From Gelidibacter pelagius (GTDB taxonomy: Bacteria > Bacteroidota > Bacteroidia > Flavobacteriales > Flavobacteriaceae): a stretch of DNA of 64,000 nucleotides. The stretch is taken from NCBI RefSeq assembly GCF_017581925.1, contig NZ_JAGEVG010000011.1, positions 1 to 64,000 of the forward strand, given 5' to 3'. The translations under genes were made by a program, and so were the position numbers. Under the pieces are notes generated by a model. It was given only the letters and a program-made list of their open reading frames with translations. It searched no databases and was not told the origin of the DNA. Shown in pieces: positions 1-64,000 of this stretch (positions within the stretch are counted from its first letter, which is position 1; every line of letters begins with the position of its first letter).

Positions 1-2
1 AC

Positions 3-827
3 CTAAATGGATTGCAACTTTCTACGTTTAACAATCTAAATGAAAACAGCAAAACAGATGTTTTAAATTATCTCATTGCAAATGATTTTAGTGAAAGGGC
101 AAAGAGTTTTGCAATGTCGGCAATAGACGCATGGGCAGATGCTGGGGAGGTGAATTTTGAGGATGAGATCATAAACTCTCTTGAGGGTAAAGCTCTTTGC
201 ATTTATAATAAATTACTATCTTCTAGCACTGGTTTTAAAAATGCAATCAAAAAATTTGATGGAGAGTTTCCAGTAAGTCATTTATCCTTTAAAATTAACA
301 ATACACTTCCTTCAGGAAATTATGGAATTACTAAGCCCCCAAATAATTTTAATACAACTGTAGAGTTTAGTAATACTCAATTAAGTAATATTTCTGACTT
401 GGGAGGTGCGGTAGCATTTGCTCACGAAATGATACACGCAGAAATATTTAGGAAAATGCTTTCGGCTGCCCAAAAAGGTAATTTAGACCCTGCAAATATG
501 ACACAGCAAGAACAAGTAGCTTATGTTAACAGTTTGAGAAACAATTTCCCTGGAATCTATGACTATTATATTGAACGTTATAAACCAACATGGAATCACA
601 ATCAAATGGCTTCTCACTATCGTGAAACGATTGCAGATATAATTGAAGAATTTGATGATTCTAGTAAATCCAGACAGATACATGAAGATTTATCTTGGGT
701 TGGGTTACGAATACTGGAAAATGGAGTAACATCAATTGCATGGGATGTTTTAACTCAATCTGAAAAAGATAGAGTTTTAAGTAATTTCAATACTCATTTT
801 TTTAATGGAGCATCAAACTGTAACTAA
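3..827 (+). CDS. C-terminal end of a larger protein: HExxH metallopeptidase-type domain (partial)
   Basis: The reading frame is open to the left edge of the window, and the first possible start is only an internal TTG, so I read this as the 3' end of a longer gene. Counting from that TTG (base 12), an HEMIH zinc-binding motif lies at residues 138-142 within a hydrophobic helix. A second conserved-looking block with H202, Y203, R204, E205 and then IADIIEE could supply the third metal ligand. No membrane segment is seen in this part. The stop is 11 bases before the next gene. A C-terminal zincin followed by a small gene is the pattern of polymorphic toxins, but the N-terminal part needed to show secretion is outside the window. 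The region is visibly more A+T-rich than the rest. Function is inferred; the motif is seen. Confidence 0.6.
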   Translation, partial: LNGLQLSTFNNLNENSKTDVLNYLIANDFSERAKSFAMSAIDAWADAGEVNFEDEIINSLEGKALCIYNKLLSSSTGFKNAIKKFDGEFPVSHLSFKINNTLPSGNYGITKPPNNFNTTVEFSNTQLSNISDLGGAVAFAHEMIHAEIFRKMLSAAQKGNLDPANMTQQEQVAYVNSLRNNFPGIYDYYIERYKPTWNHNQMASHYRETIADIIEEFDDSSKSRQIHEDLSWVGLRILENGVTSIAWDVLTQSEKDRVLSNFNTHFFNGASNCN

Positions 828-838
828 TATTTTTATAC

Positions 839-1396
839 ATGAAATCAAAAATTCTATTTTTCTTAATTTTTACTATTCATTTTCTCAGTTTTTCTCAAGA
901 GTATAATAATTCAAAATATTATAAACTCTATAAAGATGGAGAAAAGATATTGAGACCTATTGTCTACATATTTAATGAGTGTACAAACGAATTGCAAAAA
1001 ACAAAAAGTGGCGAAATTATTTTTAAAATTGATAACCAAATATTCAAATACAAACCTACAGAGCATAAAAAAGATAGCTTTCCAGTTAGTAAATTTGAAG
1101 AAATTGATTTTAAAAAAGTAAATGAGCTTCTAGTTATAGAATATCAAGAGTATTTGAATGCATCAAATAAAATTATGAATAAAAAAGGTTTCAAACCTCC
1201 TGCACCCATAAATCATTCAATATTGAAAGTTATTGTTGTTTCAAAAAAAGGCAACAGTATTGTAAATTATGAAACTGATTGGGTGTATTCCAAGTTTGAA
1301 TACTTTTACCCAAAAGATAGAAACAATAAATACTGCCTAAAACAACTAAACATTCGTATAGTCGGTACGACCCAACATGAATGCAAGGTTAATTGA
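839..1396 (+). CDS. small exported protein, possible immunity partner of the upstream metallopeptidase domain
   Basis: I do not recognise a family. The 185-residue protein begins with a clear type I signal peptide (basic start, hydrophobic residues about 5-17, cleavage likely after the FS-FS before Gln). The mature part is lysine-rich and soluble, has no membrane segment, and contains three cysteines (in ECTNEL, near KYCLKQ and near the C-terminus in HECKVN). It starts 11 bases after the preceding stop, so the two are probably co-transcribed. Polymorphic toxin genes are usually followed by a small immunity gene, and an exported immunity protein would fit a toxin acting in the periplasm. That role is inference from position only. 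The codons are very A+T-rich, which suggests recent acquisition. Confidence 0.6.
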   Translation: MKSKILFFLIFTIHFLSFSQEYNNSKYYKLYKDGEKILRPIVYIFNECTNELQKTKSGEIIFKIDNQIFKYKPTEHKKDSFPVSKFEEIDFKKVNELLVIEYQEYLNASNKIMNKKGFKPPAPINHSILKVIVVSKKGNSIVNYETDWVYSKFEYFYPKDRNNKYCLKQLNIRIVGTTQHECKVN

Positions 1397-1458
1397 ACCG
1401 GTGTTGGTCAGCTTGCCTAATATGAGGATTGATTGGGTTTAAGATGTGTTTTTAGGAG

Positions 1459-1776
1459 TTGGTTCCTCCTGTTTGGGAGAATTTGGTTGCTTTACTATTA
1501 CAGAATAAAAGTACAGGTTGGATTTTCAGCTCCACCTCCCTGTTTTTCAACGTTTTCACTTGGTTTTCTTCATTTCTGTCCATAGATATCCTATTGCACA
1601 TGACTTGTGCTTTTTTATGTTGGTATGGACTGACTTTAAGCCTGTGGGATTATATATTCAACACACATCATGTGCCACACGACGGAAGGGACATTGAACT
1701 TGGTTTTGACGATGAAGATGATTTTCCAAAAACCTTTGTCAGACAGACTATGTATCCGATAAAATCTAAAAAATAA
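1459..1776 (+). pseudogene. remnant resembling the C-terminal tail of a sterol desaturase / fatty-acid hydroxylase
   Basis: The open frame is about 105 codons, bounded upstream by a stop at 1453-1455 and with only a TTG available as start. Its last 45 residues contain LSLWDYIFNTHHVPHDGRD followed by IELGFDDEDDFPKTF. I recognise this pattern from the extreme C-terminus of the membrane sterol-desaturase family (the 'LTIWDRLFGT ... RDIELGF' region). The upstream half is hydrophobic but lacks the histidine boxes that bind the di-iron centre and is far too short for an enzyme of about 250-350 residues. I therefore read it as a broken gene left beside the accessory cassette to its left. A small real membrane protein is the alternative. 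Confidence 0.4.
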
Positions 1777-1821
1777 CATGTCACACGGCGTCTACCAGAA
1801 TATAACTTTTCAACAGATGCG

Positions 1822-2586
1822 TTATGGCGTGCGCTTTCCTAAAATCTGATTTAAGGAACGGTCATTTCTTCCTTTTTCATTAGGATATAATTCCATTAGC
1901 GCGTCACTTTGAAAAACCGCTTTTAAATCGATATCCATCGCCGACAATTTGCCATAAAATGCAGCACCTGTATCCACATTCCAAACATTTATGGCTTGTA
2001 ATGGTTCTTCGGAATTGAAATAAAGTGTTGGTGTATGCCCAATATAGATTTCGTTATAAAGTTTTAGACGTTTTGGAAACAAATCGGAATTTTCATCAAC
2101 CTTTTTGTCCAGATGCAATGCCCTTTCCCAAAGAGTCCGATCGAAATAGAAGGTGCTTTCCAAATTTTCTTTCTCTACTCCTTCCTTAGAGGTAAAACCA
2201 CCGTGGACGAACAAGCGGTTCTGTTCATCCAAATGATATAATTTCATTTGTTCAAAAAACTTCAGATGTAATTTCTTTTCTTCCTTAGAAAAACTTCTAT
2301 AACTTTCTATGGCTCCCCTCCCGCCGTGATCTAACCAAATTTTGTCCGGTTTATCGGTTCTCAACCATTTTTCACACCACACATCATGATTTCCTTTTAT
2401 AAAAATGCATTCTTTCAATTGTGACAACACCATCAAATACTGAATGACCTGTGCCGATTCGCTCCATCCATCCACATAATCGCCCATAAAAATCAATCGG
2501 TCTTCTTCGGCAACTTTTACCCGATCCATCAGTTGTTTCAAACCTTTCAATCCGCCATGAATATCCCCAATAACCAATGTTCTCAT
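1822..2586 (-). CDS. metallophosphoesterase, serine/threonine-phosphatase-like
   Basis: This 254-residue soluble protein carries the calcineurin-type metal-binding signature in order: GDIHGG at residues 7-12, GDYVDG near residue 35, and KGNHD near residue 64, with a downstream GHTP motif. These residues bind the di-metal centre that hydrolyses phosphomonoesters, and the layout matches bacterial PPP-type protein phosphatases (PphA-like) rather than exonucleases. The true substrate cannot be read from sequence. Its ATG overlaps the stop of the upstream glycosidase gene by 4 bases (ATGA), so the two are translationally coupled. There is no signal peptide, so it is cytoplasmic, unlike its lipoprotein neighbour. 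Confidence 0.85.
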   Translation of the reverse strand: MRTLVIGDIHGGLKGLKQLMDRVKVAEEDRLIFMGDYVDGWSESAQVIQYLMVLSQLKECIFIKGNHDVWCEKWLRTDKPDKIWLDHGGRGAIESYRSFSKEEKKLHLKFFEQMKLYHLDEQNRLFVHGGFTSKEGVEKENLESTFYFDRTLWERALHLDKKVDENSDLFPKRLKLYNEIYIGHTPTLYFNSEEPLQAINVWNVDTGAAFYGKLSAMDIDLKAVFQSDALMELYPNEKGRNDRSLNQILGKRTP

Positions 2587-3605
2587 AAATCATACTTTTT
2601 GTAAAATGTGCGAATGACCTCCTCTGCAGGTTTGTTCTGTGGGGTAAATCGATTGTCGTCCTTCCCACCAGCAGCGTCATGCTTATGAAACCATTTCCAG
2701 ACAAAACCGCCAGCAAACCAATCCTGATGCCAGAACTCTTCAAACAGGGCTTGGGTCAAAATTGCCTGTGCTTCAAGATTGACCTGTTTATCGACGCGAT
2801 CTACCGTCCAAGGTGCCCGTCCTGCAAAATCAATACTTCGATATCCAAATTCGGTAAACAAAATCGGTTTGCTATGTTTTACCGAATAATTTTTCATTTC
2901 AGATTTGTGCTTTTGCCATCCTTTTTTTGTATCTTCAAGTGTTGGTGATTGTTTCGAATCTATCGGGAAATAGGCATCAATGCCAATATAATCAAGATCG
3001 TCCCAAAATGGTGTACGTTCGTATTCATTCCAATTGGCTGCGTAGGTCAGCTTTCCTTTAAATATTTTCTTTACCTCAACAATCAATTGCTTCCAATAAG
3101 AAGGTCGTTCATCAATAAAGTTTTCCAATTCTGTACCGATGCAAAAAATTTCAACATTGACTTCTTGGGCAACTCTTGCATAAGCAAGGATGAAATCGGA
3201 ATACGAATTTTCCAAAAGCTTCCAATCGGCTTCATGTGCCATTTTGATAAAACCAGTAAATTCGCCACGCCAGACCCATATTTGTGGTTTCAACATCACT
3301 TTAATTTGGTTTCTATGTAAGATTTCGACGTATTGCTTCACCCCTTTTTCAGTTTCCCCAAACCATTGTCTATCGCTATTAAAAGTAATTTCCGGATGTT
3401 CCAATTCCTTAACAAACCCAAAAGGCATAATTGCTGCGTAATTAGCACCGAGATGGACCACAGGATCAATATGCTGTTGATCAATGCTATCTCTTGAGGC
3501 CACATAACTGACACCGTTAATCTTTTCCGGTCTTTCAACGGTCGCACTGCACGAAAGCATAAAACAAAGAGATGCAAAACATAAAAACCGAAAAATCATT
3601 CCCAT
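2583..3605 (-). CDS. GH113-like TIM-barrel glycoside hydrolase, lipoprotein
   Basis: The 340-residue protein starts with a lipoprotein signal peptide (hydrophobic stretch ending FMLSCSA, lipidated Cys about residue 19; start at 3605 or two codons later). The body resembles the TIM-barrel 'glycosidase-like' family that contains GH113 beta-mannanases. IFCIGTELENF carries the probable acid/base Glu, and ILFTEFGYRS carries the probable nucleophile Glu; both sit at strand ends as expected for clan GH-A. Aromatic residues such as KPQIWVWRG line the expected substrate cleft. It would act in the periplasm or at the outer membrane. It overlaps the downstream phosphatase gene by 4 bases. The mannan substrate is inferred from family only. 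Confidence 0.8.
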   Translation of the reverse strand: MGMIFRFLCFASLCFMLSCSATVERPEKINGVSYVASRDSIDQQHIDPVVHLGANYAAIMPFGFVKELEHPEITFNSDRQWFGETEKGVKQYVEILHRNQIKVMLKPQIWVWRGEFTGFIKMAHEADWKLLENSYSDFILAYARVAQEVNVEIFCIGTELENFIDERPSYWKQLIVEVKKIFKGKLTYAANWNEYERTPFWDDLDYIGIDAYFPIDSKQSPTLEDTKKGWQKHKSEMKNYSVKHSKPILFTEFGYRSIDFAGRAPWTVDRVDKQVNLEAQAILTQALFEEFWHQDWFAGGFVWKWFHKHDAAGGKDDNRFTPQNKPAEEVIRTFYKKYDL

Positions 3606-3696
3606 ACCATTTAATTATTCCTAAATTTAAACAAACTGAAATTAAAAAATTAAGTTTTACGAAAAACCTACGACAAACTACTTCTAAAGGCTCAAA

Positions 3697-4995
3697 ATGG
3701 AACATATCGTTATCATCGGAAATGGAATTTCTGGCGTTACTGCCGCTAGACATATTCGGAAACTGTCCAATCACAAAATCACCATAATTTCTGCCGAAAC
3801 CGAACATTTCTACTCACGCACCGCCCTCATGTATATTTATATGGGACACATGAAATATGAGCACACAAAACCTTATGAGGATTGGTTTTGGAAAAAAAAT
3901 CGGATCGATCTAAAATTTGGATTTATTAAAAATATTGAAACAAAAAGTAGCACCTTATATTTTGAGGATGGCGATACGCTTCAATATGATAAATTAATTA
4001 TTTCCACGGGTAGCAAATCCAACAAATTTGGCTGGAAAGGTCAAGATTTGGAAGGCGTTTTAGGTCTGTACAGCAAACAGGATGTGGATTTACTGGAAAC
4101 ACTCGCCCCCAATAAAGAAGTTTGTAAACATGCCGTAATCGTTGGTGGCGGCTTGATTGGTGTGGAATTAGCCGAAATGTTGCACACCCGAAAGATTCCA
4201 GTTACTTTTTTAGTCCGTGAAGATCATTTTTGGGACAATATCTTGCCGGTTGGTGATGCTTCAATGATCAGCCGACATATTTTAAGCCACGGAATTGATT
4301 TGCGATTAAAATCTAATCTTAAAGAAATTCACTCGGATGAAAACGGACGTGCAAATGCTGTTGTTGTCGAAGAAACTGGTGAAGTTATTAAATGTAATCT
4401 GGTCGGATTGACACCCGGAGTTTCTCCAAATATCGAGATGGTTAAAAGGACAAACATCGAAACTGACCAAGGAGTTTTGATCAATCGATTTTTGGAAACC
4501 AATATAGAAAACGTCTATGCCATTGGCGATTGCGCCCAACAACGAGAGCCCATTGGCCATAGAAAAGCCGTTGAGGCGGTTTGGTACACGGGTAGAATGA
4601 TGGGCGAAACCGTTGCTCAAACCATTTGCGGTAATAGAATGAAATACAATCCCGGACACTGGTTCAATTCTGCTAAGTTTTTTGATATCGAATATCAAAC
4701 CTACGGTTGGGTTTTTCCGGAACCAAATGAAGGCAATGAACATTTTCATTGGAAACATGAAGATGATACCAAATGTATTACTATAGAATATGAGAGCGCT
4801 ACCAATCAGTTTTTAGGAATTAACACCTTCGGCATCCGAATGAAGCACGAGGTCTTTGACCAATGGCTGACCGAAAAACGTTCAGCAGAATATGTCATGG
4901 AACATTTGAAGGAAGCCAATTTCGATCCTGAATTTTATAAAACTTTTGAATCAGAGATTTTGGAGAGTTATTCTGAACGATTTAGGATGGCTTAA
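3697..4995 (+). CDS. FAD/NAD(P)-dependent oxidoreductase (pyridine nucleotide-disulfide family)
   Basis: The 432-residue protein has an N-terminal FAD Rossmann motif (GNGISG, residues 8-13), a second dinucleotide-binding motif (GGGLIG, residues 150-155) for NAD(P)H, and the FAD-contacting block NVYAIGDCA at residues 272-280. This order is diagnostic of the nitrite-reductase/rubredoxin-reductase group of flavoproteins. The CxxxxC redox disulfide of classical disulfide reductases is not seen. About 130 residues follow the FAD block, longer than a minimal reductase. It lies just upstream of a membrane polyferredoxin gene, separated by 66 bases that hold a palindromic repeat. Together they look like an electron-transfer unit passing NAD(P)H electrons to a membrane Fe-S protein; the acceptor is unknown. 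Confidence 0.85.
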   Translation: MEHIVIIGNGISGVTAARHIRKLSNHKITIISAETEHFYSRTALMYIYMGHMKYEHTKPYEDWFWKKNRIDLKFGFIKNIETKSSTLYFEDGDTLQYDKLIISTGSKSNKFGWKGQDLEGVLGLYSKQDVDLLETLAPNKEVCKHAVIVGGGLIGVELAEMLHTRKIPVTFLVREDHFWDNILPVGDASMISRHILSHGIDLRLKSNLKEIHSDENGRANAVVVEETGEVIKCNLVGLTPGVSPNIEMVKRTNIETDQGVLINRFLETNIENVYAIGDCAQQREPIGHRKAVEAVWYTGRMMGETVAQTICGNRMKYNPGHWFNSAKFFDIEYQTYGWVFPEPNEGNEHFHWKHEDDTKCITIEYESATNQFLGINTFGIRMKHEVFDQWLTEKRSAEYVMEHLKEANFDPEFYKTFESEILESYSERFRMA

Positions 4996-5009
4996 TACTA
5001 CTAATATCA

Positions 5010-5042
5010 AGACCTGTCAGGTTTTTAAAACCTGACAGGTCT
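5010..5042. repeat. 33-bp perfect palindrome, short form of the ACCWRHMAGGTTT repeat family (copy 1)
   Basis: Two 15-base arms (agacctgtcaggttt and its exact complement) surround a 3-base loop. It sits between the FAD oxidoreductase and the polyferredoxin genes, in the same orientation as both. A second copy with the same arms is at 34560-34592 and a co-varied copy is at 45709-45741. It could fold as an RNA hairpin, but no T-run follows on the plus strand, so it is not a typical terminator. Confidence 0.9.
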
Positions 5043-5061
5043 AACCAATAAGAAATCAATC

Positions 5062-6660
5062 ATGAGCAATAAATTAAATCCGAGCATGTCTCTTGCCAAA
5101 CCCGATTCGCAAGCACTTTCCAAAACGCAAAAATTTGGAGTCGCCATTGGAATTATCGGTCTTTTCATTATGATATTGGCCTTTTTCAATGTTGATTTCC
5201 CAAATAAAACCCTGTTCCTATCCTTATCATTGGGGATGATTACTGTGGGGACCATCATATTTTCTAACAACGCCTATTTAACAAAACAAGCGGGGATTCA
5301 AAATGACGGTGTCTGGTTTAAATCCATTGCATCACGAGGTTTTTGGGGATGGATATTGGGCATTGTACTCACTCTTTTTTATATCGTGCTTTATTTTAAG
5401 GCCGAGTGGCTTGGATTGGCAGCCAAAGGTGAAGCAAATAGCGGTTTGGTGGCATTATTCGACCCTCTAAGCCAATTATTGAACGGCGGACCAGCCAGCC
5501 AATGGTTTGTTTATGGAACATTATATACCGTGGCGATTTTAGTTTTTGGTTATAAGTTCATGCTGAAGTACCGCAAGAATAGATATGAACAATTAAGAAC
5601 GGTTTCTGTAATGTTCTTTCAATTGGCATTTGCTTTTTTGATTCCCGAATTTATGGCGCGACTAAATTCAGAAACCTTTAGCCTTCCGTATTATGACCTA
5701 AAAAATATATGGCCCCTTAATTATTATAATTTCGATAAATACCGAGTGGACTCCATGATTGAAGCGGGAGATATCGGATTGGCTTTCTTAATTTTTGGAA
5801 TTGTATCCATATTCGTTATTACGCCAATTTTGACTTATAAATACGGAAAACGTTGGTATTGTTCCTGGGTTTGCGGTTGTGGCGGACTTGCCGAAACTGC
5901 TGGAGATCCGTTCAGACACTTGAGCGATAAAACACAAGTGGCTTGGAAAATTGAACGTTGGGTGGTTCATAGTGTCGTTGTTTTTGTAACACTCATGACT
6001 ACCGCAGTGATTTATTCCTATTTAGGGAATGATTCAAGTAAGTATTGGTTAACTAAGGATGTTTTTCTACTCAGCGTTGCCGGTTTATTAACAATCGTAT
6101 TTGCTTTGGTCATGATCTTCAAGCGCAAAGAATTGGCAAAAGATGCCCAATATGGTGCCATTGGTTATTTTGTAATCATCATGGTACTCATAGGCATGCA
6201 TTATTTTAGCGGTACCAAAGATGTCTTTTTAGTAAAATCTTATACGCTTCAATCCTCATACGGGTTTTTAATCGGAGCGATTTTCTCAGGTGTGATAGGC
6301 GTAGGCTTTTACCCTATTTTTGGAAACCGCGTTTGGTGCCGATTCGGTTGTCCGATGGCCGCAGTTTTAGGATTCCAGCAGCGTTTGTTTTCAAAATTCA
6401 GAATTACCACTAATGGCGGCCAATGTATCTCTTGTGGTAATTGTTCCACCTATTGTGAAATGGGGATTGACGTAAGGGCTTATGCCCAAAAAGGAGAAAA
6501 TATTGTTAGAAGCAGCTGTGTAGGTTGCGGTATCTGTGCAGCAGTTTGCCCAAGAGGTGTTCTGAAATTGGAAAACGATTCCATAAAAGGACGTATCAAC
6601 AGTAATGATATTTTATTGGGGAATGATGTGGATTTGATGGATTTGGTGAATCAGAGATAG
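5062..6660 (+). CDS. membrane-bound 4Fe-4S polyferredoxin (NapH/NosR/CcoG-like)
   Basis: This 532-residue integral membrane protein has about seven to eight hydrophobic segments and two kinds of cysteine cluster. The first are the NosR/NapH-type membrane-edge motifs, WYCSWVCGCGG mid-protein and VWCRFGCPMA near residue 420. The second are two classical 4Fe-4S ferredoxin motifs at the C-terminus (C455, C458, C461, C465 and C486, C489, C492, C496), each CxxCxxCxxxC, the second followed by Pro. Proteins of this type relay electrons across or along the membrane. Its partner is probably the flavoprotein encoded just upstream. No terminal reductase is encoded nearby, so the physiological acceptor is unknown. 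Confidence 0.85.
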   Translation: MSNKLNPSMSLAKPDSQALSKTQKFGVAIGIIGLFIMILAFFNVDFPNKTLFLSLSLGMITVGTIIFSNNAYLTKQAGIQNDGVWFKSIASRGFWGWILGIVLTLFYIVLYFKAEWLGLAAKGEANSGLVALFDPLSQLLNGGPASQWFVYGTLYTVAILVFGYKFMLKYRKNRYEQLRTVSVMFFQLAFAFLIPEFMARLNSETFSLPYYDLKNIWPLNYYNFDKYRVDSMIEAGDIGLAFLIFGIVSIFVITPILTYKYGKRWYCSWVCGCGGLAETAGDPFRHLSDKTQVAWKIERWVVHSVVVFVTLMTTAVIYSYLGNDSSKYWLTKDVFLLSVAGLLTIVFALVMIFKRKELAKDAQYGAIGYFVIIMVLIGMHYFSGTKDVFLVKSYTLQSSYGFLIGAIFSGVIGVGFYPIFGNRVWCRFGCPMAAVLGFQQRLFSKFRITTNGGQCISCGNCSTYCEMGIDVRAYAQKGENIVRSSCVGCGICAAVCPRGVLKLENDSIKGRINSNDILLGNDVDLMDLVNQR

Positions 6661-6664
6661 TTTT

Positions 6665-6717
6665 CAGTCCTCAGTTGGCAGTCCTCAGTTGGCAGTCCTC
6701 AGTTGGCAGTCCTCAGT
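6665..6717. repeat. tandem 14-bp direct repeat
   Basis: Three exact copies of cagtcctcagttgg lie at 6665-6706, followed by a partial fourth copy. They fall directly after the polyferredoxin stop codon. The copy number is likely to vary by slippage. No dyad or promoter is apparent within the unit. Confidence 0.9.
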
Positions 6718-6875
6718 TTTCCGTCGCCGTGTTCAGTCTCAGTTTGCAGTTTGACATTCGTTATTGCTTTCTAACAAGATTCTCAGTGTCACTCAAATAA
6801 AATCTCTGTGAATCTCTGTGCAAAACTCTGCGTTCCTCTGTGTAACCATTATACCCAGTTTCAATAAACTATTCT
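6718..6875. other. gene-free spacer between the polyferredoxin gene and the glycosyltransferase operon
   Basis: No coding frame is supported. The stretch 6785-6850 is built from short related phrases ('ctctgtgaa', 'ctctgtgcaaaa', 'ctctgtgtaa'), a low-complexity direct-repeat pattern. It ends just before the promoter box of the glycosyltransferase genes. Confidence 0.5.
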
Positions 6876-6883
6876 TACTTTTG
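6876..6883 (+). promoter_or_regulatory. TAnnTTTG promoter box for the glycosyltransferase operon
   Basis: TACTTTTG is an exact match to the Bacteroidota -7 consensus TAnnTTTG and lies 22 bases before the ATG at 6906. I cannot point to a convincing -33 TTTG element upstream. The assignment rests on the -7 box and spacing. Confidence 0.5.
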
Positions 6884-6905
6884 TGCCCCAACTTTAAAAC
6901 GTCAA

Positions 6906-7598
6906 ATGCCCAATATCAAAGTCATCATTCCCGCTTATAACGAAGCAGACTCCATTGCGCTCGTCATCAAGGACATTCCATCCATTGTCGATGAAGTAAT
7001 TGTCGTCAACAATAATTCCACCGACAAAACGGCCCAAGTGGCCCAAAACGCAGGTGCCACAGTTTTATATCAACCTCAAATGGGCTACGGCTATGCCTGC
7101 TTAAAGGGAATGGAATATGTTTCCACCCTATCTGAAGAGCCAGAGATTATCGTTTTTATGGATGGTGATTATAGTGATTATCCCGAAGAATTGATCCAAA
7201 TAGTCGCGCCAATACTTGAAGATAATATTGATTTTGTCATAGGCTCAAGAGTCAACCGCTTACAGGAAAAAGGCTCCATGACACCTCAACAACATTTTGG
7301 AAACTGGCTGGCCACCTTTTTAATGCGAATTCTATTTGGCGCAAAATTCACTGATCTCGGTCCGTTTCGAGCTATAAAATATCAAAAACTTCTCGATTTA
7401 AAGATGCAGGATAAAACTTATGGATGGACCATTGAAATGCAATTAAAAGCTCTAAAACAAAATTTAACGTATATTGAGGTTCCTGTAAAATATAAAAAAA
7501 GAATTGGGGTCTCTAAAGTATCAGGAACCATAAAAGGTACTATCTTTGCGGGCGTAAAAATCCTAGGTTGGATTTTTAAATATAGTTTTAAGAAATGA
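6906..7598 (+). CDS. GT2 glycosyltransferase, dolichyl/polyprenyl-phosphate sugar synthase type
   Basis: The 230-residue GT-A fold protein opens with VKVIIPAYNEADSI-type sequence, has NNNSTDKT (about residues 35-42) for nucleotide binding and a DGD metal motif at residues 86-88. It lacks C-terminal membrane segments, matching the short soluble DPM1-like polyprenyl-phosphate mannose/glucose synthases. The expected reaction is transfer of a hexose from a nucleotide sugar to undecaprenyl phosphate on the cytoplasmic face. Its stop overlaps the next GT2 gene by 4 bases, and a GT-C membrane enzyme that could use the lipid-linked sugar follows downstream. The exact sugar cannot be decided. Confidence 0.85.
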   Translation: MPNIKVIIPAYNEADSIALVIKDIPSIVDEVIVVNNNSTDKTAQVAQNAGATVLYQPQMGYGYACLKGMEYVSTLSEEPEIIVFMDGDYSDYPEELIQIVAPILEDNIDFVIGSRVNRLQEKGSMTPQQHFGNWLATFLMRILFGAKFTDLGPFRAIKYQKLLDLKMQDKTYGWTIEMQLKALKQNLTYIEVPVKYKKRIGVSKVSGTIKGTIFAGVKILGWIFKYSFKK

Positions 7599-9085
7599 TT
7601 CTAGAAACCTTAATAATAGTTGTTTACACCATTGCTCTCCTACTTATTTTATTATATGCGCTAGCTCAACTCAATCTGTTATTCAATTATTTATCTGCTA
7701 AAAAGAACAAGGATACTTCGGAACTTTTTGATTTTTCCAATCCAGAAGAAATACCATTTGTCACCATCCAACTTCCTGTTTATAACGAAATGTACGTTAT
7801 GGAAAGGCTTTTGGACAACATCGCCTTGATGGATTATCCTAAAGACAAATTGGAGATTCAAGTTCTTGACGACTCTACTGACGAAACCGTTATTACCACC
7901 GCCGAACATGTTGAAAGACTTAAAAAGACCGGCTTGGATATTCAACATATCCGAAGAACCGATCGCAGTGGTTTTAAAGCAGGCGCCCTAAAGGAAGGTT
8001 TAAAAATCGCTAAAGGTGAATATATTGCCATTTTTGACGCCGATTTTCTCCCAAAACCAAATTGGCTGAAACAAACCATCCCTTATTTTAAAGATGAGGA
8101 AATTGGAGTGGTTCAAACCCGATGGGGACATATTAATAGAAATTATTCCATACTTACAAAGATTCAAGCCTTTGCTTTAGATGCACATTTCACCTTAGAG
8201 CAAGTTGGCCGAAACAGTAAGGGCCATTTTATCAATTTTAATGGCACCGCTGGTGTATGGCGTAAAGCCTGTATTCTTGATGCGGGCAACTGGGAAGGAG
8301 ATACACTTACGGAAGATCTGGATTTAAGCTACCGAGCACAACTTAAAAACTGGAAATTCAAATATTTGGAAGATGTTGAAACACCTGCCGAATTGCCCGT
8401 GGTCATCAGTGCAGCACGTTCGCAACAATTCCGCTGGAACAAAGGTGGCGCTGAGAATTTCAGAAAAATGATGTGGCGTGTCTTGACATCCAAGAACATT
8501 TCCCCAAAAACCAAACTTCACGGTCTGTTGCATCTATTGAATAGTACCATGTTTTTAAATGTTTTTTTGGTGGCCATTTTGAGCATTCCAATGCTTTATA
8601 TTAAAAACGAGTATGCACATTTAAGGTTCTATTTTTATTTTATGAGCTTTTTCGTGTTGAGCACCATCATCTTTTTTGTTTGTTATTGGATGATGTTCCG
8701 TGAGATTTATGGCGCTGGATTTAAGAACTTCTTCAGTTATGTTTTCTTGTTTTTCACGTTCTTCTCCATTGCGATGGGCTTTTCACTCCATAACTCAATT
8801 GCCGTTATTGAAGGTCATATTGGCAAACGTAGTGAATTCATCAGGACACCAAAGTTTAATATCAGTACTTTAAAAGACACATGGAAAGGCAATAAATATT
8901 TGCGTAAAAAAGTTTCCATGAATGTCATTTTTGAAGGTGCCCTCATGCTCTACTTCGGGTTTGGTCTTTATCTTGCCTTCGTCATTGGCGATCAAGGTGG
9001 AGATTTCGGGCTCTTCCCGTTCCACCTCATGCTTTTTGTAGGGTTCGGGTATGTCTTCTTTCAATCGTTGACTTCTAAGGTATAG
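7595..9085 (+). CDS. membrane GT2 glycosyltransferase, cellulose-synthase/ceramide-glucosyltransferase-like
   Basis: The 496-residue protein has an N-terminal membrane segment (residues about 4-30), then a processive-type GT2 domain. DDS is at 92-94, DAD at 148-150, TED at 239-241 and QQFRW at 277-281, together forming the D,D,D,QxxRW signature. About four hydrophobic segments follow. This is the architecture of cellulose-synthase-like and beta-glycan or glycolipid synthases. No BcsB-like or PilZ partner is encoded here, so cellulose is not supported. It overlaps the upstream GT2 gene by 4 bases and is probably translated with it. The product may be a glycolipid or a surface glycan. Confidence 0.85.
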   Translation: MILETLIIVVYTIALLLILLYALAQLNLLFNYLSAKKNKDTSELFDFSNPEEIPFVTIQLPVYNEMYVMERLLDNIALMDYPKDKLEIQVLDDSTDETVITTAEHVERLKKTGLDIQHIRRTDRSGFKAGALKEGLKIAKGEYIAIFDADFLPKPNWLKQTIPYFKDEEIGVVQTRWGHINRNYSILTKIQAFALDAHFTLEQVGRNSKGHFINFNGTAGVWRKACILDAGNWEGDTLTEDLDLSYRAQLKNWKFKYLEDVETPAELPVVISAARSQQFRWNKGGAENFRKMMWRVLTSKNISPKTKLHGLLHLLNSTMFLNVFLVAILSIPMLYIKNEYAHLRFYFYFMSFFVLSTIIFFVCYWMMFREIYGAGFKNFFSYVFLFFTFFSIAMGFSLHNSIAVIEGHIGKRSEFIRTPKFNISTLKDTWKGNKYLRKKVSMNVIFEGALMLYFGFGLYLAFVIGDQGGDFGLFPFHLMLFVGFGYVFFQSLTSKV

Positions 9086-9095
9086 TTGGATTTTC

Positions 9096-9252
9096 ATTTG
9101 GGCGTTCCCTTTCGGCCAACCTACAATTCATATAACCAACAAATTAAAGCTGGGCCTCAGGTCGCGCTATCCACTATATCTTTTTAGGCCAGTGGCTTCC
9201 TTTCAGTCAGTCCCTGGCCTAAAAAGGATGCCGTTTCTATCGCTAACGCAAA
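9096..9252. repeat. hairpin element with inverted ends, probable dispersed intergenic repeat
   Basis: The element begins atttgggcgtt and ends aacgcaaat, which are imperfect inverted repeats. Inside, tttttaggccag (9181-9192) pairs exactly with ctggcctaaaaa (9214-9225), giving a 12-bp perfect stem that extends with one bulge. Similar 'GGGCGTT ... AAAAAGGAT ... CTAACGC' sequences are, to my memory, widespread in Flavobacteriaceae intergenic DNA; only one copy is in this window. Confidence 0.6.
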
Positions 9253-9498
9253 TTCGTCGGTCAACAAAATTATAAGCTTGAAATAAATACTCTCCGAAAA
9301 AGAAAGCAAGACCGCTGCGCTAAGAGAAAAAAGAATCAAGACTAATAACATTAAGCACTGTTTATGCGGTCTTTAAAATTTAAAATCGGACTGAATAATA
9401 CTGTTTCGGTTTTGCATCAAACTAAACCACTACAGATTAAAGTGCCGTCCAAAAAACGTTCTGGCTGGAGTTTTAAAAACAGACTGAAAGTCCATTGC

Positions 9499-9520
9499 AC
9501 CTGCCTGACGGCAGTCAGGT
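9499..9520. repeat. short imperfect palindrome
   Basis: ctgac and gtcag form exact arms around ggca, framed by acctg on the left and caggt on the right. It lies in the repeat-rich spacer before the GT-C gene. Its outer bases recall the acctgtcaggt core of the longer palindromes, but the similarity is short. Confidence 0.45.
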
Positions 9521-9548
9521 TTGTGAAGTAGATATCATAATATTCTTT

Positions 9549-9632
9549 CACAACTTTCCGGGAAAGAATCCGTGAAAATTCGTGATTCCGGCAGCTATCG
9601 GAACGTGTCTAAATTTTTAAAGGTTAAAGTTA
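9549..9632. repeat. dispersed repeat of about 84 bp, copy 1
   Basis: By eye this matches 39991-40078 over nearly its full length: cacaactttccg, cgtgaaaattcgtgattccg, agctatcggaacgtgtc, aaatttttaaaggttaaagtt. Its centre is the 18-bp near-palindrome TTCCGGCAGCTATCGGAA at 9586-9603, which is a perfect palindrome in the other copy. Confidence 0.75.
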
Positions 9633-9805
9633 GTGGTACCTATGTGTTTTGTTTAACGCTATTTGAGAACTATAAAGGAAAATAGATGTCGTCAAACTAA
9701 AAACCCTTCAGGTCTTTTTATATGACATCAAAATAAACAGCTTATCTTGCAACGTCAACTGAATCCAGACCTTCCTTGTTGAAGATGGACTATTTATAGC
9801 GCTTA

Positions 9806-11224
9806 ATGTTCAACACAACAGTTCTAAAATCAAATAAAAACCCTATCCTTTTGGCACTTGCAAGTGCTATCCTATATGCGGTATTTGCGTATGATTTGGT
9901 CAGAACAGAATATACCAAACTCATCGTATTATATGCACTACTGTTTGTTTTATTCTATCTGTTAGTAAAAAAACACTCAGGCAACTTTAAGCTTTTAGTG
10001 GTTTTTGCAATTCTTTTAAGAGTTGTATTTCTATTTTCCACCCCAAATCTTTCGCAAGATTTTTACCGCTTTATTTGGGATGGGCGCATGATTATCGAAG
10101 GATTTAACCCTTATCTTTTTACACCACAATCATTTATAAGTATTGGTGAATTTCCAGTCGCACAGGCTCAAGAACTCTATCAAGGCATGGGCGCACTTAA
10201 CGCCAGCCACTTTACCAATTACCCACCTATAAAACAATTCATATTTATGATTGCCGCGCTATTCTCAGGGAAGAGCATTTTAGGCTCAGCATTCGTTTTT
10301 AGACTATTCATCATTGCCGCCGACATAGGAACACTCTATATAGGAAAAAAGCTGTTAGAGCGTCTAAAAGCACCTGTGCATAACATCTTCTGGTATATCC
10401 TCAATCCATTTATTATCATTGAATTGACGGGAAATTTACATTTTGAAGGCATCATGATTTTCTTTCTAATCCTAAGCTTATATCTTTTGCATTTGGGCAA
10501 ATGGAAAACTGCGGCGATCATCTTTGCGCTATCCGTGTCGGTAAAATTGATTCCATTATTGTTCTTGCTCCTATTTTTTCAATATTTCATGCAAAATAAG
10601 AAGAATGAAATTATCGCAGATAAGACAAGTAAAATCGAACCCGCTTCTCTACTCAATTTTGCAAAACTCATAGGCTTTTATGGCATCATTGGTATCACTA
10701 CTTTACTTTTGTTTGCACCTTTCTATTCTTCAGATTTCATCCATAATTATGCAGAAACAGTAGGACTCTGGTTCAGCACCTTCGAATTCAACGCAAGTCT
10801 TTATTATATTGCACGGGAGATTGGTTATAGGCTCACAAGCTACAATGAAATTGCAATAATCGGTAAATTTATCCCAATACTAACTGTTTTTGCACTTCTA
10901 ATATTGACCTTCTTCCGGAAAAATACAAGTATTAAACAACTCCTAGTGAGTATGCTTTTTGCGGCAAGTATCTATTTTTTTATTTCTACAACGGTCCATC
11001 CTTGGTATTTGGCAACACTCGTCATCTTATCTGTATTTACAAATTACAAATTTCCCTTGGTTTGGTCTTTCATGATTATACTGAGCTATCTGGCCTACGC
11101 CAATGCACAGAATACAGAAAACCTATGGATTGTAGGTTTAGAGTACATCGTAGTTTATTCCGTTTTTATTTGGGAAGTCTTCATAAAAAAAGACCGCCCT
11201 AAGGCAGTCTTTCAAATAAAATGA
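9806..11224 (+). CDS. GT-C family integral membrane mannosyltransferase-like glycosyltransferase
   Basis: The 472-residue protein has about ten to twelve membrane segments. After the second or third is a periplasmic loop with SQDFYRFIWDGR (D85 the probable catalytic Asp), the signature position of polyprenyl-phosphate-sugar-dependent GT-C enzymes (PIG-M/GT87-like). A second diagnostic loop reads NLHFEG around residue 210. Such enzymes take the hexose from a lipid phosphate carrier on the periplasmic face. The donor could be made by the DPM1-like GT2 encoded upstream, although 720 bases of repeat DNA separate them. The last codons (KKDRPKAVFQIK) are written across the terminator hairpin of the convergent gene, an unusual overlap. 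Confidence 0.75.
   Translation: MFNTTVLKSNKNPILLALASAILYAVFAYDLVRTEYTKLIVLYALLFVLFYLLVKKHSGNFKLLVVFAILLRVVFLFSTPNLSQDFYRFIWDGRMIIEGFNPYLFTPQSFISIGEFPVAQAQELYQGMGALNASHFTNYPPIKQFIFMIAALFSGKSILGSAFVFRLFIIAADIGTLYIGKKLLERLKAPVHNIFWYILNPFIIIELTGNLHFEGIMIFFLILSLYLLHLGKWKTAAIIFALSVSVKLIPLLFLLLFFQYFMQNKKNEIIADKTSKIEPASLLNFAKLIGFYGIIGITTLLLFAPFYSSDFIHNYAETVGLWFSTFEFNASLYYIAREIGYRLTSYNEIAIIGKFIPILTVFALLILTFFRKNTSIKQLLVSMLFAASIYFFISTTVHPWYLATLVILSVFTNYKFPLVWSFMIILSYLAYANAQNTENLWIVGLEYIVVYSVFIWEVFIKKDRPKAVFQIK
11185..11212 (-). terminator. intrinsic terminator of the minus-strand gene ending at 11233, inside the GT-C coding end
   Basis: aagaccgcc and ggcagtctt form a hairpin at 11190-11211. Read on the minus strand it pairs fully with one G-U and is followed by seven T (complement of the A-run 11185-11191). 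On the plus strand the same pair is A-C and no T-run follows, so it works for the minus-strand gene. Confidence 0.75.
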
Positions 11225-11232
11225 TGTTGTGA

Positions 11233-11595
11233 TCATAATTCCTTGAGATGGGTTATCGTCAAAACTTCCACCTCATCGTCAAAGCCATTTTCGTCTTTGG
11301 TAACTACTATATCTGAGGTATAGGTCACTTCAAATTTTTGATTTACAAATAATTCGGCATCCAGATCAAATTCCTTCAGGACTGCTTCCTCAATCTTTTG
11401 GAAGGTCATGGTAAATTCGGAGCCGTCATCTTTATGCGTCGTAATAAAATTATAGCCATAGCCTTCATTGCCGTCATAAACGCCCACTATTTTTAAATCT
11501 TGTGAGGTGGGATGGTATGTGTGTGATTTAAAAGTTTGTACGGACATTAAAAAAAGGCATAAGACAGACGTTGCCATTAAAATTTTCGTTTTCAT
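11233..11595 (-). CDS. small exported protein of unknown function
   Basis: The 120-residue protein begins with a signal peptide (KTKILMATSVLCLFLMSVQ, cleavage near residue 20-25). There is no lipobox cysteine at the end of the hydrophobic core. The mature part is acidic and soluble, with a repeated pattern of DG, DE and DD pairs (VGVYDGNEGYGYNF, KDENGFDDEVEV) and predicted beta strands. I do not recognise a family. It stands alone: a 135-base gap separates it from the VOC gene, and its own terminator lies 20 bases after its stop, within the end of the convergent GT-C gene. Confidence 0.6.
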   Translation of the reverse strand: MKTKILMATSVLCLFLMSVQTFKSHTYHPTSQDLKIVGVYDGNEGYGYNFITTHKDDGSEFTMTFQKIEEAVLKEFDLDAELFVNQKFEVTYTSDIVVTKDENGFDDEVEVLTITHLKEL

Positions 11596-11730
11596 GATAT
11601 TTCAATTTAGGATAGAAACTGTTCGTTTTTCGGAAGTTTGCCACATCAAGTCCGGACTTTTAGCAACCTCATTCTGACGAAGTCTGCACGTGGACATCAA
11701 TTGAGAATAACGTCTATAGGAATCTATTTA

Positions 11731-12144
11731 TCAACCGTTGAAAATATCTGATAACTCAGTAAAACATTTAAATTCTACCGTAAAATCATTCGGGTCCTTG
11801 ACAAAGAATGACCGATGCTCTCCGGTTTTATTTTCTAAAAACTTGACCTGTGATAAAATTGGCGCATTTTGAGATTTCAATCGTTCAAGAACCTTGTTCC
11901 AGCCGTCCTCTTTCAATATCACTCCAAAATGGAACGACGGTAAAATATCACCATTAAAATTATAACTTTTAGAGTCAAATTTAAAAGGTCCACATTCGGT
12001 AAATGTAATTTGATGACCAAACAAATTGATGTCTGCCCATTTTACAGAGGAACGTCCGATTTCGGCCCCAAGAACTTCTTTATAAAATATTTTTGTTTTG
12101 TTGATGCTTACACAAGGTAAGGCGAGATGAAATAGTGTTGCCAT
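11731..12144 (-). CDS. VOC (glyoxalase/bleomycin-resistance) superfamily protein
   Basis: The 137-residue protein has the paired beta-alpha-beta-beta-beta layout of the vicinal-oxygen-chelate fold. It opens FHLALPCVSINKTKIFYKEVLG and ends with RSFFVKDPNDFTVEFKCF, in which the 'DPxG/N ... vEf' block carries the usual C-terminal Glu metal ligand. The N-terminal His in LFHLALP is the other expected ligand. Family members include dioxygenases, isomerases and antibiotic-binding proteins, so the substrate cannot be assigned. There is no signal peptide. It is read in the same direction as the polyamine operon but is separated from it by the terminator at 12256-12290. Confidence 0.8.
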   Translation of the reverse strand: MATLFHLALPCVSINKTKIFYKEVLGAEIGRSSVKWADINLFGHQITFTECGPFKFDSKSYNFNGDILPSFHFGVILKEDGWNKVLERLKSQNAPILSQVKFLENKTGEHRSFFVKDPNDFTVEFKCFTELSDIFNG

Positions 12145-12255
12145 AAGTTCTTTATTTTCACCTAATTATTAATATCGTATATGTTAAAGTTAAGCTATTT
12201 TTTGACACACAATTATATTTGACATAACTATTTTCAATTACATCTCAAATGTCTT

Positions 12256-12290
12256 GTACAAAAAAAGTTGCCCGTTTTGGGCAACTTTTA
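12256..12290 (-). terminator. intrinsic terminator of the polyamine operon
   Basis: aaaagttgccc pairs with gggcaactttt around a 4-5 base loop. On the minus strand the stem is followed by at least seven T, placing it about 60 bases after the stop of the acidic protein gene. A shorter T stretch on the other side could give weak bidirectional action. Confidence 0.85.
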
Positions 12291-12349
12291 AGTCAATATG
12301 ATATCATGAGCTATGAAAATAGTTCATGGCATTGTATTTTAATCTACAA

Positions 12350-12709
12350 CTAGTCTATGTCTTCGTCTTCATCAACATCTACATCATCCATTTCTAAATC
12401 AGGATCAACTTCACCCAGTTCTGGGTCTTGCACCGCATCCGGATCATCTTCTTCAAACTCTTCATAATCATCTTCATCATAGTTCTCCATGGTCAACTGA
12501 AGTTTAGTACTGACTTTCACCAAATACTTTGTGTCGCTAGTTGTCACTTCCACAGCTTCTACAATTTCATTGTTGGCGTTTTTGAAAGTTATGATATTAT
12601 CATCATCATAACCGTCAGGGTACTTTTCAACCAACAAAGAGAGAATTTCTGGTGTCAATTTTTTAAAATCGACGATTACACGCTTTAGATTGTCTCTTTT
12701 GTTACTCAT
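12350..12709 (-). CDS. conserved acidic protein, last gene of the polyamine operon
   Basis: The 119-residue protein has a folded-looking N-terminal part of about 75 residues (VIVDFKKLTPEILSLLVEKYP, then beta-rich sequence with EAVEVTTSDTKYLVKVS). The tail of about 43 residues is almost entirely Asp and Glu (YDEDDYEEFEEDDPDA through DVDEDEDID). I recall similar proteins in other Flavobacteria, sometimes carrying an unsupported 'DNA primase' label; nothing here supports a primase. It starts 2 bases after the stop of the deoxyhypusine-synthase-like gene, so it is in the operon. An acidic tail of this kind could bind polyamines or mimic nucleic acid; that is speculation. Confidence 0.7.
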   Translation of the reverse strand: MSNKRDNLKRVIVDFKKLTPEILSLLVEKYPDGYDDDNIITFKNANNEIVEAVEVTTSDTKYLVKVSTKLQLTMENYDEDDYEEFEEDDPDAVQDPELGEVDPDLEMDDVDVDEDEDID

Positions 12710-12711
12710 AA

Positions 12712-13692
12712 TTACATGTCTAATATATAGGCAAATATAAGTGGTGCAACAATAGTAGCATCACTTTCTATTATAAATTTCGGGGTATCAATATTTAATT
12801 TTCCCCAAGTTATTTTTTCATTAGGTACGGCTCCTGAATACGATCCATAGCTTGTAGTCGAATCACTGATCTGACAGAAATAACTCCAAAATGGTGTATC
12901 CGGTCGCTCCATATCCTGGTACAACATTGGCACCACACATATTGGGAAGTCTCCCGCAATACCGCCGCCAATTTGGAAGAATCCAATACCGTTTTCAGAA
13001 TTATCCGTGTACCAATCTGCTAAGAACGTCATATATTCTATCCCCGATTTCATGGTACTGGCTTTCAATTCTCCTTTAAGAACATAGCTGGCAAAAATAT
13101 TACCCATGGTACTGTCTTCCCAACCTGGTACAATTATAGGTAAATTTTTCTCTGCTGCAGCAAACATCCAAGAATTTTTTATGTCAATTTCATAGTATTG
13201 CTCAAGCACACCACTCAGTAACATTTTGTACATAAATTCATGTGGAAAAAAACGTTCTCCGTTATCTTCAGCATCTTTCCAGATTTTAAAGATATGCTTT
13301 TGTAAACGTCTGAAAGCTTCCTCTTCTGGGATACACGTATCAGTTACTCTATTTAAGCCTTTTTCCATCAAATCCCACTCATCTTGAGGTGTCAAATCAC
13401 GATAGTTTGGCACACGCTTGTAATGTGAATGCGCTACCAAATTCATGATATCCTCTTCAAGGTTGGCACCTGTACTTGAAATAATCTGTACTTTATCTTG
13501 ACGGATCATTTCTGCAAATATTTTACCTATCTCAGCCGTACTCATTGCGCCTGCCAAAGACACCAACATCTTGGAACCCTTTGCCAATTGCGCTTCATAA
13601 CTTTGCGCAGCATCTACCAATGCAGCCGCGTTGAAATGCAGATAGTATTTTTCAATAAATTTAGAAATTTCTCCTTTATTAGTTGTCGTCAT
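12712..13692 (-). CDS. deoxyhypusine-synthase-like protein, probable polyamine-modifying enzyme
   Basis: The protein is about 326 residues with the start I prefer (ATG at 13692, reading MTTTNKGEISKF). A longer frame to 13758 would overlap the agmatinase gene by 80 bases. It matches the deoxyhypusine synthase fold: SLAGAMSTAEIG for NAD binding, SSTGANLEEDI, GFFQIGGGIAGDFP, and near the C-terminus ITWGKLNID. In eukaryotic deoxyhypusine synthase the Lys of the equivalent WGK is the active-site lysine that carries the aminobutyl group; it is kept here (K298). Bacteria have no eIF5A substrate, and plant homospermidine synthase evolved from this family, so a homospermidine- or spermidine-type transfer is a reasonable inference given the decarboxylase and agmatinase upstream. 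Confidence 0.85.
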   Translation of the reverse strand: MTTTNKGEISKFIEKYYLHFNAAALVDAAQSYEAQLAKGSKMLVSLAGAMSTAEIGKIFAEMIRQDKVQIISSTGANLEEDIMNLVAHSHYKRVPNYRDLTPQDEWDLMEKGLNRVTDTCIPEEEAFRRLQKHIFKIWKDAEDNGERFFPHEFMYKMLLSGVLEQYYEIDIKNSWMFAAAEKNLPIIVPGWEDSTMGNIFASYVLKGELKASTMKSGIEYMTFLADWYTDNSENGIGFFQIGGGIAGDFPICVVPMLYQDMERPDTPFWSYFCQISDSTTSYGSYSGAVPNEKITWGKLNIDTPKFIIESDATIVAPLIFAYILDM

Positions 13693-14623
13693 CATTGTCG
13701 AATTTAGAAAATTTGTTTGTGCTTGAACCTGTTTCATTAAAATTACTTTCGTAACCATCTTCTACATTGTCGTCCAAGAATTTATAAGTTAACATTTTAT
13801 AATACAATTTGGCAGCCAGAAAATCGGATGATTTTTCTTTTGGATCTGGACAAAGCTCAACGATGTCAAATCCTACCACATTTTTATCTTCAAATACCTT
13901 TCTCAAAAAATCCAAAGTCTCGTACCAAAACAAGCCACCCGGCTCAGGAGTTCCGGTTGAAGGCATGATGGAAGGGTCGAATGCATCCAAATCAATGGTG
14001 ATAAACACATTTTCCGTCATTTGATCAATAGCGCTGTCCATCCAAAACTCATCATTGACCATATCATGGGCAAAATATGTTTTTTCCTTGTCCATCACCG
14101 TGGTTTCAATAGCATCCATACTGCGAATACCCACTTGAATCAAATTGGTGTTTTGACTTGCTTCATAAACTGCGCAAGCATGATTACATTTGCTGCCTTG
14201 ATATTCTTTACGCAAATCAGCATGTGCATCTATTTGAAGCACGGTCAAATTATCAAAACATTCATTAAAAGCGCGAATGGTACCAATAGAAATCGAATGT
14301 TCACCACCAAATGCAGTTACAAACTTATTGCGCTTAATATACTTTTTTACAGTTTGATGCACAGCATCCACCATCTTTTCAGGAGATGAATTCTCTGTCA
14401 CGGCATCTGCAAGATAAACACCTTGTTTGTAAACTTCAGTTTCTGTTTCAATATCGTACAATTCCATGTTTTCAGAAGCATCCAAAAAAGCTTTTGGACC
14501 TTGGTCTGCACCTTTTTGCCATGTACTTGTACCATCATAAGGCACAGGGATCAGTACGATTTTAGCAGTTTCTAATTTGGAATATTCCTCTGGTATTCCG
14601 GCATACGTTATATTACTGTTCAT
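13679..14623 (-). CDS. speB: agmatinase / ureohydrolase family
   Basis: This 314-residue ureohydrolase has all the manganese-binding blocks: FGGEHS near residue 110, QIDAHADLR near residue 135, and TIDLDAFDPSIMPSTGTPEPGG near residue 215. It hydrolyses agmatine to putrescine and urea. The presence of an arginine decarboxylase gene immediately upstream supports agmatinase over arginase. The C-terminus carries an unusual extra tail of about 20 residues ending NKFSKFDNDDDN, past the usual end of the fold. That tail overlaps the start of the deoxyhypusine-synthase-like gene by about 14 bases. Confidence 0.9.
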   Translation of the reverse strand: MNSNITYAGIPEEYSKLETAKIVLIPVPYDGTSTWQKGADQGPKAFLDASENMELYDIETETEVYKQGVYLADAVTENSSPEKMVDAVHQTVKKYIKRNKFVTAFGGEHSISIGTIRAFNECFDNLTVLQIDAHADLRKEYQGSKCNHACAVYEASQNTNLIQVGIRSMDAIETTVMDKEKTYFAHDMVNDEFWMDSAIDQMTENVFITIDLDAFDPSIMPSTGTPEPGGLFWYETLDFLRKVFEDKNVVGFDIVELCPDPKEKSSDFLAAKLYYKMLTYKFLDDNVEDGYESNFNETGSSTNKFSKFDNDDDN

Positions 14624-14695
14624 TTTGTAATAATTATAATTGTTTTAAAGGTATAAGGCAATGGGTCATATTATATATAAAATCTTCAGAAACAA

Positions 14696-16105
14696 TTAGT
14701 TTCCGTTGTTGTCATTATATCCTAAAATATCAAGTAAGTCTTCACTTTTCTGTTGTTCTGCAAAAACTTTAGTGGTCAACTTACCGTTTTCATCCTTATC
14801 AATCAGAATATGTTTTGGCGAAGGTATTAAACAATGTTGCAATCCACCAAATCCGCCGATAGTTTCCTGATACGCACCGGTATTGAAAAACCCAAGATAC
14901 AAAGGTTTTTCCTTATTGTATTTAGGAAGGTAAATAGCGTTCATGTGCTGTTCACTGTTATAATAATCATCACTATCACAAGTCAAGCCTCCCAAAAGTA
15001 CGCGCTCATAAGTATCATGCCAACGGTTGATTGGCAACATCACAAAGCGTTTGTTAATGGCCCAAGTATCTGGAAGCGTCGTAATGAACGATGAATTGAT
15101 CATGTTCCATTTCTCTCTGTCGTTCTGTTGTTTTTGGTAAAGCACTTCATAGATAGCGCCACCGCTCTCACCGACAGTAAAGCTTCCAAACTCGGTAAAG
15201 ATATTTGGCACTTCTACTTCTTCTTGCTCACAGAACTCTTGGATTTGATTAATGATTTCGTCCACCATATATTCATAGTCAAAATCAAAGGCCAATGAAT
15301 TTTTAATTGGAAATCCGCCACCAATGTTCAAACTGTCCAAAGACGGACAAATACGTTTTAAATTGGCATATACTTTCAAACATTTGGAAAACTCATTCCA
15401 GTAATAGGCATTATCGCGAATTCCTGTGTTGATGAAAAAGTGCAACATTTTCAGTTTCACCTTCTTATTGTCCTTGATCTGGTTTCTATAAAATGGTAAA
15501 ATGTTTTTGTAGCCAATGCCCAAACGAGAGGTATAAAACTCAAATTTCGGCTCTTCCTCGGAAGCTATTCGGATGCCGATATTGAACTTGCCCTTGATTT
15601 CCTGAGACAGCAAATCAATTTCCTCATAGTTATCAATGATAGGGATACAATTCTTATGACCGTTATTAATCAATCGTGCAATATTAGTAACGTATTGTGC
15701 ACGCTTGAAGCCATTACTGATGACATAAGTCTTATTGTTGATCTTACCTTCTTCCTTAAGTTTTTCAACAATGTCAATATCAAAGGCAGACGAGGTTTCA
15801 ATATGAATATCGTTTTTTAAGGCTTCATTCAACACATGTTTAAAGTGCGAACTTTTGGTACAATAACAATAGTGGTACTTGCCTTTATATTTATGTTTCT
15901 TGATGGCTTTCGCAAACCAATCCTTGGCACGACCAATATTATTTGAAATCTGAGGGAGGTAGGTAAACTTTAAAGGGGTACCGTAATCTTCCACCAATTG
16001 CATCAAATCAATATCGTGAAATTGAAGGGTTTTATCTTCCAGTTTAAATTCATCTTGTGGAAAATAAAAGGTTTGATTGATGAGATCAATATATTTTGTA
16101 TTCAT
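14696..16105 (-). CDS. speA: PLP-dependent arginine decarboxylase (alanine-racemase fold)
   Basis: The 469-residue protein belongs to the fold-III decarboxylases (DapDC/ornithine/arginine decarboxylase group). The PLP-binding lysine is K84 in YHYCYCTKSSH. The glycine-rich phosphate loop is LNIGGGFPIK, FTEFGS follows, and the C-terminal active-site block is LLGGLTCDSDDYY with the conserved Cys. Length and the 72-base gap to the agmatinase gene support arginine as substrate: arginine to agmatine to putrescine. It is the first gene of the polyamine operon. It is much shorter than E. coli SpeA (about 660 residues), as is usual for the short flavobacterial type. Confidence 0.85.
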   Translation of the reverse strand: MNTKYIDLINQTFYFPQDEFKLEDKTLQFHDIDLMQLVEDYGTPLKFTYLPQISNNIGRAKDWFAKAIKKHKYKGKYHYCYCTKSSHFKHVLNEALKNDIHIETSSAFDIDIVEKLKEEGKINNKTYVISNGFKRAQYVTNIARLINNGHKNCIPIIDNYEEIDLLSQEIKGKFNIGIRIASEEEPKFEFYTSRLGIGYKNILPFYRNQIKDNKKVKLKMLHFFINTGIRDNAYYWNEFSKCLKVYANLKRICPSLDSLNIGGGFPIKNSLAFDFDYEYMVDEIINQIQEFCEQEEVEVPNIFTEFGSFTVGESGGAIYEVLYQKQQNDREKWNMINSSFITTLPDTWAINKRFVMLPINRWHDTYERVLLGGLTCDSDDYYNSEQHMNAIYLPKYNKEKPLYLGFFNTGAYQETIGGFGGLQHCLIPSPKHILIDKDENGKLTTKVFAEQQKSEDLLDILGYNDNNGN

Positions 16106-16518
16106 TATGATATATTAAGGTTTAAAAATCTGAAAAAAAATTCAATTAGAGTACTAATTTCCTGATAAATAATGAAAGTATCAAACTTGGATTTGTTGAT
16201 GCGAAGGAACAGACACGATAACAAGGTGTTTCCATTCAGATAATTTAGAAGTAAGCTTTAAAATTTGGTGACTTATCTGATAAGTTGCTTTTGAAAATGA
16301 CTTCTTAAAATCCAAAAGCCCAAACATAGAAACACGGTTCAAGGGTTCAGCTAAATAAAGTGCAAAAGAACTATAAAAATTTTATAAAACAAGGCGCATT
16401 AGCTAAAAATATGAATGGTGTTCTTGTAGCCGTTAAACTTTGCTGGATTTTTGAGATGTTTAGTAGGTTCGCTTCCCTTTCTGTAGCTTTTGCGAAGGCG
16501 GGAAACCTGAAACTCTTA
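16106..16518. other. 413-bp gene-free region upstream of the arginine decarboxylase gene
   Basis: I see no supported gene. A 66-codon plus-strand frame at 16360-16560 runs into the end of the pseudouridine-synthase-like gene and has no recognisable protein. The region should hold the leftward promoter of the polyamine operon in its A+T-rich left end. A phrase tagcttttgcgaaggcggg at about 16483-16501 looks like a degraded palindrome. Confidence 0.5.
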
Positions 16519-17430
16519 TCAAGACAGCATCTTCAACGTATTGACTTCTTGTTCGGTTAGATGTTTCCAGTGGCCACGAGGAATATCTTTTTTGGTCAGG
16601 CCTGCAATCGCCACACAGTCTACTCTAATAATTTCATAATTTAAATGGTCAAAGATAGAACGGATTATACTACTTCCGGTGTTCTTGATTTTCAGACCAA
16701 TTTGATTTTTCGATTCGCCTGCAACAAAGCTGATTTCTTCTACAGTCACCAATTTACCATCAATCTTCAATCCATCTTGGATTTTCTTAAGGTCTTCGAA
16801 CTTTAGATTTTTATCCAATTCTATTTGAAACAATCGTGGCACGCCATTTTTGGAATTGGTAAACTTATCCATCAAAGCTTCATCATTTGTAAATAAGATC
16901 AATCCCAATGAGTTTCTACCCAAACGACCAATAGGCTTAATACGGGATGTTGTCGCATTGGCGACCAAATCCATTACCGTTCTCCCTTTACCTTCGCTTG
17001 TGGTAGTAGCAAATCCCTTTGGTTTATTCAATAAAACATAGGCTTTTTTCTCAGGACTAATACGCGCTCCATCAAAACGGACGTCATCTTCCAACTTGAC
17101 TTTATAGCCCATTTCGGTGATGATCTTTCCATTGACGGTCACACTTCCAGTAGCGATGTGCATATCAGCATCGCGACGCGAGCAAATACCAGAATTGGCA
17201 ATGTATTTATTAAGTCTTATTTCGGTCGTATTGGACCTTTTGACTGGAGATTTTTTATCTGGAGTTGGTTTGGAACTGTCTTTGGTAACTTTTCTCATTG
17301 GAGCATTTCCTCTAGAATAACTCTTTCCTTTAGAATTATCACGCCCTCTTCCTGAAGTTGGCCCATTGCTTTTATCCTGACCTCTTCCGGATGATTTTCC
17401 TTTTCCACTACTCCCTTGATGTCTACTCAT
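16519..17430 (-). CDS. RsuA/RluB-type pseudouridine synthase homologue lacking the catalytic Asp
   Basis: The 303-residue protein has three parts. Residues 1-65 are a basic, Gly/Ser/Arg/Lys-rich disordered tail. Residues 70-125 are an S4 RNA-binding domain (IRLNKYIANSGICSRRDAD). The rest is the synthase fold (YVLLNKPKGFATT). In active members the catalytic motif reads GRLD followed by GLLLFTND; here residues 168-171 read GRLG (codon GGT at 16918-16920) followed by RNSLGLILFTND. The conserved basic block near the C-terminus (usually NRIVRRIFE) is SSIIRSIFD. Both changes argue against isomerase activity while the fold and RNA-binding domain remain. It may be an RNA-binding ribosome-assembly factor. 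Automatic annotation would call it an rRNA pseudouridine synthase. Confidence 0.8.
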   Translation of the reverse strand: MSRHQGSSGKGKSSGRGQDKSNGPTSGRGRDNSKGKSYSRGNAPMRKVTKDSSKPTPDKKSPVKRSNTTEIRLNKYIANSGICSRRDADMHIATGSVTVNGKIITEMGYKVKLEDDVRFDGARISPEKKAYVLLNKPKGFATTTSEGKGRTVMDLVANATTSRIKPIGRLGRNSLGLILFTNDEALMDKFTNSKNGVPRLFQIELDKNLKFEDLKKIQDGLKIDGKLVTVEEISFVAGESKNQIGLKIKNTGSSIIRSIFDHLNYEIIRVDCVAIAGLTKKDIPRGHWKHLTEQEVNTLKMLS

Positions 17431-17497
17431 GACTTGAAATTTTACGCAAAGATACTTTATTATATACCGATTTAAGAGCTTTCAATTTACGATTTTC

Positions 17498-18400
17498 TCA
17501 AATCCTATTCAGCACCACATCTACATTGATCAATACAATGCTAAAAACTCCTGCCACAATGATAAATTTTAGAATGTTGTGCAATATGAGATAATGTAAT
17601 TTTGTTTTTGACCTCCACAACAACACAATGAACGCAAGCAATAAGAACGTACTAAAATAAAAAAAATAGTTCATCTCGCCAATGTCAAAATATGTGACGA
17701 GCAAGAGCGTAGGAATTAATGTGAAAAGCGCCAAAGATGTCAACATTGCCTTTGATACATGCTCTCCATAAACAACAGGAATAGTATGATAACTTTGAGC
17801 CAAATCGCCTTTGATATTCTCTAAATCCTTGGTCAATTCACGCATTGAAATTATTAAAAACAAGAACATGGCATGGAAAAATATGACTGTTTCAAAATTT
17901 CTATAGTAAATAAAGATGGCGAAAAATGGTGTTATGGTTAAAATTGCAGAGGTCAGATTGCCAATAAATGGCAATTTTTTCAATTTATGAGAATACAGCC
18001 AAATTCCGAAAATATATAATGAAAAGAAAATGACGGCATTAAAAGACACGTAACTGGCCATCACAACCGCTAAGAAATTCAGAACAAAATAAAAGGACAG
18101 TTTTGTGTTTTGACTTACCAATCTGTCCAACATGGATTTATTGGGGCGATTGATCAGATCTTTTTCTGAATCGTAAAAGTTATTGATGATATAGCCTCCT
18201 GCAATGGTAAAAGCAGATGATAAAACCAACATAAACAGATTCAGATCAAGCACCACCTCCCTCAAAGGCCTATCATGTGCCAAAATATAAATGGAAGTCA
18301 GATATTGTGCAATGACAATAATTAGAATGTTATAGCCTCTTATGACAGAAAACATGCTAAAAAACTTGAGCAGAAAGTGTTTTTGTTTTCTGGTTAGCAT
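17498..18400 (-). CDS. UbiA-family prenyltransferase
   Basis: The protein is about 300 residues with the ATG at 18400; a TTG-started form to 18433 adds 11 residues. It has about eight membrane segments. The first aspartate-rich motif is NNFYDSEKDLIN (the NxxxDxxxD prenyl-diphosphate-binding site), and the second, RELTKDLENIKGD, follows the fourth or fifth segment. Members attach a polyprenyl chain to an acceptor such as a quinone precursor, haem or glycerol phosphate. The sequence and its place after mevalonate kinase fit the Bacteroidota geranylgeranylglycerol-phosphate-type or quinone-type members, but I cannot choose between them. Confidence 0.8.
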   Translation of the reverse strand: MLTRKQKHFLLKFFSMFSVIRGYNILIIVIAQYLTSIYILAHDRPLREVVLDLNLFMLVLSSAFTIAGGYIINNFYDSEKDLINRPNKSMLDRLVSQNTKLSFYFVLNFLAVVMASYVSFNAVIFFSLYIFGIWLYSHKLKKLPFIGNLTSAILTITPFFAIFIYYRNFETVIFFHAMFLFLIISMRELTKDLENIKGDLAQSYHTIPVVYGEHVSKAMLTSLALFTLIPTLLLVTYFDIGEMNYFFYFSTFLLLAFIVLLWRSKTKLHYLILHNILKFIIVAGVFSIVLINVDVVLNRI

Positions 18401-18460
18401 AAAAACATGGTTAAAGCAGTTAGGCAAGAGCAATACCAGATGTCTCGGAAGAACATGAGT

Positions 18461-19390
18461 TTAAAAATTATAAACCACTTCTAATTTGTAATCTTTAAGA
18501 GACTGCCTCGCTTTTTCGATATCTTCCGTAAATCCTAAGATATAACCGCCACCACCTGAGCCACACAATTTCAGATAATAATCGTTGGTGTCGAGGCCAT
18601 TTTTCCAAAGCGCATGAAACTGTTGTGGAATCATGGGTTTAAAATGATTCAATGCCACTTTTGAAAGTTTTTTTGTATTGAGAAACAATGATTTAAAATC
18701 ACCCTTTAAAAAGTCGTCCACACATGCATCTGTATGCTTAATAAATTGATTTTTCAACATTCTTCGAAACCCCTCCTGTTTCATATTTTCCATGAAAATA
18801 CTGACCATTGGTGCTGTTTCTCCAATCATGCCACTATCCAATAAAAACACGGCACCTTTTCCGTCACTTTTTTGCGAAGGAATCCCAGTAGCCTCTATAT
18901 TATCTTTTGAATTAATCAAAATAGGAATACTCAAATAACTATTCAACGGATCCAAACCAGATGATTTTCCGTGGAAAAACGATTCCATTGCAGAAAAAAT
19001 GGTTTTAAGAACCAATAGCTTTTCACGTGTCAAATTCTCTAAAACGGTAATTTTATCGTGTGCATACTTATCATAAACAGCAGCTACCAAAGCCCCACTA
19101 CTCCCAACGCCGTAACCTTGTGGAATTGAAGATTCAAAATACATGCCCGCATCGACATCTTTTTCTAAAGTTTCAAAATCAAAAGTCACCAATTCAGGAC
19201 TGATGCCTTTAAGATAATCAACAAATCTTTTTAAATTATTGTTGGATTTTATAGCGTTTTCAGAGTCAAGCCCGTCAGTTTTTAACGCACCATTATAAAA
19301 ATTATATGGAATGGATAAGCCTTTGGAATCTTTAATGATGCCATACTCGCCGAAAAGTAGGATTTTAGAGTAAAATAGAGGTCCTTTCAT
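18461..19390 (-). CDS. mvk: GHMP kinase, probable mevalonate kinase
   Basis: The 309-residue protein starts with the GHMP pattern SKILLFGEYGII and carries the ATP-binding loop PQGYGVGSSGALVAAVY at residues 90-106. It ends with the third GHMP motif KLCGSGGGGYILGF. It sits two genes upstream of a diphosphomevalonate decarboxylase's product in the pathway and shares direction with it, which supports mevalonate kinase over homoserine or galactokinase. The N-terminal part is shorter than in typical mevalonate kinases but matches the divergent Bacteroidota form. It would phosphorylate mevalonate in the cytoplasm. A four-helix-bundle gene lies between it and the decarboxylase gene. Confidence 0.8.
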   Translation of the reverse strand: MKGPLFYSKILLFGEYGIIKDSKGLSIPYNFYNGALKTDGLDSENAIKSNNNLKRFVDYLKGISPELVTFDFETLEKDVDAGMYFESSIPQGYGVGSSGALVAAVYDKYAHDKITVLENLTREKLLVLKTIFSAMESFFHGKSSGLDPLNSYLSIPILINSKDNIEATGIPSQKSDGKGAVFLLDSGMIGETAPMVSIFMENMKQEGFRRMLKNQFIKHTDACVDDFLKGDFKSLFLNTKKLSKVALNHFKPMIPQQFHALWKNGLDTNDYYLKLCGSGGGGYILGFTEDIEKARQSLKDYKLEVVYNF

Positions 19391-19427
19391 TTTTTTTAAT
19401 GAAAAATTAATAATGCAAAGTTAATGA

Positions 19428-19775
19428 TTATTCTTTAGAAGTTTTTACAATACTCACTAATAATCGCAACATCTCCTGTGCTTTAGGCTTATATTCCTGA
19501 AATTGTTTCGCACCCAAGAAATCAGTAGCATGCAATAAATCCAACCAATAGTCAGTTTCATTGGCTTCTTTAAGACTAATTGACATTTTATTAGTGAAAT
19601 CAGCTCGGCTTTGAGCAAATTCAGCTTCCCTGACATTTGCGCCTATTGAAGTTCCTGATTTCAAGAGTTGTCTTGACATGACATATTCTCTTTTGTTACC
19701 AGATAAATCTTTATAAAGATTTACAATATCAACGGCAAATTTGAAGCTTTTGTCTTTAATAATGTTTGCTTTCAT
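19428..19775 (-). CDS. four-helix-bundle protein (S23 / rRNA intervening-sequence family)
   Basis: The 115-residue all-helical protein reads SFKFAVDIVNLYKDL, RQLLKSGTSIGANVREAE, KMSISLKEANETDYWLDLL, which is the signature of the small family found inside 23S rRNA intervening sequences and as orphan genes throughout Bacteroidota. The biochemical role is unknown. Here it separates mevalonate kinase from diphosphomevalonate decarboxylase, with short A+T-rich flanks rich in attaat phrases (19391-19427 and 19776-19841). It is unrelated to isoprenoid metabolism, so it looks like an insertion into this operon. Similar genes are often found as stray single copies, which fits occasional mobility. Confidence 0.8.
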   Translation of the reverse strand: MKANIIKDKSFKFAVDIVNLYKDLSGNKREYVMSRQLLKSGTSIGANVREAEFAQSRADFTNKMSISLKEANETDYWLDLLHATDFLGAKQFQEYKPKAQEMLRLLVSIVKTSKE

Positions 19776-19841
19776 GATAAGAGATTTAATGATTCGTGTT
19801 AACCAATATACACAATTCCCTCTGACATTATTAATTATAAA

Positions 19842-20960
19842 TTATTCATTTTTAATTAATTGTGCTCCAAAACCAATTTGGTCACAAATATAATGTCCAT
19901 TCTGACAATAGGCAACCAACTCTCTCTGAATAAATTGCAGGATTTCTTGGCTTTCCTTTTTAGGATAAAGCACGTGTACATTAGCTCCCGCGTCCAATGT
20001 AAAACTGATGTTTAAACCTGTATTTTGTCTGAATTCCCATATTTTATTGATAATCTCCAAAGTATTGGGTTTCATTAAGATGAAATAAGGCATACTGGTC
20101 ATCATCATGGCGTGCAAGGTCAAGGCTTCACTTTCAACCAAAGCATTAAATGCTGCTAAATCTCCCGACTCCAAAATCCCCTTAAGGTTCTCAAGGTTTT
20201 GATGCGCTTGTTCAAATCTATTTTGTGCATAAGGATGGTCATACATGAGGTTATGCCCAACCGTACTGCTTACTTGCTTTTCACCTTTATCAACCAATAA
20301 AATAGTATCCTGGTATTCCTTAAAGTTCTCATGAACTTTATAAGGGTATTTTATCCCAAACAAATCCGTACTTCCTCCTATGGATTTGGTTTTGCCCCAA
20401 ACTATCAAATCGCCTTCAATGCTTCTGCACGCACTTCCTGATCCCAAACGCGCCAAAAAAGATGCTTTTTGATTAAAATATGCATCATCAAAATCTTCCT
20501 CAACGGCACTTACAATCACATCAGATTCTATCAGTTGCTTTTCAACACTCATTAAACATAAGGCCAAAGCACTCATGCCACTTGCGGAGGAAGCAATCCC
20601 TGAACTGTGCGGAAAAGTGTTTTCTGTTTTTATTATAAACCGATACTGTTTTAAAAACGGCAGATATATTTCTACCCTCTCGAAAAAAGTCTGAATTTTA
20701 GGTTTGAAATCGTCTTTCTTCTCACCATCCAAATACACTTCAAAATCGAAATTTTCAAGATTATCTTTCTTAGAAAACTCGATGGTAGTAATGGTTTTAC
20801 AATGATCCAAGGTAAAACTGATGGAAGGGTTTTCAGGAATCTGATCCTTTTTCTTTCCCCAATATTTCACCAAAGCAATATTGCTGGGCGATTGCCAAGT
20901 GACACTTCCTTTTTCTAAGGTGGCGTTGTATATATTTGGTATAAAATTGCGTTCGGTCAT
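19842..20960 (-). CDS. mvaD: diphosphomevalonate decarboxylase
   Basis: The 372-residue GHMP-fold protein has SNIALVKYWGKK at residues 26-37, the diagnostic substrate motif of the family. The phosphate loop PHSSGIASSASGMSALAL is at residues 117-134, and SFTLDAGANVHVLY near the C-terminus carries the catalytic Asp. It converts mevalonate-5-diphosphate to isopentenyl diphosphate with ATP. It is the first gene of the isoprenoid group and is transcribed leftward toward mevalonate kinase. The protein is somewhat longer than the typical 330 residues because of insertions around residues 60-90 and 140-165. No phosphomevalonate kinase gene is in the window. Confidence 0.9.
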   Translation of the reverse strand: MTERNFIPNIYNATLEKGSVTWQSPSNIALVKYWGKKKDQIPENPSISFTLDHCKTITTIEFSKKDNLENFDFEVYLDGEKKDDFKPKIQTFFERVEIYLPFLKQYRFIIKTENTFPHSSGIASSASGMSALALCLMSVEKQLIESDVIVSAVEEDFDDAYFNQKASFLARLGSGSACRSIEGDLIVWGKTKSIGGSTDLFGIKYPYKVHENFKEYQDTILLVDKGEKQVSSTVGHNLMYDHPYAQNRFEQAHQNLENLKGILESGDLAAFNALVESEALTLHAMMMTSMPYFILMKPNTLEIINKIWEFRQNTGLNISFTLDAGANVHVLYPKKESQEILQFIQRELVAYCQNGHYICDQIGFGAQLIKNE

Positions 20961-21041
20961 CTGCTAGTTATCTTATGATACAGCCTTTTTAAAAAAAAGA
21001 CAGATCCAAAATTGATACTTAAAGCTGCAAAAATAGGAAAT

Positions 21042-21587
21042 CTAAAGGTTCTTTTCATCAGTGGATGACATTGCTATCAATTTAACCATCGTATTATAGT
21101 TTCTGGCCGTTCCAGTTACTTTAAGTTTTCGTTCAAAAGAATTCCAATTGAATTTTGCCTGTCCATAACCCGCTTCGCTATAAAAATAGAGGCATTTATT
21201 TATAATGTCGAATTCTTCATTTTCATAAGTTTTTTTGGAGACCTCATCAACCAATTTAGTGTTGGGCAATTTATTAAACAGTATAAAATAACTCTTTTTC
21301 TTTTTTTCATTCGAAAACGGACAGGCATTAAAAATGCTCAATAATTCCTGATGTGTTTTTACAAGAACCGAAACTTCAAATCCGAAATGCGAGTGGATAA
21401 GCTCTTGGATTTTATTCGCTATGACATCTGCATTATCCAACGCATCAAAAATGACATTCCCACTTTGGATGTAGGTTTGCACATTTTGGAAACCTTCTTT
21501 CGTCATGAGTTGTCGCAAGTCTGCCATGGCGACTTTTTTATGCCCGCCTACGTTGATGCCTTTTAACAATGCGATGAGTTTTGGCAT
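21042..21587 (-). CDS. DUF1697 family protein
   Basis: The 181-residue protein starts LIALLKGINVGGHKKVAMADLR and continues with VQTYIQSGNVIFDA, the N-terminal signature of DUF1697. It ends with the usual KVTGTARNYNTMVKLIAM block. Function of the family is unknown; it is common and usually a lone gene. There is no signal peptide. It lies directly after a small toxin-antitoxin pair (2-base gap), in the same direction, but no functional link is suggested by the sequence. Confidence 0.85.
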   Translation of the reverse strand: MPKLIALLKGINVGGHKKVAMADLRQLMTKEGFQNVQTYIQSGNVIFDALDNADVIANKIQELIHSHFGFEVSVLVKTHQELLSIFNACPFSNEKKKKSYFILFNKLPNTKLVDEVSKKTYENEEFDIINKCLYFYSEAGYGQAKFNWNSFERKLKVTGTARNYNTMVKLIAMSSTDEKNL

Positions 21588-21589
21588 GA

Positions 21590-21862
21590 TTAAAAATCTT
21601 GATTTTTATTGAGAAATCGATACACCAAAACCCCGTCAGGTTTTGGAATATAGTGAATAGAGTAATTAAACTGATCTAATGACACTATCCTGATATCTCT
21701 ATACCGTACCTGAAAGGCATAGGGAAATTGCAGCACTAAGTCTAATTGCTTATCTATATCTTGCCAAAAAGCGTCTTCCTTCTCTAAAAACTCCATGAAA
21801 CATTTAGCCTTATGAAGTTCTATTCTGGCCTCTTCTGAAAACCTCACGATTTTAACGCCCAT
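21590..21862 (-). CDS. ParE/RelE-like toxin
   Basis: The 90-residue protein has the small RelE-fold pattern: IVRFSEEARIELHKAKCFME helix region, FWQDIDKQLDLVLQFPYAFQVRYRDIRIVSL, then FNYSIHYIPKPDGVLVYRFL strands. The block RYRDIRIVSLDQF with following YSIHY matches ParE-like toxins, which act on gyrase or mRNA depending on the subgroup. It overlaps the upstream antitoxin gene by 11 bases, the usual coupling of a type II toxin-antitoxin pair. The target is not decidable from sequence. Confidence 0.75.
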   Translation of the reverse strand: MGVKIVRFSEEARIELHKAKCFMEFLEKEDAFWQDIDKQLDLVLQFPYAFQVRYRDIRIVSLDQFNYSIHYIPKPDGVLVYRFLNKNQDF

Positions 21863-22097
21863 ACTGCGCTTTAATTTCGTCCCAAGTATATGTTTTCAAT
21901 TCTCCTTTGTCATCCCTATGAATCATATCATCCATCATCTTTTTATACGCTTCAGATGGCTCACTATAGCGTATGGCAGTATCTTCTAAGGTGTATTCAA
22001 TGTAGTTTTTTAAAGAGCGTTTTTGAAGTTTCGCCTGTTTCTCTAAGATCTCAATGGTCTTATTGTCCAATTCGATCAGTTTTTTTGTCTTTCCCAT
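21852..22097 (-). CDS. antitoxin of the ParE/RelE-like pair
   Basis: The 81-residue protein has a ribbon-helix-helix-like N-terminus (KKLIELDNKTIEILEKQAKLQKRSLKNYIEYTLED). Its acidic, charged C-terminal tail would neutralise the toxin encoded just downstream, with an 11-base gene overlap. The promoter should lie in the A+T-rich 22098-22228 spacer, where antitoxins of this type commonly autoregulate; I do not see a clear operator. Confidence 0.7.
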   Translation of the reverse strand: MGKTKKLIELDNKTIEILEKQAKLQKRSLKNYIEYTLEDTAIRYSEPSEAYKKMMDDMIHRDDKGELKTYTWDEIKAQYGR

Positions 22098-22228
22098 CGT
22101 ATATAAATTTGATATATCTAATATATATAAAATATATTGAAACTATATTAAAAATTTATCTTAGAATTTTGAAGAACCCAAAACTATCATTCTTGGAATT
22201 GAATCAGATGGTCTGCCATTATTGCTTT

Positions 22229-23452
22229 TCAAATCGCTTTAGCAACAAGGTAAGCGCCGGTCCAGGCATTCTGGAAGTTAAAACCTCCCGTTACCGCATC
22301 CACATTGATGACTTCACCCGCAAAATAAAGATTTTTATGAAGTTTGCTTTCAAAGGTCTTGAAGTTGACTTCCTTTAAATCTACACCTCCAGCTGTTACA
22401 AATTCTTCTTTGAACGTGCTTTTTCCATCTACTTTAAAAACAGCTTGGGTCAATTGCAAAGACAAACTTTCCAATTGTTGCTTGTTTAAATCGGCCCAAC
22501 GCGTTTCCTGATCTATACCTGAAGCGTGGACCAATTTGTACCAAAGACGTTTTGGCAAATCAAATTGCGCCAATTTAACCACAGTTTTCTTAGCGAAGTC
22601 GTGTTTTAAATCTTTTAAGTTTTCCAGACAATTTCCGAATGATTGTTTGATAAAATTTATTTCTATTTCAAACTTATAATTTCGGTTAGCCAGTTCAATG
22701 GCCCCAAAAGCAGACAATTTCAAAATGGCTGGCGCACTCATGCCCACATGGGTAATGAGCAATGGCCCGTCAGAATACAAATCAGATCCCACAACATTTA
22801 CGTCTACATTTTGGGCTACCACACCCGGAATATCTTTAATTCGCTCATCTTTGATATTAAACGTAAAAAGTGACGGAATAGCTGGTGAAATGCTGTGGCC
22901 TAAGTCTTCTAATAATTTCCATATTTTAGGATTGCTCCCCGTAGCGATGACAAGTTTTTTACAATAAAACACTCCAGACTGTGTTTCAACTTTAAACTGG
23001 TGATCAACATCTCCTTTTTCATCCCGAAGTTCTATCTGCTTGACACTTTCATTATACAATAATTCAACCTTGTGCTTTTTGGCTTCATTCAAGAAACAAT
23101 CAATGATGGTTTGGGAGGAATCCGTAATAGGAAACATTCGTCCATCTGCTTCGATTTTAAGTTCTACGCCCCGTTTTTCAAACCATTCTATAGTATCTCC
23201 CGTCATGAATTGATGGAAAGGTCCAAGCAATTCTTTTTCACCTCGCGGATAATTCAAGACCAATTCTGAAGGCACAAATTCGGCATGGGTCACGTTGCAG
23301 CGTCCGCCACCAGACACCTTGACTTTTTGAAGTCCTTCTTTGCCACGCTCGAGAATAGTAACTTTTAAATTAGGGTGACGTTCTGCAATATTGATGGCCG
23401 CAAAGAAACCGGCAGCGCCACCTCCAATAATGATGATATCTTTTACATTCAT
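22229..23452 (-). CDS. flavoprotein of the HI0933/YhiN family
   Basis: The 407-residue FAD protein has the Rossmann motif IIGGGAAGFFAA (residues 8-19) and the family signature KVSGGGRCNVTH (residues 45-56). The C-terminal FAD block reads FAGEVINVDAVTGGFNFQNAWTGAY. The middle domain is the HI0933-type insertion. It is cytoplasmic and probably a redox enzyme, but no substrate is established for the family. Its start codon overlaps the stop of the upstream glycerophosphodiesterase gene by 4 bases, so the two are co-translated. Confidence 0.85.
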   Translation of the reverse strand: MNVKDIIIIGGGAAGFFAAINIAERHPNLKVTILERGKEGLQKVKVSGGGRCNVTHAEFVPSELVLNYPRGEKELLGPFHQFMTGDTIEWFEKRGVELKIEADGRMFPITDSSQTIIDCFLNEAKKHKVELLYNESVKQIELRDEKGDVDHQFKVETQSGVFYCKKLVIATGSNPKIWKLLEDLGHSISPAIPSLFTFNIKDERIKDIPGVVAQNVDVNVVGSDLYSDGPLLITHVGMSAPAILKLSAFGAIELANRNYKFEIEINFIKQSFGNCLENLKDLKHDFAKKTVVKLAQFDLPKRLWYKLVHASGIDQETRWADLNKQQLESLSLQLTQAVFKVDGKSTFKEEFVTAGGVDLKEVNFKTFESKLHKNLYFAGEVINVDAVTGGFNFQNAWTGAYLVAKAI

Positions 23453-24135
23453 AACCGATCGGGATAATCTGAAATGATGCCATCTACTCCATATGATTTC
23501 ATCAACGAAATGGCCTCAATGTCATTAACAGTCCAAGTGTTGACCTTATATCCTAAATTTTGAAGTTGTTGTACCTTTTTCTGATCCAACAAAATATAAT
23601 GTGGATGGATGGCTTTAGCCTTAATGGTTTGTGCAAAATCTACAGCAACATCAAGGTCAAAATCGGTCAAAACAGCCAAAGGAACATTCTTGTTGATATT
23701 GTAGACTGTTTTTAATTCGTCATGATCAAAACTTGACACTATAAAATCTTCAAAATCCCAATCTTTTGTTTCCGTATATAATTGCATGCTTTTACAGGTT
23801 TCGAATGCCGTCCCATTGCCTTTAAGCTCAATATTAAGCATACATTTTTTATCTATAAGGTCTAAAACCTCCAATAAGGTCGGGATTTCAAATTGACCAT
23901 TGACTTTTAGCGATTTGAGCTCATCAAGAGATTTCATGGTAATTTCGCCAGTACCATCAGTCAATCGCTCCAATGTAAAATCGTGATAAACGACCAATTC
24001 TCCGGTTTGACATAAATGTACGTCAATTTCGATGCCGTCAACACCCAAATCCAATGCTTTTTGAATGGATTCTAAGGTGTTTTCTGCAACATGTCCTTTG
24101 GCGCCACGATGGCCGATTTTTAAGGGTTGATTCAC
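23449..24135 (-). CDS. glycerophosphodiester phosphodiesterase family protein
   Basis: From the GTG at 24135 the protein is 228 residues and opens NQPLKIGHRGAKG, with the catalytic HRG at the usual distance from the start, then AENTLESIQKALDLGVDGIEIDVHL and VVYHDFTLERLTDG. These carry the catalytic His pair and metal ligands (E, D, E). A longer frame extends to 24384, but that part would overlap the thioesterase gene and translates a Cys/Arg-rich sequence unlike a protein N-terminus, so I reject it. The enzyme hydrolyses glycerophosphodiesters to glycerol-3-phosphate. It has no signal peptide in this form and is coupled to the following flavoprotein gene. Confidence 0.85.
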   Translation of the reverse strand: MNQPLKIGHRGAKGHVAENTLESIQKALDLGVDGIEIDVHLCQTGELVVYHDFTLERLTDGTGEITMKSLDELKSLKVNGQFEIPTLLEVLDLIDKKCMLNIELKGNGTAFETCKSMQLYTETKDWDFEDFIVSSFDHDELKTVYNINKNVPLAVLTDFDLDVAVDFAQTIKAKAIHPHYILLDQKKVQQLQNLGYKVNTWTVNDIEAISLMKSYGVDGIISDYPDRL

Positions 24136-24254
24136 GAATTGTAGATGTTTCTGGTTTCCCGTTTCTTGTTTCTTGTTTTCTGCCCTCACAAAAGCTGCGG
24201 ACGGACAGATTTGTTTCTCGCGATTTCCTTTTTGGAATTTGGAATTTTTTCCGT

Positions 24255-25115
24255 TTATTTTGGTCTCAACAATCCTTCTTGTGCCACTGAAGCAATAAGC
24301 TTCCCTTCTCTGGTAAAAATATTCCCTTGTGCAAATCCTCTGGCACCGGACGCGTTCGGCGACTGAATCGCATACAGCAACCAATCATCAAAATCAAAAT
24401 CTCTGAAATACCACATAGAATGGTCCAGACTGGCCGTTTGCGTATTTCCCCAATGGGCCTTACTGGCATGACGATTCATCACTGCAGCCAAAATATTATA
24501 ATCTGAGGCATAGGTGAGAATTTGCTGTTTAGTGGCCAAATCCAGATTAGAGGTATTTCCTTTAAGTTTAAACCAAACGTTGGTAAATGATGGCAAATCT
24601 TCCTTATTGAACGGGTTGACAAGCTCAACCGGTTTAAACTCTACCGGGCGTTCTGCTTCCAAAAACCCCTTTGTTTTTTTAGGAATAACCTCGCCAAATT
24701 GTTCTAAGATTTCTGTCCAGCTCATCAACTCTTCTGGCTGTTTGATCGACTTATTAATTTCCACTTGATGATTATAACCCTCTTCTATCATTTGAAAAGA
24801 AGCAGAAAGAATAAAAATGGTCAGTCCGTTTTGTTCCGCAGTAACCCGTCTTACTGAAAAACTGCCGCCATCCCGTACAATACTGACGTTATAAACGATG
24901 GGCAACTCCAAATTTCCAGCTTCCAAAAAGTAGGAATGCATGGAGTGAAGCACACGTTTATTGGTAATCGTTCTTGTTGCCGCATTAATGGCCTGAGCCA
25001 AGACTTGGCCACCAAAGACGCTAGGACTTCCCACCGATTTGCTAAAACCTTCAAATTGCGTTGGGTTGATTTCTTTTAAAGCAAGAAGTTCAATTAAATC
25101 TTGAACATTGTTCAT
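24255..25115 (-). CDS. tesB: acyl-CoA thioesterase II (TesB-like)
   Basis: The 286-residue protein is a double hot-dog thioesterase. The N-terminal half has VFGGQVLAQAINAATRT, LHSMHSYFLEAGN and VRDGGSFSVRRVTAEQNG. The C-terminal half has ASLDHSMWYFRDFDFDDWLLY and RGFAQGNIFTREGKLIASVAQEGLLR, which contain the catalytic Asp and Gln blocks of TesB. It hydrolyses acyl-CoA in the cytoplasm. It stands alone between the DUF2254 protein gene and the GDPD gene, with a 119-base repeat-like spacer (phrases of gtttcttgttt) before the latter. Confidence 0.9.
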   Translation of the reverse strand: MNNVQDLIELLALKEINPTQFEGFSKSVGSPSVFGGQVLAQAINAATRTITNKRVLHSMHSYFLEAGNLELPIVYNVSIVRDGGSFSVRRVTAEQNGLTIFILSASFQMIEEGYNHQVEINKSIKQPEELMSWTEILEQFGEVIPKKTKGFLEAERPVEFKPVELVNPFNKEDLPSFTNVWFKLKGNTSNLDLATKQQILTYASDYNILAAVMNRHASKAHWGNTQTASLDHSMWYFRDFDFDDWLLYAIQSPNASGARGFAQGNIFTREGKLIASVAQEGLLRPK

Positions 25116-25179
25116 ATCATGTATTTTTTAAGCTTTTCAAAGGTATCTAAATGAACTTAAATTGAAAACTAAGATGTCA

Positions 25180-26496
25180 TTAAATCTTGAAATCTGATTG
25201 GTTTAAAGATTTCATTTTTGCCATTCTACTTTCTATGATTGATAAGTCCATATCATTTGTTTGATTCTCAACGGCATCTTGGTACAAGTTCTTAATCTCC
25301 TTCATGATGGTCTTCTTATAATGTTGATCGCAAGTATCAGCATGCTGCAACAAAAACTCCAACATCATAAATAGTTTTTGCACCACAATGATATCGTGCT
25401 TACAGTAAGTGCGCAAGGCCGCCATGACACTGTACATCAAGTCTTCAAAACTCACGGTTTTAATACTCAGGTAAGCATTGTCGTCGTCGTCAAATAAAAA
25501 GCTACTATCTCTTTTTTTCATCCGAAGTGCAAATAATTCGGTCATATAATCAATGGCATTAATGGCTGTCCCAGGATCATTGATGCCGGGGGACATCGCT
25601 TTTACGGCTATTTCGGTAATCTGTTTAAATGCCAATACATAATTCTCCTCTATAAGCTCATTTTTTGAAAAGTGAAAACTGTCCAAAACCAAATCCGTAG
25701 CATCTTCATCCAATTCGGCTCCAGAATACTTAAGTAGAGGCAGTTCCTTTAGTATATAAGTACCTTTTATTTGAACAATTTCAACTTTAATCTTCCTTTC
25801 TTTAGCAAATTCCGCCAGAGAATTTAAACTCACATCTTGGAAATAACCAGATTTTTGACAAACAACAGTCTTCCAATTTGACGTGTCCGGAAACTCGATT
25901 TCCGTAGTTTTCTCATTGTCGATCAGTGCACTTAAACGTTCATTAGCTTTATCAAAAATCTTATCCATAATAGTTCCCACCTGTATTTGTTGCGATATGG
26001 AATGGATGAAATATATAAAAGCAGCCAAACAAACGGTCATAAAGATAATAGCCAATAAAACGGAGAATCCAGGAAGTTGATATTTGTCTCCATGCGGCGT
26101 TATGGATACCAAAGTGAAAATACAGTATAATAATGTCGAATTGTAAATCCCTAAAATCACTTGATGTCTTCGGTTAGAAATCAATCCCGGAAGTAATCGA
26201 GGTGAAAAATTACTGGAGGCCTGATTGAGCAAAATCATAACCAAGGAAAAACTAAACACCATTATAGAAATCAAACCGCCGATAAATGTGGTTAAGAGAT
26301 CTCTTGCGGTATCAATATTATTAATCACCAAAATTGGTGCATTTTCGACCAAATATTCAGAAACACCCCAACTTTCAAGATAATACATGAAAAAAGCAAA
26401 TAACAAACCAGCCAAACTGATCAAAGAGGGATAGAAAGCAATATTGCTTTCCAATTTGATAACGTATTCCAGTATATTATAAAAATGCTTTTTCAT
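25180..26496 (-). CDS. DUF2254 family membrane protein
   Basis: The 438-residue protein has four membrane segments in its first 170 residues (around 22-40, 60-90, 110-130 and 135-160), with the DUF2254 signature FSFSLVMILLNQASSNFSPRLLP between the second and third. The cytoplasmic C-terminal half is mixed alpha/beta, with AVKAMSPGINDPGTAINAIDYM as a second conserved block. Function of the family is unknown. Its start is 43 bases from the stop of the large phosphoesterase gene upstream, in the same direction. Confidence 0.85.
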   Translation of the reverse strand: MKKHFYNILEYVIKLESNIAFYPSLISLAGLLFAFFMYYLESWGVSEYLVENAPILVINNIDTARDLLTTFIGGLISIMVFSFSLVMILLNQASSNFSPRLLPGLISNRRHQVILGIYNSTLLYCIFTLVSITPHGDKYQLPGFSVLLAIIFMTVCLAAFIYFIHSISQQIQVGTIMDKIFDKANERLSALIDNEKTTEIEFPDTSNWKTVVCQKSGYFQDVSLNSLAEFAKERKIKVEIVQIKGTYILKELPLLKYSGAELDEDATDLVLDSFHFSKNELIEENYVLAFKQITEIAVKAMSPGINDPGTAINAIDYMTELFALRMKKRDSSFLFDDDDNAYLSIKTVSFEDLMYSVMAALRTYCKHDIIVVQKLFMMLEFLLQHADTCDQHYKKTIMKEIKNLYQDAVENQTNDMDLSIIESRMAKMKSLNQSDFKI

Positions 26497-26538
26497 AGAT
26501 TATGTTCATATTTGCCCATGTCATTATTGGGCTTTTCT

Positions 26539-29500
26539 TTAAAAATTAAAGCCAAGACCAAATGAAAACCGTGATCCGTCCTCTCCTGTAAAGAGATTAA
26601 ATATTCCTGAAAGAGATTGGGCAGCTGTTATTCTCAAGCCTCCACCAAAATCATTATGCCATTTATTGGAATAATCACCTTTCCACCAAACGCGTCCCAC
26701 ATCTCCTCCTCCAAAGACTGTAATCTGCAACGGCAATAGCCGTGTTTTGAAAGAGGGAAAACTGTAGCGCACATCAGCACTTGCCACCATTGAATTTCTT
26801 CCCGTAAAACGTTCGGCTCTATAACCTCTCAAACCGGATTCTCCACCGATATTGGCTGCCTGATAGAACAAGAAATTATTTCCAAAGCGAAACTGGGTGC
26901 GCACATCTGTTTTAAGAACCAAACTATTGTCTTTAGTCAGGGCGTTATAGAAACCAATATTGGAATTGATATAGCCATACACCGCATCGACATCCTGAAG
27001 ATTGGTTTTGGCGCCTATATGTAATTTAAAAATCATGCCCTTGCTTGGATTGACTCTGTTATCGGCCGCGAAGTAGTCGTACTCTGCCTCCAATCCACCA
27101 AAATAATGTCTTTCATAGTATTCCTCATTGATTGCTGGCTGAAAAGTCGTGATCAACCGATCTGGAGAATCTTTCAATTGGATACCTTCAAAGAGGGCTC
27201 TAAACCCATAGTCACTACCAAATGCTGATCGCTTGAGAATACCTATATGGCCACTATAAATAATTTTTTTGACTCGGTTAAAATCATAATCATCGGCATC
27301 ATAAATGGATTCATTTCCGAAGCCAAAGAAGTTAGTGGTATACGAGTTATTTGTGAATGTGCCGCCAACATTTAAGTTCCAATCGTAAAAGAAATTAGCA
27401 AATTCACCTTCATAGTCAAATTTAAAACCACTGGTATCGAAGGCATATTTAGCATTAAAAGCGTGTTGTTGTGAGAATGGATTCCGCTGAAATCCGTTAA
27501 CACTATAAACCACTGAGCCTCCCAATAGAATTCCATCATCTGGATTGTAACTCAGGTTTGGGGTGAGCGCTGTACCAGTAGTCCTATTTTTTTCAAAATT
27601 AAAAAGGTTCAAATTGTAAACATCCGTAAATCTTATGGTTGCTCCATTTTTTGAAAGAACAGTGTTTTCCTTTGATTTATGATCATAAATCTTAATTCGC
27701 CTCCCCTCTTTTATATTATAGATATCATTCCCCTGACCACCAATAATTCGAGTAAAAATTAAATTCTTGCCTTTCCCATTCACTTCAAATTGATCATGAT
27801 CATTCAAACCATAAATCCACAGTTCCTTAGTAATTTTTCTATCAAAAATCTTATCAATAAAAGGCTCACTTCTGCCACCATCTTTAAGTCTTGATATTTT
27901 GACTTGTGTCAAGTCCTTGCCCAAACGGGTAATCTCAAAATAATCGTCTTTATCTGTTCCGGTCAACACGACCAACTCATTCAAATAGTCATAATATCTG
28001 TTAGCGATATCCTGTATATTGCCACGACGTCCTTTCAGCTTCACTTTAATATCTTCGATAATACTGTCCTGAACTTCTACGGGCACCTTGTTGAATGCAT
28101 TTTCTATTACATCGTCAGTCACATGATCCTCTAAGAATTTGGCCTGTTTTATCCATGCTTCTCTATCTGATTGCTGCAGAAGCACCCGATCTAATTTTAC
28201 ACCGGCACTGTTCATCCATTTGATATCTTCCAATTGTTCATCATATACCTGAAGTTGTCTTGAAGATCCAGAGATAACTCTTACAATATCCAACAAGGTT
28301 CCGTCAAAATTTGAAAACACTTGGTCTCTATCTCTCGGAATAGGTTTATATAGTTTATCACCATTTTCTTGATTGAATTGCGCCCAACGCCACTGGTCCT
28401 GATGTCGGTCCCAATCGCCAATCAACATATCAAATAAACGCGCCCTGATATAGGCATTTTCATCAATCTTATACTTTTCGTCCTCTCTCACTTTTTCGAT
28501 AATATCGTAAGTACTTTCAATATCATCGGCGTATCCAAAATTGCGTTCATCGGTATAATTTTCTTCGGGACGCTCTTCAATCATATATAATTGACCTCCA
28601 TATTCGGCGTTGAACTTTCCTAAATGCTTATGTTTCGGGATATAAAAAATGTTTGGATTGGTGTGGTATATTTCTGCGGCATCCGACAAGTCTGGAATGG
28701 CCATGAAAGCATATGGATGCGCCGCTGTATAGAAATCCAAGATAAGACTTTCAATTTCTGTACGTTCGTAATCATCAGCAACATAAGAATTTTTAAAGAG
28801 TACTTTTTCTAAATACTGAGTGGTACTTTTGCGCAATGCCCTCATATTCAACTCTCTTCCATCTTTCGTTTTTAATCGTAAAGATTTGGTTTGGTGTCCA
28901 CCTCCTGCACGTACCACTTCCAAGCCTCCATAAAGCGTGTCCAACGTTGCTACAGGCACTTTAATCGGTTTGCTATAAACACTTCTATACCGATCTCCCA
29001 AAAGCATTTTATAGACGAATGATTTATCTGTTTCTTCATCTGTATAAATAGAAACTTCAACTTCTTTTGGGAACGTATCGGCCAATTTGGAAAGGTCATA
29101 ATGTTCTGTAGGAGGATAGACTTCCTTTTGAAACAACAAATGCGGTTGATTATTTTCCGACCCAAAATATTGCACCCATGAACTCCCATCCTTAAAAACT
29201 GTAAAAACCGCAAACCCTTGAAGTCCATACGCAAAAACACCATGCGCCTTTAAGTTAACTTGTCCTGTTTTTGAGCCAGAACCGGATACAATTTGTTTGA
29301 TATTTCCGTTGTCAATATATTGCAACGTATGTTCATGGCCTGACACAAAAATGATATTGCCGTTTTCAGTCGCCAAATTTTCTAAACGATTCATCAGGTT
29401 ATTATACAACTCATTGTATCTGTCTTGAATGGAAACGCCACCTTGGGATCTAATTTGAGTTACTAAGGACGCCAAACCAGGCATTGGAATTCTGTTCTGC

Positions 29501-30234
29501 ATAGGAAACAAATGCTTTTCCAACGCAAATTGACCGCCATGGGTACTATTGGTGTACATAGGATGATGCATCGCAAAAACGATAGTTTTGCCTTGGGCTT
29601 TCTTGATTTCACCTTCCAACTCTAGCATCAAACGTTCCCGGGTTTTTATAACACAATCTTCATTAATGGTAGGATGTCGGTCCCAATTCACAAGATACCA
29701 CTGTGTGTCGATGATTATCATTTGTATGGTTTCGCTTACATCAATACTTTTGAGAGGGCAACCGTTTTCAGGAAAAAAACTATTTTCATCGAGCGCTTCT
29801 TTGATATATTGCTCTTGTAATCTTACACCAGTCACACCTCCAGAATACCATTCATGGTTGCCGGGAATGAAAATGGTTTGCCCTTCAAAACTTTCAACAG
29901 ATTTAACTTGGGCATCCAACATGTTTTCTGCGGCACCTCTATATTTATGCTCTTTATGAGGAAGACCAGAAGGATAAATATTATCTCCTAAAAACAAAGT
30001 ATAATCGTCCTTAGTGTTTTTATCTGAAATATAGTGGTGAAATGCTGTTAATCCTTGTGACATCCCATTCATTGGGGATAATCCCGCATCACCAACCAAA
30101 TAAAAAACCTTGTCAATTTCCTTTTCAGGAAATATATTTTGTTGGTCGTTGGGGTCTGAATATTGCGGTTTATAGGATGCACATGCATTAATAAATAAAA
30201 CTGTGGTAAGAGTTATTAGAAGTTTTTTAATCAT
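26539..30234 (-). CDS. lipoprotein metallophosphoesterase fused to an outer-membrane beta-barrel
   Basis: From the ATG at 30234 (or 30240) the protein is about 1231 residues and begins with a lipoprotein signal (IKKLLITLTTVLFINACAS). Residues about 45-350 are a calcineurin-type phosphoesterase with LVGDAGLSP, FLGDNIYPSG, IPGNHEWYSGG, MHHPMYTNS and SGHEHT. Residues about 400-900 are a mixed domain with an RDRDQVFSNFDG block. The last 300 residues are a BamA/TamA-type barrel: repeated aromatic strands, GGESGLRGYRAERF and a terminal FGLGFNF ending in Phe. It therefore combines a hydrolase with an outer-membrane anchor, and the enzyme could face either side. The upstream TTG-started extension to 30288 is rejected. 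Confidence 0.85.
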   Translation of the reverse strand: MIKKLLITLTTVLFINACASYKPQYSDPNDQQNIFPEKEIDKVFYLVGDAGLSPMNGMSQGLTAFHHYISDKNTKDDYTLFLGDNIYPSGLPHKEHKYRGAAENMLDAQVKSVESFEGQTIFIPGNHEWYSGGVTGVRLQEQYIKEALDENSFFPENGCPLKSIDVSETIQMIIIDTQWYLVNWDRHPTINEDCVIKTRERLMLELEGEIKKAQGKTIVFAMHHPMYTNSTHGGQFALEKHLFPMQNRIPMPGLASLVTQIRSQGGVSIQDRYNELYNNLMNRLENLATENGNIIFVSGHEHTLQYIDNGNIKQIVSGSGSKTGQVNLKAHGVFAYGLQGFAVFTVFKDGSSWVQYFGSENNQPHLLFQKEVYPPTEHYDLSKLADTFPKEVEVSIYTDEETDKSFVYKMLLGDRYRSVYSKPIKVPVATLDTLYGGLEVVRAGGGHQTKSLRLKTKDGRELNMRALRKSTTQYLEKVLFKNSYVADDYERTEIESLILDFYTAAHPYAFMAIPDLSDAAEIYHTNPNIFYIPKHKHLGKFNAEYGGQLYMIEERPEENYTDERNFGYADDIESTYDIIEKVREDEKYKIDENAYIRARLFDMLIGDWDRHQDQWRWAQFNQENGDKLYKPIPRDRDQVFSNFDGTLLDIVRVISGSSRQLQVYDEQLEDIKWMNSAGVKLDRVLLQQSDREAWIKQAKFLEDHVTDDVIENAFNKVPVEVQDSIIEDIKVKLKGRRGNIQDIANRYYDYLNELVVLTGTDKDDYFEITRLGKDLTQVKISRLKDGGRSEPFIDKIFDRKITKELWIYGLNDHDQFEVNGKGKNLIFTRIIGGQGNDIYNIKEGRRIKIYDHKSKENTVLSKNGATIRFTDVYNLNLFNFEKNRTTGTALTPNLSYNPDDGILLGGSVVYSVNGFQRNPFSQQHAFNAKYAFDTSGFKFDYEGEFANFFYDWNLNVGGTFTNNSYTTNFFGFGNESIYDADDYDFNRVKKIIYSGHIGILKRSAFGSDYGFRALFEGIQLKDSPDRLITTFQPAINEEYYERHYFGGLEAEYDYFAADNRVNPSKGMIFKLHIGAKTNLQDVDAVYGYINSNIGFYNALTKDNSLVLKTDVRTQFRFGNNFLFYQAANIGGESGLRGYRAERFTGRNSMVASADVRYSFPSFKTRLLPLQITVFGGGDVGRVWWKGDYSNKWHNDFGGGLRITAAQSLSGIFNLFTGEDGSRFSFGLGFNF

Positions 30235-30335
30235 ATTCATTAATAGTCGACTTATTTTAAAAGTGTCTTTTAATCCTAAAAGATTCAAATTAATTTATTT
30301 AATTTACATATTGCTCGCATTAGGAGTATTTATCA

Positions 30336-31553
30336 TTAAATAATTTCGGTATCTATAACAATCTCACTCAACAGAGTTCTGTGGACTGGACATCTTGAGG
30401 CGATTTCTTTTAATCGTTTCTGTTGCGAATCGTCCAAGTTTCCAACGAATTTCAATTTTTTCAAAAGATGGTCAAATCGCGTTGGTTTATCCGCATCTAG
30501 CATCAAATCTTCACTGTGCTTTTTGGAATAGGTGATGTAGACGAAGACCTCTTGAAGATCCCATTTCTTCCGTTCAGCATAAAGTTTTACGGTCATTGCG
30601 GTACATGAGGCTAATGCCGCACTTAAAAAATCATAAGGTGAAGGCCCAAAATCATCGCCTCCAAAAGATTTTGGTTCATCTGCTATAAAGCTGTGCTTTT
30701 CCGTTTGCATGTAGGTGGTGAACTTGTCTTCCAAAAGATTCAAATGTCCCACCAACTGCTCGCCTTCTGTATCTAAAATAGTATGGTTACTGGTATCAAA
30801 ATAGCCTTGAACCCATGCGCCTATCAAATTACCTACATAATTACTGTCCTTTTCCTTCAGTAATAAATGATCGGCATCATCAAGACTGACAAAACTTTTA
30901 GGATGGAATGCATTTATAAAAAGCTCTTGTGCATTGTCAATCCCTACAACCTTGTCAAACGGCGCGTGCATAATCAGGAGGGGTCTACGAAGTTGTTTTG
31001 TTATTGCTGGCAAGTCCGTTTTATCAAAATCATCCACAAATTCTTGGTTAATCTTAAAAGGTCGTCCTCCAATATTAACCTTTACATCACCTTTTTCTGC
31101 TATCTCATCAAACTGATGTGAAAAGTGTCGTTTTACGTGCTCTGTAGTTGACGGCGCACCAATAGTGGCCACAGCTTTTACGTTATCAAGTTGTGACGCT
31201 GCTACAATTACAGCCGCACCACCAAGAGAGTGCCCAACAAGTAATGATGGTGCTTCATAATGCGCTTTCATATAGTCATTAACTGCCAAAAGGTCTTCCA
31301 CGTTGGCCGAAAAATGACTGTCTGCAAACTCGCCTTCACTTTGACCCAAGCCCGTGAAATCAAAACGAACGACACCAAAACCATGGGCGGTCAAAGCCCT
31401 ACTAATATTTATTACTGGTTTTAAACTACTGCTACAGGTAAAGCAATGGGCAAAAATAGCATAGTTATTAGGTTTTTGATTTGGGGGAAGTTCCAAATAA
31501 GCTTGCAGCTGAAGACCTTTGGAGTTCTGGATATTGAGTTTTGTGCTTTTCAT
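30336..31553 (-). CDS. bifunctional alpha/beta-hydrolase and OsmC-family protein
   Basis: The 405-residue protein fuses two domains. Residues 1-250 are an alpha/beta-hydrolase with [24 protein letters not shown] and the nucleophile elbow [10 protein letters not shown], plus [10 protein letters not shown] for the catalytic His. Residues 275-405 are OsmC-like: [26 protein letters not shown] holds the first peroxidatic Cys, and [11 protein letters not shown] holds the second. OsmC proteins reduce organic hydroperoxides. This fusion is known in bacteria; the hydrolase substrate is not. It fits the redox-repair genes immediately downstream (MsrA paralogues, MsrB, SelO). Confidence 0.9.
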
Positions 31554-31568
31554 AATAAGTTGATTTAG

Positions 31569-32081
31569 TTATATGTGAATCATTTTGTTGTGATCCACAA
31601 ATCCTGAGAATTGTTGTAATAGCAATTTCAATTTTGGATCAATAAAAGTCTTACAAAATGGTTTTTCAGGATTATTAAAATAGTAATTTTTAAAGTTTTC
31701 TTCTGAGGATTCAAAATATTTAAATGGCAATACCTCTGTGATCAATTCATCATTAAAATATCTTTGAAACCCCATCATTATAGATGTCACTTCCGCTTGT
31801 TGAACATCATCAAACGTATATATAGCCGATCTATATTTTTCTCGCATAGAATGGTTGGACCTACTGCTGTGTGTTAACAAATGTATTTCAATTAATGTTG
31901 GGAGCGTGATGCATCTAATATTAAAATGAACGATAACGGCTTCTGAAAAACCATTATTTGGTTTTGTAGAAGCCACAAATCCTTGTTCTACCTTCTCAAC
32001 ACCCTCAAGCGACTGAAAAACTGCTTCAGTGCACCAATGACATCCACCACCAAAACCAATCTTCGAAATATTTAAGATCAT
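31569..32081 (-). CDS. divergent MsrA-family protein with GCHWC active site
   Basis: The 170-residue protein keeps the catalytic Cys in GFGGGCHWCTEA (C14), with His replacing the usual Phe of GCFW. It keeps FSEAVIVHF in place of the canonical GHAEVVQV block and ends the core with EKYRSAIY, where canonical enzymes have QYRSAIY. The stretch between these, which in normal MsrA contains the GYxGG and YxxVCxGxTGH segment, is shortened and altered. I recall similar divergent members in other Bacteroidota, so it is probably a distinct subfamily rather than a pseudogene. It is one of three MsrA-type genes here and lies 6 bases after a DUF427 gene. Confidence 0.75.
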   Translation of the reverse strand: MILNISKIGFGGGCHWCTEAVFQSLEGVEKVEQGFVASTKPNNGFSEAVIVHFNIRCITLPTLIEIHLLTHSSRSNHSMREKYRSAIYTFDDVQQAEVTSIMMGFQRYFNDELITEVLPFKYFESSEENFKNYYFNNPEKPFCKTFIDPKLKLLLQQFSGFVDHNKMIHI

Positions 32082-32087
32082 TAAGTT

Positions 32088-32375
32088 CTATGATTTGACT
32101 TCAACACCTTTCCAAAAAGCGACGTAGTTTTTGATGGCTTTAGCTTTGTCAGAAACTTCAGGATAAAACCAAGCGGCATCTTTATTCTGTTTGCCATCAA
32201 CATCGATCGTATAATAGGAAGCTTCGCCCTTCCACGGACAAGTGCTATGGGTTTCGCTCGTCTTAAAAAATTCTTTTTTGATACTGTCATGCGGAAAATA
32301 ATGATTGTTTTCTATGACTACCGTAGCGTCACTTTCTGCAATAATCTCATTGTTCCATATAGCTTTCATATTCAC
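32088..32375 (-). CDS. DUF427 family protein
   Basis: The 95-residue protein is a compact beta-rich DUF427 domain: MKAIWNNEIIAESDATVVIENNHYFP, then CPWKGEASYYTIDVDGKQ, AAWFYPEVSDKAKAIKNYVAFWKGVEV. The TCPWKG and AWFYPxP-like blocks are diagnostic. Function is not established. It lies between two MsrA-type genes with a 6-base gap on one side, so it is probably part of the oxidative-repair operon. Confidence 0.9.
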   Translation of the reverse strand: MNMKAIWNNEIIAESDATVVIENNHYFPHDSIKKEFFKTSETHSTCPWKGEASYYTIDVDGKQNKDAAWFYPEVSDKAKAIKNYVAFWKGVEVKS

Positions 32376-32431
32376 TTTTTTTCTATTTTAATTTTCAAGA
32401 ACCGCAATGGGCGCAAAGAATAACATTAAAA

Positions 32432-32926
32432 TTAAACAAATGGTTGATCAAATCTTTCGTAATGACAGGTATAACCGTTTGGTTTTCTTACAAGATAATC
32501 TTGATGTTCTGGTTCTGCCGGCCAAAATTTAGAATAAGGCTCTAAGGTAGTTACGACATCACCATCCCACCTATTAGAATTGTTCACAATGCTGATAATT
32601 TCTTCTGCCTCAGCTTTTTCTTCGTCGTTTTGAAAAAATATGGCCGAACGGTAGCTCGAACCCATATCATTTCCTTGTTGATCAACGGTTGTAGGATTAT
32701 GGATTCTAAAAAAGTAGTCCAGAATATGTTTGAATGAAGTAACATTTGGATCGTATGTTATTTCGATACCTTCTGCGTGACCTGGATGGTTTCTGTAAGT
32801 TGGATGATCGTTGTCGCCGCCAATATATCCAACTTCGGTGTCGATGATACCTGGACGGACTCTAAACAAGTCTTCCATTCCCCAGAAACAGCCGCCGGCT
32901 ATATATGCTTTTTGATTTGTACTCAT
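32432..32926 (-). CDS. msrA: peptide-methionine (S)-S-oxide reductase, GCFWG type
   Basis: The 164-residue protein has the catalytic [11 protein letters not shown] (C13), [24 protein letters not shown] and [10 protein letters not shown] in the canonical order. It ends [25 protein letters not shown] with a Cys that may act as resolving cysteine. It reduces methionine-S-sulfoxide in proteins. It is the shorter Met-type enzyme (Gly rather than Cys after the Trp), distinct from the GCFWC-type gene at 34927. No signal peptide, so it is cytoplasmic. Confidence 0.9.
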
Positions 32927-32978
32927 TGTTTATATGTTAAATTGCTAATTAATTTTTATTATTACTCTCGTTTTGCTG

Positions 32979-34541
32979 TTATGAACTACATGACAACATG
33001 GAAGAACCTACTTTGTGCCGTGCCCATTCCGGACGCTTTGCAAACCACTTTTGATGTTCGGGCTGATCTTCATAAGGCTTTTTCAACAGTTGAAATAATT
33101 CATCGATGAGTGTATAATCCCCTTGATCTGCTTTGTCAATCGCCAATTGAGCCATATAATTTCGAAGTACATATTTTGGATTAACGGCGTTCATTTGCGA
33201 TTTTCTTTGTGAATCTGAAATGGATTCTGTTTGTAATCTTTCCGCATAGCGATCAAACCAAGCGTTCCATTGTTGACGTATCGTATCTGATAGTTCTGTA
33301 ATATTATAAAATGCCTCGTTTATAATTGTGAGTCCTTCAGAAGCTTCATCCTTATTAAAATCACCTAAATTTCGAAAGAAAATGGTCATATCAGTCTCCG
33401 TTAACTGTAATAAATCTTCTAAATCTTGGATGAACAATTGATCTGACTTAACCTCTGATTGCAATCCCAATTTCGATCGCATCATCTTTAAGGATTGTAA
33501 CTCAAAATCGGTAGTATATTTTTCCAAAACAGCTTCCATAGCTTTCGCATCCTCAATCAACGGAAAAAGTGCATTTGCCAATTGATATAAATTCCACAAT
33601 CCCATATTGGGCTGATTCCCGTATCTATAGCGTTTATTCTGACGATCAGTAGTATTTGGTGTCCAGCCAAAATCAAAACCTTCGAGCCATCCATAAGGGC
33701 CGTAGTCAATGGTCAATCCCAGAATGGACATATTATCAGTATTCAAAACACCATGTACAAAACCAACCCGTTGCCAATGAATGATCATTTCTAAAGTACG
33801 TTCAGAAACTTCAGCAAAAAATTGGAGGTAGGTGTCTTTGGACGGTTTTCCCAAATGCGAAAAATGCTGATTTATGGTGAAGTCGAGCAAAACTTTCAAA
33901 TTCTTGTGATCTTGTCGAGCGGCAAAGATCTCATAACTTCCAAATCGCAAAAAACTTGGTGATAGCCTACTTACGATAGCCCCTTTTTCATAAGCTGGGT
34001 TCCCGTTGTACATAACGTCACGCAGCACCTGATCGCCAGTTAAAGCTAATGACAAAGCCCTGGTGGTGGGCACGCCCAAATAATACATGGCCTCACTGCA
34101 TAAATACTCCCTGATTGATGAGCGCAAGACTGCCAATCCATCGCCAGAACGGGAATACGGGGTTTCTCCCGCGCCTTTCAACTGTACGACCCAGCTTTTA
34201 TTCTCATGCTCTACCTCAAATAAGTTAATGGCTCGACCGTCTCCCAACTGACCAGCCCAATTCCCAAATTGATGTCCACCATAACACATGGCATAAGGTG
34301 TGGTATTTTCCAAAACCCTATTTCCAGTCATGACTTTTAAAAACTCGTCAGATTTAGCATCAACTTCTGTTAGACCTAATTTAAGGAGCATTTCAGGTGA
34401 GACATGAATCAATTGGGGATTAGAGGTTTGTTTTGGAGTTACATAAGAAAAACACGCTTCAGTGACCTGTCGCCTGCTGTTTTCCATATTGGGATCTGCT
34501 GGTAGTTGTGTGGTGAATTTATCTTTTATATTGAGTTTCAT
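32979..34541 (-). CDS. selO: SelO family protein adenylyltransferase (YdiU)
   Basis: The 520-residue pseudokinase-fold protein carries the SelO signature: CYGGHQFGNWAGQLGDGRA, VQLKGAGETPYSRSGDGLAVLRSS, and VHGVLNTDNMSILGLTIDYGPYGW, the last holding the metal-binding Asn/Asp residues. The C-terminus ends SMLSCSS, with Cys where animal homologues have selenocysteine. SelO transfers AMP to protein Ser/Thr/Tyr and is linked to redox stress. Its place between MsrA, MsrB and OsmC-type genes supports that role here. No selenocysteine signal is needed or seen. Confidence 0.9.
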   Translation of the reverse strand: MKLNIKDKFTTQLPADPNMENSRRQVTEACFSYVTPKQTSNPQLIHVSPEMLLKLGLTEVDAKSDEFLKVMTGNRVLENTTPYAMCYGGHQFGNWAGQLGDGRAINLFEVEHENKSWVVQLKGAGETPYSRSGDGLAVLRSSIREYLCSEAMYYLGVPTTRALSLALTGDQVLRDVMYNGNPAYEKGAIVSRLSPSFLRFGSYEIFAARQDHKNLKVLLDFTINQHFSHLGKPSKDTYLQFFAEVSERTLEMIIHWQRVGFVHGVLNTDNMSILGLTIDYGPYGWLEGFDFGWTPNTTDRQNKRYRYGNQPNMGLWNLYQLANALFPLIEDAKAMEAVLEKYTTDFELQSLKMMRSKLGLQSEVKSDQLFIQDLEDLLQLTETDMTIFFRNLGDFNKDEASEGLTIINEAFYNITELSDTIRQQWNAWFDRYAERLQTESISDSQRKSQMNAVNPKYVLRNYMAQLAIDKADQGDYTLIDELFQLLKKPYEDQPEHQKWFAKRPEWARHKVGSSMLSCSS

Positions 34542-34559
34542 TAATTGTATTTTTTCTTA

Positions 34560-34592
34560 AGACCTGTCAGGTTTTCAAAACCTGACAGGTCT
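34560..34592. repeat. 33-bp perfect palindrome, short form of the ACCWRHMAGGTTT family (copy 2)
   Basis: Two 16-base arms surround a single C. It is identical to the copy at 5010-5042 apart from the loop. It lies between the selO start (34541) and the stop of the GNAT gene (34633). The related long-form element is on the other side of the same GNAT gene at 34923-34979. Confidence 0.9.
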
Positions 34593-34632
34593 ATTTAAAT
34601 TTCAGATCAAAAATTCTGAATGCTTTTATCAC

Positions 34633-34902
34633 CTATTTTATAATGGAATTCCATTTTTCACTATTTCTGGCGACCGATTTTATATAACCACAAACCGCAA
34701 CGGCTTGATAACCTTCGTCGGACAACTTCTCAAAAGTCTTTTCTACGAGCACTTTCCCAATGCCTTGACCGCGAATATTAAATGGCACTTCACTATACTC
34801 GAGATACATTTTTCCGTCTTTTAGCGTATAGTCCACTGTTGCATTTTCGCCATCAACTTCCATGGTAAATTGGGTATTGGCTTTATCGTGTATAACTTTC
34901 AT
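34633..34902 (-). CDS. small GNAT-family N-acetyltransferase-like protein
   Basis: The 89-residue protein is a minimal GNAT domain of the YidJ/Gtn-like type: MKVIHDKANTQFTMEV, TVDYTLKDGKMYLEYSEVP, then the acetyl-CoA loop RGQGIGKVLVEKTFEKL, followed by AVCGYIKSVARN. The R/QxxGxG/A motif is intact. The acceptor is unknown. The gene is the only one between selO and msrA and is bracketed by palindromic repeats of the same superfamily, a short form 40 bases after its stop and a long form 20 bases before its start. Confidence 0.8.
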   Translation of the reverse strand: MKVIHDKANTQFTMEVDGENATVDYTLKDGKMYLEYSEVPFNIRGQGIGKVLVEKTFEKLSDEGYQAVAVCGYIKSVARNSEKWNSIIK

Positions 34903-34922
34903 GTTTCTGATGTTTTTAAATT

Positions 34923-34979
34923 AAACCTACAAGGTTTTTATCTGTCCGCCGAAGGAGGAAATCCTTGCAGATTGAGGTT
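34923..34979. repeat. long-form palindromic element (ACCWRHMAGGTTT family with GC-rich insert)
   Basis: The left arm aaacctacaaggttttta and the right arm aaatccttgcagat pair imperfectly around an insert containing ctgtccgccgaaggagg. The same insert, reversed, is in the element at 46742-46791. The minus-strand msrA gene runs into it: bases 34927-34929 are its TAG stop. Confidence 0.75.
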
Positions 34980-35517
34980 GGACGATTTTATCGGCGTGCA
35001 TTTTGCGTAATCGGGCCAATTTAGGAGTTATGACCGCACTGCAATAGCCAGCAGTTGGGTTGGTGGCATAATAATTTTGGTGAACTTCTTCTGCCTCATG
35101 AAATTTTTCTACAGGACTAATTTCCGTCATGATAGGCTTATCATAATAAGGTGCCATTTCTCTTGCCACCACTTGCGCCACTTCTTTTTGATGCTTGTGG
35201 TGGAAGTATATAACAGAGCGGTATTGCGTCCCGACATCAGCACATTGTCCGTTCAAAGTGGTAGGATCATGACTGGTCATAAAAATGACCAATAAATCTT
35301 CATAACTGATCATAGACGGATCAAAACTTACCTGAACAACTTCAGCATGACCTGTCAACCCAGAACACACTTCTCTATAGGTAGGCGTTCCAGGAACAGT
35401 ACCACCCATATAACCGGAAACCACGTTCTCAACGCCGTTTATTTCATTGAATATTGCTTCAATACACCAAAAGCAGCCACCACCAACCGTCATTAACTGT
35501 AAGTTTTTATCTGACAT
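34927..35517 (-). CDS. msrA: peptide-methionine (S)-S-oxide reductase, GCFWC type, with a repeat-encoded C-terminal tail
   Basis: The 196-residue protein has GGGCFWCIEAIF (catalytic C15), GYMGGTVPGTPTYREVCSGLTGHAEVV, HDPTTLNGQCADVGTQYRSVIYF and EVHQNYYATNP, all canonical. The normal family end is about residue 180 (LRKMHADKIVQ). The last 14 residues (SARISSFGGQIKTL) and the stop codon are encoded by the palindromic element at 34923-34979, so the tail is acquired from a repeat. It lies 17 bases after msrB's stop. Together they reduce both S- and R-sulfoxides of methionine. Confidence 0.9.
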   Translation of the reverse strand: MSDKNLQLMTVGGGCFWCIEAIFNEINGVENVVSGYMGGTVPGTPTYREVCSGLTGHAEVVQVSFDPSMISYEDLLVIFMTSHDPTTLNGQCADVGTQYRSVIYFHHKHQKEVAQVVAREMAPYYDKPIMTEISPVEKFHEAEEVHQNYYATNPTAGYCSAVITPKLARLRKMHADKIVQPQSARISSFGGQIKTL

Positions 35518-35534
35518 ATTCTTCCTTCAATTAT

Positions 35535-35993
35535 TTAAATTGCCTTCTTGGATGTATCCAAAACCATGGATTCAGAATTGACACAATAGCGCAATCCGCT
35601 TGGTTCTGGTCCATCAGGAAACACATGTCCTAAATGGGCATCACAAACATTACACATCACTTCTACTCTGACCATTCCGAATGAGGTATCCCTTTCATAT
35701 TTTATGGCATTCTCCTTAATAGGCTGTGTAAAACTTGGCCACCCTGAGCTGGATTTAAATTTTATAGTGGAGTCAAACAATGGGGTATTGCAACACAAAC
35801 AATTGTATTGACCTTCATCAAAAACATTGCAATGCGCACCTGTTCCGGGAGCTTCTGTTCCTTTTTGTCTTGCCACTCTATATTGTTCCGGGGTTAACAA
35901 TTCACGCCATTCAGCTTCTGACTTTTCAACTCTCCTTTCTGGTTTAGGATTTCCTTTTACGGCAAATTCCATCACATTCTTCCATGTAAGCAT
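35535..35993 (-). CDS. msrB: peptide-methionine (R)-S-oxide reductase
   Basis: The 152-residue protein has the two zinc CxxC pairs (C65/C68 and C114/C117), SSSGWPSF, VRVEVMCNVCDAHLGHVFPDGP and the catalytic Cys in GLRYCVNS (C137). It reduces methionine-R-sulfoxide. It is the first gene of the leftward oxidative-repair group; its promoter should lie in the 36016-36139 spacer, which it shares divergently with the HD-domain gene. No signal peptide. Confidence 0.95.
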   Translation of the reverse strand: MLTWKNVMEFAVKGNPKPERRVEKSEAEWRELLTPEQYRVARQKGTEAPGTGAHCNVFDEGQYNCLCCNTPLFDSTIKFKSSSGWPSFTQPIKENAIKYERDTSFGMVRVEVMCNVCDAHLGHVFPDGPEPSGLRYCVNSESMVLDTSKKAI

Positions 35994-36139
35994 ATCGTTA
36001 AAGTATTTTTCTTAAAGTTAAAAAATATTATACGGATTTGGTCGGGTTTTAACGTTTTGCATTACAAATAGTCGTCAATGAATCCAAATTCCTGATTAAT
36101 TTTTTAGTACTTTGTATGAAAATTTTTTAGATCACATTT

Positions 36140-37417
36140 ATGGCTGATATCATCACAAAAACTGAGGATTTTGTATTTAATCTGTTTAAGGAAGACTTAC
36201 CCAACACGTTCCTTTATCATAATTTCACGCATACTAAACGTGTATTGCGAAGCGCGAATGAGATCATTGATAATTCTGAGGTTACTGCTGCTGATTCCAA
36301 AATCCTCCAACTTGCTGCTTTGCTTCACGATACTGGGTACACCAAGACAAGAGAGGACCATGAAGAAGAAAGTGTTAAGATAGCTACCAAATTCTTAGAA
36401 GAACAACAGGTTGAAAAGTCTATTATTGAAGCCGTCAATAAATGTATTATGGCGACTAAATTCAAGGATACCCCAAAAACTGAACTCGAAAAAATAATAA
36501 GAGATGCCGATGCCTCTCATTTTGGAAAGGACTATTTTGATGAAGCGAGCGAGTTCTTACGCAAAGAATTGGAATTACAAGACGTAAGAACTTATACGAC
36601 TTCAGAATGGCTGGCCGAAAACATTGAGGTATTGTCACAAAAACATCAGTTTTATACAGATTATGCCTTAAGAAATTGGCAGCAACAGAAAGAGATTAAT
36701 TTAGCTGAGCTCATCAAATCAAAGAGGAAAGAAAAAAAGAGACATAAGAAAGAACAAATGAAGGCGCGGTATAAGGCAAAAGCCAAAGATGCGAGTCCAG
36801 AGCGTGCCATTCAGTCATTTTACAGAACATCGTTGCGAAACCATATCAAATTAAGTGATATTGCCGACACCAAAGCCAACATCTTACTATCTGTCAATGC
36901 GATTATCATTTCATTGATGCTCTCTACCCTCTTTTCAAAATTTGACAATCCAGCCAATCAATTTTTAATCGTACCTACCATTATATTAATGCTCTCCAGC
37001 ATTACCTCCATGATTCTATCGATCATCGCGACAAGACCAAACATTACCAGTGGCGAATTCACCAAGGAGGATGTAAAGAACCAAAAAGTGAACCTCACCT
37101 TTTTCGGTAATTTCCATAAGATGAAACTTGAAGATTTTGAATGGGCAATTACTGAGCTTTTAAAAGATAAAGATTATGTCTATAGCTCTCTGACAAAAGA
37201 CCTTTATTTTCTTGGAAAGGTCTTGGATCGGAAATATCGTATTTTAAGAGTCACCTATACTGTCTTTATGGTAGGGATGATTATATCCGTAGTTGCTTTT
37301 GCGGTATCTTTCAAGTTCTCACCAAACGCAAATATCGATGACGTTTTAAAATCAGAAGACCAAGCCATAAACATCATTGAACCTCAGCAAAAAACAGCAC
37401 AAAATTATTATGTTTAG
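36140..37417 (+). CDS. HD-domain phosphohydrolase fused to a Pycsar-effector-like (PycTM/DUF5706) membrane module
   Basis: The 425-residue protein has two parts. Residues 20-185 are an HD domain: HNFTH at 27-31, LLHDTGY with H63/D64, and RDADASHFG with D122, the metal and catalytic positions of cyclic-nucleotide or (p)ppGpp-type phosphohydrolases. A very basic linker (RKEKKRHKKEQMKARYKAK) follows. Residues 225-400 contain IKLSDIADTKANILLSVNAIIISLML, the start of the two-helix module seen in Pycsar membrane effectors, then a second helix pair (about 272-297) and a later hydrophobic segment near 376-397. Pycsar effectors respond to cCMP/cUMP by disrupting the membrane. No uridylate/cytidylate cyclase gene is in the window, so a defence role is only inferred. 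Confidence 0.75.
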   Translation: MADIITKTEDFVFNLFKEDLPNTFLYHNFTHTKRVLRSANEIIDNSEVTAADSKILQLAALLHDTGYTKTREDHEEESVKIATKFLEEQQVEKSIIEAVNKCIMATKFKDTPKTELEKIIRDADASHFGKDYFDEASEFLRKELELQDVRTYTTSEWLAENIEVLSQKHQFYTDYALRNWQQQKEINLAELIKSKRKEKKRHKKEQMKARYKAKAKDASPERAIQSFYRTSLRNHIKLSDIADTKANILLSVNAIIISLMLSTLFSKFDNPANQFLIVPTIILMLSSITSMILSIIATRPNITSGEFTKEDVKNQKVNLTFFGNFHKMKLEDFEWAITELLKDKDYVYSSLTKDLYFLGKVLDRKYRILRVTYTVFMVGMIISVVAFAVSFKFSPNANIDDVLKSEDQAINIIEPQQKTAQNYYV

Positions 37418-39786
37418 GATTGGATTTCATTGATCAAATCATCGTAGGTATAATAGTGATCTCCCTTAGGATGATTGTATAAAATAGGTACACGAATAGC
37501 TTTTAAACCAGCGATACCCTGAAGATCTTCCAAATCCAGTAATTCAATATCCATGTCAAATACTTTTTTAAATTGTAAGAATTTAATGTATTTCAGATAT
37601 GCCTCCTCATCCTCCTTTTGGGAATAAATAATAGTCAATTTACCATTTACTGTCACGCGTTCATCTGTGCCTTTAATGAGTGCTTTGTCCACTCGTTTTT
37701 TAACCACCTCATAACTTGCATTGTAGGTACCATACACATCAAATTGTTTCTCATCCATCCTAAATTGAATGGTCAAGGGTTTATTGAACACCAAAACCAT
37801 TGAGGCCACATCAACAGATGAAGGATAATCGGGTTTATTTCTATAAAACTCATTCTCCATTTCACACATGACCTGGAGCTGCCAAAGCCTTAAATTATAA
37901 AGATATATTTTATGGAAGCCATGCTCTTTTGTAATGGATTCTCCGATATACATATTATGCTCCACCCCATCTGTTTTATAGCGCTCAAAATAATGTGGAT
38001 ACATTTGTTGCGCTTCCTCTTGTTTATGATCAAGAATATGAGTCATATTTTTATTGATCATGGTAATAGTATCATCATAGTTTTTCTGATGGTAGTAAAT
38101 AAGGTTCAAACTCCTGTCTATTTTGGCGAAATAATTCTCAATATGCATGCGAAGCGCGTTATTCTTTTGCTCAATAAACTCAAATAAAGGATGGATTTCA
38201 TTTTCAAAAAAGCTACCGATTTCTTGCTCACTATCGACTATAAAATGATGATCCAAGGAATTAAAAAAGACCTCTAACTGATGTAACAATTGCTCATAAA
38301 TAGGTAAGCGTTCCTTTTTTAATTGCGCTTCAATTATTTCTTTGGACAAACTTAATTGTAAGGACAAATCCTGTCGCGTTGCCTCATTTCTCGTTTCCGA
38401 AGAGCCCATAACATCAATTTGTCCAAAGAGTGGGTAGACATTTTCAAAAGTAATTTCTTCAAAAGCTACGTTTTTGCCGTCGGTTCGTTTTTTATCGAGA
38501 AAAACCCGGGCAGCATCCTCAAACCTCCAGGACACACTCGGATGGATGGAGGTGCATTCTTGCTGGATAACAGCTTCAATCAAATGCTTTTCCTCCTCTT
38601 TTGACCGCAATAATGAAGACACAATAAAAGGCATAACGTCTCTCAACAAATTGGCATTGACGCTATTGAGCTCACCTACTTTATGCGAAACAATCTCCAG
38701 CACTCCCAACAACTCCCCTTCACTGGAGATGGGTGCGAAGATGGCACTCTTAATATTCTGATCGTACAAGTTTTTATAGAATGGTTCGTGCGACTGGTGA
38801 TAGCATTGTTCCACATCTAAAATTGAAAAATATTCTTTCTCGGTAATAAGCGATTTGTAAGAATCTCCACAAAGCGCACTCTGACATGGCACTATGGCTG
38901 TATCCGTAAGCAAATAACTCTCAATAAACTTTCCCTCAACACGTTCAAAAGTCTGACTTTCCTTATTATAAATAACAAAACCCACTTTAAGATTTTTAAT
39001 ATTGAATAAAGATTCAAAGGTGACCTGAAAGTCATCAATGAAATTATCATTCTTCCGTTTGCCAGAGATCAACAACGTGGACTTTATATCAGAAATTGAC
39101 CGATCATCGGTAACATCAAAAATATTGTTAATTGTAAATCCTTTATAAATATAACTATGGGGCGGAAATTTCTCTCGCCATAAATCAATATCCTCAAAAT
39201 TACCCAACAACAAACGGTAATCTTCTTCCGTGATTTCTGGTGCTGATGCTGTTTTGACAACCTCGGCAAAATCGGCATTGAACAAGATTTTATAAGTTCG
39301 TATAATCCCTTTGGCATCCGGAATCTCATAAAATAGAGATCTTCTAAAGCTCATCTGATACCCATAATAAAAGTATAGAATGATGGTACAGGCTACCCTG
39401 TAATGATCATCTTCGGGCATATTGGAGATTTTCAGACGAAAATCCGGACCGGCATTTTCAACGATGGATTTGAATCGGGATGACGCATTGAAATTAAGGT
39501 CGTGCAAAGGCATTGATGCCGTCTTGATTTCGTTTAGGGTGAGGACCTCACTGAAAGAATCTTCAAGAATGATCTGGATTTCCTTTTGATACGTTTCAAG
39601 CAATGTAGGATCACTGAAACCATCTCTTAGCTCGGAAACAGAATTCCCAGCTTGCAACACACGCTCCGCTTTTTCGACCTTAAAAGAGTCATCACTTTGC
39701 GCCATGGTCTCATAACGCTCCAAAAGCTTGTCGAAACTTATTTTGAGCGCTAAAGGCGAATCCAATTGATCATTGATATCTTTCAT
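37414..39786 (-). CDS. GAF-domain protein of unknown function
   Basis: The 790-residue soluble protein has a single clear GAF domain at about residues 250-395 (LKVGFVIYNKESQTFERVEG through SAIFAPISSEGELLGVLEIVSHKVGEL). The flanks are helical domains I do not recognise, including a helical region about 470-590 rich in Gln, Glu and Leu. The GAF part keeps the small-molecule-binding fold, but no output domain (kinase, cyclase, HTH, phosphatase) follows. Its stop codon overlaps that of the convergent HD-effector gene by 3 bases, leaving no room for a terminator. That close pairing may be functional or coincidental. It would be cytoplasmic. Confidence 0.7.
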   Translation of the reverse strand: MKDINDQLDSPLALKISFDKLLERYETMAQSDDSFKVEKAERVLQAGNSVSELRDGFSDPTLLETYQKEIQIILEDSFSEVLTLNEIKTASMPLHDLNFNASSRFKSIVENAGPDFRLKISNMPEDDHYRVACTIILYFYYGYQMSFRRSLFYEIPDAKGIIRTYKILFNADFAEVVKTASAPEITEEDYRLLLGNFEDIDLWREKFPPHSYIYKGFTINNIFDVTDDRSISDIKSTLLISGKRKNDNFIDDFQVTFESLFNIKNLKVGFVIYNKESQTFERVEGKFIESYLLTDTAIVPCQSALCGDSYKSLITEKEYFSILDVEQCYHQSHEPFYKNLYDQNIKSAIFAPISSEGELLGVLEIVSHKVGELNSVNANLLRDVMPFIVSSLLRSKEEEKHLIEAVIQQECTSIHPSVSWRFEDAARVFLDKKRTDGKNVAFEEITFENVYPLFGQIDVMGSSETRNEATRQDLSLQLSLSKEIIEAQLKKERLPIYEQLLHQLEVFFNSLDHHFIVDSEQEIGSFFENEIHPLFEFIEQKNNALRMHIENYFAKIDRSLNLIYYHQKNYDDTITMINKNMTHILDHKQEEAQQMYPHYFERYKTDGVEHNMYIGESITKEHGFHKIYLYNLRLWQLQVMCEMENEFYRNKPDYPSSVDVASMVLVFNKPLTIQFRMDEKQFDVYGTYNASYEVVKKRVDKALIKGTDERVTVNGKLTIIYSQKEDEEAYLKYIKFLQFKKVFDMDIELLDLEDLQGIAGLKAIRVPILYNHPKGDHYYTYDDLINEIQS

Positions 39787-39829
39787 AACATTTACATCTT
39801 CTCAAATTTACGCAATTTTGAGGAGGCTA

Positions 39830-39875
39830 TAAAAAAAGAATCGTGTCGCTTTAAATAAAACGCCACGATTCTTTG
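39830..39875 (-). terminator. intrinsic terminator downstream of the leftward glucan operon
   Basis: aaagaatcgtg (39835-39845) pairs exactly with cacgattcttt (39864-39874) around an 18-base loop. On the minus strand the stem is followed by seven T (the A-run 39831-39837). It lies about 290 bases after the last gene of the leftward operon, beyond the 84-bp repeat. Confidence 0.75.
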
Positions 39876-39990
39876 ATGGGCTAAACCAATTGATATTAAA
39901 ATGCCATATCAACCTAAAACACTCTGATCCAGGTTTTTACAACAGTCTGAAAGTCGGTTAAATTGGGAAATACTTAGTTTTCAATTTAAG

Positions 39991-40078
39991 CACAACTTTT
40001 CGGAATTGAGAGAATTCGTGAAAATCTGTGATTCCGATAGCTATCGGAACGTGTCAAAATTTTTGGAGGTTAAAGTTG
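39991..40078. repeat. dispersed repeat of about 85 bp, copy 2, with a perfect 18-bp palindrome
   Basis: It matches 9549-9632 over its length by eye, with scattered substitutions. Its centre is the perfect palindrome TTCCGATAGCTATCGGAA at 40032-40049. Both copies sit in gene-free DNA, one after a glycosyltransferase gene and one at the end of the glucan operon. Confidence 0.75.
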
Positions 40079-40165
40079 GGTCCACTTAAAATAGATAATT
40101 TCAACTTTATTTGGGACCAATGAAATAAATAAAAAAGCCCATCTTGAGTCTCAATTCACTTAATA

Positions 40166-41827
40166 TTATTTCAGCTCTAATAGCACCATATCAAATTCTG
40201 AATCCATTTTAACTTCACCATTTTCAACCACTACATCTTGATGAGAATAGGCGTCATGCAGTGTCGTACCTTCTTCAAATAATCTGCCCACGTTTAAAGT
40301 TTTAGGTCCCTTTGGAAGGTCTAAACCTATAATGACCAAATCTTCAAAATCGTCCTTTTTGTAGCTTCTATAAAATACATACGGACTTTCGGTTATCACT
40401 TGATGAACACCAGCGCCCACGGCAGGATGGTTTTTTCTGAACTGTCCCAATTTTTGCCAATGCTTTAAAATCGATTGGGTGCTTTCGTCAGATGCCATCT
40501 GATCCCAATTCATAAAAGATCTTAAGGTGGCATCACCAACAGTTCCTTCGATAACCAAGGGTCTCGCCGATTCATCACCATAATAAATTTGTGAGGTTCC
40601 AGGAGCCAATAATAATTTAGTTGCGGTTTCAAACGGTTTTTCTCGTTTTGGATCAAAAGGCTCACCATCATCATGTGACGACAAATAATTTAATACTCCA
40701 AAATCTTTCAAGGGGCCATCAAGTTTGTTTGTGTATTTATTGAAGAGACCCTCATAATCGAGTTTTGCGGCATGATATTTAAATTCAAAATTGATCAAAC
40801 TGTTAAACGCCTTCTCAAAATAATTAATGGAAGTACCACCAAGATCATAAGATGTCCCTGTTGAAATACCATAACCATAAACTTCTCCGACCAAGTAAAA
40901 CTCGTTGTTATCCAATACTGCCTCTGGATTATTTGTTTTCCATTCGTTAAATGAGAAATCACATTCTGCTCTGAATTCTGACCAAACGGTTTCCTCTACG
41001 TGTTTTACCGTATCTACGCGATAGCCATCAATACCAAACTCGGTAATATAATCCGTTAGCCATTTTATGATATAAAAACGTGGCGCCCTGGGGTGGCCTG
41101 TACGTTCAAAAAAAGCATCCAATTCGGCAACTTCCTGTTCATAACGCCCTTCCGACTTCCATTTTTCAACAAGTTGTGGAGGCAAGTCAACGGCTTCGTC
41201 ACTTTCTGTTTTAATATCTGGCAGATTTTTAACCAGCGTACATGAAATGGTCGAATCATAGGACGTATAATCACAAGTAGGATCTGTTCGCACCCACTCG
41301 TCGGGCCAAACAGGATCCACAGGAGTAACCGGCCCCGTGTGATTGATGACGGCATCCAACAGAATACGAATCCCTCTTTTGTGTGCCGCCGCAATCAATG
41401 CTTTTAAATCATCCTTAGTTCCAAAATTTGGGTCAATGGCCGTCCAATCTTTCGTCCAATAGCCATGAAATCCATATGTGATCCCCGTGCCTTCATCTGT
41501 GCCGCCATGGATTTGCTCTACAATAGGCGTCATCCAAATAGCGTTGATCCCTAAGTCGGAAAAATACCCGTCCTCTATTTTTTGGGTGATGCCTTTTAGA
41601 TCGCCTCCTTCAAAACCTCTTAACTTTCCGGTTTCTTTTGTCCGATCAAAATTTACATCATTTGAGGTATCGCCATTATTAAAACGATCCGTCAGCAAAA
41701 AATACATGTTGGCACCTTCCCATACAAAAGGTGCTTCTTTTTTCTCATTCATTGTCATCAATTTATTCTCTTCTTTACCGCTTAATAAAACGAAGCTACA
41801 AAGAAAACACCATAAAAAATTCCTCAT
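40166..41827 (-). CDS. GH13 alpha-amylase, exported, last gene of the leftward glucan operon
   Basis: From the ATG at 41827 the enzyme is 553 residues. GH13 regions are complete: MYFLLTDRFNNG at the start of the barrel, LLDAVINHTG, GYRVDTVKH (nucleophile Asp), YLVGEVYGYG (acid/base Glu) and LSSHDDGEP. It would cut maltodextrins in the periplasm. The signal peptide is odd: it reads FVLLSGKEENK, where the neighbouring amylase has LIVACKEEKK at the same distance from the start. The lipobox Cys position 17 is therefore Gly (GGT, one base from TGT). It starts 3 bases before the stop of the upstream amylase gene's end, so the two are in tandem. Confidence 0.9.
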   Translation of the reverse strand: MRNFLWCFLCSFVLLSGKEENKLMTMNEKKEAPFVWEGANMYFLLTDRFNNGDTSNDVNFDRTKETGKLRGFEGGDLKGITQKIEDGYFSDLGINAIWMTPIVEQIHGGTDEGTGITYGFHGYWTKDWTAIDPNFGTKDDLKALIAAAHKRGIRILLDAVINHTGPVTPVDPVWPDEWVRTDPTCDYTSYDSTISCTLVKNLPDIKTESDEAVDLPPQLVEKWKSEGRYEQEVAELDAFFERTGHPRAPRFYIIKWLTDYITEFGIDGYRVDTVKHVEETVWSEFRAECDFSFNEWKTNNPEAVLDNNEFYLVGEVYGYGISTGTSYDLGGTSINYFEKAFNSLINFEFKYHAAKLDYEGLFNKYTNKLDGPLKDFGVLNYLSSHDDGEPFDPKREKPFETATKLLLAPGTSQIYYGDESARPLVIEGTVGDATLRSFMNWDQMASDESTQSILKHWQKLGQFRKNHPAVGAGVHQVITESPYVFYRSYKKDDFEDLVIIGLDLPKGPKTLNVGRLFEEGTTLHDAYSHQDVVVENGEVKMDSEFDMVLLELK

Positions 41828-41829
41828 AA

Positions 41830-43251
41830 TTAATTTGTTAAGATTCGATATTCCCAAGGCTTTAAAACAAGCACATTGTCATTCATTTCGATAGGATCAT
41901 TAGTCATATAATCTGTAAAATTTCCTTTTAGCGGCGCAGAAAACGACTGTTCTTTATCAGAGAAATTCCCAACAAAAGTGAGGGTGATATTGTTTTTGCT
42001 GCGCTGAAATGCCAATACCTTATCGTTTGTTGTTTCCAGGTTTTTATAAGATGCGGGATCTTTCCCACCATTTAAAGCAGGGTTTGTGTTTTTCAACTTT
42101 CCGAGCTTTTCAAGCAGAGGCCACATTTTCCCTTTCGTTTTTGGAATGGAATCTTTTTCAAAAAACTTCAATCGGTGGTCCAAATCATACTCCATGCCTG
42201 AATAGATCAACGGCATTCCTGGGATCACGTAACTAAACGCGGTCATTAACGGTGCAGCACCTTTCATACGTTCATTGATGGTGCCATTCCATGAATTCTC
42301 ATCATGGTTGGTCACAAAGTTCATGATAATATCATCTTTTTCGTAGATGGACTCAATTTGCGACCATCGGTCCTTCCAAGCGTCTAAACCTTTTTCGCCT
42401 TTAGCCATAGCGTTCATGGCGTGATGGGTATCCCATCCATAAACCGCATCAAACAAACCATCTTTTGCCAATTCAGGTTCCCAAGCTTCAGCCAACATAA
42501 AGATGTCCTTTGTTTCTCTAAGCTGTGGAATCGCTTCTACCCAGAAATCGGTTGGAACAGATCCTGCCACATCACATCTAAATCCGTCAATTCCTTCTTC
42601 CTTTAACCAATATTGCATGTCGGCAATCATTTCTTTACGCATGTCTTTATTGTCATAATTCAAATCGGCAACATCCGTCCAATCCGAATCTACGGGATGT
42701 GTAATATTGCCATCTTTATCCTTGGTATAATAATCTGGATTACTTTTGATCCATTCATGATCCCATCCTGTATGGTTTGGCACCCAATCCAAAATAACAT
42801 AAATGCCATTTTCATGCGCAGTTTTGACCAAATTTCTAAAGTCTTCAAGGGTTCCAAATTCTGGATTGATTTTGGTGAAATCGGATACGGCATAATAACT
42901 GCCAAGATATTTGGATTGTTCGGCTTCTGGGAAATCGGAGGCAAATTTACTATCCTCTCCACCTGTGGCTTTACGTTTTGTTTCGCTGATTGGGAAAATC
43001 GGCATCAACCAAATCACTTTAACGCCCAGTTCTTTTAACTGAGGAATGTCTTTGGTGAATTCATCAAAATGTCCGGAAGGTGAATATTGACGAATGTTAG
43101 CTTCATAAATAACGGCTGTCTCCAGAACAGCATCGGAAATAGGTTGAATTTTTTCTTGAGTCGTTTCTTCAATGAAAGCTTCAACTTTCTTTTCTTCTTT
43201 ACAAGCAACAATCAGCATAAAACTGAAGACTGCCAAAATGACTTTTTTCAT
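41830..43251 (-). CDS. GH13 alpha-amylase lipoprotein
   Basis: From the ATG at 43251 the protein is 473 residues, with a lipoprotein signal ending LIVAC (C17). The CKEEKK start may resemble the Bacteroidota surface-export signal. Catalytic blocks are VILDWVPNHTG, GFRCDVAGSVP (nucleophile Asp), FMLAEAWEPE (acid/base Glu) and FVTNHDENSWNG. It has short loops and no extra binding domain, as in maltodextrin-acting GH13 enzymes. It lies 5 bases downstream of the GH31 gene and 2 bases upstream of the second amylase gene. A TTG-started form to 43302 is rejected because it would precede the signal peptide. Confidence 0.9.
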   Translation of the reverse strand: MKKVILAVFSFMLIVACKEEKKVEAFIEETTQEKIQPISDAVLETAVIYEANIRQYSPSGHFDEFTKDIPQLKELGVKVIWLMPIFPISETKRKATGGEDSKFASDFPEAEQSKYLGSYYAVSDFTKINPEFGTLEDFRNLVKTAHENGIYVILDWVPNHTGWDHEWIKSNPDYYTKDKDGNITHPVDSDWTDVADLNYDNKDMRKEMIADMQYWLKEEGIDGFRCDVAGSVPTDFWVEAIPQLRETKDIFMLAEAWEPELAKDGLFDAVYGWDTHHAMNAMAKGEKGLDAWKDRWSQIESIYEKDDIIMNFVTNHDENSWNGTINERMKGAAPLMTAFSYVIPGMPLIYSGMEYDLDHRLKFFEKDSIPKTKGKMWPLLEKLGKLKNTNPALNGGKDPASYKNLETTNDKVLAFQRSKNNITLTFVGNFSDKEQSFSAPLKGNFTDYMTNDPIEMNDNVLVLKPWEYRILTN

Positions 43252-43256
43252 GGTAA

Positions 43257-45650
43257 TTAATTTAATTTGATGTTTAGTTTTAATTCTTTTGAAGTGTTCC
43301 ATTCTAAAGGAATAGTTATTATTTTTTGATCTTTATTAAAAGTGAAATCCAATTTTTTGCGACTGATCTTAACCGATTTAGGTTTCAGGCTTATGTTGTG
43401 AAGGACAAGCTCAATGGATTTTGTTTGTGTTTGAAAATCCGAGCCAAGCTCAGCTTTTATTTCAATTTCAATTTCTTTCGCGCTCACTTTTGATGAAAAG
43501 GCCATCAGTTCAAAGTGTCCTTTCTCAAAGGCGTCGGCCGTCAATCCATCATCATTATATAGTTGACCTTTACTTTCCTTAACTGTAGCATCATAATAGA
43601 AATGCAATTCAATAGTGTTCCCATCATAGTCCTTGGTACTTTGCATCGGTTTTGACATAGGAATAAAAGCACCTCCACGTACAAAGGTTGGAATCTGGTC
43701 TTCGGCGACTTTAACAGTGACTCTTTTTCCACCTACAAACTTTTCATTGGTATAAAAATCGAACCAATTGCTATTTTTAGGGAAGTAAATCTCCTTTTCA
43801 GTAATTTGAGATTTAAGAATTGGTGCGATTAAAAAATCATCGCCCCAAAAATATTCCGAAGCATTTGTTTTGAGAGCTTCTGAATCGTCTTCAAAAAACA
43901 ACGGTCGCATTAAAGGCGTGCCTTTCTTGTGATTTTCAAAGCTGAGATTATAATTATATGGCAACAGTTTGTAACGCAATTCGATGGATTTCTTAGCCAA
44001 AGCCTTGGTTTTAGAATCCCAAAAAACAGGCTCTGCAGGTACTTCTTCCTGAGCATGGGGACGGTAGATAGGCTGAAAAACACCATACTGTAACCAACGT
44101 GTGTAAAGTTCAGCATCTTGATTGTCACCTGCAAATCCGCCCAAATCAGAGTGCATGTAGCCCAGACCTTGCATGCCCATTTGCAGGGCGATTTCGGGTT
44201 GACTTTGTAATCCGCCCCAAGTTCTGTTGACATCTCCCGACCACGGAATCATGCCAAATCGCTGAGACCCCGAATATCCAGCACGCATTAATATGAAAGG
44301 TCTCTGGTTAGGGAAGTCAGTCTTATAGCCGTCTGCAATCAATCCTGCCCAATCATGACCATAAATATTATGGACTTCATCTGCTGTACCTGTGGCATGG
44401 AGCAACTTTGAGGGATGGACTTCAGGTTCGCCCAAATCGCCCCAAACTCCGGTCACGCCCATTTCTGCAAGACCTTTGTAAATATTCCAAAACCAAGCTT
44501 TTCCTTTCGGATTATAGATATCGATCAATCCTGTGTTTCCAAAATAGAAATCGAACGTATAGGGATTTCCAACAGAATCTTTCGCCATGACATCTTTATC
44601 GACAACTTCCTGCCAACGCTTGGAAGTGGTCAAAACAAACGGTTCTGTTACCAAAATGGTGTTGACATGGTCAGACTTCAAATCCTTGATCATTTGTGTT
44701 GGATTTGGGAAGGAATCTTTTAAAAACTCCAGATTTCCCATATGGCCTTGAATGTCCTTTCCAAACCAAAAAATATCGATGATGACCGCATCCAATGGGA
44801 TTTGTTCATCCCTAAACTTTTGAACTGTGGCTGCAACTTCCTTTTGGGAATGGTAACCAAAACGGCTTGAAAAATTCCCCAAGGCCCAGCGCGGTAGCAA
44901 TGGTTGTTTCCCAGTTAAATCGGTATAATTATCGATCAAATCTGTCCAAGAATCGCCCACAATGACTTGATAGGTTTTTCTGCCAGAAATAGTTTCATAA
45001 GTTAGGGTGTTATCTTTTTTACTGTCCAAATCTAAAAATCCGATAGGTGCATTATCAAAATGGATCATATATTGGTTTGACGACATCATGATAGGCATGG
45101 TGTAGTTCATCAACTCCGAATGGGTTTCATAACCATAATGCGCACGATTGTAAAGTTTCAATCGGTGACCGCGACGGTTCATGCCCAAAGCTCTTGCACC
45201 GCCACCATAGAGAATTTCATCTTTTGTGAGGTTGAACTGGATGGTTTCCAAACTGTCGTTTTTGACGTAGCCCATTTTTTCTGAGATGATGGGTTTGCCT
45301 TTGTATCTATAGGAAATTTGAAAAGGTTGTTTATTTATTTCAACTTCCAATCCACAAGTGTTTAATCTATAATTAGACCCATTATCTGTGAGAGATGTTG
45401 TTTCACAATTGTTGTGTTTGAAATCATTAATTACTGCATGTGATTTCCCGTTTAAATCTTCCCCATCCGGAACAAAACTGGTTTCAATAATTTCTGAAGA
45501 AAGAATTCTTATTTGATATACGCCATCGCTTACCTCAACTTTAACGAGTTCTCCATCTTGAAATTCAGCACTTTTGAAAATTCGGTTTGGGTTTTGGGAG
45601 AAGCCAAGTATTGATGTGAATAAGAATGCTATTAATATGTGTTTTTTCAT
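43257..45650 (-). CDS. GH31 alpha-glucosidase, exported
   Basis: From the ATG at 45650 the protein is 797 residues with a signal peptide (KKHILIAFLFTSILGFSQ). It has the N-terminal beta-sandwich of GH31 and then the barrel: LDAVIIDIFWFGKD, GVTGVWGDLGEPEVHPS with the nucleophile Asp in the GDLGEPE block, and IPWSGDVNRTWGGL with the acid/base Asp. A C-terminal beta-sandwich region follows. It releases glucose from the non-reducing end of maltodextrins in the periplasm. The palindromic repeat at 45709-45741 lies in the 100-base gap before it. The TTG-started extension to 45686 is rejected. Confidence 0.9.
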   Translation of the reverse strand: MKKHILIAFLFTSILGFSQNPNRIFKSAEFQDGELVKVEVSDGVYQIRILSSEIIETSFVPDGEDLNGKSHAVINDFKHNNCETTSLTDNGSNYRLNTCGLEVEINKQPFQISYRYKGKPIISEKMGYVKNDSLETIQFNLTKDEILYGGGARALGMNRRGHRLKLYNRAHYGYETHSELMNYTMPIMMSSNQYMIHFDNAPIGFLDLDSKKDNTLTYETISGRKTYQVIVGDSWTDLIDNYTDLTGKQPLLPRWALGNFSSRFGYHSQKEVAATVQKFRDEQIPLDAVIIDIFWFGKDIQGHMGNLEFLKDSFPNPTQMIKDLKSDHVNTILVTEPFVLTTSKRWQEVVDKDVMAKDSVGNPYTFDFYFGNTGLIDIYNPKGKAWFWNIYKGLAEMGVTGVWGDLGEPEVHPSKLLHATGTADEVHNIYGHDWAGLIADGYKTDFPNQRPFILMRAGYSGSQRFGMIPWSGDVNRTWGGLQSQPEIALQMGMQGLGYMHSDLGGFAGDNQDAELYTRWLQYGVFQPIYRPHAQEEVPAEPVFWDSKTKALAKKSIELRYKLLPYNYNLSFENHKKGTPLMRPLFFEDDSEALKTNASEYFWGDDFLIAPILKSQITEKEIYFPKNSNWFDFYTNEKFVGGKRVTVKVAEDQIPTFVRGGAFIPMSKPMQSTKDYDGNTIELHFYYDATVKESKGQLYNDDGLTADAFEKGHFELMAFSSKVSAKEIEIEIKAELGSDFQTQTKSIELVLHNISLKPKSVKISRKKLDFTFNKDQKIITIPLEWNTSKELKLNIKLN

Positions 45651-45708
45651 TTGTTTTACTCTTTCAAAATTTAAGTTTTTGCTCAAACCTGACAGGTTAA
45701 TATTTTCA

Positions 45709-45741
45709 AGACCTAACAGGTTTTAAAAACCTGTTAGGTCT
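45709..45741. repeat. 33-bp perfect palindrome, co-varied short form (copy 3)
   Basis: Arms agacctaacaggttt and aaacctgttaggtct surround a 3-base loop. Relative to copies 1 and 2, bases in the left arm differ (gtc to aac), and the right arm carries the matching complementary changes. A half-copy (aaacctgacaggtt) precedes it at about 45685-45698. It lies just after the stop of the esterase gene. Confidence 0.9.
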
Positions 45742-45750
45742 GATACTGGT

Positions 45751-46731
45751 TTATTCGGACTTCTTCAACAAAAACGTCAATGGAATATCCAATCGTTTTT
45801 GCCAAGAAACTTCTGTATGTTCTGCGCCTTCAAACTTCAGGTTTCTAAAATTTGAATGGTCATAGCCTTTATCTTTAAAAATAATGTTTACTGTTTTTGC
45901 GTATTTTGGATAGAATTTATCCAATGTTTCCGTTCCGTAATCAAAATAAAATCGGTGGTTTTTTGGAGAAGGCAAATTGGTCTTCATATACTCGAAAATT
46001 GTATCGGCCAATAAATCGCCGTCATTTGGGTTAGTACCAGGCCAATGGGTTGATAAGCAAGCAGCGGCTCCAAAAATTTCCGGATATTCGCAAATGGCGT
46101 ACATAGAAATCAATCCGCCCATGCTCGACCCTGCTACAAACGTATTGTCCCTATCGGTCAATACCGAATAATTGGCATCCACATAAGGTTTTAACTCATT
46201 AACAATAAAGCCCAAATAGTTATCTGAAGTCACATTATCAAACTTAAAATTGTCCCTCTTGGCCTGTTCAAAAAGAGAATCCCGAACCGATTTTGGCAAG
46301 GATTCAAAAGGCTTTTGAGGAAAATACTCACTGTGTCTAAGCTCGTTGATATTGAAAGGAGCGACTACAATAAAATCTCTGGTGATGCTGTCCTTCATTA
46401 ACTGACCTGACGTTTCATCTACTTTCCATTCTTGGTTGTTCCAAGTGATCGTACTATCAAACAACATTTGCCCATCGTGCATGTACAATACGGCATATTT
46501 TTTATTGTTGGAATAGCCTTCTGGTAACCAGATATCAACTTTTCTTGGCGGAATATAATTGGACGGAAAATCATCAATTCGCAACAAAGTGCCTCCGGCA
46601 AAATCACCTTTAATGGTTTCTGTTTGAACCTTGGAAATGTCCGCAGGTTTGATAATGACCTTCTTTTCTTTTTTAGATTCACATGAAAGTGAACTAATGA
46701 AAATGACAAGTATGTAAATATTTCTTTTCAT
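45751..46731 (-). CDS. alpha/beta-hydrolase-fold esterase lipoprotein (esterase D/Fes-like)
   Basis: From the ATG at 46731 the protein is 326 residues. The lipoprotein signal ends FISSLSCESKK. The fold is the putative esterase (esterase D) type: RKVDIWLPEGYSNNKKYAVLYMHDGQMLF, the nucleophile elbow FVAGSSMGGLIS, and a C-terminal FEGAEHTEVSW with the catalytic His. The substrate is unknown; such esterases occur in polysaccharide loci and may deacylate sugars or oligosaccharides. The gene is bracketed by related palindromic elements, 9-10 bases from each end. A TTG-started 350-residue form is rejected, since its extra codons lie inside the repeat at 46742-46791. Confidence 0.85.
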   Translation of the reverse strand: MKRNIYILVIFISSLSCESKKEKKVIIKPADISKVQTETIKGDFAGGTLLRIDDFPSNYIPPRKVDIWLPEGYSNNKKYAVLYMHDGQMLFDSTITWNNQEWKVDETSGQLMKDSITRDFIVVAPFNINELRHSEYFPQKPFESLPKSVRDSLFEQAKRDNFKFDNVTSDNYLGFIVNELKPYVDANYSVLTDRDNTFVAGSSMGGLISMYAICEYPEIFGAAACLSTHWPGTNPNDGDLLADTIFEYMKTNLPSPKNHRFYFDYGTETLDKFYPKYAKTVNIIFKDKGYDHSNFRNLKFEGAEHTEVSWQKRLDIPLTFLLKKSE

Positions 46732-46741
46732 ATTTTGTTTT

Positions 46742-46791
46742 AAACCAACAAGGTTTTCCTCCTTCGGCGGACAGGTAAATCCTTGTTGGTT
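46742..46791. repeat. long-form palindromic element upstream of the esterase gene
   Basis: Arms aaaccaacaaggtttt and aaatccttgttggtt pair almost perfectly around an insert with cctccttcggcggacag. That insert is the reverse complement of the one in the element at 34923-34979. The outer arm (ACCAACAAGGTTT) aligns base for base with the short palindromes' arms ACCTGTCAGGTTT and ACCTAACAGGTTT. Confidence 0.8.
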
Positions 46792-46848
46792 GATTTTCAG
46801 CAAAACTTCGGGGATTGCGAGTTGGAATTAGTGAAATTTTTTGAGAAT

Positions 46849-48699
46849 TTAAAATTCAATGATCATCGATGTTTTTCCGTCAATGGTCAAAGATTCTTCC
46901 AATGATATTCTTTCTTCCGACAAAATTTCCTTCCCATTCGTGGCTGTACCAATCATTTCGCCAAAGCGTTTCAAATTTAAAGTTTGGGCTTCAGGATTGT
47001 TATTAATCACAATCATCACCTTATCATCTGTATTATATCTAAAATAAACATAGACATTATCTTCAGGTACAAATTGCATCGTTTTACCCGTATGTATCAC
47101 GGATTTCGATTTTCGCCAGTTAAAAACTTTCTTTGAAAATTCAAAATATTCGGTTTGTTCGGCAGTTCTACCTTCTGTGGTAAATGCATTCATAGGATCG
47201 CCTTCCCATCCTCCTGGGAAATCGCGTCTTATATCGCCATCGCCTTTCAAATCCTTATTCCCCAACATTCCCAATTCGTCTCCATAATAAACCTGTGGAA
47301 TCCCTCGAACTGTGGCAATAAGCGTCATGATCATTTTATAGGTATTGACATCAGATCCATAAATTTCATTGATCCGATTGGTATCATGATTGCCAGCAAA
47401 CACAAACATATTATTGATGTCTGGGTATAAGAAATCATTTACAAAATTCTCATAAGCTCTGAGCATCCCTTTATCCCAACCTTGTTCATCTTCCGAAAAC
47501 ATGACCATAATGGCATCATGAAGCGTAAAATCCATGACGGTTGGTAAATGGGAATTGTAATTATCAATAGCTCCTATTTTACTGTCCTTTTGCCAATAAG
47601 CCATTTGTGCCTGATTGTGCATCCAAACTTCGCCAGCGATATTGAAATTAGGATATTCATCCATAATCGCTTTGGTCCATTTAGCAATCCCATCTTTATC
47701 ATTATATGAATACGTATCTACACGAAACCCATCCAGATCAGCAAACTCCACCCACCAAATGGCATTTTGAACCATATACCTCAACACCAATGGATTCTTC
47801 TGATTGATGTCAGGCATGGTCGTATCAAACCATCCATTCATACAAGCTTCTTTGTCGGCTTCAGAGGCATTGGAATCAAATTGCGTCGTCATTCTATAAC
47901 TGCTCCTTTGAAACCCGTTTTCACCATTTTCCCAATAATGAATCCAATCCTTACTTGGCAAATCCTGAATCATCCAATGCTTACTTCCCCAATGATTGGT
48001 CACATAATCCATGAGGAGTTTCATATCGCGCTTGTGCATTTCTGATGCCAATCGCTTGTAATCCTCATTGGTTCCAAAGCGCGGATCAATTTTATAATAG
48101 TCGCTTTGTGCATAGGTGTGATACGAATAAATGGGCTCATTGTCTTCCAAAAGAGGCGTGCTCCAAATTGCCGTCACCCCTAAATCGTCCAAATAATCCA
48201 AATGGTTAATGATGCCCTGAATATCGCCACCATGACGTCCGGAAAGCTCCTCCCGATTCACTTTTTCAAGAGTGTCTTCGGTACTGTCGATATCAGGATT
48301 TCCATTGGCAAACCGATCGGGCATAATCAAATAAATCAAATCGCTGGAATCGAAGCCTTTTCTTAAGGCAGAATTCTCACGACGCGATTTCAACTCATAC
48401 GACCTTGTTTCAAGAATTTTATTGTCCTTTGAAAACTGAAGCTCATAGGTGCCAGGGCTTATGTCCTTGGTATTAATGGTTACAAATAGATAGTTTGGGT
48501 TTTCGGTTTTTTGAACATCGGTAATCTGAATTGTGTTTGAAAAAGCCACATCATATTGCGCAATATCTTTACCATAAACCATCAATTGAAGTTCTGGATT
48601 ATGCATTTCCGTCCACCAAAAAGGAGGCTCTATTTTTTCTACTTGCGAAAAAAGTGTCATGCTTAAAAGTAGTATTAAAATGCTCAATAAATTCTTCAT
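46849..48699 (-). CDS. GH13 neopullulanase / cyclomaltodextrinase, SusA-like
   Basis: The 616-residue exported enzyme has a signal peptide (KNLLSILILLLSMTLFSQ), an N-terminal starch-degrading beta domain (about residues 25-115) and the barrel with YLIMPDRFANGNP, MDYVTNHWG, GFRVDTYSYND (nucleophile Asp), NIAGEVWMHN (acid/base Glu) and FAGNHDTNR. This domain order and the MPDRFANG block are those of SusA and related neopullulanases, which cut alpha-1,4 bonds in the periplasm and tolerate branched or cyclic maltodextrins. It is central to the leftward half of the glucan locus. Confidence 0.9.
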   Translation of the reverse strand: MKNLLSILILLLSMTLFSQVEKIEPPFWWTEMHNPELQLMVYGKDIAQYDVAFSNTIQITDVQKTENPNYLFVTINTKDISPGTYELQFSKDNKILETRSYELKSRRENSALRKGFDSSDLIYLIMPDRFANGNPDIDSTEDTLEKVNREELSGRHGGDIQGIINHLDYLDDLGVTAIWSTPLLEDNEPIYSYHTYAQSDYYKIDPRFGTNEDYKRLASEMHKRDMKLLMDYVTNHWGSKHWMIQDLPSKDWIHYWENGENGFQRSSYRMTTQFDSNASEADKEACMNGWFDTTMPDINQKNPLVLRYMVQNAIWWVEFADLDGFRVDTYSYNDKDGIAKWTKAIMDEYPNFNIAGEVWMHNQAQMAYWQKDSKIGAIDNYNSHLPTVMDFTLHDAIMVMFSEDEQGWDKGMLRAYENFVNDFLYPDINNMFVFAGNHDTNRINEIYGSDVNTYKMIMTLIATVRGIPQVYYGDELGMLGNKDLKGDGDIRRDFPGGWEGDPMNAFTTEGRTAEQTEYFEFSKKVFNWRKSKSVIHTGKTMQFVPEDNVYVYFRYNTDDKVMIVINNNPEAQTLNLKRFGEMIGTATNGKEILSEERISLEESLTIDGKTSMIIEF

Positions 48700-48739
48700 T
48701 CTATCTCATTTTTGAAATTATAATCGGATAACGATAAGC

Positions 48740-51046
48740 TTAGACTGTTACTACATCATTCGGATTTATGGTCACTACTTTTCCATTGACCAAAATATCC
48801 ATAGCCTGATTGCCTTCCAATTCAAATTTCGTTTCAGTTTTACCAACGCTTATTTCAAGAATCTGATTCCTAAAGTTGATTTTAAAGGCATAGGAATCCC
48901 ACTGCTTAGGGATTTTTGGCTCAAAGGACAGTTTGTTATCAACAACGCGCATGCCTCCAAAACCTTCCACAATACTCATCCATGTTCCTGCCATGGAGGT
49001 GATATGCAATCCTTCTTCTACCTCGTGGTTGTAATCATCCAAATCCAATCTTGAGGTACGCACATAAAACTGGTAGGCTTGTTCCATTCTGCCTAATTTT
49101 GCTGCCTGAATGCTGTGCACACATGGCGAAAGAGAACTTTCATGGACTGTAAACGGTTCGTAAAAATCAAAATGTCGTTCCAGTTCGTCTATCGAAAATT
49201 GATCTTCAAAGAAATAGAAACTTTGAAGCGTATCTGCCTGTTTAATATATGGTGAACGCAAAATCCGATCCCAAGACCATATTTGATTGATTGGACGCTC
49301 TGATCTTGGCAGATCTTTTACCGTAATCAACTCCTTATCCAAAAATCCATCCTGTTGTAAATACACTTGATGTTCTTCCGAATATGGAAAGAACATCTTT
49401 GAAGCGATCTCTTTCCAATCTGATAGTTCACTATCTAATAACTTTGTTTTGTCCACCACACGTTTCAAATCTGAAGCATAGTCATCCTCCATTTTAGAAA
49501 TGATTTCCAAAGTGTAATTAAGGCACCATTGTGCGATATAATTGGTGTGGAAATTATTGTTGATGTTGTTTTCGTATTCATTTGGTCCTGTTACACCCAA
49601 GATCACATACTTATTCTTATCCGTCGAAAATGTAGCGCGCTGCTTCCAAAAACGTGCAATAGCAATCAACACTTCCAATCCCTTTTCTGGGATATAACTG
49701 AAATCGCCGGTATAACGGTGGTAATTAAAAATCGCAAAAGCGATGGCACCGTTACGGTGGATTTCCTGAAAGGTAATCTCCCATTCGTTGTGGCATTCTT
49801 CACCGTTCATAGTCACCATTGGATATAATGCCGCACCATCTTTAAATCCGAGTTTTTCAGCATTTTCAATGGCTTTTTCCAAGTGATTGTAACGATAGGT
49901 CAATAAATTCCTGGCTACTTCTTGATCTTTCGTCGCCATATAAAAAGGAATACAATAAGCTTCCGTGTCCCAATAAGTACTACCGCCGTATTTCTCACCC
50001 GTAAATCCTTTCGGACCAATATTTAAACGCGCATCCTTACCTAAATAAGTATGGTTGAGTTGCATGATATTAAAACGAATCCCTTGTTGCGCGCTGACAT
50101 CGCCTTCAATAGTGATGTCTGACATCTTCCAAATTTTTGCCCAGGCTTCTTTTTGGTCTTTAAGCATGTGATCGAAACCAAGTTTTGAGGCTTTGGTCAA
50201 GGTTTTCTTTGCAATCGAAACCAAGTCGTTTTTATCATGATAGCGATCCACGGTATAGCCGCCGAATTTGGTCATGGTCAAAGTATCTCCCTTGTTTACT
50301 TTTGAACTATATTCAAAAGCGATGGTTTTATCAGTTTTTTTGATGGCCTTGGTGTCATTTAAAACGTTCCCGTTTAAAGACATTTGCGTCTGCATGGCGG
50401 TACACACATGAAAATTAGTGATCATGGTGTGCGACACAATAAACGCTTGATCATCTTCAGAATCAACACTTAAAATATTCCAGAATTTATCATCCCAATT
50501 ACTGTCTTCATTGGTGATTCCGGCATCGAGATAAGGTTCAAAAACTATTTGGGCATCATTATTTAAAGGCGTTACATTGTATTGAATGACGCCAACCTCA
50601 TCTATATCCAAACTTAAAAATCGTTTGGTTTCAACTTTAAGTTCGATGGAATTTTGAAGCGTTACCTCAAAACTTCTGGACAACCAACCCTCTTCCATAT
50701 TGAGTTCCCTTCTGAATTTCCGAACCTCTTTACATGCTGCCAAATCTAAGGCTTCACCGTTGACCGTGACATTGATTCCAATCCAATTCGGAGCGTTAAG
50801 TACTTTGGCAAAATATTCCGGGTATCCGTTTTTCCACCACCCTACTTTGGTTTTATCTGGATAATAAACACCGGCCACATAACTACCCTGGAAAGTTTTA
50901 CCTGAATAGTGCTCTTCAAAATTGGCACGCTGGCCCATGGCACCATTACCAATACTGAAAATACTTTCAGAAGATTTCACACGATCGGCTTCAAAGCCCT
51001 CTTCAATGATGGACCAATTGTTTGGTACGATATAATTTTGATTCAT
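48740..51046 (-). CDS. mapA: GH65 maltose phosphorylase
   Basis: The 768-residue cytoplasmic protein has the GH65 layout: an N-terminal beta domain with FSIGNGAMGQRANFEE, a linker, and an (alpha/alpha)6 barrel with WDTEAYCIPFYM, VTMNGEECHNEWEI and the catalytic Glu in VTGPNEYENNINNNF. A phosphate-binding Ser/Gly segment follows in HESSLSPCVHS. It converts maltose and phosphate to glucose and beta-glucose-1-phosphate. Neighbouring pgmB and an MFS transporter complete the pathway, so maltose is the best-supported substrate, although kojibiose and trehalose phosphorylases share the fold. Confidence 0.85.
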   Translation of the reverse strand: MNQNYIVPNNWSIIEEGFEADRVKSSESIFSIGNGAMGQRANFEEHYSGKTFQGSYVAGVYYPDKTKVGWWKNGYPEYFAKVLNAPNWIGINVTVNGEALDLAACKEVRKFRRELNMEEGWLSRSFEVTLQNSIELKVETKRFLSLDIDEVGVIQYNVTPLNNDAQIVFEPYLDAGITNEDSNWDDKFWNILSVDSEDDQAFIVSHTMITNFHVCTAMQTQMSLNGNVLNDTKAIKKTDKTIAFEYSSKVNKGDTLTMTKFGGYTVDRYHDKNDLVSIAKKTLTKASKLGFDHMLKDQKEAWAKIWKMSDITIEGDVSAQQGIRFNIMQLNHTYLGKDARLNIGPKGFTGEKYGGSTYWDTEAYCIPFYMATKDQEVARNLLTYRYNHLEKAIENAEKLGFKDGAALYPMVTMNGEECHNEWEITFQEIHRNGAIAFAIFNYHRYTGDFSYIPEKGLEVLIAIARFWKQRATFSTDKNKYVILGVTGPNEYENNINNNFHTNYIAQWCLNYTLEIISKMEDDYASDLKRVVDKTKLLDSELSDWKEIASKMFFPYSEEHQVYLQQDGFLDKELITVKDLPRSERPINQIWSWDRILRSPYIKQADTLQSFYFFEDQFSIDELERHFDFYEPFTVHESSLSPCVHSIQAAKLGRMEQAYQFYVRTSRLDLDDYNHEVEEGLHITSMAGTWMSIVEGFGGMRVVDNKLSFEPKIPKQWDSYAFKINFRNQILEISVGKTETKFELEGNQAMDILVNGKVVTINPNDVVTV

Positions 51047-51241
51047 TTGTTATAGATGTTAGATGTTAGAATTAAGACCGCTTCGCTTTTAGAAGACCCA
51101 TCAGTCTATTTGTCCAATTCTCTTTATTTATTTTTATTAACCGCAATGGACACAAGGTCTTTCGCAAGGGTCGCAATGAAGTTGTTCCTTTTTATTACTA
51201 TTATTTCTTAATACTTTGTACTTGATACTTTGTACTTAATA
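51047..51241. other. 195-bp repeat-rich spacer between mapA and pgmB
   Basis: The spacer contains two tandem copies of an atactttgtactt phrase at about 51211-51240 and tagatgttagatgttag at its left end. There is also a segment with accgcaatggacacaaggtctttcgcaagggtcgcaa, whose start (aaccgcaatgg) recurs near 32401. No gene is supported. It interrupts an operon that is otherwise tightly packed. Confidence 0.5.
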
Positions 51242-51898
51242 CTATCTGCTGATTAATTCGTTTAAAAAATCGATACTAATTTCCGTAAAATCGGTAAAGA
51301 CATAATCGGCTTCATGAAGGATGTCTTTTTCACCAATACCAATGGAAATCATTCCGGCATTGTTTGCCGCCTGAATTCCTGCTAGCGCATCTTCAAAAAC
51401 AATGCAATGTTCGGGAGGGACATTTAAATGTTGAGCTGATTTTAAAAACACTTCAGGATCTGGTTTGCCTTTAGTGACATCATTTCCATCGACGATGACG
51501 TCAAATTTGTCGAGGATATTAACTTTCTCCAAGATCATTCTTGCATTTTTACTTGCAGAACCCAGAGCGATGTGCTGGTTTTTATCCCTAAGGAAATCTA
51601 ATGTCTTGGTGACATCAGGAAGAATTTCCTGTTCGTCCATTTTATCGATATAGGTCAAATAATCATCATTTTTAAGCCCCATAAGTCTTGTAAATTCAGC
51701 ATCACTGATGCTTTTATTTCCCCAAGCGAGGATTTTCTCCAAAGATTTGACTCTGCTGACGCCTTTCAACTGTTCATTTTGATGTTCGGTAAAATCAACA
51801 CCTATAGTGCTTGCCAATTTTCTCCAAGCCAGAAAATGGTATTTTGCCGTATCCACAATCACGCCGTCAAGGTCGAATATGAATGCTTTTTTAGTCAT
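51242..51898 (-). CDS. pgmB: beta-phosphoglucomutase
   Basis: The 218-residue HAD protein has the catalytic motif IFDLDGVIVDTA (D9 nucleophile, D11 acid/base), the cap-domain block LKGVSRVKSLEKIL, IALGSASKNA and VFEDALAGIQAANNAGM. The SRV/RxxSLE cap residues are characteristic of beta-phosphoglucomutase. It converts beta-glucose-1-phosphate from maltose phosphorylase to glucose-6-phosphate. Its start overlaps the stop of the upstream transporter gene by 8 bases, so both are translated together. Confidence 0.92.
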   Translation of the reverse strand: MTKKAFIFDLDGVIVDTAKYHFLAWRKLASTIGVDFTEHQNEQLKGVSRVKSLEKILAWGNKSISDAEFTRLMGLKNDDYLTYIDKMDEQEILPDVTKTLDFLRDKNQHIALGSASKNARMILEKVNILDKFDVIVDGNDVTKGKPDPEVFLKSAQHLNVPPEHCIVFEDALAGIQAANNAGMISIGIGEKDILHEADYVFTDFTEISIDFLNELISR

Positions 51899-53423
51899 GT
51901 TTTATTGTATTTACTTTGTCGTTTACCATTAGTGAAAGAATGCCTGCCAAAATCATCGAGCAGCCTCCAATCAATAAGGCATAAATAGGTTCGTTGTTAA
52001 AAAATTTGGATACCATAAATCCAAGGATTGAAGCGGCCACCAACTGCGGAATCACAATAAAGAAGTTGAACACGCCCATATAATAGCCCATTTTGGAGGC
52101 TGGCAGCGCTCCTGAAAGCATGGCATAAGGCACAGATAAAATACTGGCCCAAGCAATTCCGACGCCAATCATCGGCAACCATTCTATGGTGAATGTTGTT
52201 GGATTGGTAATGAAATAGAGTGACATCATCCCAAGTCCACCCGCCACCAATGCCAAGAAATGCGTAAATTTTCGGCTGGTTGCTTTTGCCAATAAAGGCA
52301 ATAAGAAAGCGACCGCAGCAGCGATTATATTGTAGTTGGCAAACATTTCACCCACTTGGTTTGCTCCCGTATTATAAGCTATAGAGGTGGTATCGGTGGT
52401 TTGATAAATATGTTCAGTAACCGCAGCCGTGGCGTAAATCCACATAGAAAACAGCGAGAACCACGAGAAAAACTGTACCCATGCCAATTGCTTCATGACC
52501 TTTGGCATCATTTGGAAATCATTCACAATGTTTACAAAACCATTTCTGGTTTTATGTGTTTGTAAATACCCTGAAATAATAAGTGCAATCCCTCCAAAAG
52601 TGATCAGTCCTAAAGTAAGCACATAAAGATCTTTTTTCAGATCGTAATTATAAACCAAATAACTGGAGATTAAACCCACGGCCAAAATGAGGAGTCCTTT
52701 GTTGAGATGTGATTTTCCGTTTTTTTGGTACCACTCTTCAGAAAAACTTTCACGTACGGGTTTGAATTCCTTTTCCTGTTCCTCAAAAATTTTCATTTCT
52801 TCAGGCGTGTATTCTTTCGATCTTATCACTGTCCACAAAACAGCCAGGAAAAAAGCAATACCACCAATGTAAAACGAGTATTTTACAGAATCAGGAATAA
52901 TGCCCTCTGGCGCCGTATTGGCCACCCCAAAATAAGTTAGCATTAATGGGAGTTTGGAAGCCACATAAGCACCGATCCCAATAAAGAAACTTTGCATAGC
53001 AAAACCTTTGGTACGTTGTTCTTCGGGAAGATTATCTCCAACAAAGGCACGGAAGGGTTCCATAGATACATTTATGGATGCATCCAATATCCAAAGCATT
53101 CCTGCCGCCACCCAAAGGACGGGCGAATTGGGCATCACAAACAAGGCCAAGGAGGCAAAAATGGCGCCAATCAAAAAATAAGGTCGCCGACGTCCTAAAC
53201 GAGAATGCCAAGTCTTATCGCTTAAATACCCGATAATAGGCTGAACTATCAATCCCGTTAATGGCGCAGCCACCCAAAGGATTGGAATATCATCAATCTC
53301 AGCGCCTAAAGTTTGGAAAATTCGGCTAACGTTAGCATTTTGTAGGGCAAAACCCATTTGGATTCCCAAGAATCCGAAACTCATGTTCCAGATTTCCCAA
53401 AATCCAAGCGTACGCTTTTTCAT
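51891..53423 (-). CDS. MFS sugar transporter, probable maltose importer
   Basis: The 510-residue protein has twelve predicted membrane segments and the MFS-type loop GYLSDKTWHSRLGRRRPYFLIGA after the second. The N-terminus (LGFWEIWNMSFGFLGIQMGFALQ) and RxGRRRP loop match SLC45-like and GPH-like disaccharide/H+ symporters. Gene order (LacI, transporter, pgmB, maltose phosphorylase) strongly suggests maltose or short maltodextrin uptake across the inner membrane. The long cytoplasmic loop around residue 210 contains EEMKIFEEQEKEFKPV. An inverted repeat lies upstream at 53449-53472. Confidence 0.85.
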   Translation of the reverse strand: MKKRTLGFWEIWNMSFGFLGIQMGFALQNANVSRIFQTLGAEIDDIPILWVAAPLTGLIVQPIIGYLSDKTWHSRLGRRRPYFLIGAIFASLALFVMPNSPVLWVAAGMLWILDASINVSMEPFRAFVGDNLPEEQRTKGFAMQSFFIGIGAYVASKLPLMLTYFGVANTAPEGIIPDSVKYSFYIGGIAFFLAVLWTVIRSKEYTPEEMKIFEEQEKEFKPVRESFSEEWYQKNGKSHLNKGLLILAVGLISSYLVYNYDLKKDLYVLTLGLITFGGIALIISGYLQTHKTRNGFVNIVNDFQMMPKVMKQLAWVQFFSWFSLFSMWIYATAAVTEHIYQTTDTTSIAYNTGANQVGEMFANYNIIAAAVAFLLPLLAKATSRKFTHFLALVAGGLGMMSLYFITNPTTFTIEWLPMIGVGIAWASILSVPYAMLSGALPASKMGYYMGVFNFFIVIPQLVAASILGFMVSKFFNNEPIYALLIGGCSMILAGILSLMVNDKVNTIKHD

Positions 53424-53448
53424 CTATAGTATGTTTAAATTAATACTA

Positions 53449-53472
53449 TTGATAAGCGATAAAACTTATCAA
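53449..53472. promoter_or_regulatory. inverted repeat upstream of the transporter gene
   Basis: ttgataag (53449-53456) and cttatcaa (53465-53472) are exact inverted repeats with an 8-base spacer, in the 129-base gap between lacI and the transporter gene. It could be an operator or a 5'-leader hairpin. It does not resemble the CG-centred site at 54753, so it need not be bound by the same LacI protein. Confidence 0.4.
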
Positions 53473-53552
53473 AACTTATTTGTAAGAAGTGAAAATAAAG
53501 TTTTGATTATGTGGTAAAGATAGTAAAGTTTTTAAATGGACAATACTTTTTT

Positions 53553-54596
53553 TTATTTGGTGGAGTTTCTTTCAACGAGTTCTGTTTCAATCACAATTGT
53601 GGTATAACGCTCCTCTTCATCCTCGCGCTCAAGATTGTCTATCAGCAATTTTGCTGCTGCCTCTCCCATTTCCTGGCCATGTTGATTGACCGTAGTTAGA
53701 CTGGGAGTAGCATGCTTAGATAGCACGCCATCGGTAAAGCCAATAACCTGAATATCCTCCGGAATTTTTAAGCCTAAATTTCGAGCCACTTTCATAGCGA
53801 TAATGGCGTACAGCTCATTCACTGCAAAAACACCATCGATGTTTTTATTATTCTGAAACAACCCCTCAATCTCCTTCTCGAGAGACTCCAAATGGTCTTC
53901 AGACACAAGTTCGTCATCCACTTTTAGGATCAAATCTGTATCTGGAGTAATTTCGTAATCCTCTAAAGCCTTCAAATAGCCCTGAGTTCTTAGTTTACCA
54001 ACACTCACATAGTCCTTTGTGGTAATAATGGCCACGTTTTTGCAACCATTGGACAACAACTTTGAGACGGCTTTTTTTGATCCTTTTAAATCATCAATGA
54101 TCACTTTATCGCAATGGATCTCATTTACAATACGGTCAAACATCACAATGGGCATCCCTTGGTTAATGGTTTCCTTAAAGTGATGATAATCTTGTTGTTG
54201 TAATGTTTCTTTTGCTATCGAGAGGATAAAACCGTCAATACTACCATTGGCCAACATCTGCATGTTAATCACCTCTTTATCAAAGGATTCATTGGAAAGC
54301 CCTATAATCACGTTATACCCTCTTTTGTTTGCGACCAACTCAATGCCGCGGATGACTTTAGAAAAGAAATGATGCACAATTTCAGGAATAATAACCCCAA
54401 TGGTTTTAGTTTTTCGATTTTTAAGACTTAGTGCTATATTATTGGGCCTGTAATTATAAAGCTTGGCAAAAGCTTGTACTTTTTGTCGGGTATCTTCGCT
54501 GATTTCAGCACTATCTCTCAATGCTTTAGATACGGTTGAGATAGAGACATCCAACTCTCTAGCAATTTGTTTTAAGGTAATTTTCTTCTTCATCAT
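53553..54596 (-). CDS. LacI-family transcriptional regulator of the alpha-glucan locus
   Basis: The 347-residue protein has the N-terminal helix-turn-helix (TLKQIARELDVSISTVSKALRD, residues 7-28), a hinge helix with RPNNIALSLKNRKTKTIGVIIPE, and a periplasmic-binding-type sensor domain (GYNVIIGLSNESFDKE, VIGFTDGVLSKHATPSLTTVNQ). Members repress or activate sugar loci with a sugar or sugar phosphate as effector. It is divergent from the SusC gene and heads the leftward operon, so it probably controls both. A candidate operator lies between it and susC at 54753-54768. Confidence 0.9.
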   Translation of the reverse strand: MMKKKITLKQIARELDVSISTVSKALRDSAEISEDTRQKVQAFAKLYNYRPNNIALSLKNRKTKTIGVIIPEIVHHFFSKVIRGIELVANKRGYNVIIGLSNESFDKEVINMQMLANGSIDGFILSIAKETLQQQDYHHFKETINQGMPIVMFDRIVNEIHCDKVIIDDLKGSKKAVSKLLSNGCKNVAIITTKDYVSVGKLRTQGYLKALEDYEITPDTDLILKVDDELVSEDHLESLEKEIEGLFQNNKNIDGVFAVNELYAIIAMKVARNLGLKIPEDIQVIGFTDGVLSKHATPSLTTVNQHGQEMGEAAAKLLIDNLEREDEEERYTTIVIETELVERNSTK

Positions 54597-54752
54597 AACG
54601 TCTCTTCAAAACTAGGTGTTTAAATGTCAATAATTTAATTCTAATTGACAACAATTCCAATAGTGAAAATTAAAGGTATGGCATTATTACCAATTGGGCG
54701 ATTTTTTGATTATATTTAAGATATTCTCCAAAAAGACAGGAAAGTTGTCAAC

Positions 54753-54768
54753 ACGCAAACGTTTTCGT
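54753..54768. promoter_or_regulatory. candidate LacI-family operator
   Basis: The 16-base dyad reads ACG-C-AAACGTTT-T-CGT: all positions pair except one on each side. A central CG flanked by AAA/TTT is the usual LacI-family operator form. It is the only such site in the 282-base divergent intergenic region (54597-54878), 111 bases before the susC ATG. A TAAGTTTA box at 54814-54821 (7 of 8 matches to TAnnTTTG) could be the susC promoter; the operator would then lie upstream of it, the position of an activator or a loop. Confidence 0.55.
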
Positions 54769-54878
54769 TAAGAATCTGACAATGAGATTTCTGAATTTCA
54801 ATTATAATTTACATAAGTTTAACCCAAGAAGTGGAAATATAAGTGAATTATTAATACAATCAACTTTAAAAATAGTGT

Positions 54879-57782
54879 ATGAAAACATTTATGAATAGCT
54901 TAATGTTATTGGTATTTTTGATACCCTCAGTGATGTGGTCCCAAACCACTGTTTCTGGGACCGTAACAGATGAAGCTAACGGATTACCCCTGCCGGGAGT
55001 AAATATATTAATTAAAGGAACTACCACAGGAACTACTACAGATTTTGATGGTAACTTCAGCATCAGCGCAAATAATGGTGATGTTGTTGTGTTTTCTTAT
55101 GTCGGCTATAAACCTCAGGAGATCATCTATACGGGACAATCGCGATTGAACGTCGTGCTTATGGAAGATACCGCTCAATTGGATGAAATTGTCTTGATTG
55201 GGTATGGGTCCACTACACGACAGGACGCTACAGGTGCTGTGGAAAAAGTGAGTGAGAAAGATTTTAATCAAGGTGCTATTGTATCTCCTGAACAATTGCT
55301 GGCAGGTAAATCTGCTGGTGTACGTATCACATCTGGAGGTGGTGATCCGGGTGGTGGCTCCGAAATTAGAATTAGAGGTGGCGCTTCGTTATCCGCAAAC
55401 AACTCACCATTAATTGTTGTCGACGGATTACCGCTGGACCAACGTGGCGTGCAAGGTGTCAGAAACCAACTCAACGCAATCAATCCAAATGATATTGATG
55501 ACTTTGTGATTTTAAAAGATGCCTCTGCAACGGCAATTTATGGTTCGAGAGCCTCAAACGGTGTAATTTTGATCACCACCAAGAAAGGAAAAACCAATGC
55601 GCCGCTTAAAGTAGAATACGACTTAAAAGCGTCTGTGGCTACGATAAGCGATTATGTAGATGTACTTTCTACGGATGAGTTTAGAGCTATTGCCATGACA
55701 GATTCCAATCTTAACGCCAGTTTACTAGGAAATTCTAGTACAAACTGGCAGAAGCAAATCTATCAAACCGCAGTAGGTGCGATTCACAATATCACCATTT
55801 CTGAAGGTTATGAGAATTTTAATTTTCGCGCGAATATCAACCACACCTCACAACAGGGTGTTTTAACCGGCGATTTATACGAACGAAACTCCATCAACCT
55901 TTCTGCAGTTAAACGTCTTTTAAACAATAATCTGAAATTGACCCTAACTACAAAAGGAATTTTGGATGACAACAAATATGCTGACAAAGGTGCTATTGGA
56001 GCGGCTGTAGGTTACGACCCTACCCACAGTGTTTACAACCCTGACGGATCCTTCTTTCAGTACACTGGTCAAAGTTTAGCCTTTACCAATCCTGTTTTTA
56101 CATTGCTAAACAATAATAACAGAGCCCGCAACAAAAGAAATATTACGAATTTCAATATCGATTATAACTTACCGTTTTTGGAAGGTTTAAAGTTCAATTT
56201 GAATGCAGGTATTGATTATTCTGAACTTTCGGGCAAACAGTATAATGCTGCTACCCCTACGAATCCCGGAAGTTTTAATTATCAGAATTTTTATACAGGC
56301 TTAAATAGAAACACCTTATTGGATTTCTATTTCAATTATAAAACGACCTTAGAGTCTATCAATACAAATGTTGATTTAACAGCAGGGCATTCGTACCAGG
56401 AATTTTACATTCAATCCGATCGTCGTGAAACAGAAACTTCAGGAGCATTGGTGGAACGTCCAACCATAATCAATAGAAATGCACTGGAGTCTTACTTTGC
56501 ACGTGCAAGCTTTGATTTTGATGACAAGTATTTATTGTCCCTATCCTTTAGACGTGATGGGTCTTCCCGTTTTGGACCAGACAACAGATGGAGTAACTTC
56601 CCAGGTGTTTCCATAGGATGGAAAATGAACAATGAAGAGTTTTTACAAAATTCGGTTTTCTCAAATTTAAAATTAAGAGCAGGTTGGGGTAAAACAGGAC
56701 AACAAGAAATCGGTCATAATTATGGTTATTTAGGTATTTATACACCGGGTAGATCAGACGCGAGCGTTCAATTTGGTTATATCAACGGCGTTCCGCAATA
56801 TATAAATACGTTGCGTCCTGAAGAGTTTGATGAAAACCTTAAATGGGAAGAAACCTCGCAATACAACCTTGCTTTAGATTTTGGTTTCTTTAATGAACGT
56901 TTAACTGGAACCGTAGATGCTTATTATAGAGAAACTACAGACTTGTTGGCAACCATTCCAACAGCTGCAGGTTCAAACCTTTCAGACTTATTGACTACCA
57001 ACGTAGGTTCTGTGTTGAGTAAAGGTATTGAGTTTAGTTTAAATGGTGCATTAGCGCGATCTGATGATTTCAATTGGGATATGGGCTTTAACGTGACTTT
57101 TCAAGAAAATAAAATCACAAAGTTGAGCTTAGGTGAGGACCCAGACTTTTTCATCGCTCAAGGTGGTGTTAGTGGTGGAGTCGGTAACAATATTCAATTG
57201 TGGAGAAAAGGCTTAGACCCCTCTACTTTCTTTGTGTTCAGACAAGTTTATGATACCGACGGGAAACCAATTGAAGGTGCTTATGTTGATGTAAACGGTG
57301 ACAACCAAATTACCGAAGCGGATAAGCAAGCCTATAAAAAAGCATCTCCTGATGCCTACGTAGGATTCACCAATACCTTAAATTATAAAAACTTAGATTT
57401 TAGCTTTACGTTTAGAGGCAGCTTTGGAAATTACATGTACAACAACGTTGCTTCGGATAGAGGAAATATTACCACGGTCAATGATGCACCAGGTCAATAT
57501 TATGTAAATGCCCATTCAAGCGTGTTGGATACTAATTTCAAAAAGCAAAATCTGTTTTCTGATTATTATATCGATAGAGCAGATTTCGTAAAGTTGGACA
57601 ACGTTTCATTAGGGTATTTAATTCCTGGTGAAAAAATAAACTTGAGAATGTCTTTAACGGCAACCAATTTATTGACCATAACAAAATACGAAGGTTTGGA
57701 CCCAGAAATTTCCAATGGAATAGACAGTAACTTCTATCCAAGGCCTCAGACTTTTGTATTGGGACTGAATTTTACATTTTAA
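54879..57782 (+). CDS. susC: SusC/RagA TonB-dependent outer-membrane receptor
   Basis: The 967-residue protein has a signal peptide (TFMNSLMLLVFLIPSVMWSQ), an N-terminal carboxypeptidase-regulatory-like domain (VSGTVTDEANGLPLPGVNILIKGTTTGT), a TonB-box-like region after DEIVLIGYG, the plug (LAGKSAGVRI through SNGVILITTKKGK) and a 22-strand barrel ending FVLGLNFTF with C-terminal Phe. It imports maltodextrins with the SusD lipoprotein encoded 4 bases downstream. The VVVFSYVGY and GYGSTTRQD blocks are the SusC signature. Confidence 0.93.
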   Translation: MKTFMNSLMLLVFLIPSVMWSQTTVSGTVTDEANGLPLPGVNILIKGTTTGTTTDFDGNFSISANNGDVVVFSYVGYKPQEIIYTGQSRLNVVLMEDTAQLDEIVLIGYGSTTRQDATGAVEKVSEKDFNQGAIVSPEQLLAGKSAGVRITSGGGDPGGGSEIRIRGGASLSANNSPLIVVDGLPLDQRGVQGVRNQLNAINPNDIDDFVILKDASATAIYGSRASNGVILITTKKGKTNAPLKVEYDLKASVATISDYVDVLSTDEFRAIAMTDSNLNASLLGNSSTNWQKQIYQTAVGAIHNITISEGYENFNFRANINHTSQQGVLTGDLYERNSINLSAVKRLLNNNLKLTLTTKGILDDNKYADKGAIGAAVGYDPTHSVYNPDGSFFQYTGQSLAFTNPVFTLLNNNNRARNKRNITNFNIDYNLPFLEGLKFNLNAGIDYSELSGKQYNAATPTNPGSFNYQNFYTGLNRNTLLDFYFNYKTTLESINTNVDLTAGHSYQEFYIQSDRRETETSGALVERPTIINRNALESYFARASFDFDDKYLLSLSFRRDGSSRFGPDNRWSNFPGVSIGWKMNNEEFLQNSVFSNLKLRAGWGKTGQQEIGHNYGYLGIYTPGRSDASVQFGYINGVPQYINTLRPEEFDENLKWEETSQYNLALDFGFFNERLTGTVDAYYRETTDLLATIPTAAGSNLSDLLTTNVGSVLSKGIEFSLNGALARSDDFNWDMGFNVTFQENKITKLSLGEDPDFFIAQGGVSGGVGNNIQLWRKGLDPSTFFVFRQVYDTDGKPIEGAYVDVNGDNQITEADKQAYKKASPDAYVGFTNTLNYKNLDFSFTFRGSFGNYMYNNVASDRGNITTVNDAPGQYYVNAHSSVLDTNFKKQNLFSDYYIDRADFVKLDNVSLGYLIPGEKINLRMSLTATNLLTITKYEGLDPEISNGIDSNFYPRPQTFVLGLNFTF

Positions 57783-57786
57783 TATC

Positions 57787-59409
57787 ATGAATAATATTAA
57801 ACACAATCTTATGTTAAGAACACTAAAAAATATCTTTCTTGCCTTCACCATCGTGCTGTTTGCACAATCCTGTGAGAGCAATTTAGATTTACAACCAGAA
57901 GACGACCGTCTCACCTCTGGCGTAGCCTTTGATGAGCCTGGCGCATATAAATCCTTTTTGGCTAAGTTATATGCTGGAATTTCTGTAAGTGGCCAGGAAG
58001 GTCCGGCAGGAAACCCAGATTTAACTGGGCTGGACGAAGGGTTTTCCAACTATTTACGTTTGTATTGGTCCATGCAGGAACTGACCACCGACGAAGCTCT
58101 TGTTGGATGGAATGATGGAACCATTAAAGATTTGCACGCACAAACATGGACATCTGGTAACGAGTTTATCCGAACCATGTACAGTAGAATATTTTATCAA
58201 GTGGCATTGACCAATGAGTTTTTGCGTCAGACTTCTGATTCTAAATTAGATGCACGTGGGGTCGACGCCAGCCTACGTTCAGAAATCCAAAACTATAGAG
58301 CAGAAGCACGTTTTATGCGCGCCTTAACTTACTGGCATGCTATGGATCTATTTGGAAACGTACCTTTTGTTACAGAAGAAGACCCGATCGGAGCCTTTCT
58401 TCCAGAACAAATCAAACGTGCTGATCTTTTTAACTACGTAGAATCAGAATTGCTTGCCATTGAAAATGAGATTGTAGCAGCAAGACAGAATGACTATGGA
58501 AGAGCTGATCAAGCTGCGGTTTGGATGTTACTTTCAAAGATTTATTTGAATGCTGAAGTCTATACCGGTACACCACGCTATGCAGATGTCATTACGTATA
58601 CAACTAAAGTGATTGGAGCGGGATATACTATCTCAACCAACCCTTATTACCATCTGTTTTTAGCGGATAATGACACTAATGGAGCGCAATCAGAAGTTAT
58701 TTTTCCAATCACTTTTGATGGTTTGTACACACAATCCTTTGGAGGAATGACCTTCTTGATCCATGCTGCAGTTGGAGGTAGTATGAAACCTGCCGATTAT
58801 GGTATCAACGGTGGATGGGCCGGTCTTAGGACGACATCTGCATTGGTGGAGCAATTTCCTGGAGAAGCTAACTCTGCTGACGGAAGAGCCTTGTTTTACA
58901 CTGATGGCCAATCCAAAGAAATCAATAACACCTCTACGTTCACTGAAGGATATGCGGTAGAAAAGTTTAGAAATGTGGACGTCAACGGCGCTCCGGGTTC
59001 AGATTCTACAGGAGATTTTCCTGATACTGACTTCCCAATGTTCAGATTGGCAGATGCCTATCTCATGTACGCCGAAGCTTTTATTAGAGGTGGTGGCGGA
59101 ACTGCCGCTGATGCCGTTACCTATATCAACCGATTAAGAACAAGAGCTTATGGGAATACCACAGGCAATATAAATCAGGCCGATTTGACGCTCGATTTTA
59201 TTTTGTCGGAGCGCTCAAGAGAATTATTCTGGGAAGCACATAGAAGAACAGATTTAATCAGATTTGGTCAATTCTCTGATCAAGGCATCTGGCCTTGGAA
59301 AAGAAACGTACCTCAGGGTGCTACAACAGATGCATTCAGAGACCTTATGCCTTTACCTGCAACAGATTTAGGCATCAACACCAACTTAGAACAAAACCAA
59401 GGATATTAA
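57787..59409 (+). CDS. susD: SusD/RagB starch-binding surface lipoprotein
   Basis: The 540-residue protein has a lipoprotein signal (LRTLKNIFLAFTIVLFAQSCESN). The SusD fold shows in the helical repeats YRAEARFMRALTYWHAMDLFGNVPFV (the RAEARFLRA signature), and the C-terminal block LDFILSERSRELFWEAHRRTDLIRFGQF is diagnostic. The start may also be the Met at 57811. It caps SusC at the cell surface and binds glucan chains. It follows susC by 4 bases and precedes the SusE/F-like gene by 12 bases. Confidence 0.93.
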   Translation: MNNIKHNLMLRTLKNIFLAFTIVLFAQSCESNLDLQPEDDRLTSGVAFDEPGAYKSFLAKLYAGISVSGQEGPAGNPDLTGLDEGFSNYLRLYWSMQELTTDEALVGWNDGTIKDLHAQTWTSGNEFIRTMYSRIFYQVALTNEFLRQTSDSKLDARGVDASLRSEIQNYRAEARFMRALTYWHAMDLFGNVPFVTEEDPIGAFLPEQIKRADLFNYVESELLAIENEIVAARQNDYGRADQAAVWMLLSKIYLNAEVYTGTPRYADVITYTTKVIGAGYTISTNPYYHLFLADNDTNGAQSEVIFPITFDGLYTQSFGGMTFLIHAAVGGSMKPADYGINGGWAGLRTTSALVEQFPGEANSADGRALFYTDGQSKEINNTSTFTEGYAVEKFRNVDVNGAPGSDSTGDFPDTDFPMFRLADAYLMYAEAFIRGGGGTAADAVTYINRLRTRAYGNTTGNINQADLTLDFILSERSRELFWEAHRRTDLIRFGQFSDQGIWPWKRNVPQGATTDAFRDLMPLPATDLGINTNLEQNQGY

Positions 59410-59421
59410 AAAAACAAACAG

Positions 59422-60768
59422 ATGAAAAATTTTAAAATATTAAGCTTATTTATTTTAGCCATGATTGGGCTAAATTCTTGTGAAACTGATGACGATGTCA
59501 TTTTCATAGCTCAAGAACCGGGTGAATTTGTTTTAACAAATACACTATTGTCAGAATACATTTTAACAGCATCAACTGGAAGTAATCTTGGAGAGCGTTT
59601 TACTTGGAACAGCGCCGATTTCGGAGTCCCAACTAACGTTTCGTATGATTTACAGCGTTCCATTATTGGCGACTTTAGTGATGCCGTATTGGTAGGAACG
59701 ACCGCAGGTAATGAAATTGCTATGACCATTGGTCAAATGATGGCGGTCGCTACTGAAGCTGGCTTAGATAATAATCCTGCAACTCCAGAACCAAACACTG
59801 GTTCTTTCGCTGTAAGAGTTCGTGCCTATGCAGGAGATGGAGGCAGCACAACGGAAATATTTTCTGATGCCAAAACCATTTCAGTAGTGCTTCAAGAAGC
59901 TACGACAGGTGGTAGTGGTGTTTCAGAATCTACATGGGGTATTGTGGGCTCAGGTTATAACGATTGGGGTAACGCAGGGCTTGACGGTCAGTTCTACACT
60001 ACATCAACAGCTAATGTGTTTGTGGCTTATGCAACCTTATTGACTGGTGAAATTAAATTCCGTGAAAACAATGATTGGGCAAATGATTTTGGTGATACTG
60101 GCGCTGACGGTACGCTCGATGCCGGTGGAGACAATATTGCAGTTACCGCAGGTGATTATAAAATTACAATGAACCTAAATGACAATACTTACACTATGGA
60201 ACCATTTTCATGGGGAATTGTAGGTTCTGGTTATAATGATTGGGGCAATGATGGGCCTGATGCTAAATTCTATTATGACTATTTGACTGACACATTTAAA
60301 GTAGGTGCTAGACTGGTAGATGGAGAAATCAAGTTCAGACAAAATAATCAATGGGTAACTGATTTTGGTGACAACGGCGCTGATGGAACATTGGATGCGG
60401 GTGGTGACAATATTGTGGTTACTCCTGGCCATTACACCATCACTTTAGATTTCAACTCCAATGAATATACAATCGAAGCAGGTGACGTTTGGGGAATTGT
60501 CGGTTCAGGATATAATGACTGGGGTAATGACGGATCAGATTTTGCTTTAACTGAAGTACAACCAGATATTTGGGTGGGTGATATTGCCACTTTGATTGAT
60601 GGCGAAATCAAATTCAGACTAAACAACACTTGGGATTCTGATTTTGGAGATACTGGAGCAGATGGAACGTTAGATGCTGGCGGCGATAATATTGTTGTAA
60701 CAGCTGGAATGTATCGTATAATAATGAATCTTTCTGATAATACTTATAAGCTTAACAAAGTCCAGTAA
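59422..60768 (+). CDS. SusE/SusF-like surface lipoprotein with three tandem starch-binding repeats
   Basis: The 448-residue protein has a lipoprotein signal ending GLNSCETDDD; the acidic run after the Cys fits export to the cell surface. Residues about 30-160 are a SusE-type N-terminal domain. Three tandem modules then begin at residues 172, 264 and 357, each opening WGIVGSGYNDWGN and carrying GEIKFR, a Trp, DFGD and GADGTLDAGGDNI. The spacing is 92 and 93 residues. The modules are very alike, which suggests recent duplication. SusE and SusF bind starch at the cell surface and do not hydrolyse it. A terminator follows at 60782-60813. Confidence 0.9.
   Translation: MKNFKILSLFILAMIGLNSCETDDDVIFIAQEPGEFVLTNTLLSEYILTASTGSNLGERFTWNSADFGVPTNVSYDLQRSIIGDFSDAVLVGTTAGNEIAMTIGQMMAVATEAGLDNNPATPEPNTGSFAVRVRAYAGDGGSTTEIFSDAKTISVVLQEATTGGSGVSESTWGIVGSGYNDWGNAGLDGQFYTTSTANVFVAYATLLTGEIKFRENNDWANDFGDTGADGTLDAGGDNIAVTAGDYKITMNLNDNTYTMEPFSWGIVGSGYNDWGNDGPDAKFYYDYLTDTFKVGARLVDGEIKFRQNNQWVTDFGDNGADGTLDAGGDNIVVTPGHYTITLDFNSNEYTIEAGDVWGIVGSGYNDWGNDGSDFALTEVQPDIWVGDIATLIDGEIKFRLNNTWDSDFGDTGADGTLDAGGDNIVVTAGMYRIIMNLSDNTYKLNKVQ
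59935..60768 (+). repeat. three tandem coding repeats of about 276-279 bp
   Basis: Repeat starts are at 59935, 60211 and 60490, each beginning with the Trp codon of WGIVGSGYNDWGN. Each unit encodes one starch-binding module of the SusE/F-like protein. The stretches encoding GADGTLDAGGDNI are the most conserved. Confidence 0.85.
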
Positions 60769-60781
60769 TCTTTGTTATAGG

Positions 60782-60813
60782 AAAGGGCTGTTAATTATTG
60801 ACAGCCCTTTTTA
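60782..60813 (+). terminator. intrinsic terminator after the SusE/F-like gene
   Basis: aaagggctgt pairs with acagcccttt around a 9-base loop, followed by five T. It lies 14 bases after the stop. The T9SS amylase gene downstream is thus probably transcribed at a lower level or from its own promoter. Confidence 0.85.
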
Positions 60814-60907
60814 ATTTCAGTAAAATGAAACCATTCAAGTGAACCTTTTATCAATAAACAGAACTTTTTCAAACGGTTCCACAACAAGAATTAAATCTTA
60901 TAGATAT

Positions 60908-63769
60908 ATGAAAAATCTGTACTTAAAATTACTTTTTTTAATTCCATTCTTTACGTTCGCACAACAACAGAACGTGACCTATTCTGTATTTCCTTCTCCT
61001 TTTGAAGAAGACCAGAATATTACCCTGACATTTAACGGCAACAGCATCAACGAAGCGACTTGGGATGTGGCAGACAATGCCCTTTATCTATGGTCATGGT
61101 CTTATGACCTCAACCTTAGCAATGAGCAAAATAGTCCGACAAATGGAGCCTGGGAAGCATCAAATGAGGCTAATAAGTTGGTCTATGACAGCGGTAATGA
61201 CACCTACAGCATCACTTTTACACCATCCACATTTTATAATAGAACTGGAATAGGACGTATTGGGTTTTTAATTAAAGCCAAAGATGGTTCTGGCGATAAA
61301 AAATCGCAGGATATTTTGGTTGATGTAGGAACTTTCCAAGTGGTGTTAAGCCAACCAACCGCCGGATCCACCACAATCATAAATTCCGGGGAAAGTCTCG
61401 GTATCACCGCGCAAAATACCGGCGGAAACGCCACTTATGTTTTAAAGGAAGCTGGAAATCCGTCACCCCTAAATACGCAATCGGATATCTCAAATTATTC
61501 GTTTACACAAACCAACATTACACAAAACACTCGTTTTGAATTAGAGGTTAGTTTAGACGGAAAAACTATAGTTAAAGAGTTTTCGGTGTTGTTAGATCCT
61601 GGATCAAACATCGGGATTATGCCAACCACTTATCAAGATGGCATCACCTATCTGAGTGCCACAGAGGCGGTTTTGGTTCTCTACGCCACAGGTAAGGACT
61701 TCGTATACGTTGCTGGCAGCTTTAATGACTGGCAGCCAGATGCCTCTTATGCCATGAAGAAAGATCCGACACGTAATAATAAATTTTGGATCAGATTGAC
61801 AGGATTGACGCCAGGACAAATAGAAACCTATCAATATTGGGTGGTTGATAAAACCCCGATTGCCAACTCACCTACCATGGTAAAAACAGCCGATCCTTAT
61901 TCCACCTTGGTATTGTCTCCATTTGATGACCCTTATATTCCGGCGTCCACCTACCCTAACCTTCCGGCATATCCTGCTGGGCAAGAGCGTGAAGTCACCG
62001 TCTTGCAAACAGATCAAACACCTTACAATTGGCAAGTGACCAATTTCACAAAACCTGATAAGGAAGATTTAGTGGTTTATGAAGTATTGATCAGGGATTT
62101 TGGATCTAACCGAAATTTCCAGGATTTGATTGATCGCATCGATTATTTTAAAAATCTAAATATCAATGCCATTGAACTTTTACCCGTAATGGAATTTGAA
62201 GGCAATGAAAGTTGGGGATATAATACGTCATTCCACATGGCCTTGGATAAATTTTATGGCACAGAGAACAAGCTCAAGGAATTTATTGATGTCTGTCATC
62301 AGAACGGCATTGCGGTTATTCTGGATGTAGCATTAAACCACGCTTTTGGAAGAAATCCGATGGTACGAATGTGGATGGATGATCCTGATGGCGATGGTTG
62401 GGGAGATCCAAGTACTGCCAACCCGTATTTCAATACGACACCAAGACATACTTATAACGTGGGTTCTGATTTTGATCATTCCAATCCACGAACAAAAGAT
62501 TACGTTAGGCGCGTTGTAAAACATTGGATTGAAGAATTTAAGATTGATGGTTTCCGCTGGGATTTGACCAAAGGATTTACACAAAACTGTACTGAGAATG
62601 ATGAAGGCTGCACCAATGCCTACCAAGCCGATCGTGTTGCGGTTTTAAAAGAATACGCTGATTATTCCTGGTCCTTGGATCCAACACATTATGTTATTTT
62701 TGAGCATTTAGGCTCTGAAAACGAAGAAAAAGAATGGGCCAATTACAAGTATGATGAAGGTAAAGGCGTCATGATGTGGGGGAATATGAACCATGCTTAT
62801 AATGAGTTGACCATGGGTTTTACAGCAGATATCAGTGGGATTGGACATAAATCAAGACCCACGTTCCAAGGTCCACGTGTGATAGGCTATGCCGAAAGTC
62901 ATGACGAAGAACGTTTGATGTACAAGAATTTAATGTACGGCAACAGTACTAACAGTTCACATGATGTAAAAGATTTAAACACTGCACTATCAAGAATGTC
63001 TGCTTTGGGTGCCGTCACCTTAACCGTCCCAGGCCCGAAAATGATCTGGCACTTTAGCGAATTGGGCATGGAAAACTCCATCTTCACTTGTAATGACGGT
63101 TCAGTTAACGATCCGAGTGGAAACGACGGCGATTGTAAATTAGACACAAAACCACAACCGCAATGGACACAAAACTGGACTGGGGACACCAACAGAAACA
63201 CAATTTACAATGATTGGGCTCGAATGATTGAATTAAAGACCACTGAACCCGTATTTAAAGGCGACTATACGATGACTTCCAATAACCTTACGCCATCCAT
63301 TGAAATCTTTGACAACGCACTACCTTCAAGTGCTCTTAACAAGGTGATTGTTTTGGCGAATTTTGATGTGACAGCACAAACGATGAATACCACAATCCCG
63401 ACGGGACAGACTTGGTATGATTTGATGGACGCTAGCGGGAGCACCACTTATAACGGTGCTACTGTAACCATCGATGCAGGGCAGTTTAGAATTTTTGGAA
63501 ATAAGGCATCAACGTTGAGTACCGACTCCTTCGAGATCACTTCAGGGTTTACTATTTATCCAAACCCAGTGAATGCCACTTTTAAAATCAACAATGAAGT
63601 CAATATGCTTGACATCTATGATTTAACCGGCAAACGTATCAAATCGTTTAAGGGAGATTTTACACAAACAGATAGTTTTGATGTTTCAGATTTGAACCAA
63701 AGCATTTATCTGATTAAGGTTGAAAATAAGAATGGACAAGTTCTGACTTCAAAGCTAATTAAGATGTAG
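60908..63769 (+). CDS. GH13 alpha-amylase with N-terminal beta domains and T9SS sorting domain
   Basis: From the ATG at 60908 the protein is 953 residues with a signal peptide (KNLYLKLLFLIPFFTFAQ). Two N-terminal beta-sandwich regions (about 20-260) precede a CBM48/glycogen-binding-like domain with YVAGSFNDWQPD. The GH13 barrel follows, with VILDVALNHAFG, GFRWDLTKGFT (nucleophile Asp), YVIFEHLGSENE (acid/base Glu) and YAESHDEERL. The last 75 residues are a type A T9SS C-terminal domain (FTIYPNPVNATFKI, LDIYDLTGKRIKSF, IYLIKVENKNGQVLTSKLIKM). It is secreted across the outer membrane by T9SS and starts starch breakdown outside the cell. A non-ATG upstream extension to 60839 is rejected. Confidence 0.9.
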   Translation: MKNLYLKLLFLIPFFTFAQQQNVTYSVFPSPFEEDQNITLTFNGNSINEATWDVADNALYLWSWSYDLNLSNEQNSPTNGAWEASNEANKLVYDSGNDTYSITFTPSTFYNRTGIGRIGFLIKAKDGSGDKKSQDILVDVGTFQVVLSQPTAGSTTIINSGESLGITAQNTGGNATYVLKEAGNPSPLNTQSDISNYSFTQTNITQNTRFELEVSLDGKTIVKEFSVLLDPGSNIGIMPTTYQDGITYLSATEAVLVLYATGKDFVYVAGSFNDWQPDASYAMKKDPTRNNKFWIRLTGLTPGQIETYQYWVVDKTPIANSPTMVKTADPYSTLVLSPFDDPYIPASTYPNLPAYPAGQEREVTVLQTDQTPYNWQVTNFTKPDKEDLVVYEVLIRDFGSNRNFQDLIDRIDYFKNLNINAIELLPVMEFEGNESWGYNTSFHMALDKFYGTENKLKEFIDVCHQNGIAVILDVALNHAFGRNPMVRMWMDDPDGDGWGDPSTANPYFNTTPRHTYNVGSDFDHSNPRTKDYVRRVVKHWIEEFKIDGFRWDLTKGFTQNCTENDEGCTNAYQADRVAVLKEYADYSWSLDPTHYVIFEHLGSENEEKEWANYKYDEGKGVMMWGNMNHAYNELTMGFTADISGIGHKSRPTFQGPRVIGYAESHDEERLMYKNLMYGNSTNSSHDVKDLNTALSRMSALGAVTLTVPGPKMIWHFSELGMENSIFTCNDGSVNDPSGNDGDCKLDTKPQPQWTQNWTGDTNRNTIYNDWARMIELKTTEPVFKGDYTMTSNNLTPSIEIFDNALPSSALNKVIVLANFDVTAQTMNTTIPTGQTWYDLMDASGSTTYNGATVTIDAGQFRIFGNKASTLSTDSFEITSGFTIYPNPVNATFKINNEVNMLDIYDLTGKRIKSFKGDFTQTDSFDVSDLNQSIYLIKVENKNGQVLTSKLIKM

Positions 63770-63790
63770 TTCGAGAAAGATGAGCAAAGT

Positions 63791-63825
63791 AAAAAGAGGT
63801 TCTCAGAAATGAGAAGCTCTTTTAT
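63791..63825. terminator. intrinsic terminator shared by convergent genes
   Basis: aaagaggttctc pairs with gagaagctcttt around a 6-base loop, with one mismatch (g opposite g) in the stem. T-rich sequence follows on both strands. It lies between the T9SS amylase stop and the stop of the convergent DUF488 gene. Confidence 0.75.
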
Positions 63826-63833
63826 TTTAAAAA

Positions 63834-64000
63834 TCACTTAAAATGCTCCAAAACGTCCTTGAGCACAACAGCCTGATTATGCTCTATATCCTTTGCGCCA
63901 TAAAGCAATGTCACTGTTTGATCTTTCGCTTTTTGACATAACTCTTTTAGGGCGTCGGTTTTGTCTTTCAGTTCTTTTTTATATTTAATAGAGAAGTCAT
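63834..64000 (-). CDS. DUF488 family protein (C-terminal part, runs off the right edge)
   Basis: Fifty-five codons of the minus strand are open to the window edge. They end FSIKYKKELKDKTDALKEL, then VTLLYGAKDIEHNQAVVLKDVLEHF and a TGA stop at 63834-63836. TLLYGAKDxxHNQA is the C-terminal signature of DUF488 proteins (YeaO-like), small proteins of unknown function. The N-terminal part is outside the window. Confidence 0.85.
   Translation of the reverse strand, partial: DFSIKYKKELKDKTDALKELCQKAKDQTVTLLYGAKDIEHNQAVVLKDVLEHFK

Follow-up and report, generated by a model that had tools for sequence, protein, structure and literature searches.

In Flavobacteriaceae, RluB, a protein with the pseudouridine synthase fold, has repeatedly come to lack its catalytic Asp, and in one large clade of the family the Asp-less form is fixed and constrained. 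This is broader than what was first noted, that is, a single gene with Gly at the catalytic position in the window, by which we mean the whole analysed stretch of 64,000 nucleotides from Gelidibacter pelagius. In E. coli, RluB (b1269) is the 23S rRNA pseudouridine 2605 synthase acting on helix 93, and RluF (b4022) is the 23S rRNA pseudouridine 2604 synthase; U2604 neighbours U2605 in the same hairpin. The gene of the window and its parts are the following.

16519..17430, minus strand: open reading frame of the RluB orthologue without the catalytic Asp, ATG start, 303 aa plus stop (Pfam, orthologue comparison)
17227..17430, minus strand: basic, low-complexity N-terminal tail, residues 1-68, net charge +14
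17083..17220, minus strand: S4 RNA-binding domain, residues 71-116, with Arg85 (Arg17 of RluB) retained (Pfam, alignment)
16765..17043, minus strand: PF00849 match, pseudouridine synthase fold, residues 130-222 (Pfam, Foldseek)
16900..16935, minus strand: motif II PIGRLGRNSLGL, replacing PVGRLDRNTTGL, residues 166-177 (alignments)
16918..16920, minus strand: codon GGT for Gly171, replacing catalytic Asp110 (alignment with E. coli RluB)
16828..16830, minus strand: codon TTT for Phe201, replacing active-site Tyr140 (alignment with E. coli RluB)
16654..16683, minus strand: motif III NTGSSIIRSI, residues 250-259, replacing SGRNRIVRRI, with Ser254 for Arg194 (alignments)

The domain order, an S4 domain (PF01479, 3.7e-09) followed by the synthase fold (PseudoU_synth_2, PF00849, 1.9e-12), places the protein in the RsuA/RluB/RluF group and bears out the preliminary description, according to which the S4 domain is kept. 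Both Pfam matches exceed their cut-offs. When the AlphaFold model of the 239-residue core (mean pLDDT 87.6, pTM 0.75) was submitted to Foldseek, the best matches were the RluF-RNA complex 3dh3 (E 2.6e-23), RsuA and the RluB-RNA complex 4lgt, and the eighth was 9cl9, an entry entitled 'WT 12C IM fraction, B-b3 with RluB bound'. Each of the highest-scoring NCBIfam models (RluF, TIGR00093, RsuA and RluB) stays below its curated cut-off: the RluF model NF007784 gives the best NCBIfam score, 133.8 bits (6e-39) against a cut-off of 318, and the RluB equivalog NF007976 gives 71.7 bits against 290. E. coli RluF with RNA (3dh3, 5e-32) is also the nearest solved chain by sequence. However, in contrast to E. 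coli RluF, the active site is lost here, and the genome of the window has a separate RluF with GRLD. Instead, both the trees and a common UbiA neighbour identify the protein as an orthologue of the Asp-bearing RluB-like proteins of Bacteroidota. Counting long loci only, since counts over short loci mix in loci of other genes, a UbiA gene no more than about 2 kb away accompanies the Asp form in 16 of 19 loci, the GRLG form in 22 of 30 and the other losses in 8 of 9 (46 of 58 long family loci). By locus and descent, therefore, the gene can reasonably keep its name, and doubt attaches only to the enzymatic label, so that the earlier suspicion of a protein mislabelled as RluB applies to the activity and not to the name.

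The long basic tail mentioned in the preliminary description is present as well, but in the alignment it is N-terminal, whereas the basic tails of E. coli RluB and RluF are C-terminal. The net N-terminal charge is also above zero in 38 of the family's 39 Asp rows; the tail thus characterises the group and is unconnected with the loss of Asp.

The active site differs from that of E. coli RluB at three positions. The reading frame, the codon and the alignment agree that Asp110 of GRLD corresponds to Gly171, within CGT TTG GGT AGA AAC TCA (R-L-G-R-N-S), as had been claimed at the outset; in addition, Tyr140 is replaced by Phe201 and Arg194 by Ser254. The latter change falls in the motif III block, where the alignment confirms SSIIRSIF in place of the NRIVRRIF of canonical relatives. 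Apart from the fold, E. coli RluB and the present protein have in common Arg17 (Arg85 here), the base-flipping Arg108 (Arg169) and Arg197 (Arg257). The available text of PMC3919597 describes Asp110 as a universally conserved catalytic residue of E. coli RluB and gives the activities of the Y140F and R108A mutants as about 3% and 0.6%, respectively. With Gly in place of the nucleophile and with both Tyr140 and Arg194 changed, established chemistry leaves very little chance of turnover by the known mechanism. Judging from residues 171, 201 and 254, it is nearly certain that catalysis has been lost in the clade of the window, in line with the original proposal.

The Gly form is not a peculiarity of one genome. 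Within the genus of the window the protein is found in 9 of 9 genomes, always with GRLG, and the copy of the window is 82-92% identical to the other eight. An even draw of 120 family genomes contains the orthologue in 114 (one of them a fragment), RluF alone in five and neither in one. In the family as a whole, orthologues were read in 130 genomes, one being unreadable at the catalytic position; the other 129 have Gly (76), Asp (40), Glu (7), Ser (2) and, once each, Asn, His, Gln and Lys. The GRLG motif accounts for 70 of these 129 (70 of the 76 Gly rows), and a single GRLG row (G018) is placed by one tree apart from the rest. Thus, the conservation of Gly anticipated in the preliminary description holds for a large clade, but not for the family, in which 40 orthologues keep Asp. 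Among 114 genomes from the order, class and phylum beyond the family, a non-random set of best-scoring and hand-picked loci, the latter mainly weak ones chosen to seek losses, Asp is present in 105, Asn in five, Glu in two, and Gly and Leu in one each; of the 55 order genomes outside the family that had a match, 51 were read. Seven of the nine losses beyond the family belong to one small-genome family (f10), and the others to families f7 and f33. In a separate collection, the best 80 of at least 588 matches comprise 21 Gly and 59 Asp proteins. Among these best 80, Gly is found, for example, in Winogradskyella, Lacinutrix, Mangrovimonas, Mesoflavibacter, Hanstruepera, Leeuwenhoekiella and Zunongwangia, as well as in one record labelled Flavobacterium sp. 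(L353), and Asp in Flavobacterium including F. johnsoniae, Tenacibaculum, Polaribacter, Maribacter, Muricauda, Chryseobacterium and Capnocytophaga.

Since Asp is the rule outside the family, it is the ancestral state and the direction of change is loss, not gain. We reconstructed these changes on two trees, both inferred with the catalytic columns excluded. The larger has 176 rows (181 family and order rows, minus six from the genus of the window, three from 600-kb genomes, fragment G119 and G156, plus six rows from beyond the order). It requires at least 17 changes between Asp and non-Asp and contains seven independent Asp/non-Asp pairs on well-supported branches. The smaller, with 64 family and five outgroup rows, omits 12 long-branched or fragmentary rows; it shows nine changes, or four if the Glu rows are left uncounted. 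It samples 15 of the 69 GRLG rows, and these form one clade (SH-aLRT 99.8). A single origin of all losses, with the 28 non-Asp rows of this tree constrained to one clade, was rejected (AU p 5.8e-42). Most likely, then, the GRLG form of the window arose once and the other losses occurred separately; there may also have been a few later reversions to Asp.

Loss of the substrate might be considered as a cause of Asp loss. For the genomes read this can be ruled out as far as a changed U2605 is concerned, because hairpin 2588-2606 of 23S rRNA, with U2604 and U2605 included, is identical to that of E. coli in 30 of 30 (14 GRLG, six other losses and 10 Asp); five of the 30 are from the genus of the window. 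Position 2586 differs from E. coli. A 23S match was present in 32 of the 60 genomes queried, and none was found in the assembly of the window itself.

The neighbouring modification might be relevant. The genome of the window has six PF00849 genes, among them the present one and an RluF with GRLD and the intact motif III NRQIRR; we read the others as one RluE-like protein without an S4 domain and three of the RluA type. A second RluB with GRLD, the presence of which the preliminary description had proposed to look for, was not found among these six, the other S4-type relative being RluF. RluF copies from 47 genomes carry GRLD in 46 cases, the remaining one being masked by X. To assign RluF we used a profile search in 76 genomes, which cleanly separates RluF (at most 1.1e-88) from RluB (about 1e-35 to 1e-47), and match counts in the rest of the 184. 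No RluF was found in 35 of these 184 genomes, of which 32 keep Arg108, Asp110 and Arg194, two do not and one is unreadable. Of the 149 with RluF, 27 keep the three residues and 122 do not, related genomes being counted repeatedly. The combination of a missing Asp with no RluF found is limited to G012 (93% complete) and G073 (80% complete). An independent-pairs test of Asp loss against the presence of RluF was not significant (seven pairs on supported branches, median p 1). In a branch-length test, chosen after the pattern had been seen, 10 of 10 Asp losses fell on RluF-bearing branches (binomial p 0.004), and in the same post hoc test all 5 of 5 changes affecting any of Arg108, Asp110 and Arg194 did so (p 0.010); this test was run on a single quick tree, with seven reconstructed reversals for Asp and two for the three residues. 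That RluF permits the loss of the RluB active site is plausible.

What the protein might do without its reaction can be approached through its likely RNA contacts. According to the available text of PMC3919597, E. coli RluB holds helix 93 via its S4 domain (Arg17) with Arg108 inserted into the stem, and motif III and the bulge loop also contact the RNA. We slightly favour the reading, based on these sequence features, of an RluB-derived pseudoenzyme that is non-catalytic and kept for binding helix 93 of 23S rRNA, or the pre-50S particle, during assembly; a role in binding 23S rRNA or the 50S subunit in the looser sense is likely too, though we would hold it with evenly balanced conviction. The protein would no longer make pseudouridine, yet its S4 domain, Arg169 and basic tail would still anchor it to helix 93. 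Once docked, it may hold or refold the hairpin and so aid folding around the peptidyl transferase centre in 50S assembly. RluF, active with an intact site on U2604 of the same hairpin, would have made it possible to dispense with the RluB reaction.

There are precedents for such a division between binding and catalysis. In the accessible part of a study of an E. coli strain without ten 23S enzymes (PMC11194073), inactive RlmB and RlmKL restore growth, and RluB is named among the proteins on precursor particles. The same part of that study reports no significant rescue of growth or assembly upon re-expression of RluB or RluF, and no assembly benefit but worsened growth with the dead synthase RluC(D144A). 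TruB, according to the text of PMC11301382 available to us, serves as a chaperone of tRNA independently of its reaction. As presented in these partial sources, RlmB, RlmKL and TruB resemble the present protein in having a function apart from the reaction; they differ in being naturally active enzymes that were tested as mutants, whereas here the natural protein itself lacks the residues and its role is putative.

Two of the elements that contact the RNA in E. coli RluB, motif III and the bulge loop, are remodelled here, so the ligand might be other than helix 93. We regard it as rather unlikely, though well worth keeping in mind, that the protein has lost catalysis and binds a different RNA or partner, such as tRNA, mRNA or RluF itself. 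Speaking for such a change of ligand are the RNA-facing walls of the cleft, which were first remodelled and then became nearly fixed. Compared with canonical relatives, the GRLG rows have P193S in 48 of 48 (14 rows being gapped), K199R in 61 of 62, H249K in 59 of 62 and R272C in 62 of 62, together with a motif III of the kind NTGNxIIRxI. The retained S4 domain would also suit another RNA. On the other hand, the GRLG clade retains the equivalents of both the S4 anchor Arg17 and the base-flipping Arg108, and the fold itself is preserved according to AlphaFold and Foldseek, which argues for the original hairpin.

If the protein had neither its old reaction nor a new task, the gene should be a relaxed, decaying one. 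We consider this improbable, even though the losses at the site are numerous and varied and five of the 120 family genomes have RluF without RluB (G042, G048, G055, G062 and G095, three of them less than 90% complete), from which it follows that the protein may be dispensable. The median pairwise dN/dS within genus is low, 0.034 for the core, and equals that of RluF in the same genomes, 0.039. Both medians come from 11 usable pairs out of 36 and rest on the closer ones; pairs without an estimate, taken as saturation, number 23 of 36 for RluB and 22 of 36 for RluF, and dS was out of range in two and three pairs, respectively. Across 62 GRLG genomes, with the genus of the window thinned to two, 83 of the 234 core positions reach 97% identity or more, and Gly171, Phe201 and Cys272 occur in 62 of 62 rows. 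Among the 53 canonical rows, position 171 is Asp in all 53, position 201 Tyr in 52 and position 272 Arg in 52, the Asp/Gly contrast being the one that defines the groups. Internal stops are confined to a single orthologue (G085) among the listed orthologue rows. In other words, the Gly form evolves as slowly as intact RluF and has acquired new fixed residues, so it is not decaying; its old active site is constrained in a new state. Within the limits of sequence comparison, this constraint is the strongest hint that the GRLG clade retains a non-catalytic task.

Slightly less probable still is the persistence of catalysis by means of another nucleophile, either a different acidic residue or water, so that pseudouridine would still be made. 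The Glu found at the position in seven family genomes could conceivably work, and some motifs of the GK type have an Asp two places on. The clade of the window, however, has Gly within GRLGRNS, which contains no acidic residue, and Tyr140 and Arg194 are gone too. Furthermore, Gly, Glu, Ser, Asn, His, Gln, Lys and Leu are all seen at the position, and no single substitute chemistry fits them. As to an error of sequencing or a mutation confined to one genome, which the preliminary description had named as grounds for withdrawing its claim, it is refuted by the occurrence of Gly throughout the genus (9/9), in 76 of the 129 family orthologues that could be read and in 21 of the best 80 of at least 588 loci.

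Returning to the non-catalytic assembly protein that we favour, its extension to the whole group is more tentative. In Flavobacteriaceae and some relatives, RluB might several times have changed from an enzyme into a 50S-assembly protein without catalysis in lineages whose RluF covers the hairpin, and in the largest clade the site, with Gly, Phe and Cys fixed, would have been rebuilt to serve a new binding function. Whether the importance of rRNA modification enzymes lies in the modification they introduce or in their hold on the RNA is a long-standing question, which, as far as the accessible part of PMC11194073 goes, has been approached via engineered dead mutants. Here a dead form arose naturally several times and is under strong selection in one large clade, beside lineages with the active form, so that genera with and without Asp offer a ready comparison. 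If true, the repeated change to an assembly protein would be natural evidence that what selection keeps in an rRNA modification enzyme is its binding, as opposed to the modification it makes. Given that Asp is called universally conserved in the available text of PMC3919597, its absence from a large clade would come as a surprise to specialists. Among the papers listed in searches of the open-access PMC literature, outside which most subscription papers lie, we found no published report of Asp loss in RluB. Naming the Asp-less proteins 'synthase' would be misleading.

Some lineages deserve separate mention. Flavobacterium records (L376 and others, including F. johnsoniae) keep Asp, except L353, but have a GRMD motif and carry Lys where E. 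coli RluB has Arg194; they may represent the same drift at an early point. A loss beyond the order, at the class level (L225, genome G211), combines GRME with Gln at the Arg194 position, and this genome has RluF. In family members with small genomes of 1.3 to 2.2 Mb (L054 and L056-L058 from G059, G088, G102 and G027, L055 from G072, and L053 from G012), Asp, Arg108 and most of motif III are gone, but the S4 residues and a C-terminal KK(D/N/E)LxRGxW motif are retained. The losses in these small genomes and in family f10 look more like erosion. Five genomes of about 0.6 Mb read from family f15 (L248-L252) keep RluB with Asp, and RluF was not found there. A Flavobacterium-like RluB gene also occurs in a record labelled as a Bifidobacterium breve MAG (L394), which is probably mislabelled or a mixed bin.

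In the window, the gene adjoins those for a UbiA prenyltransferase, a GHMP kinase and a diphosphomevalonate decarboxylase (17498-20960; Pfam). Between the latter two lies a 115-aa open reading frame (19428-19775), which we take to resemble the four-helix-bundle proteins of the 23S intervening-sequence kind.
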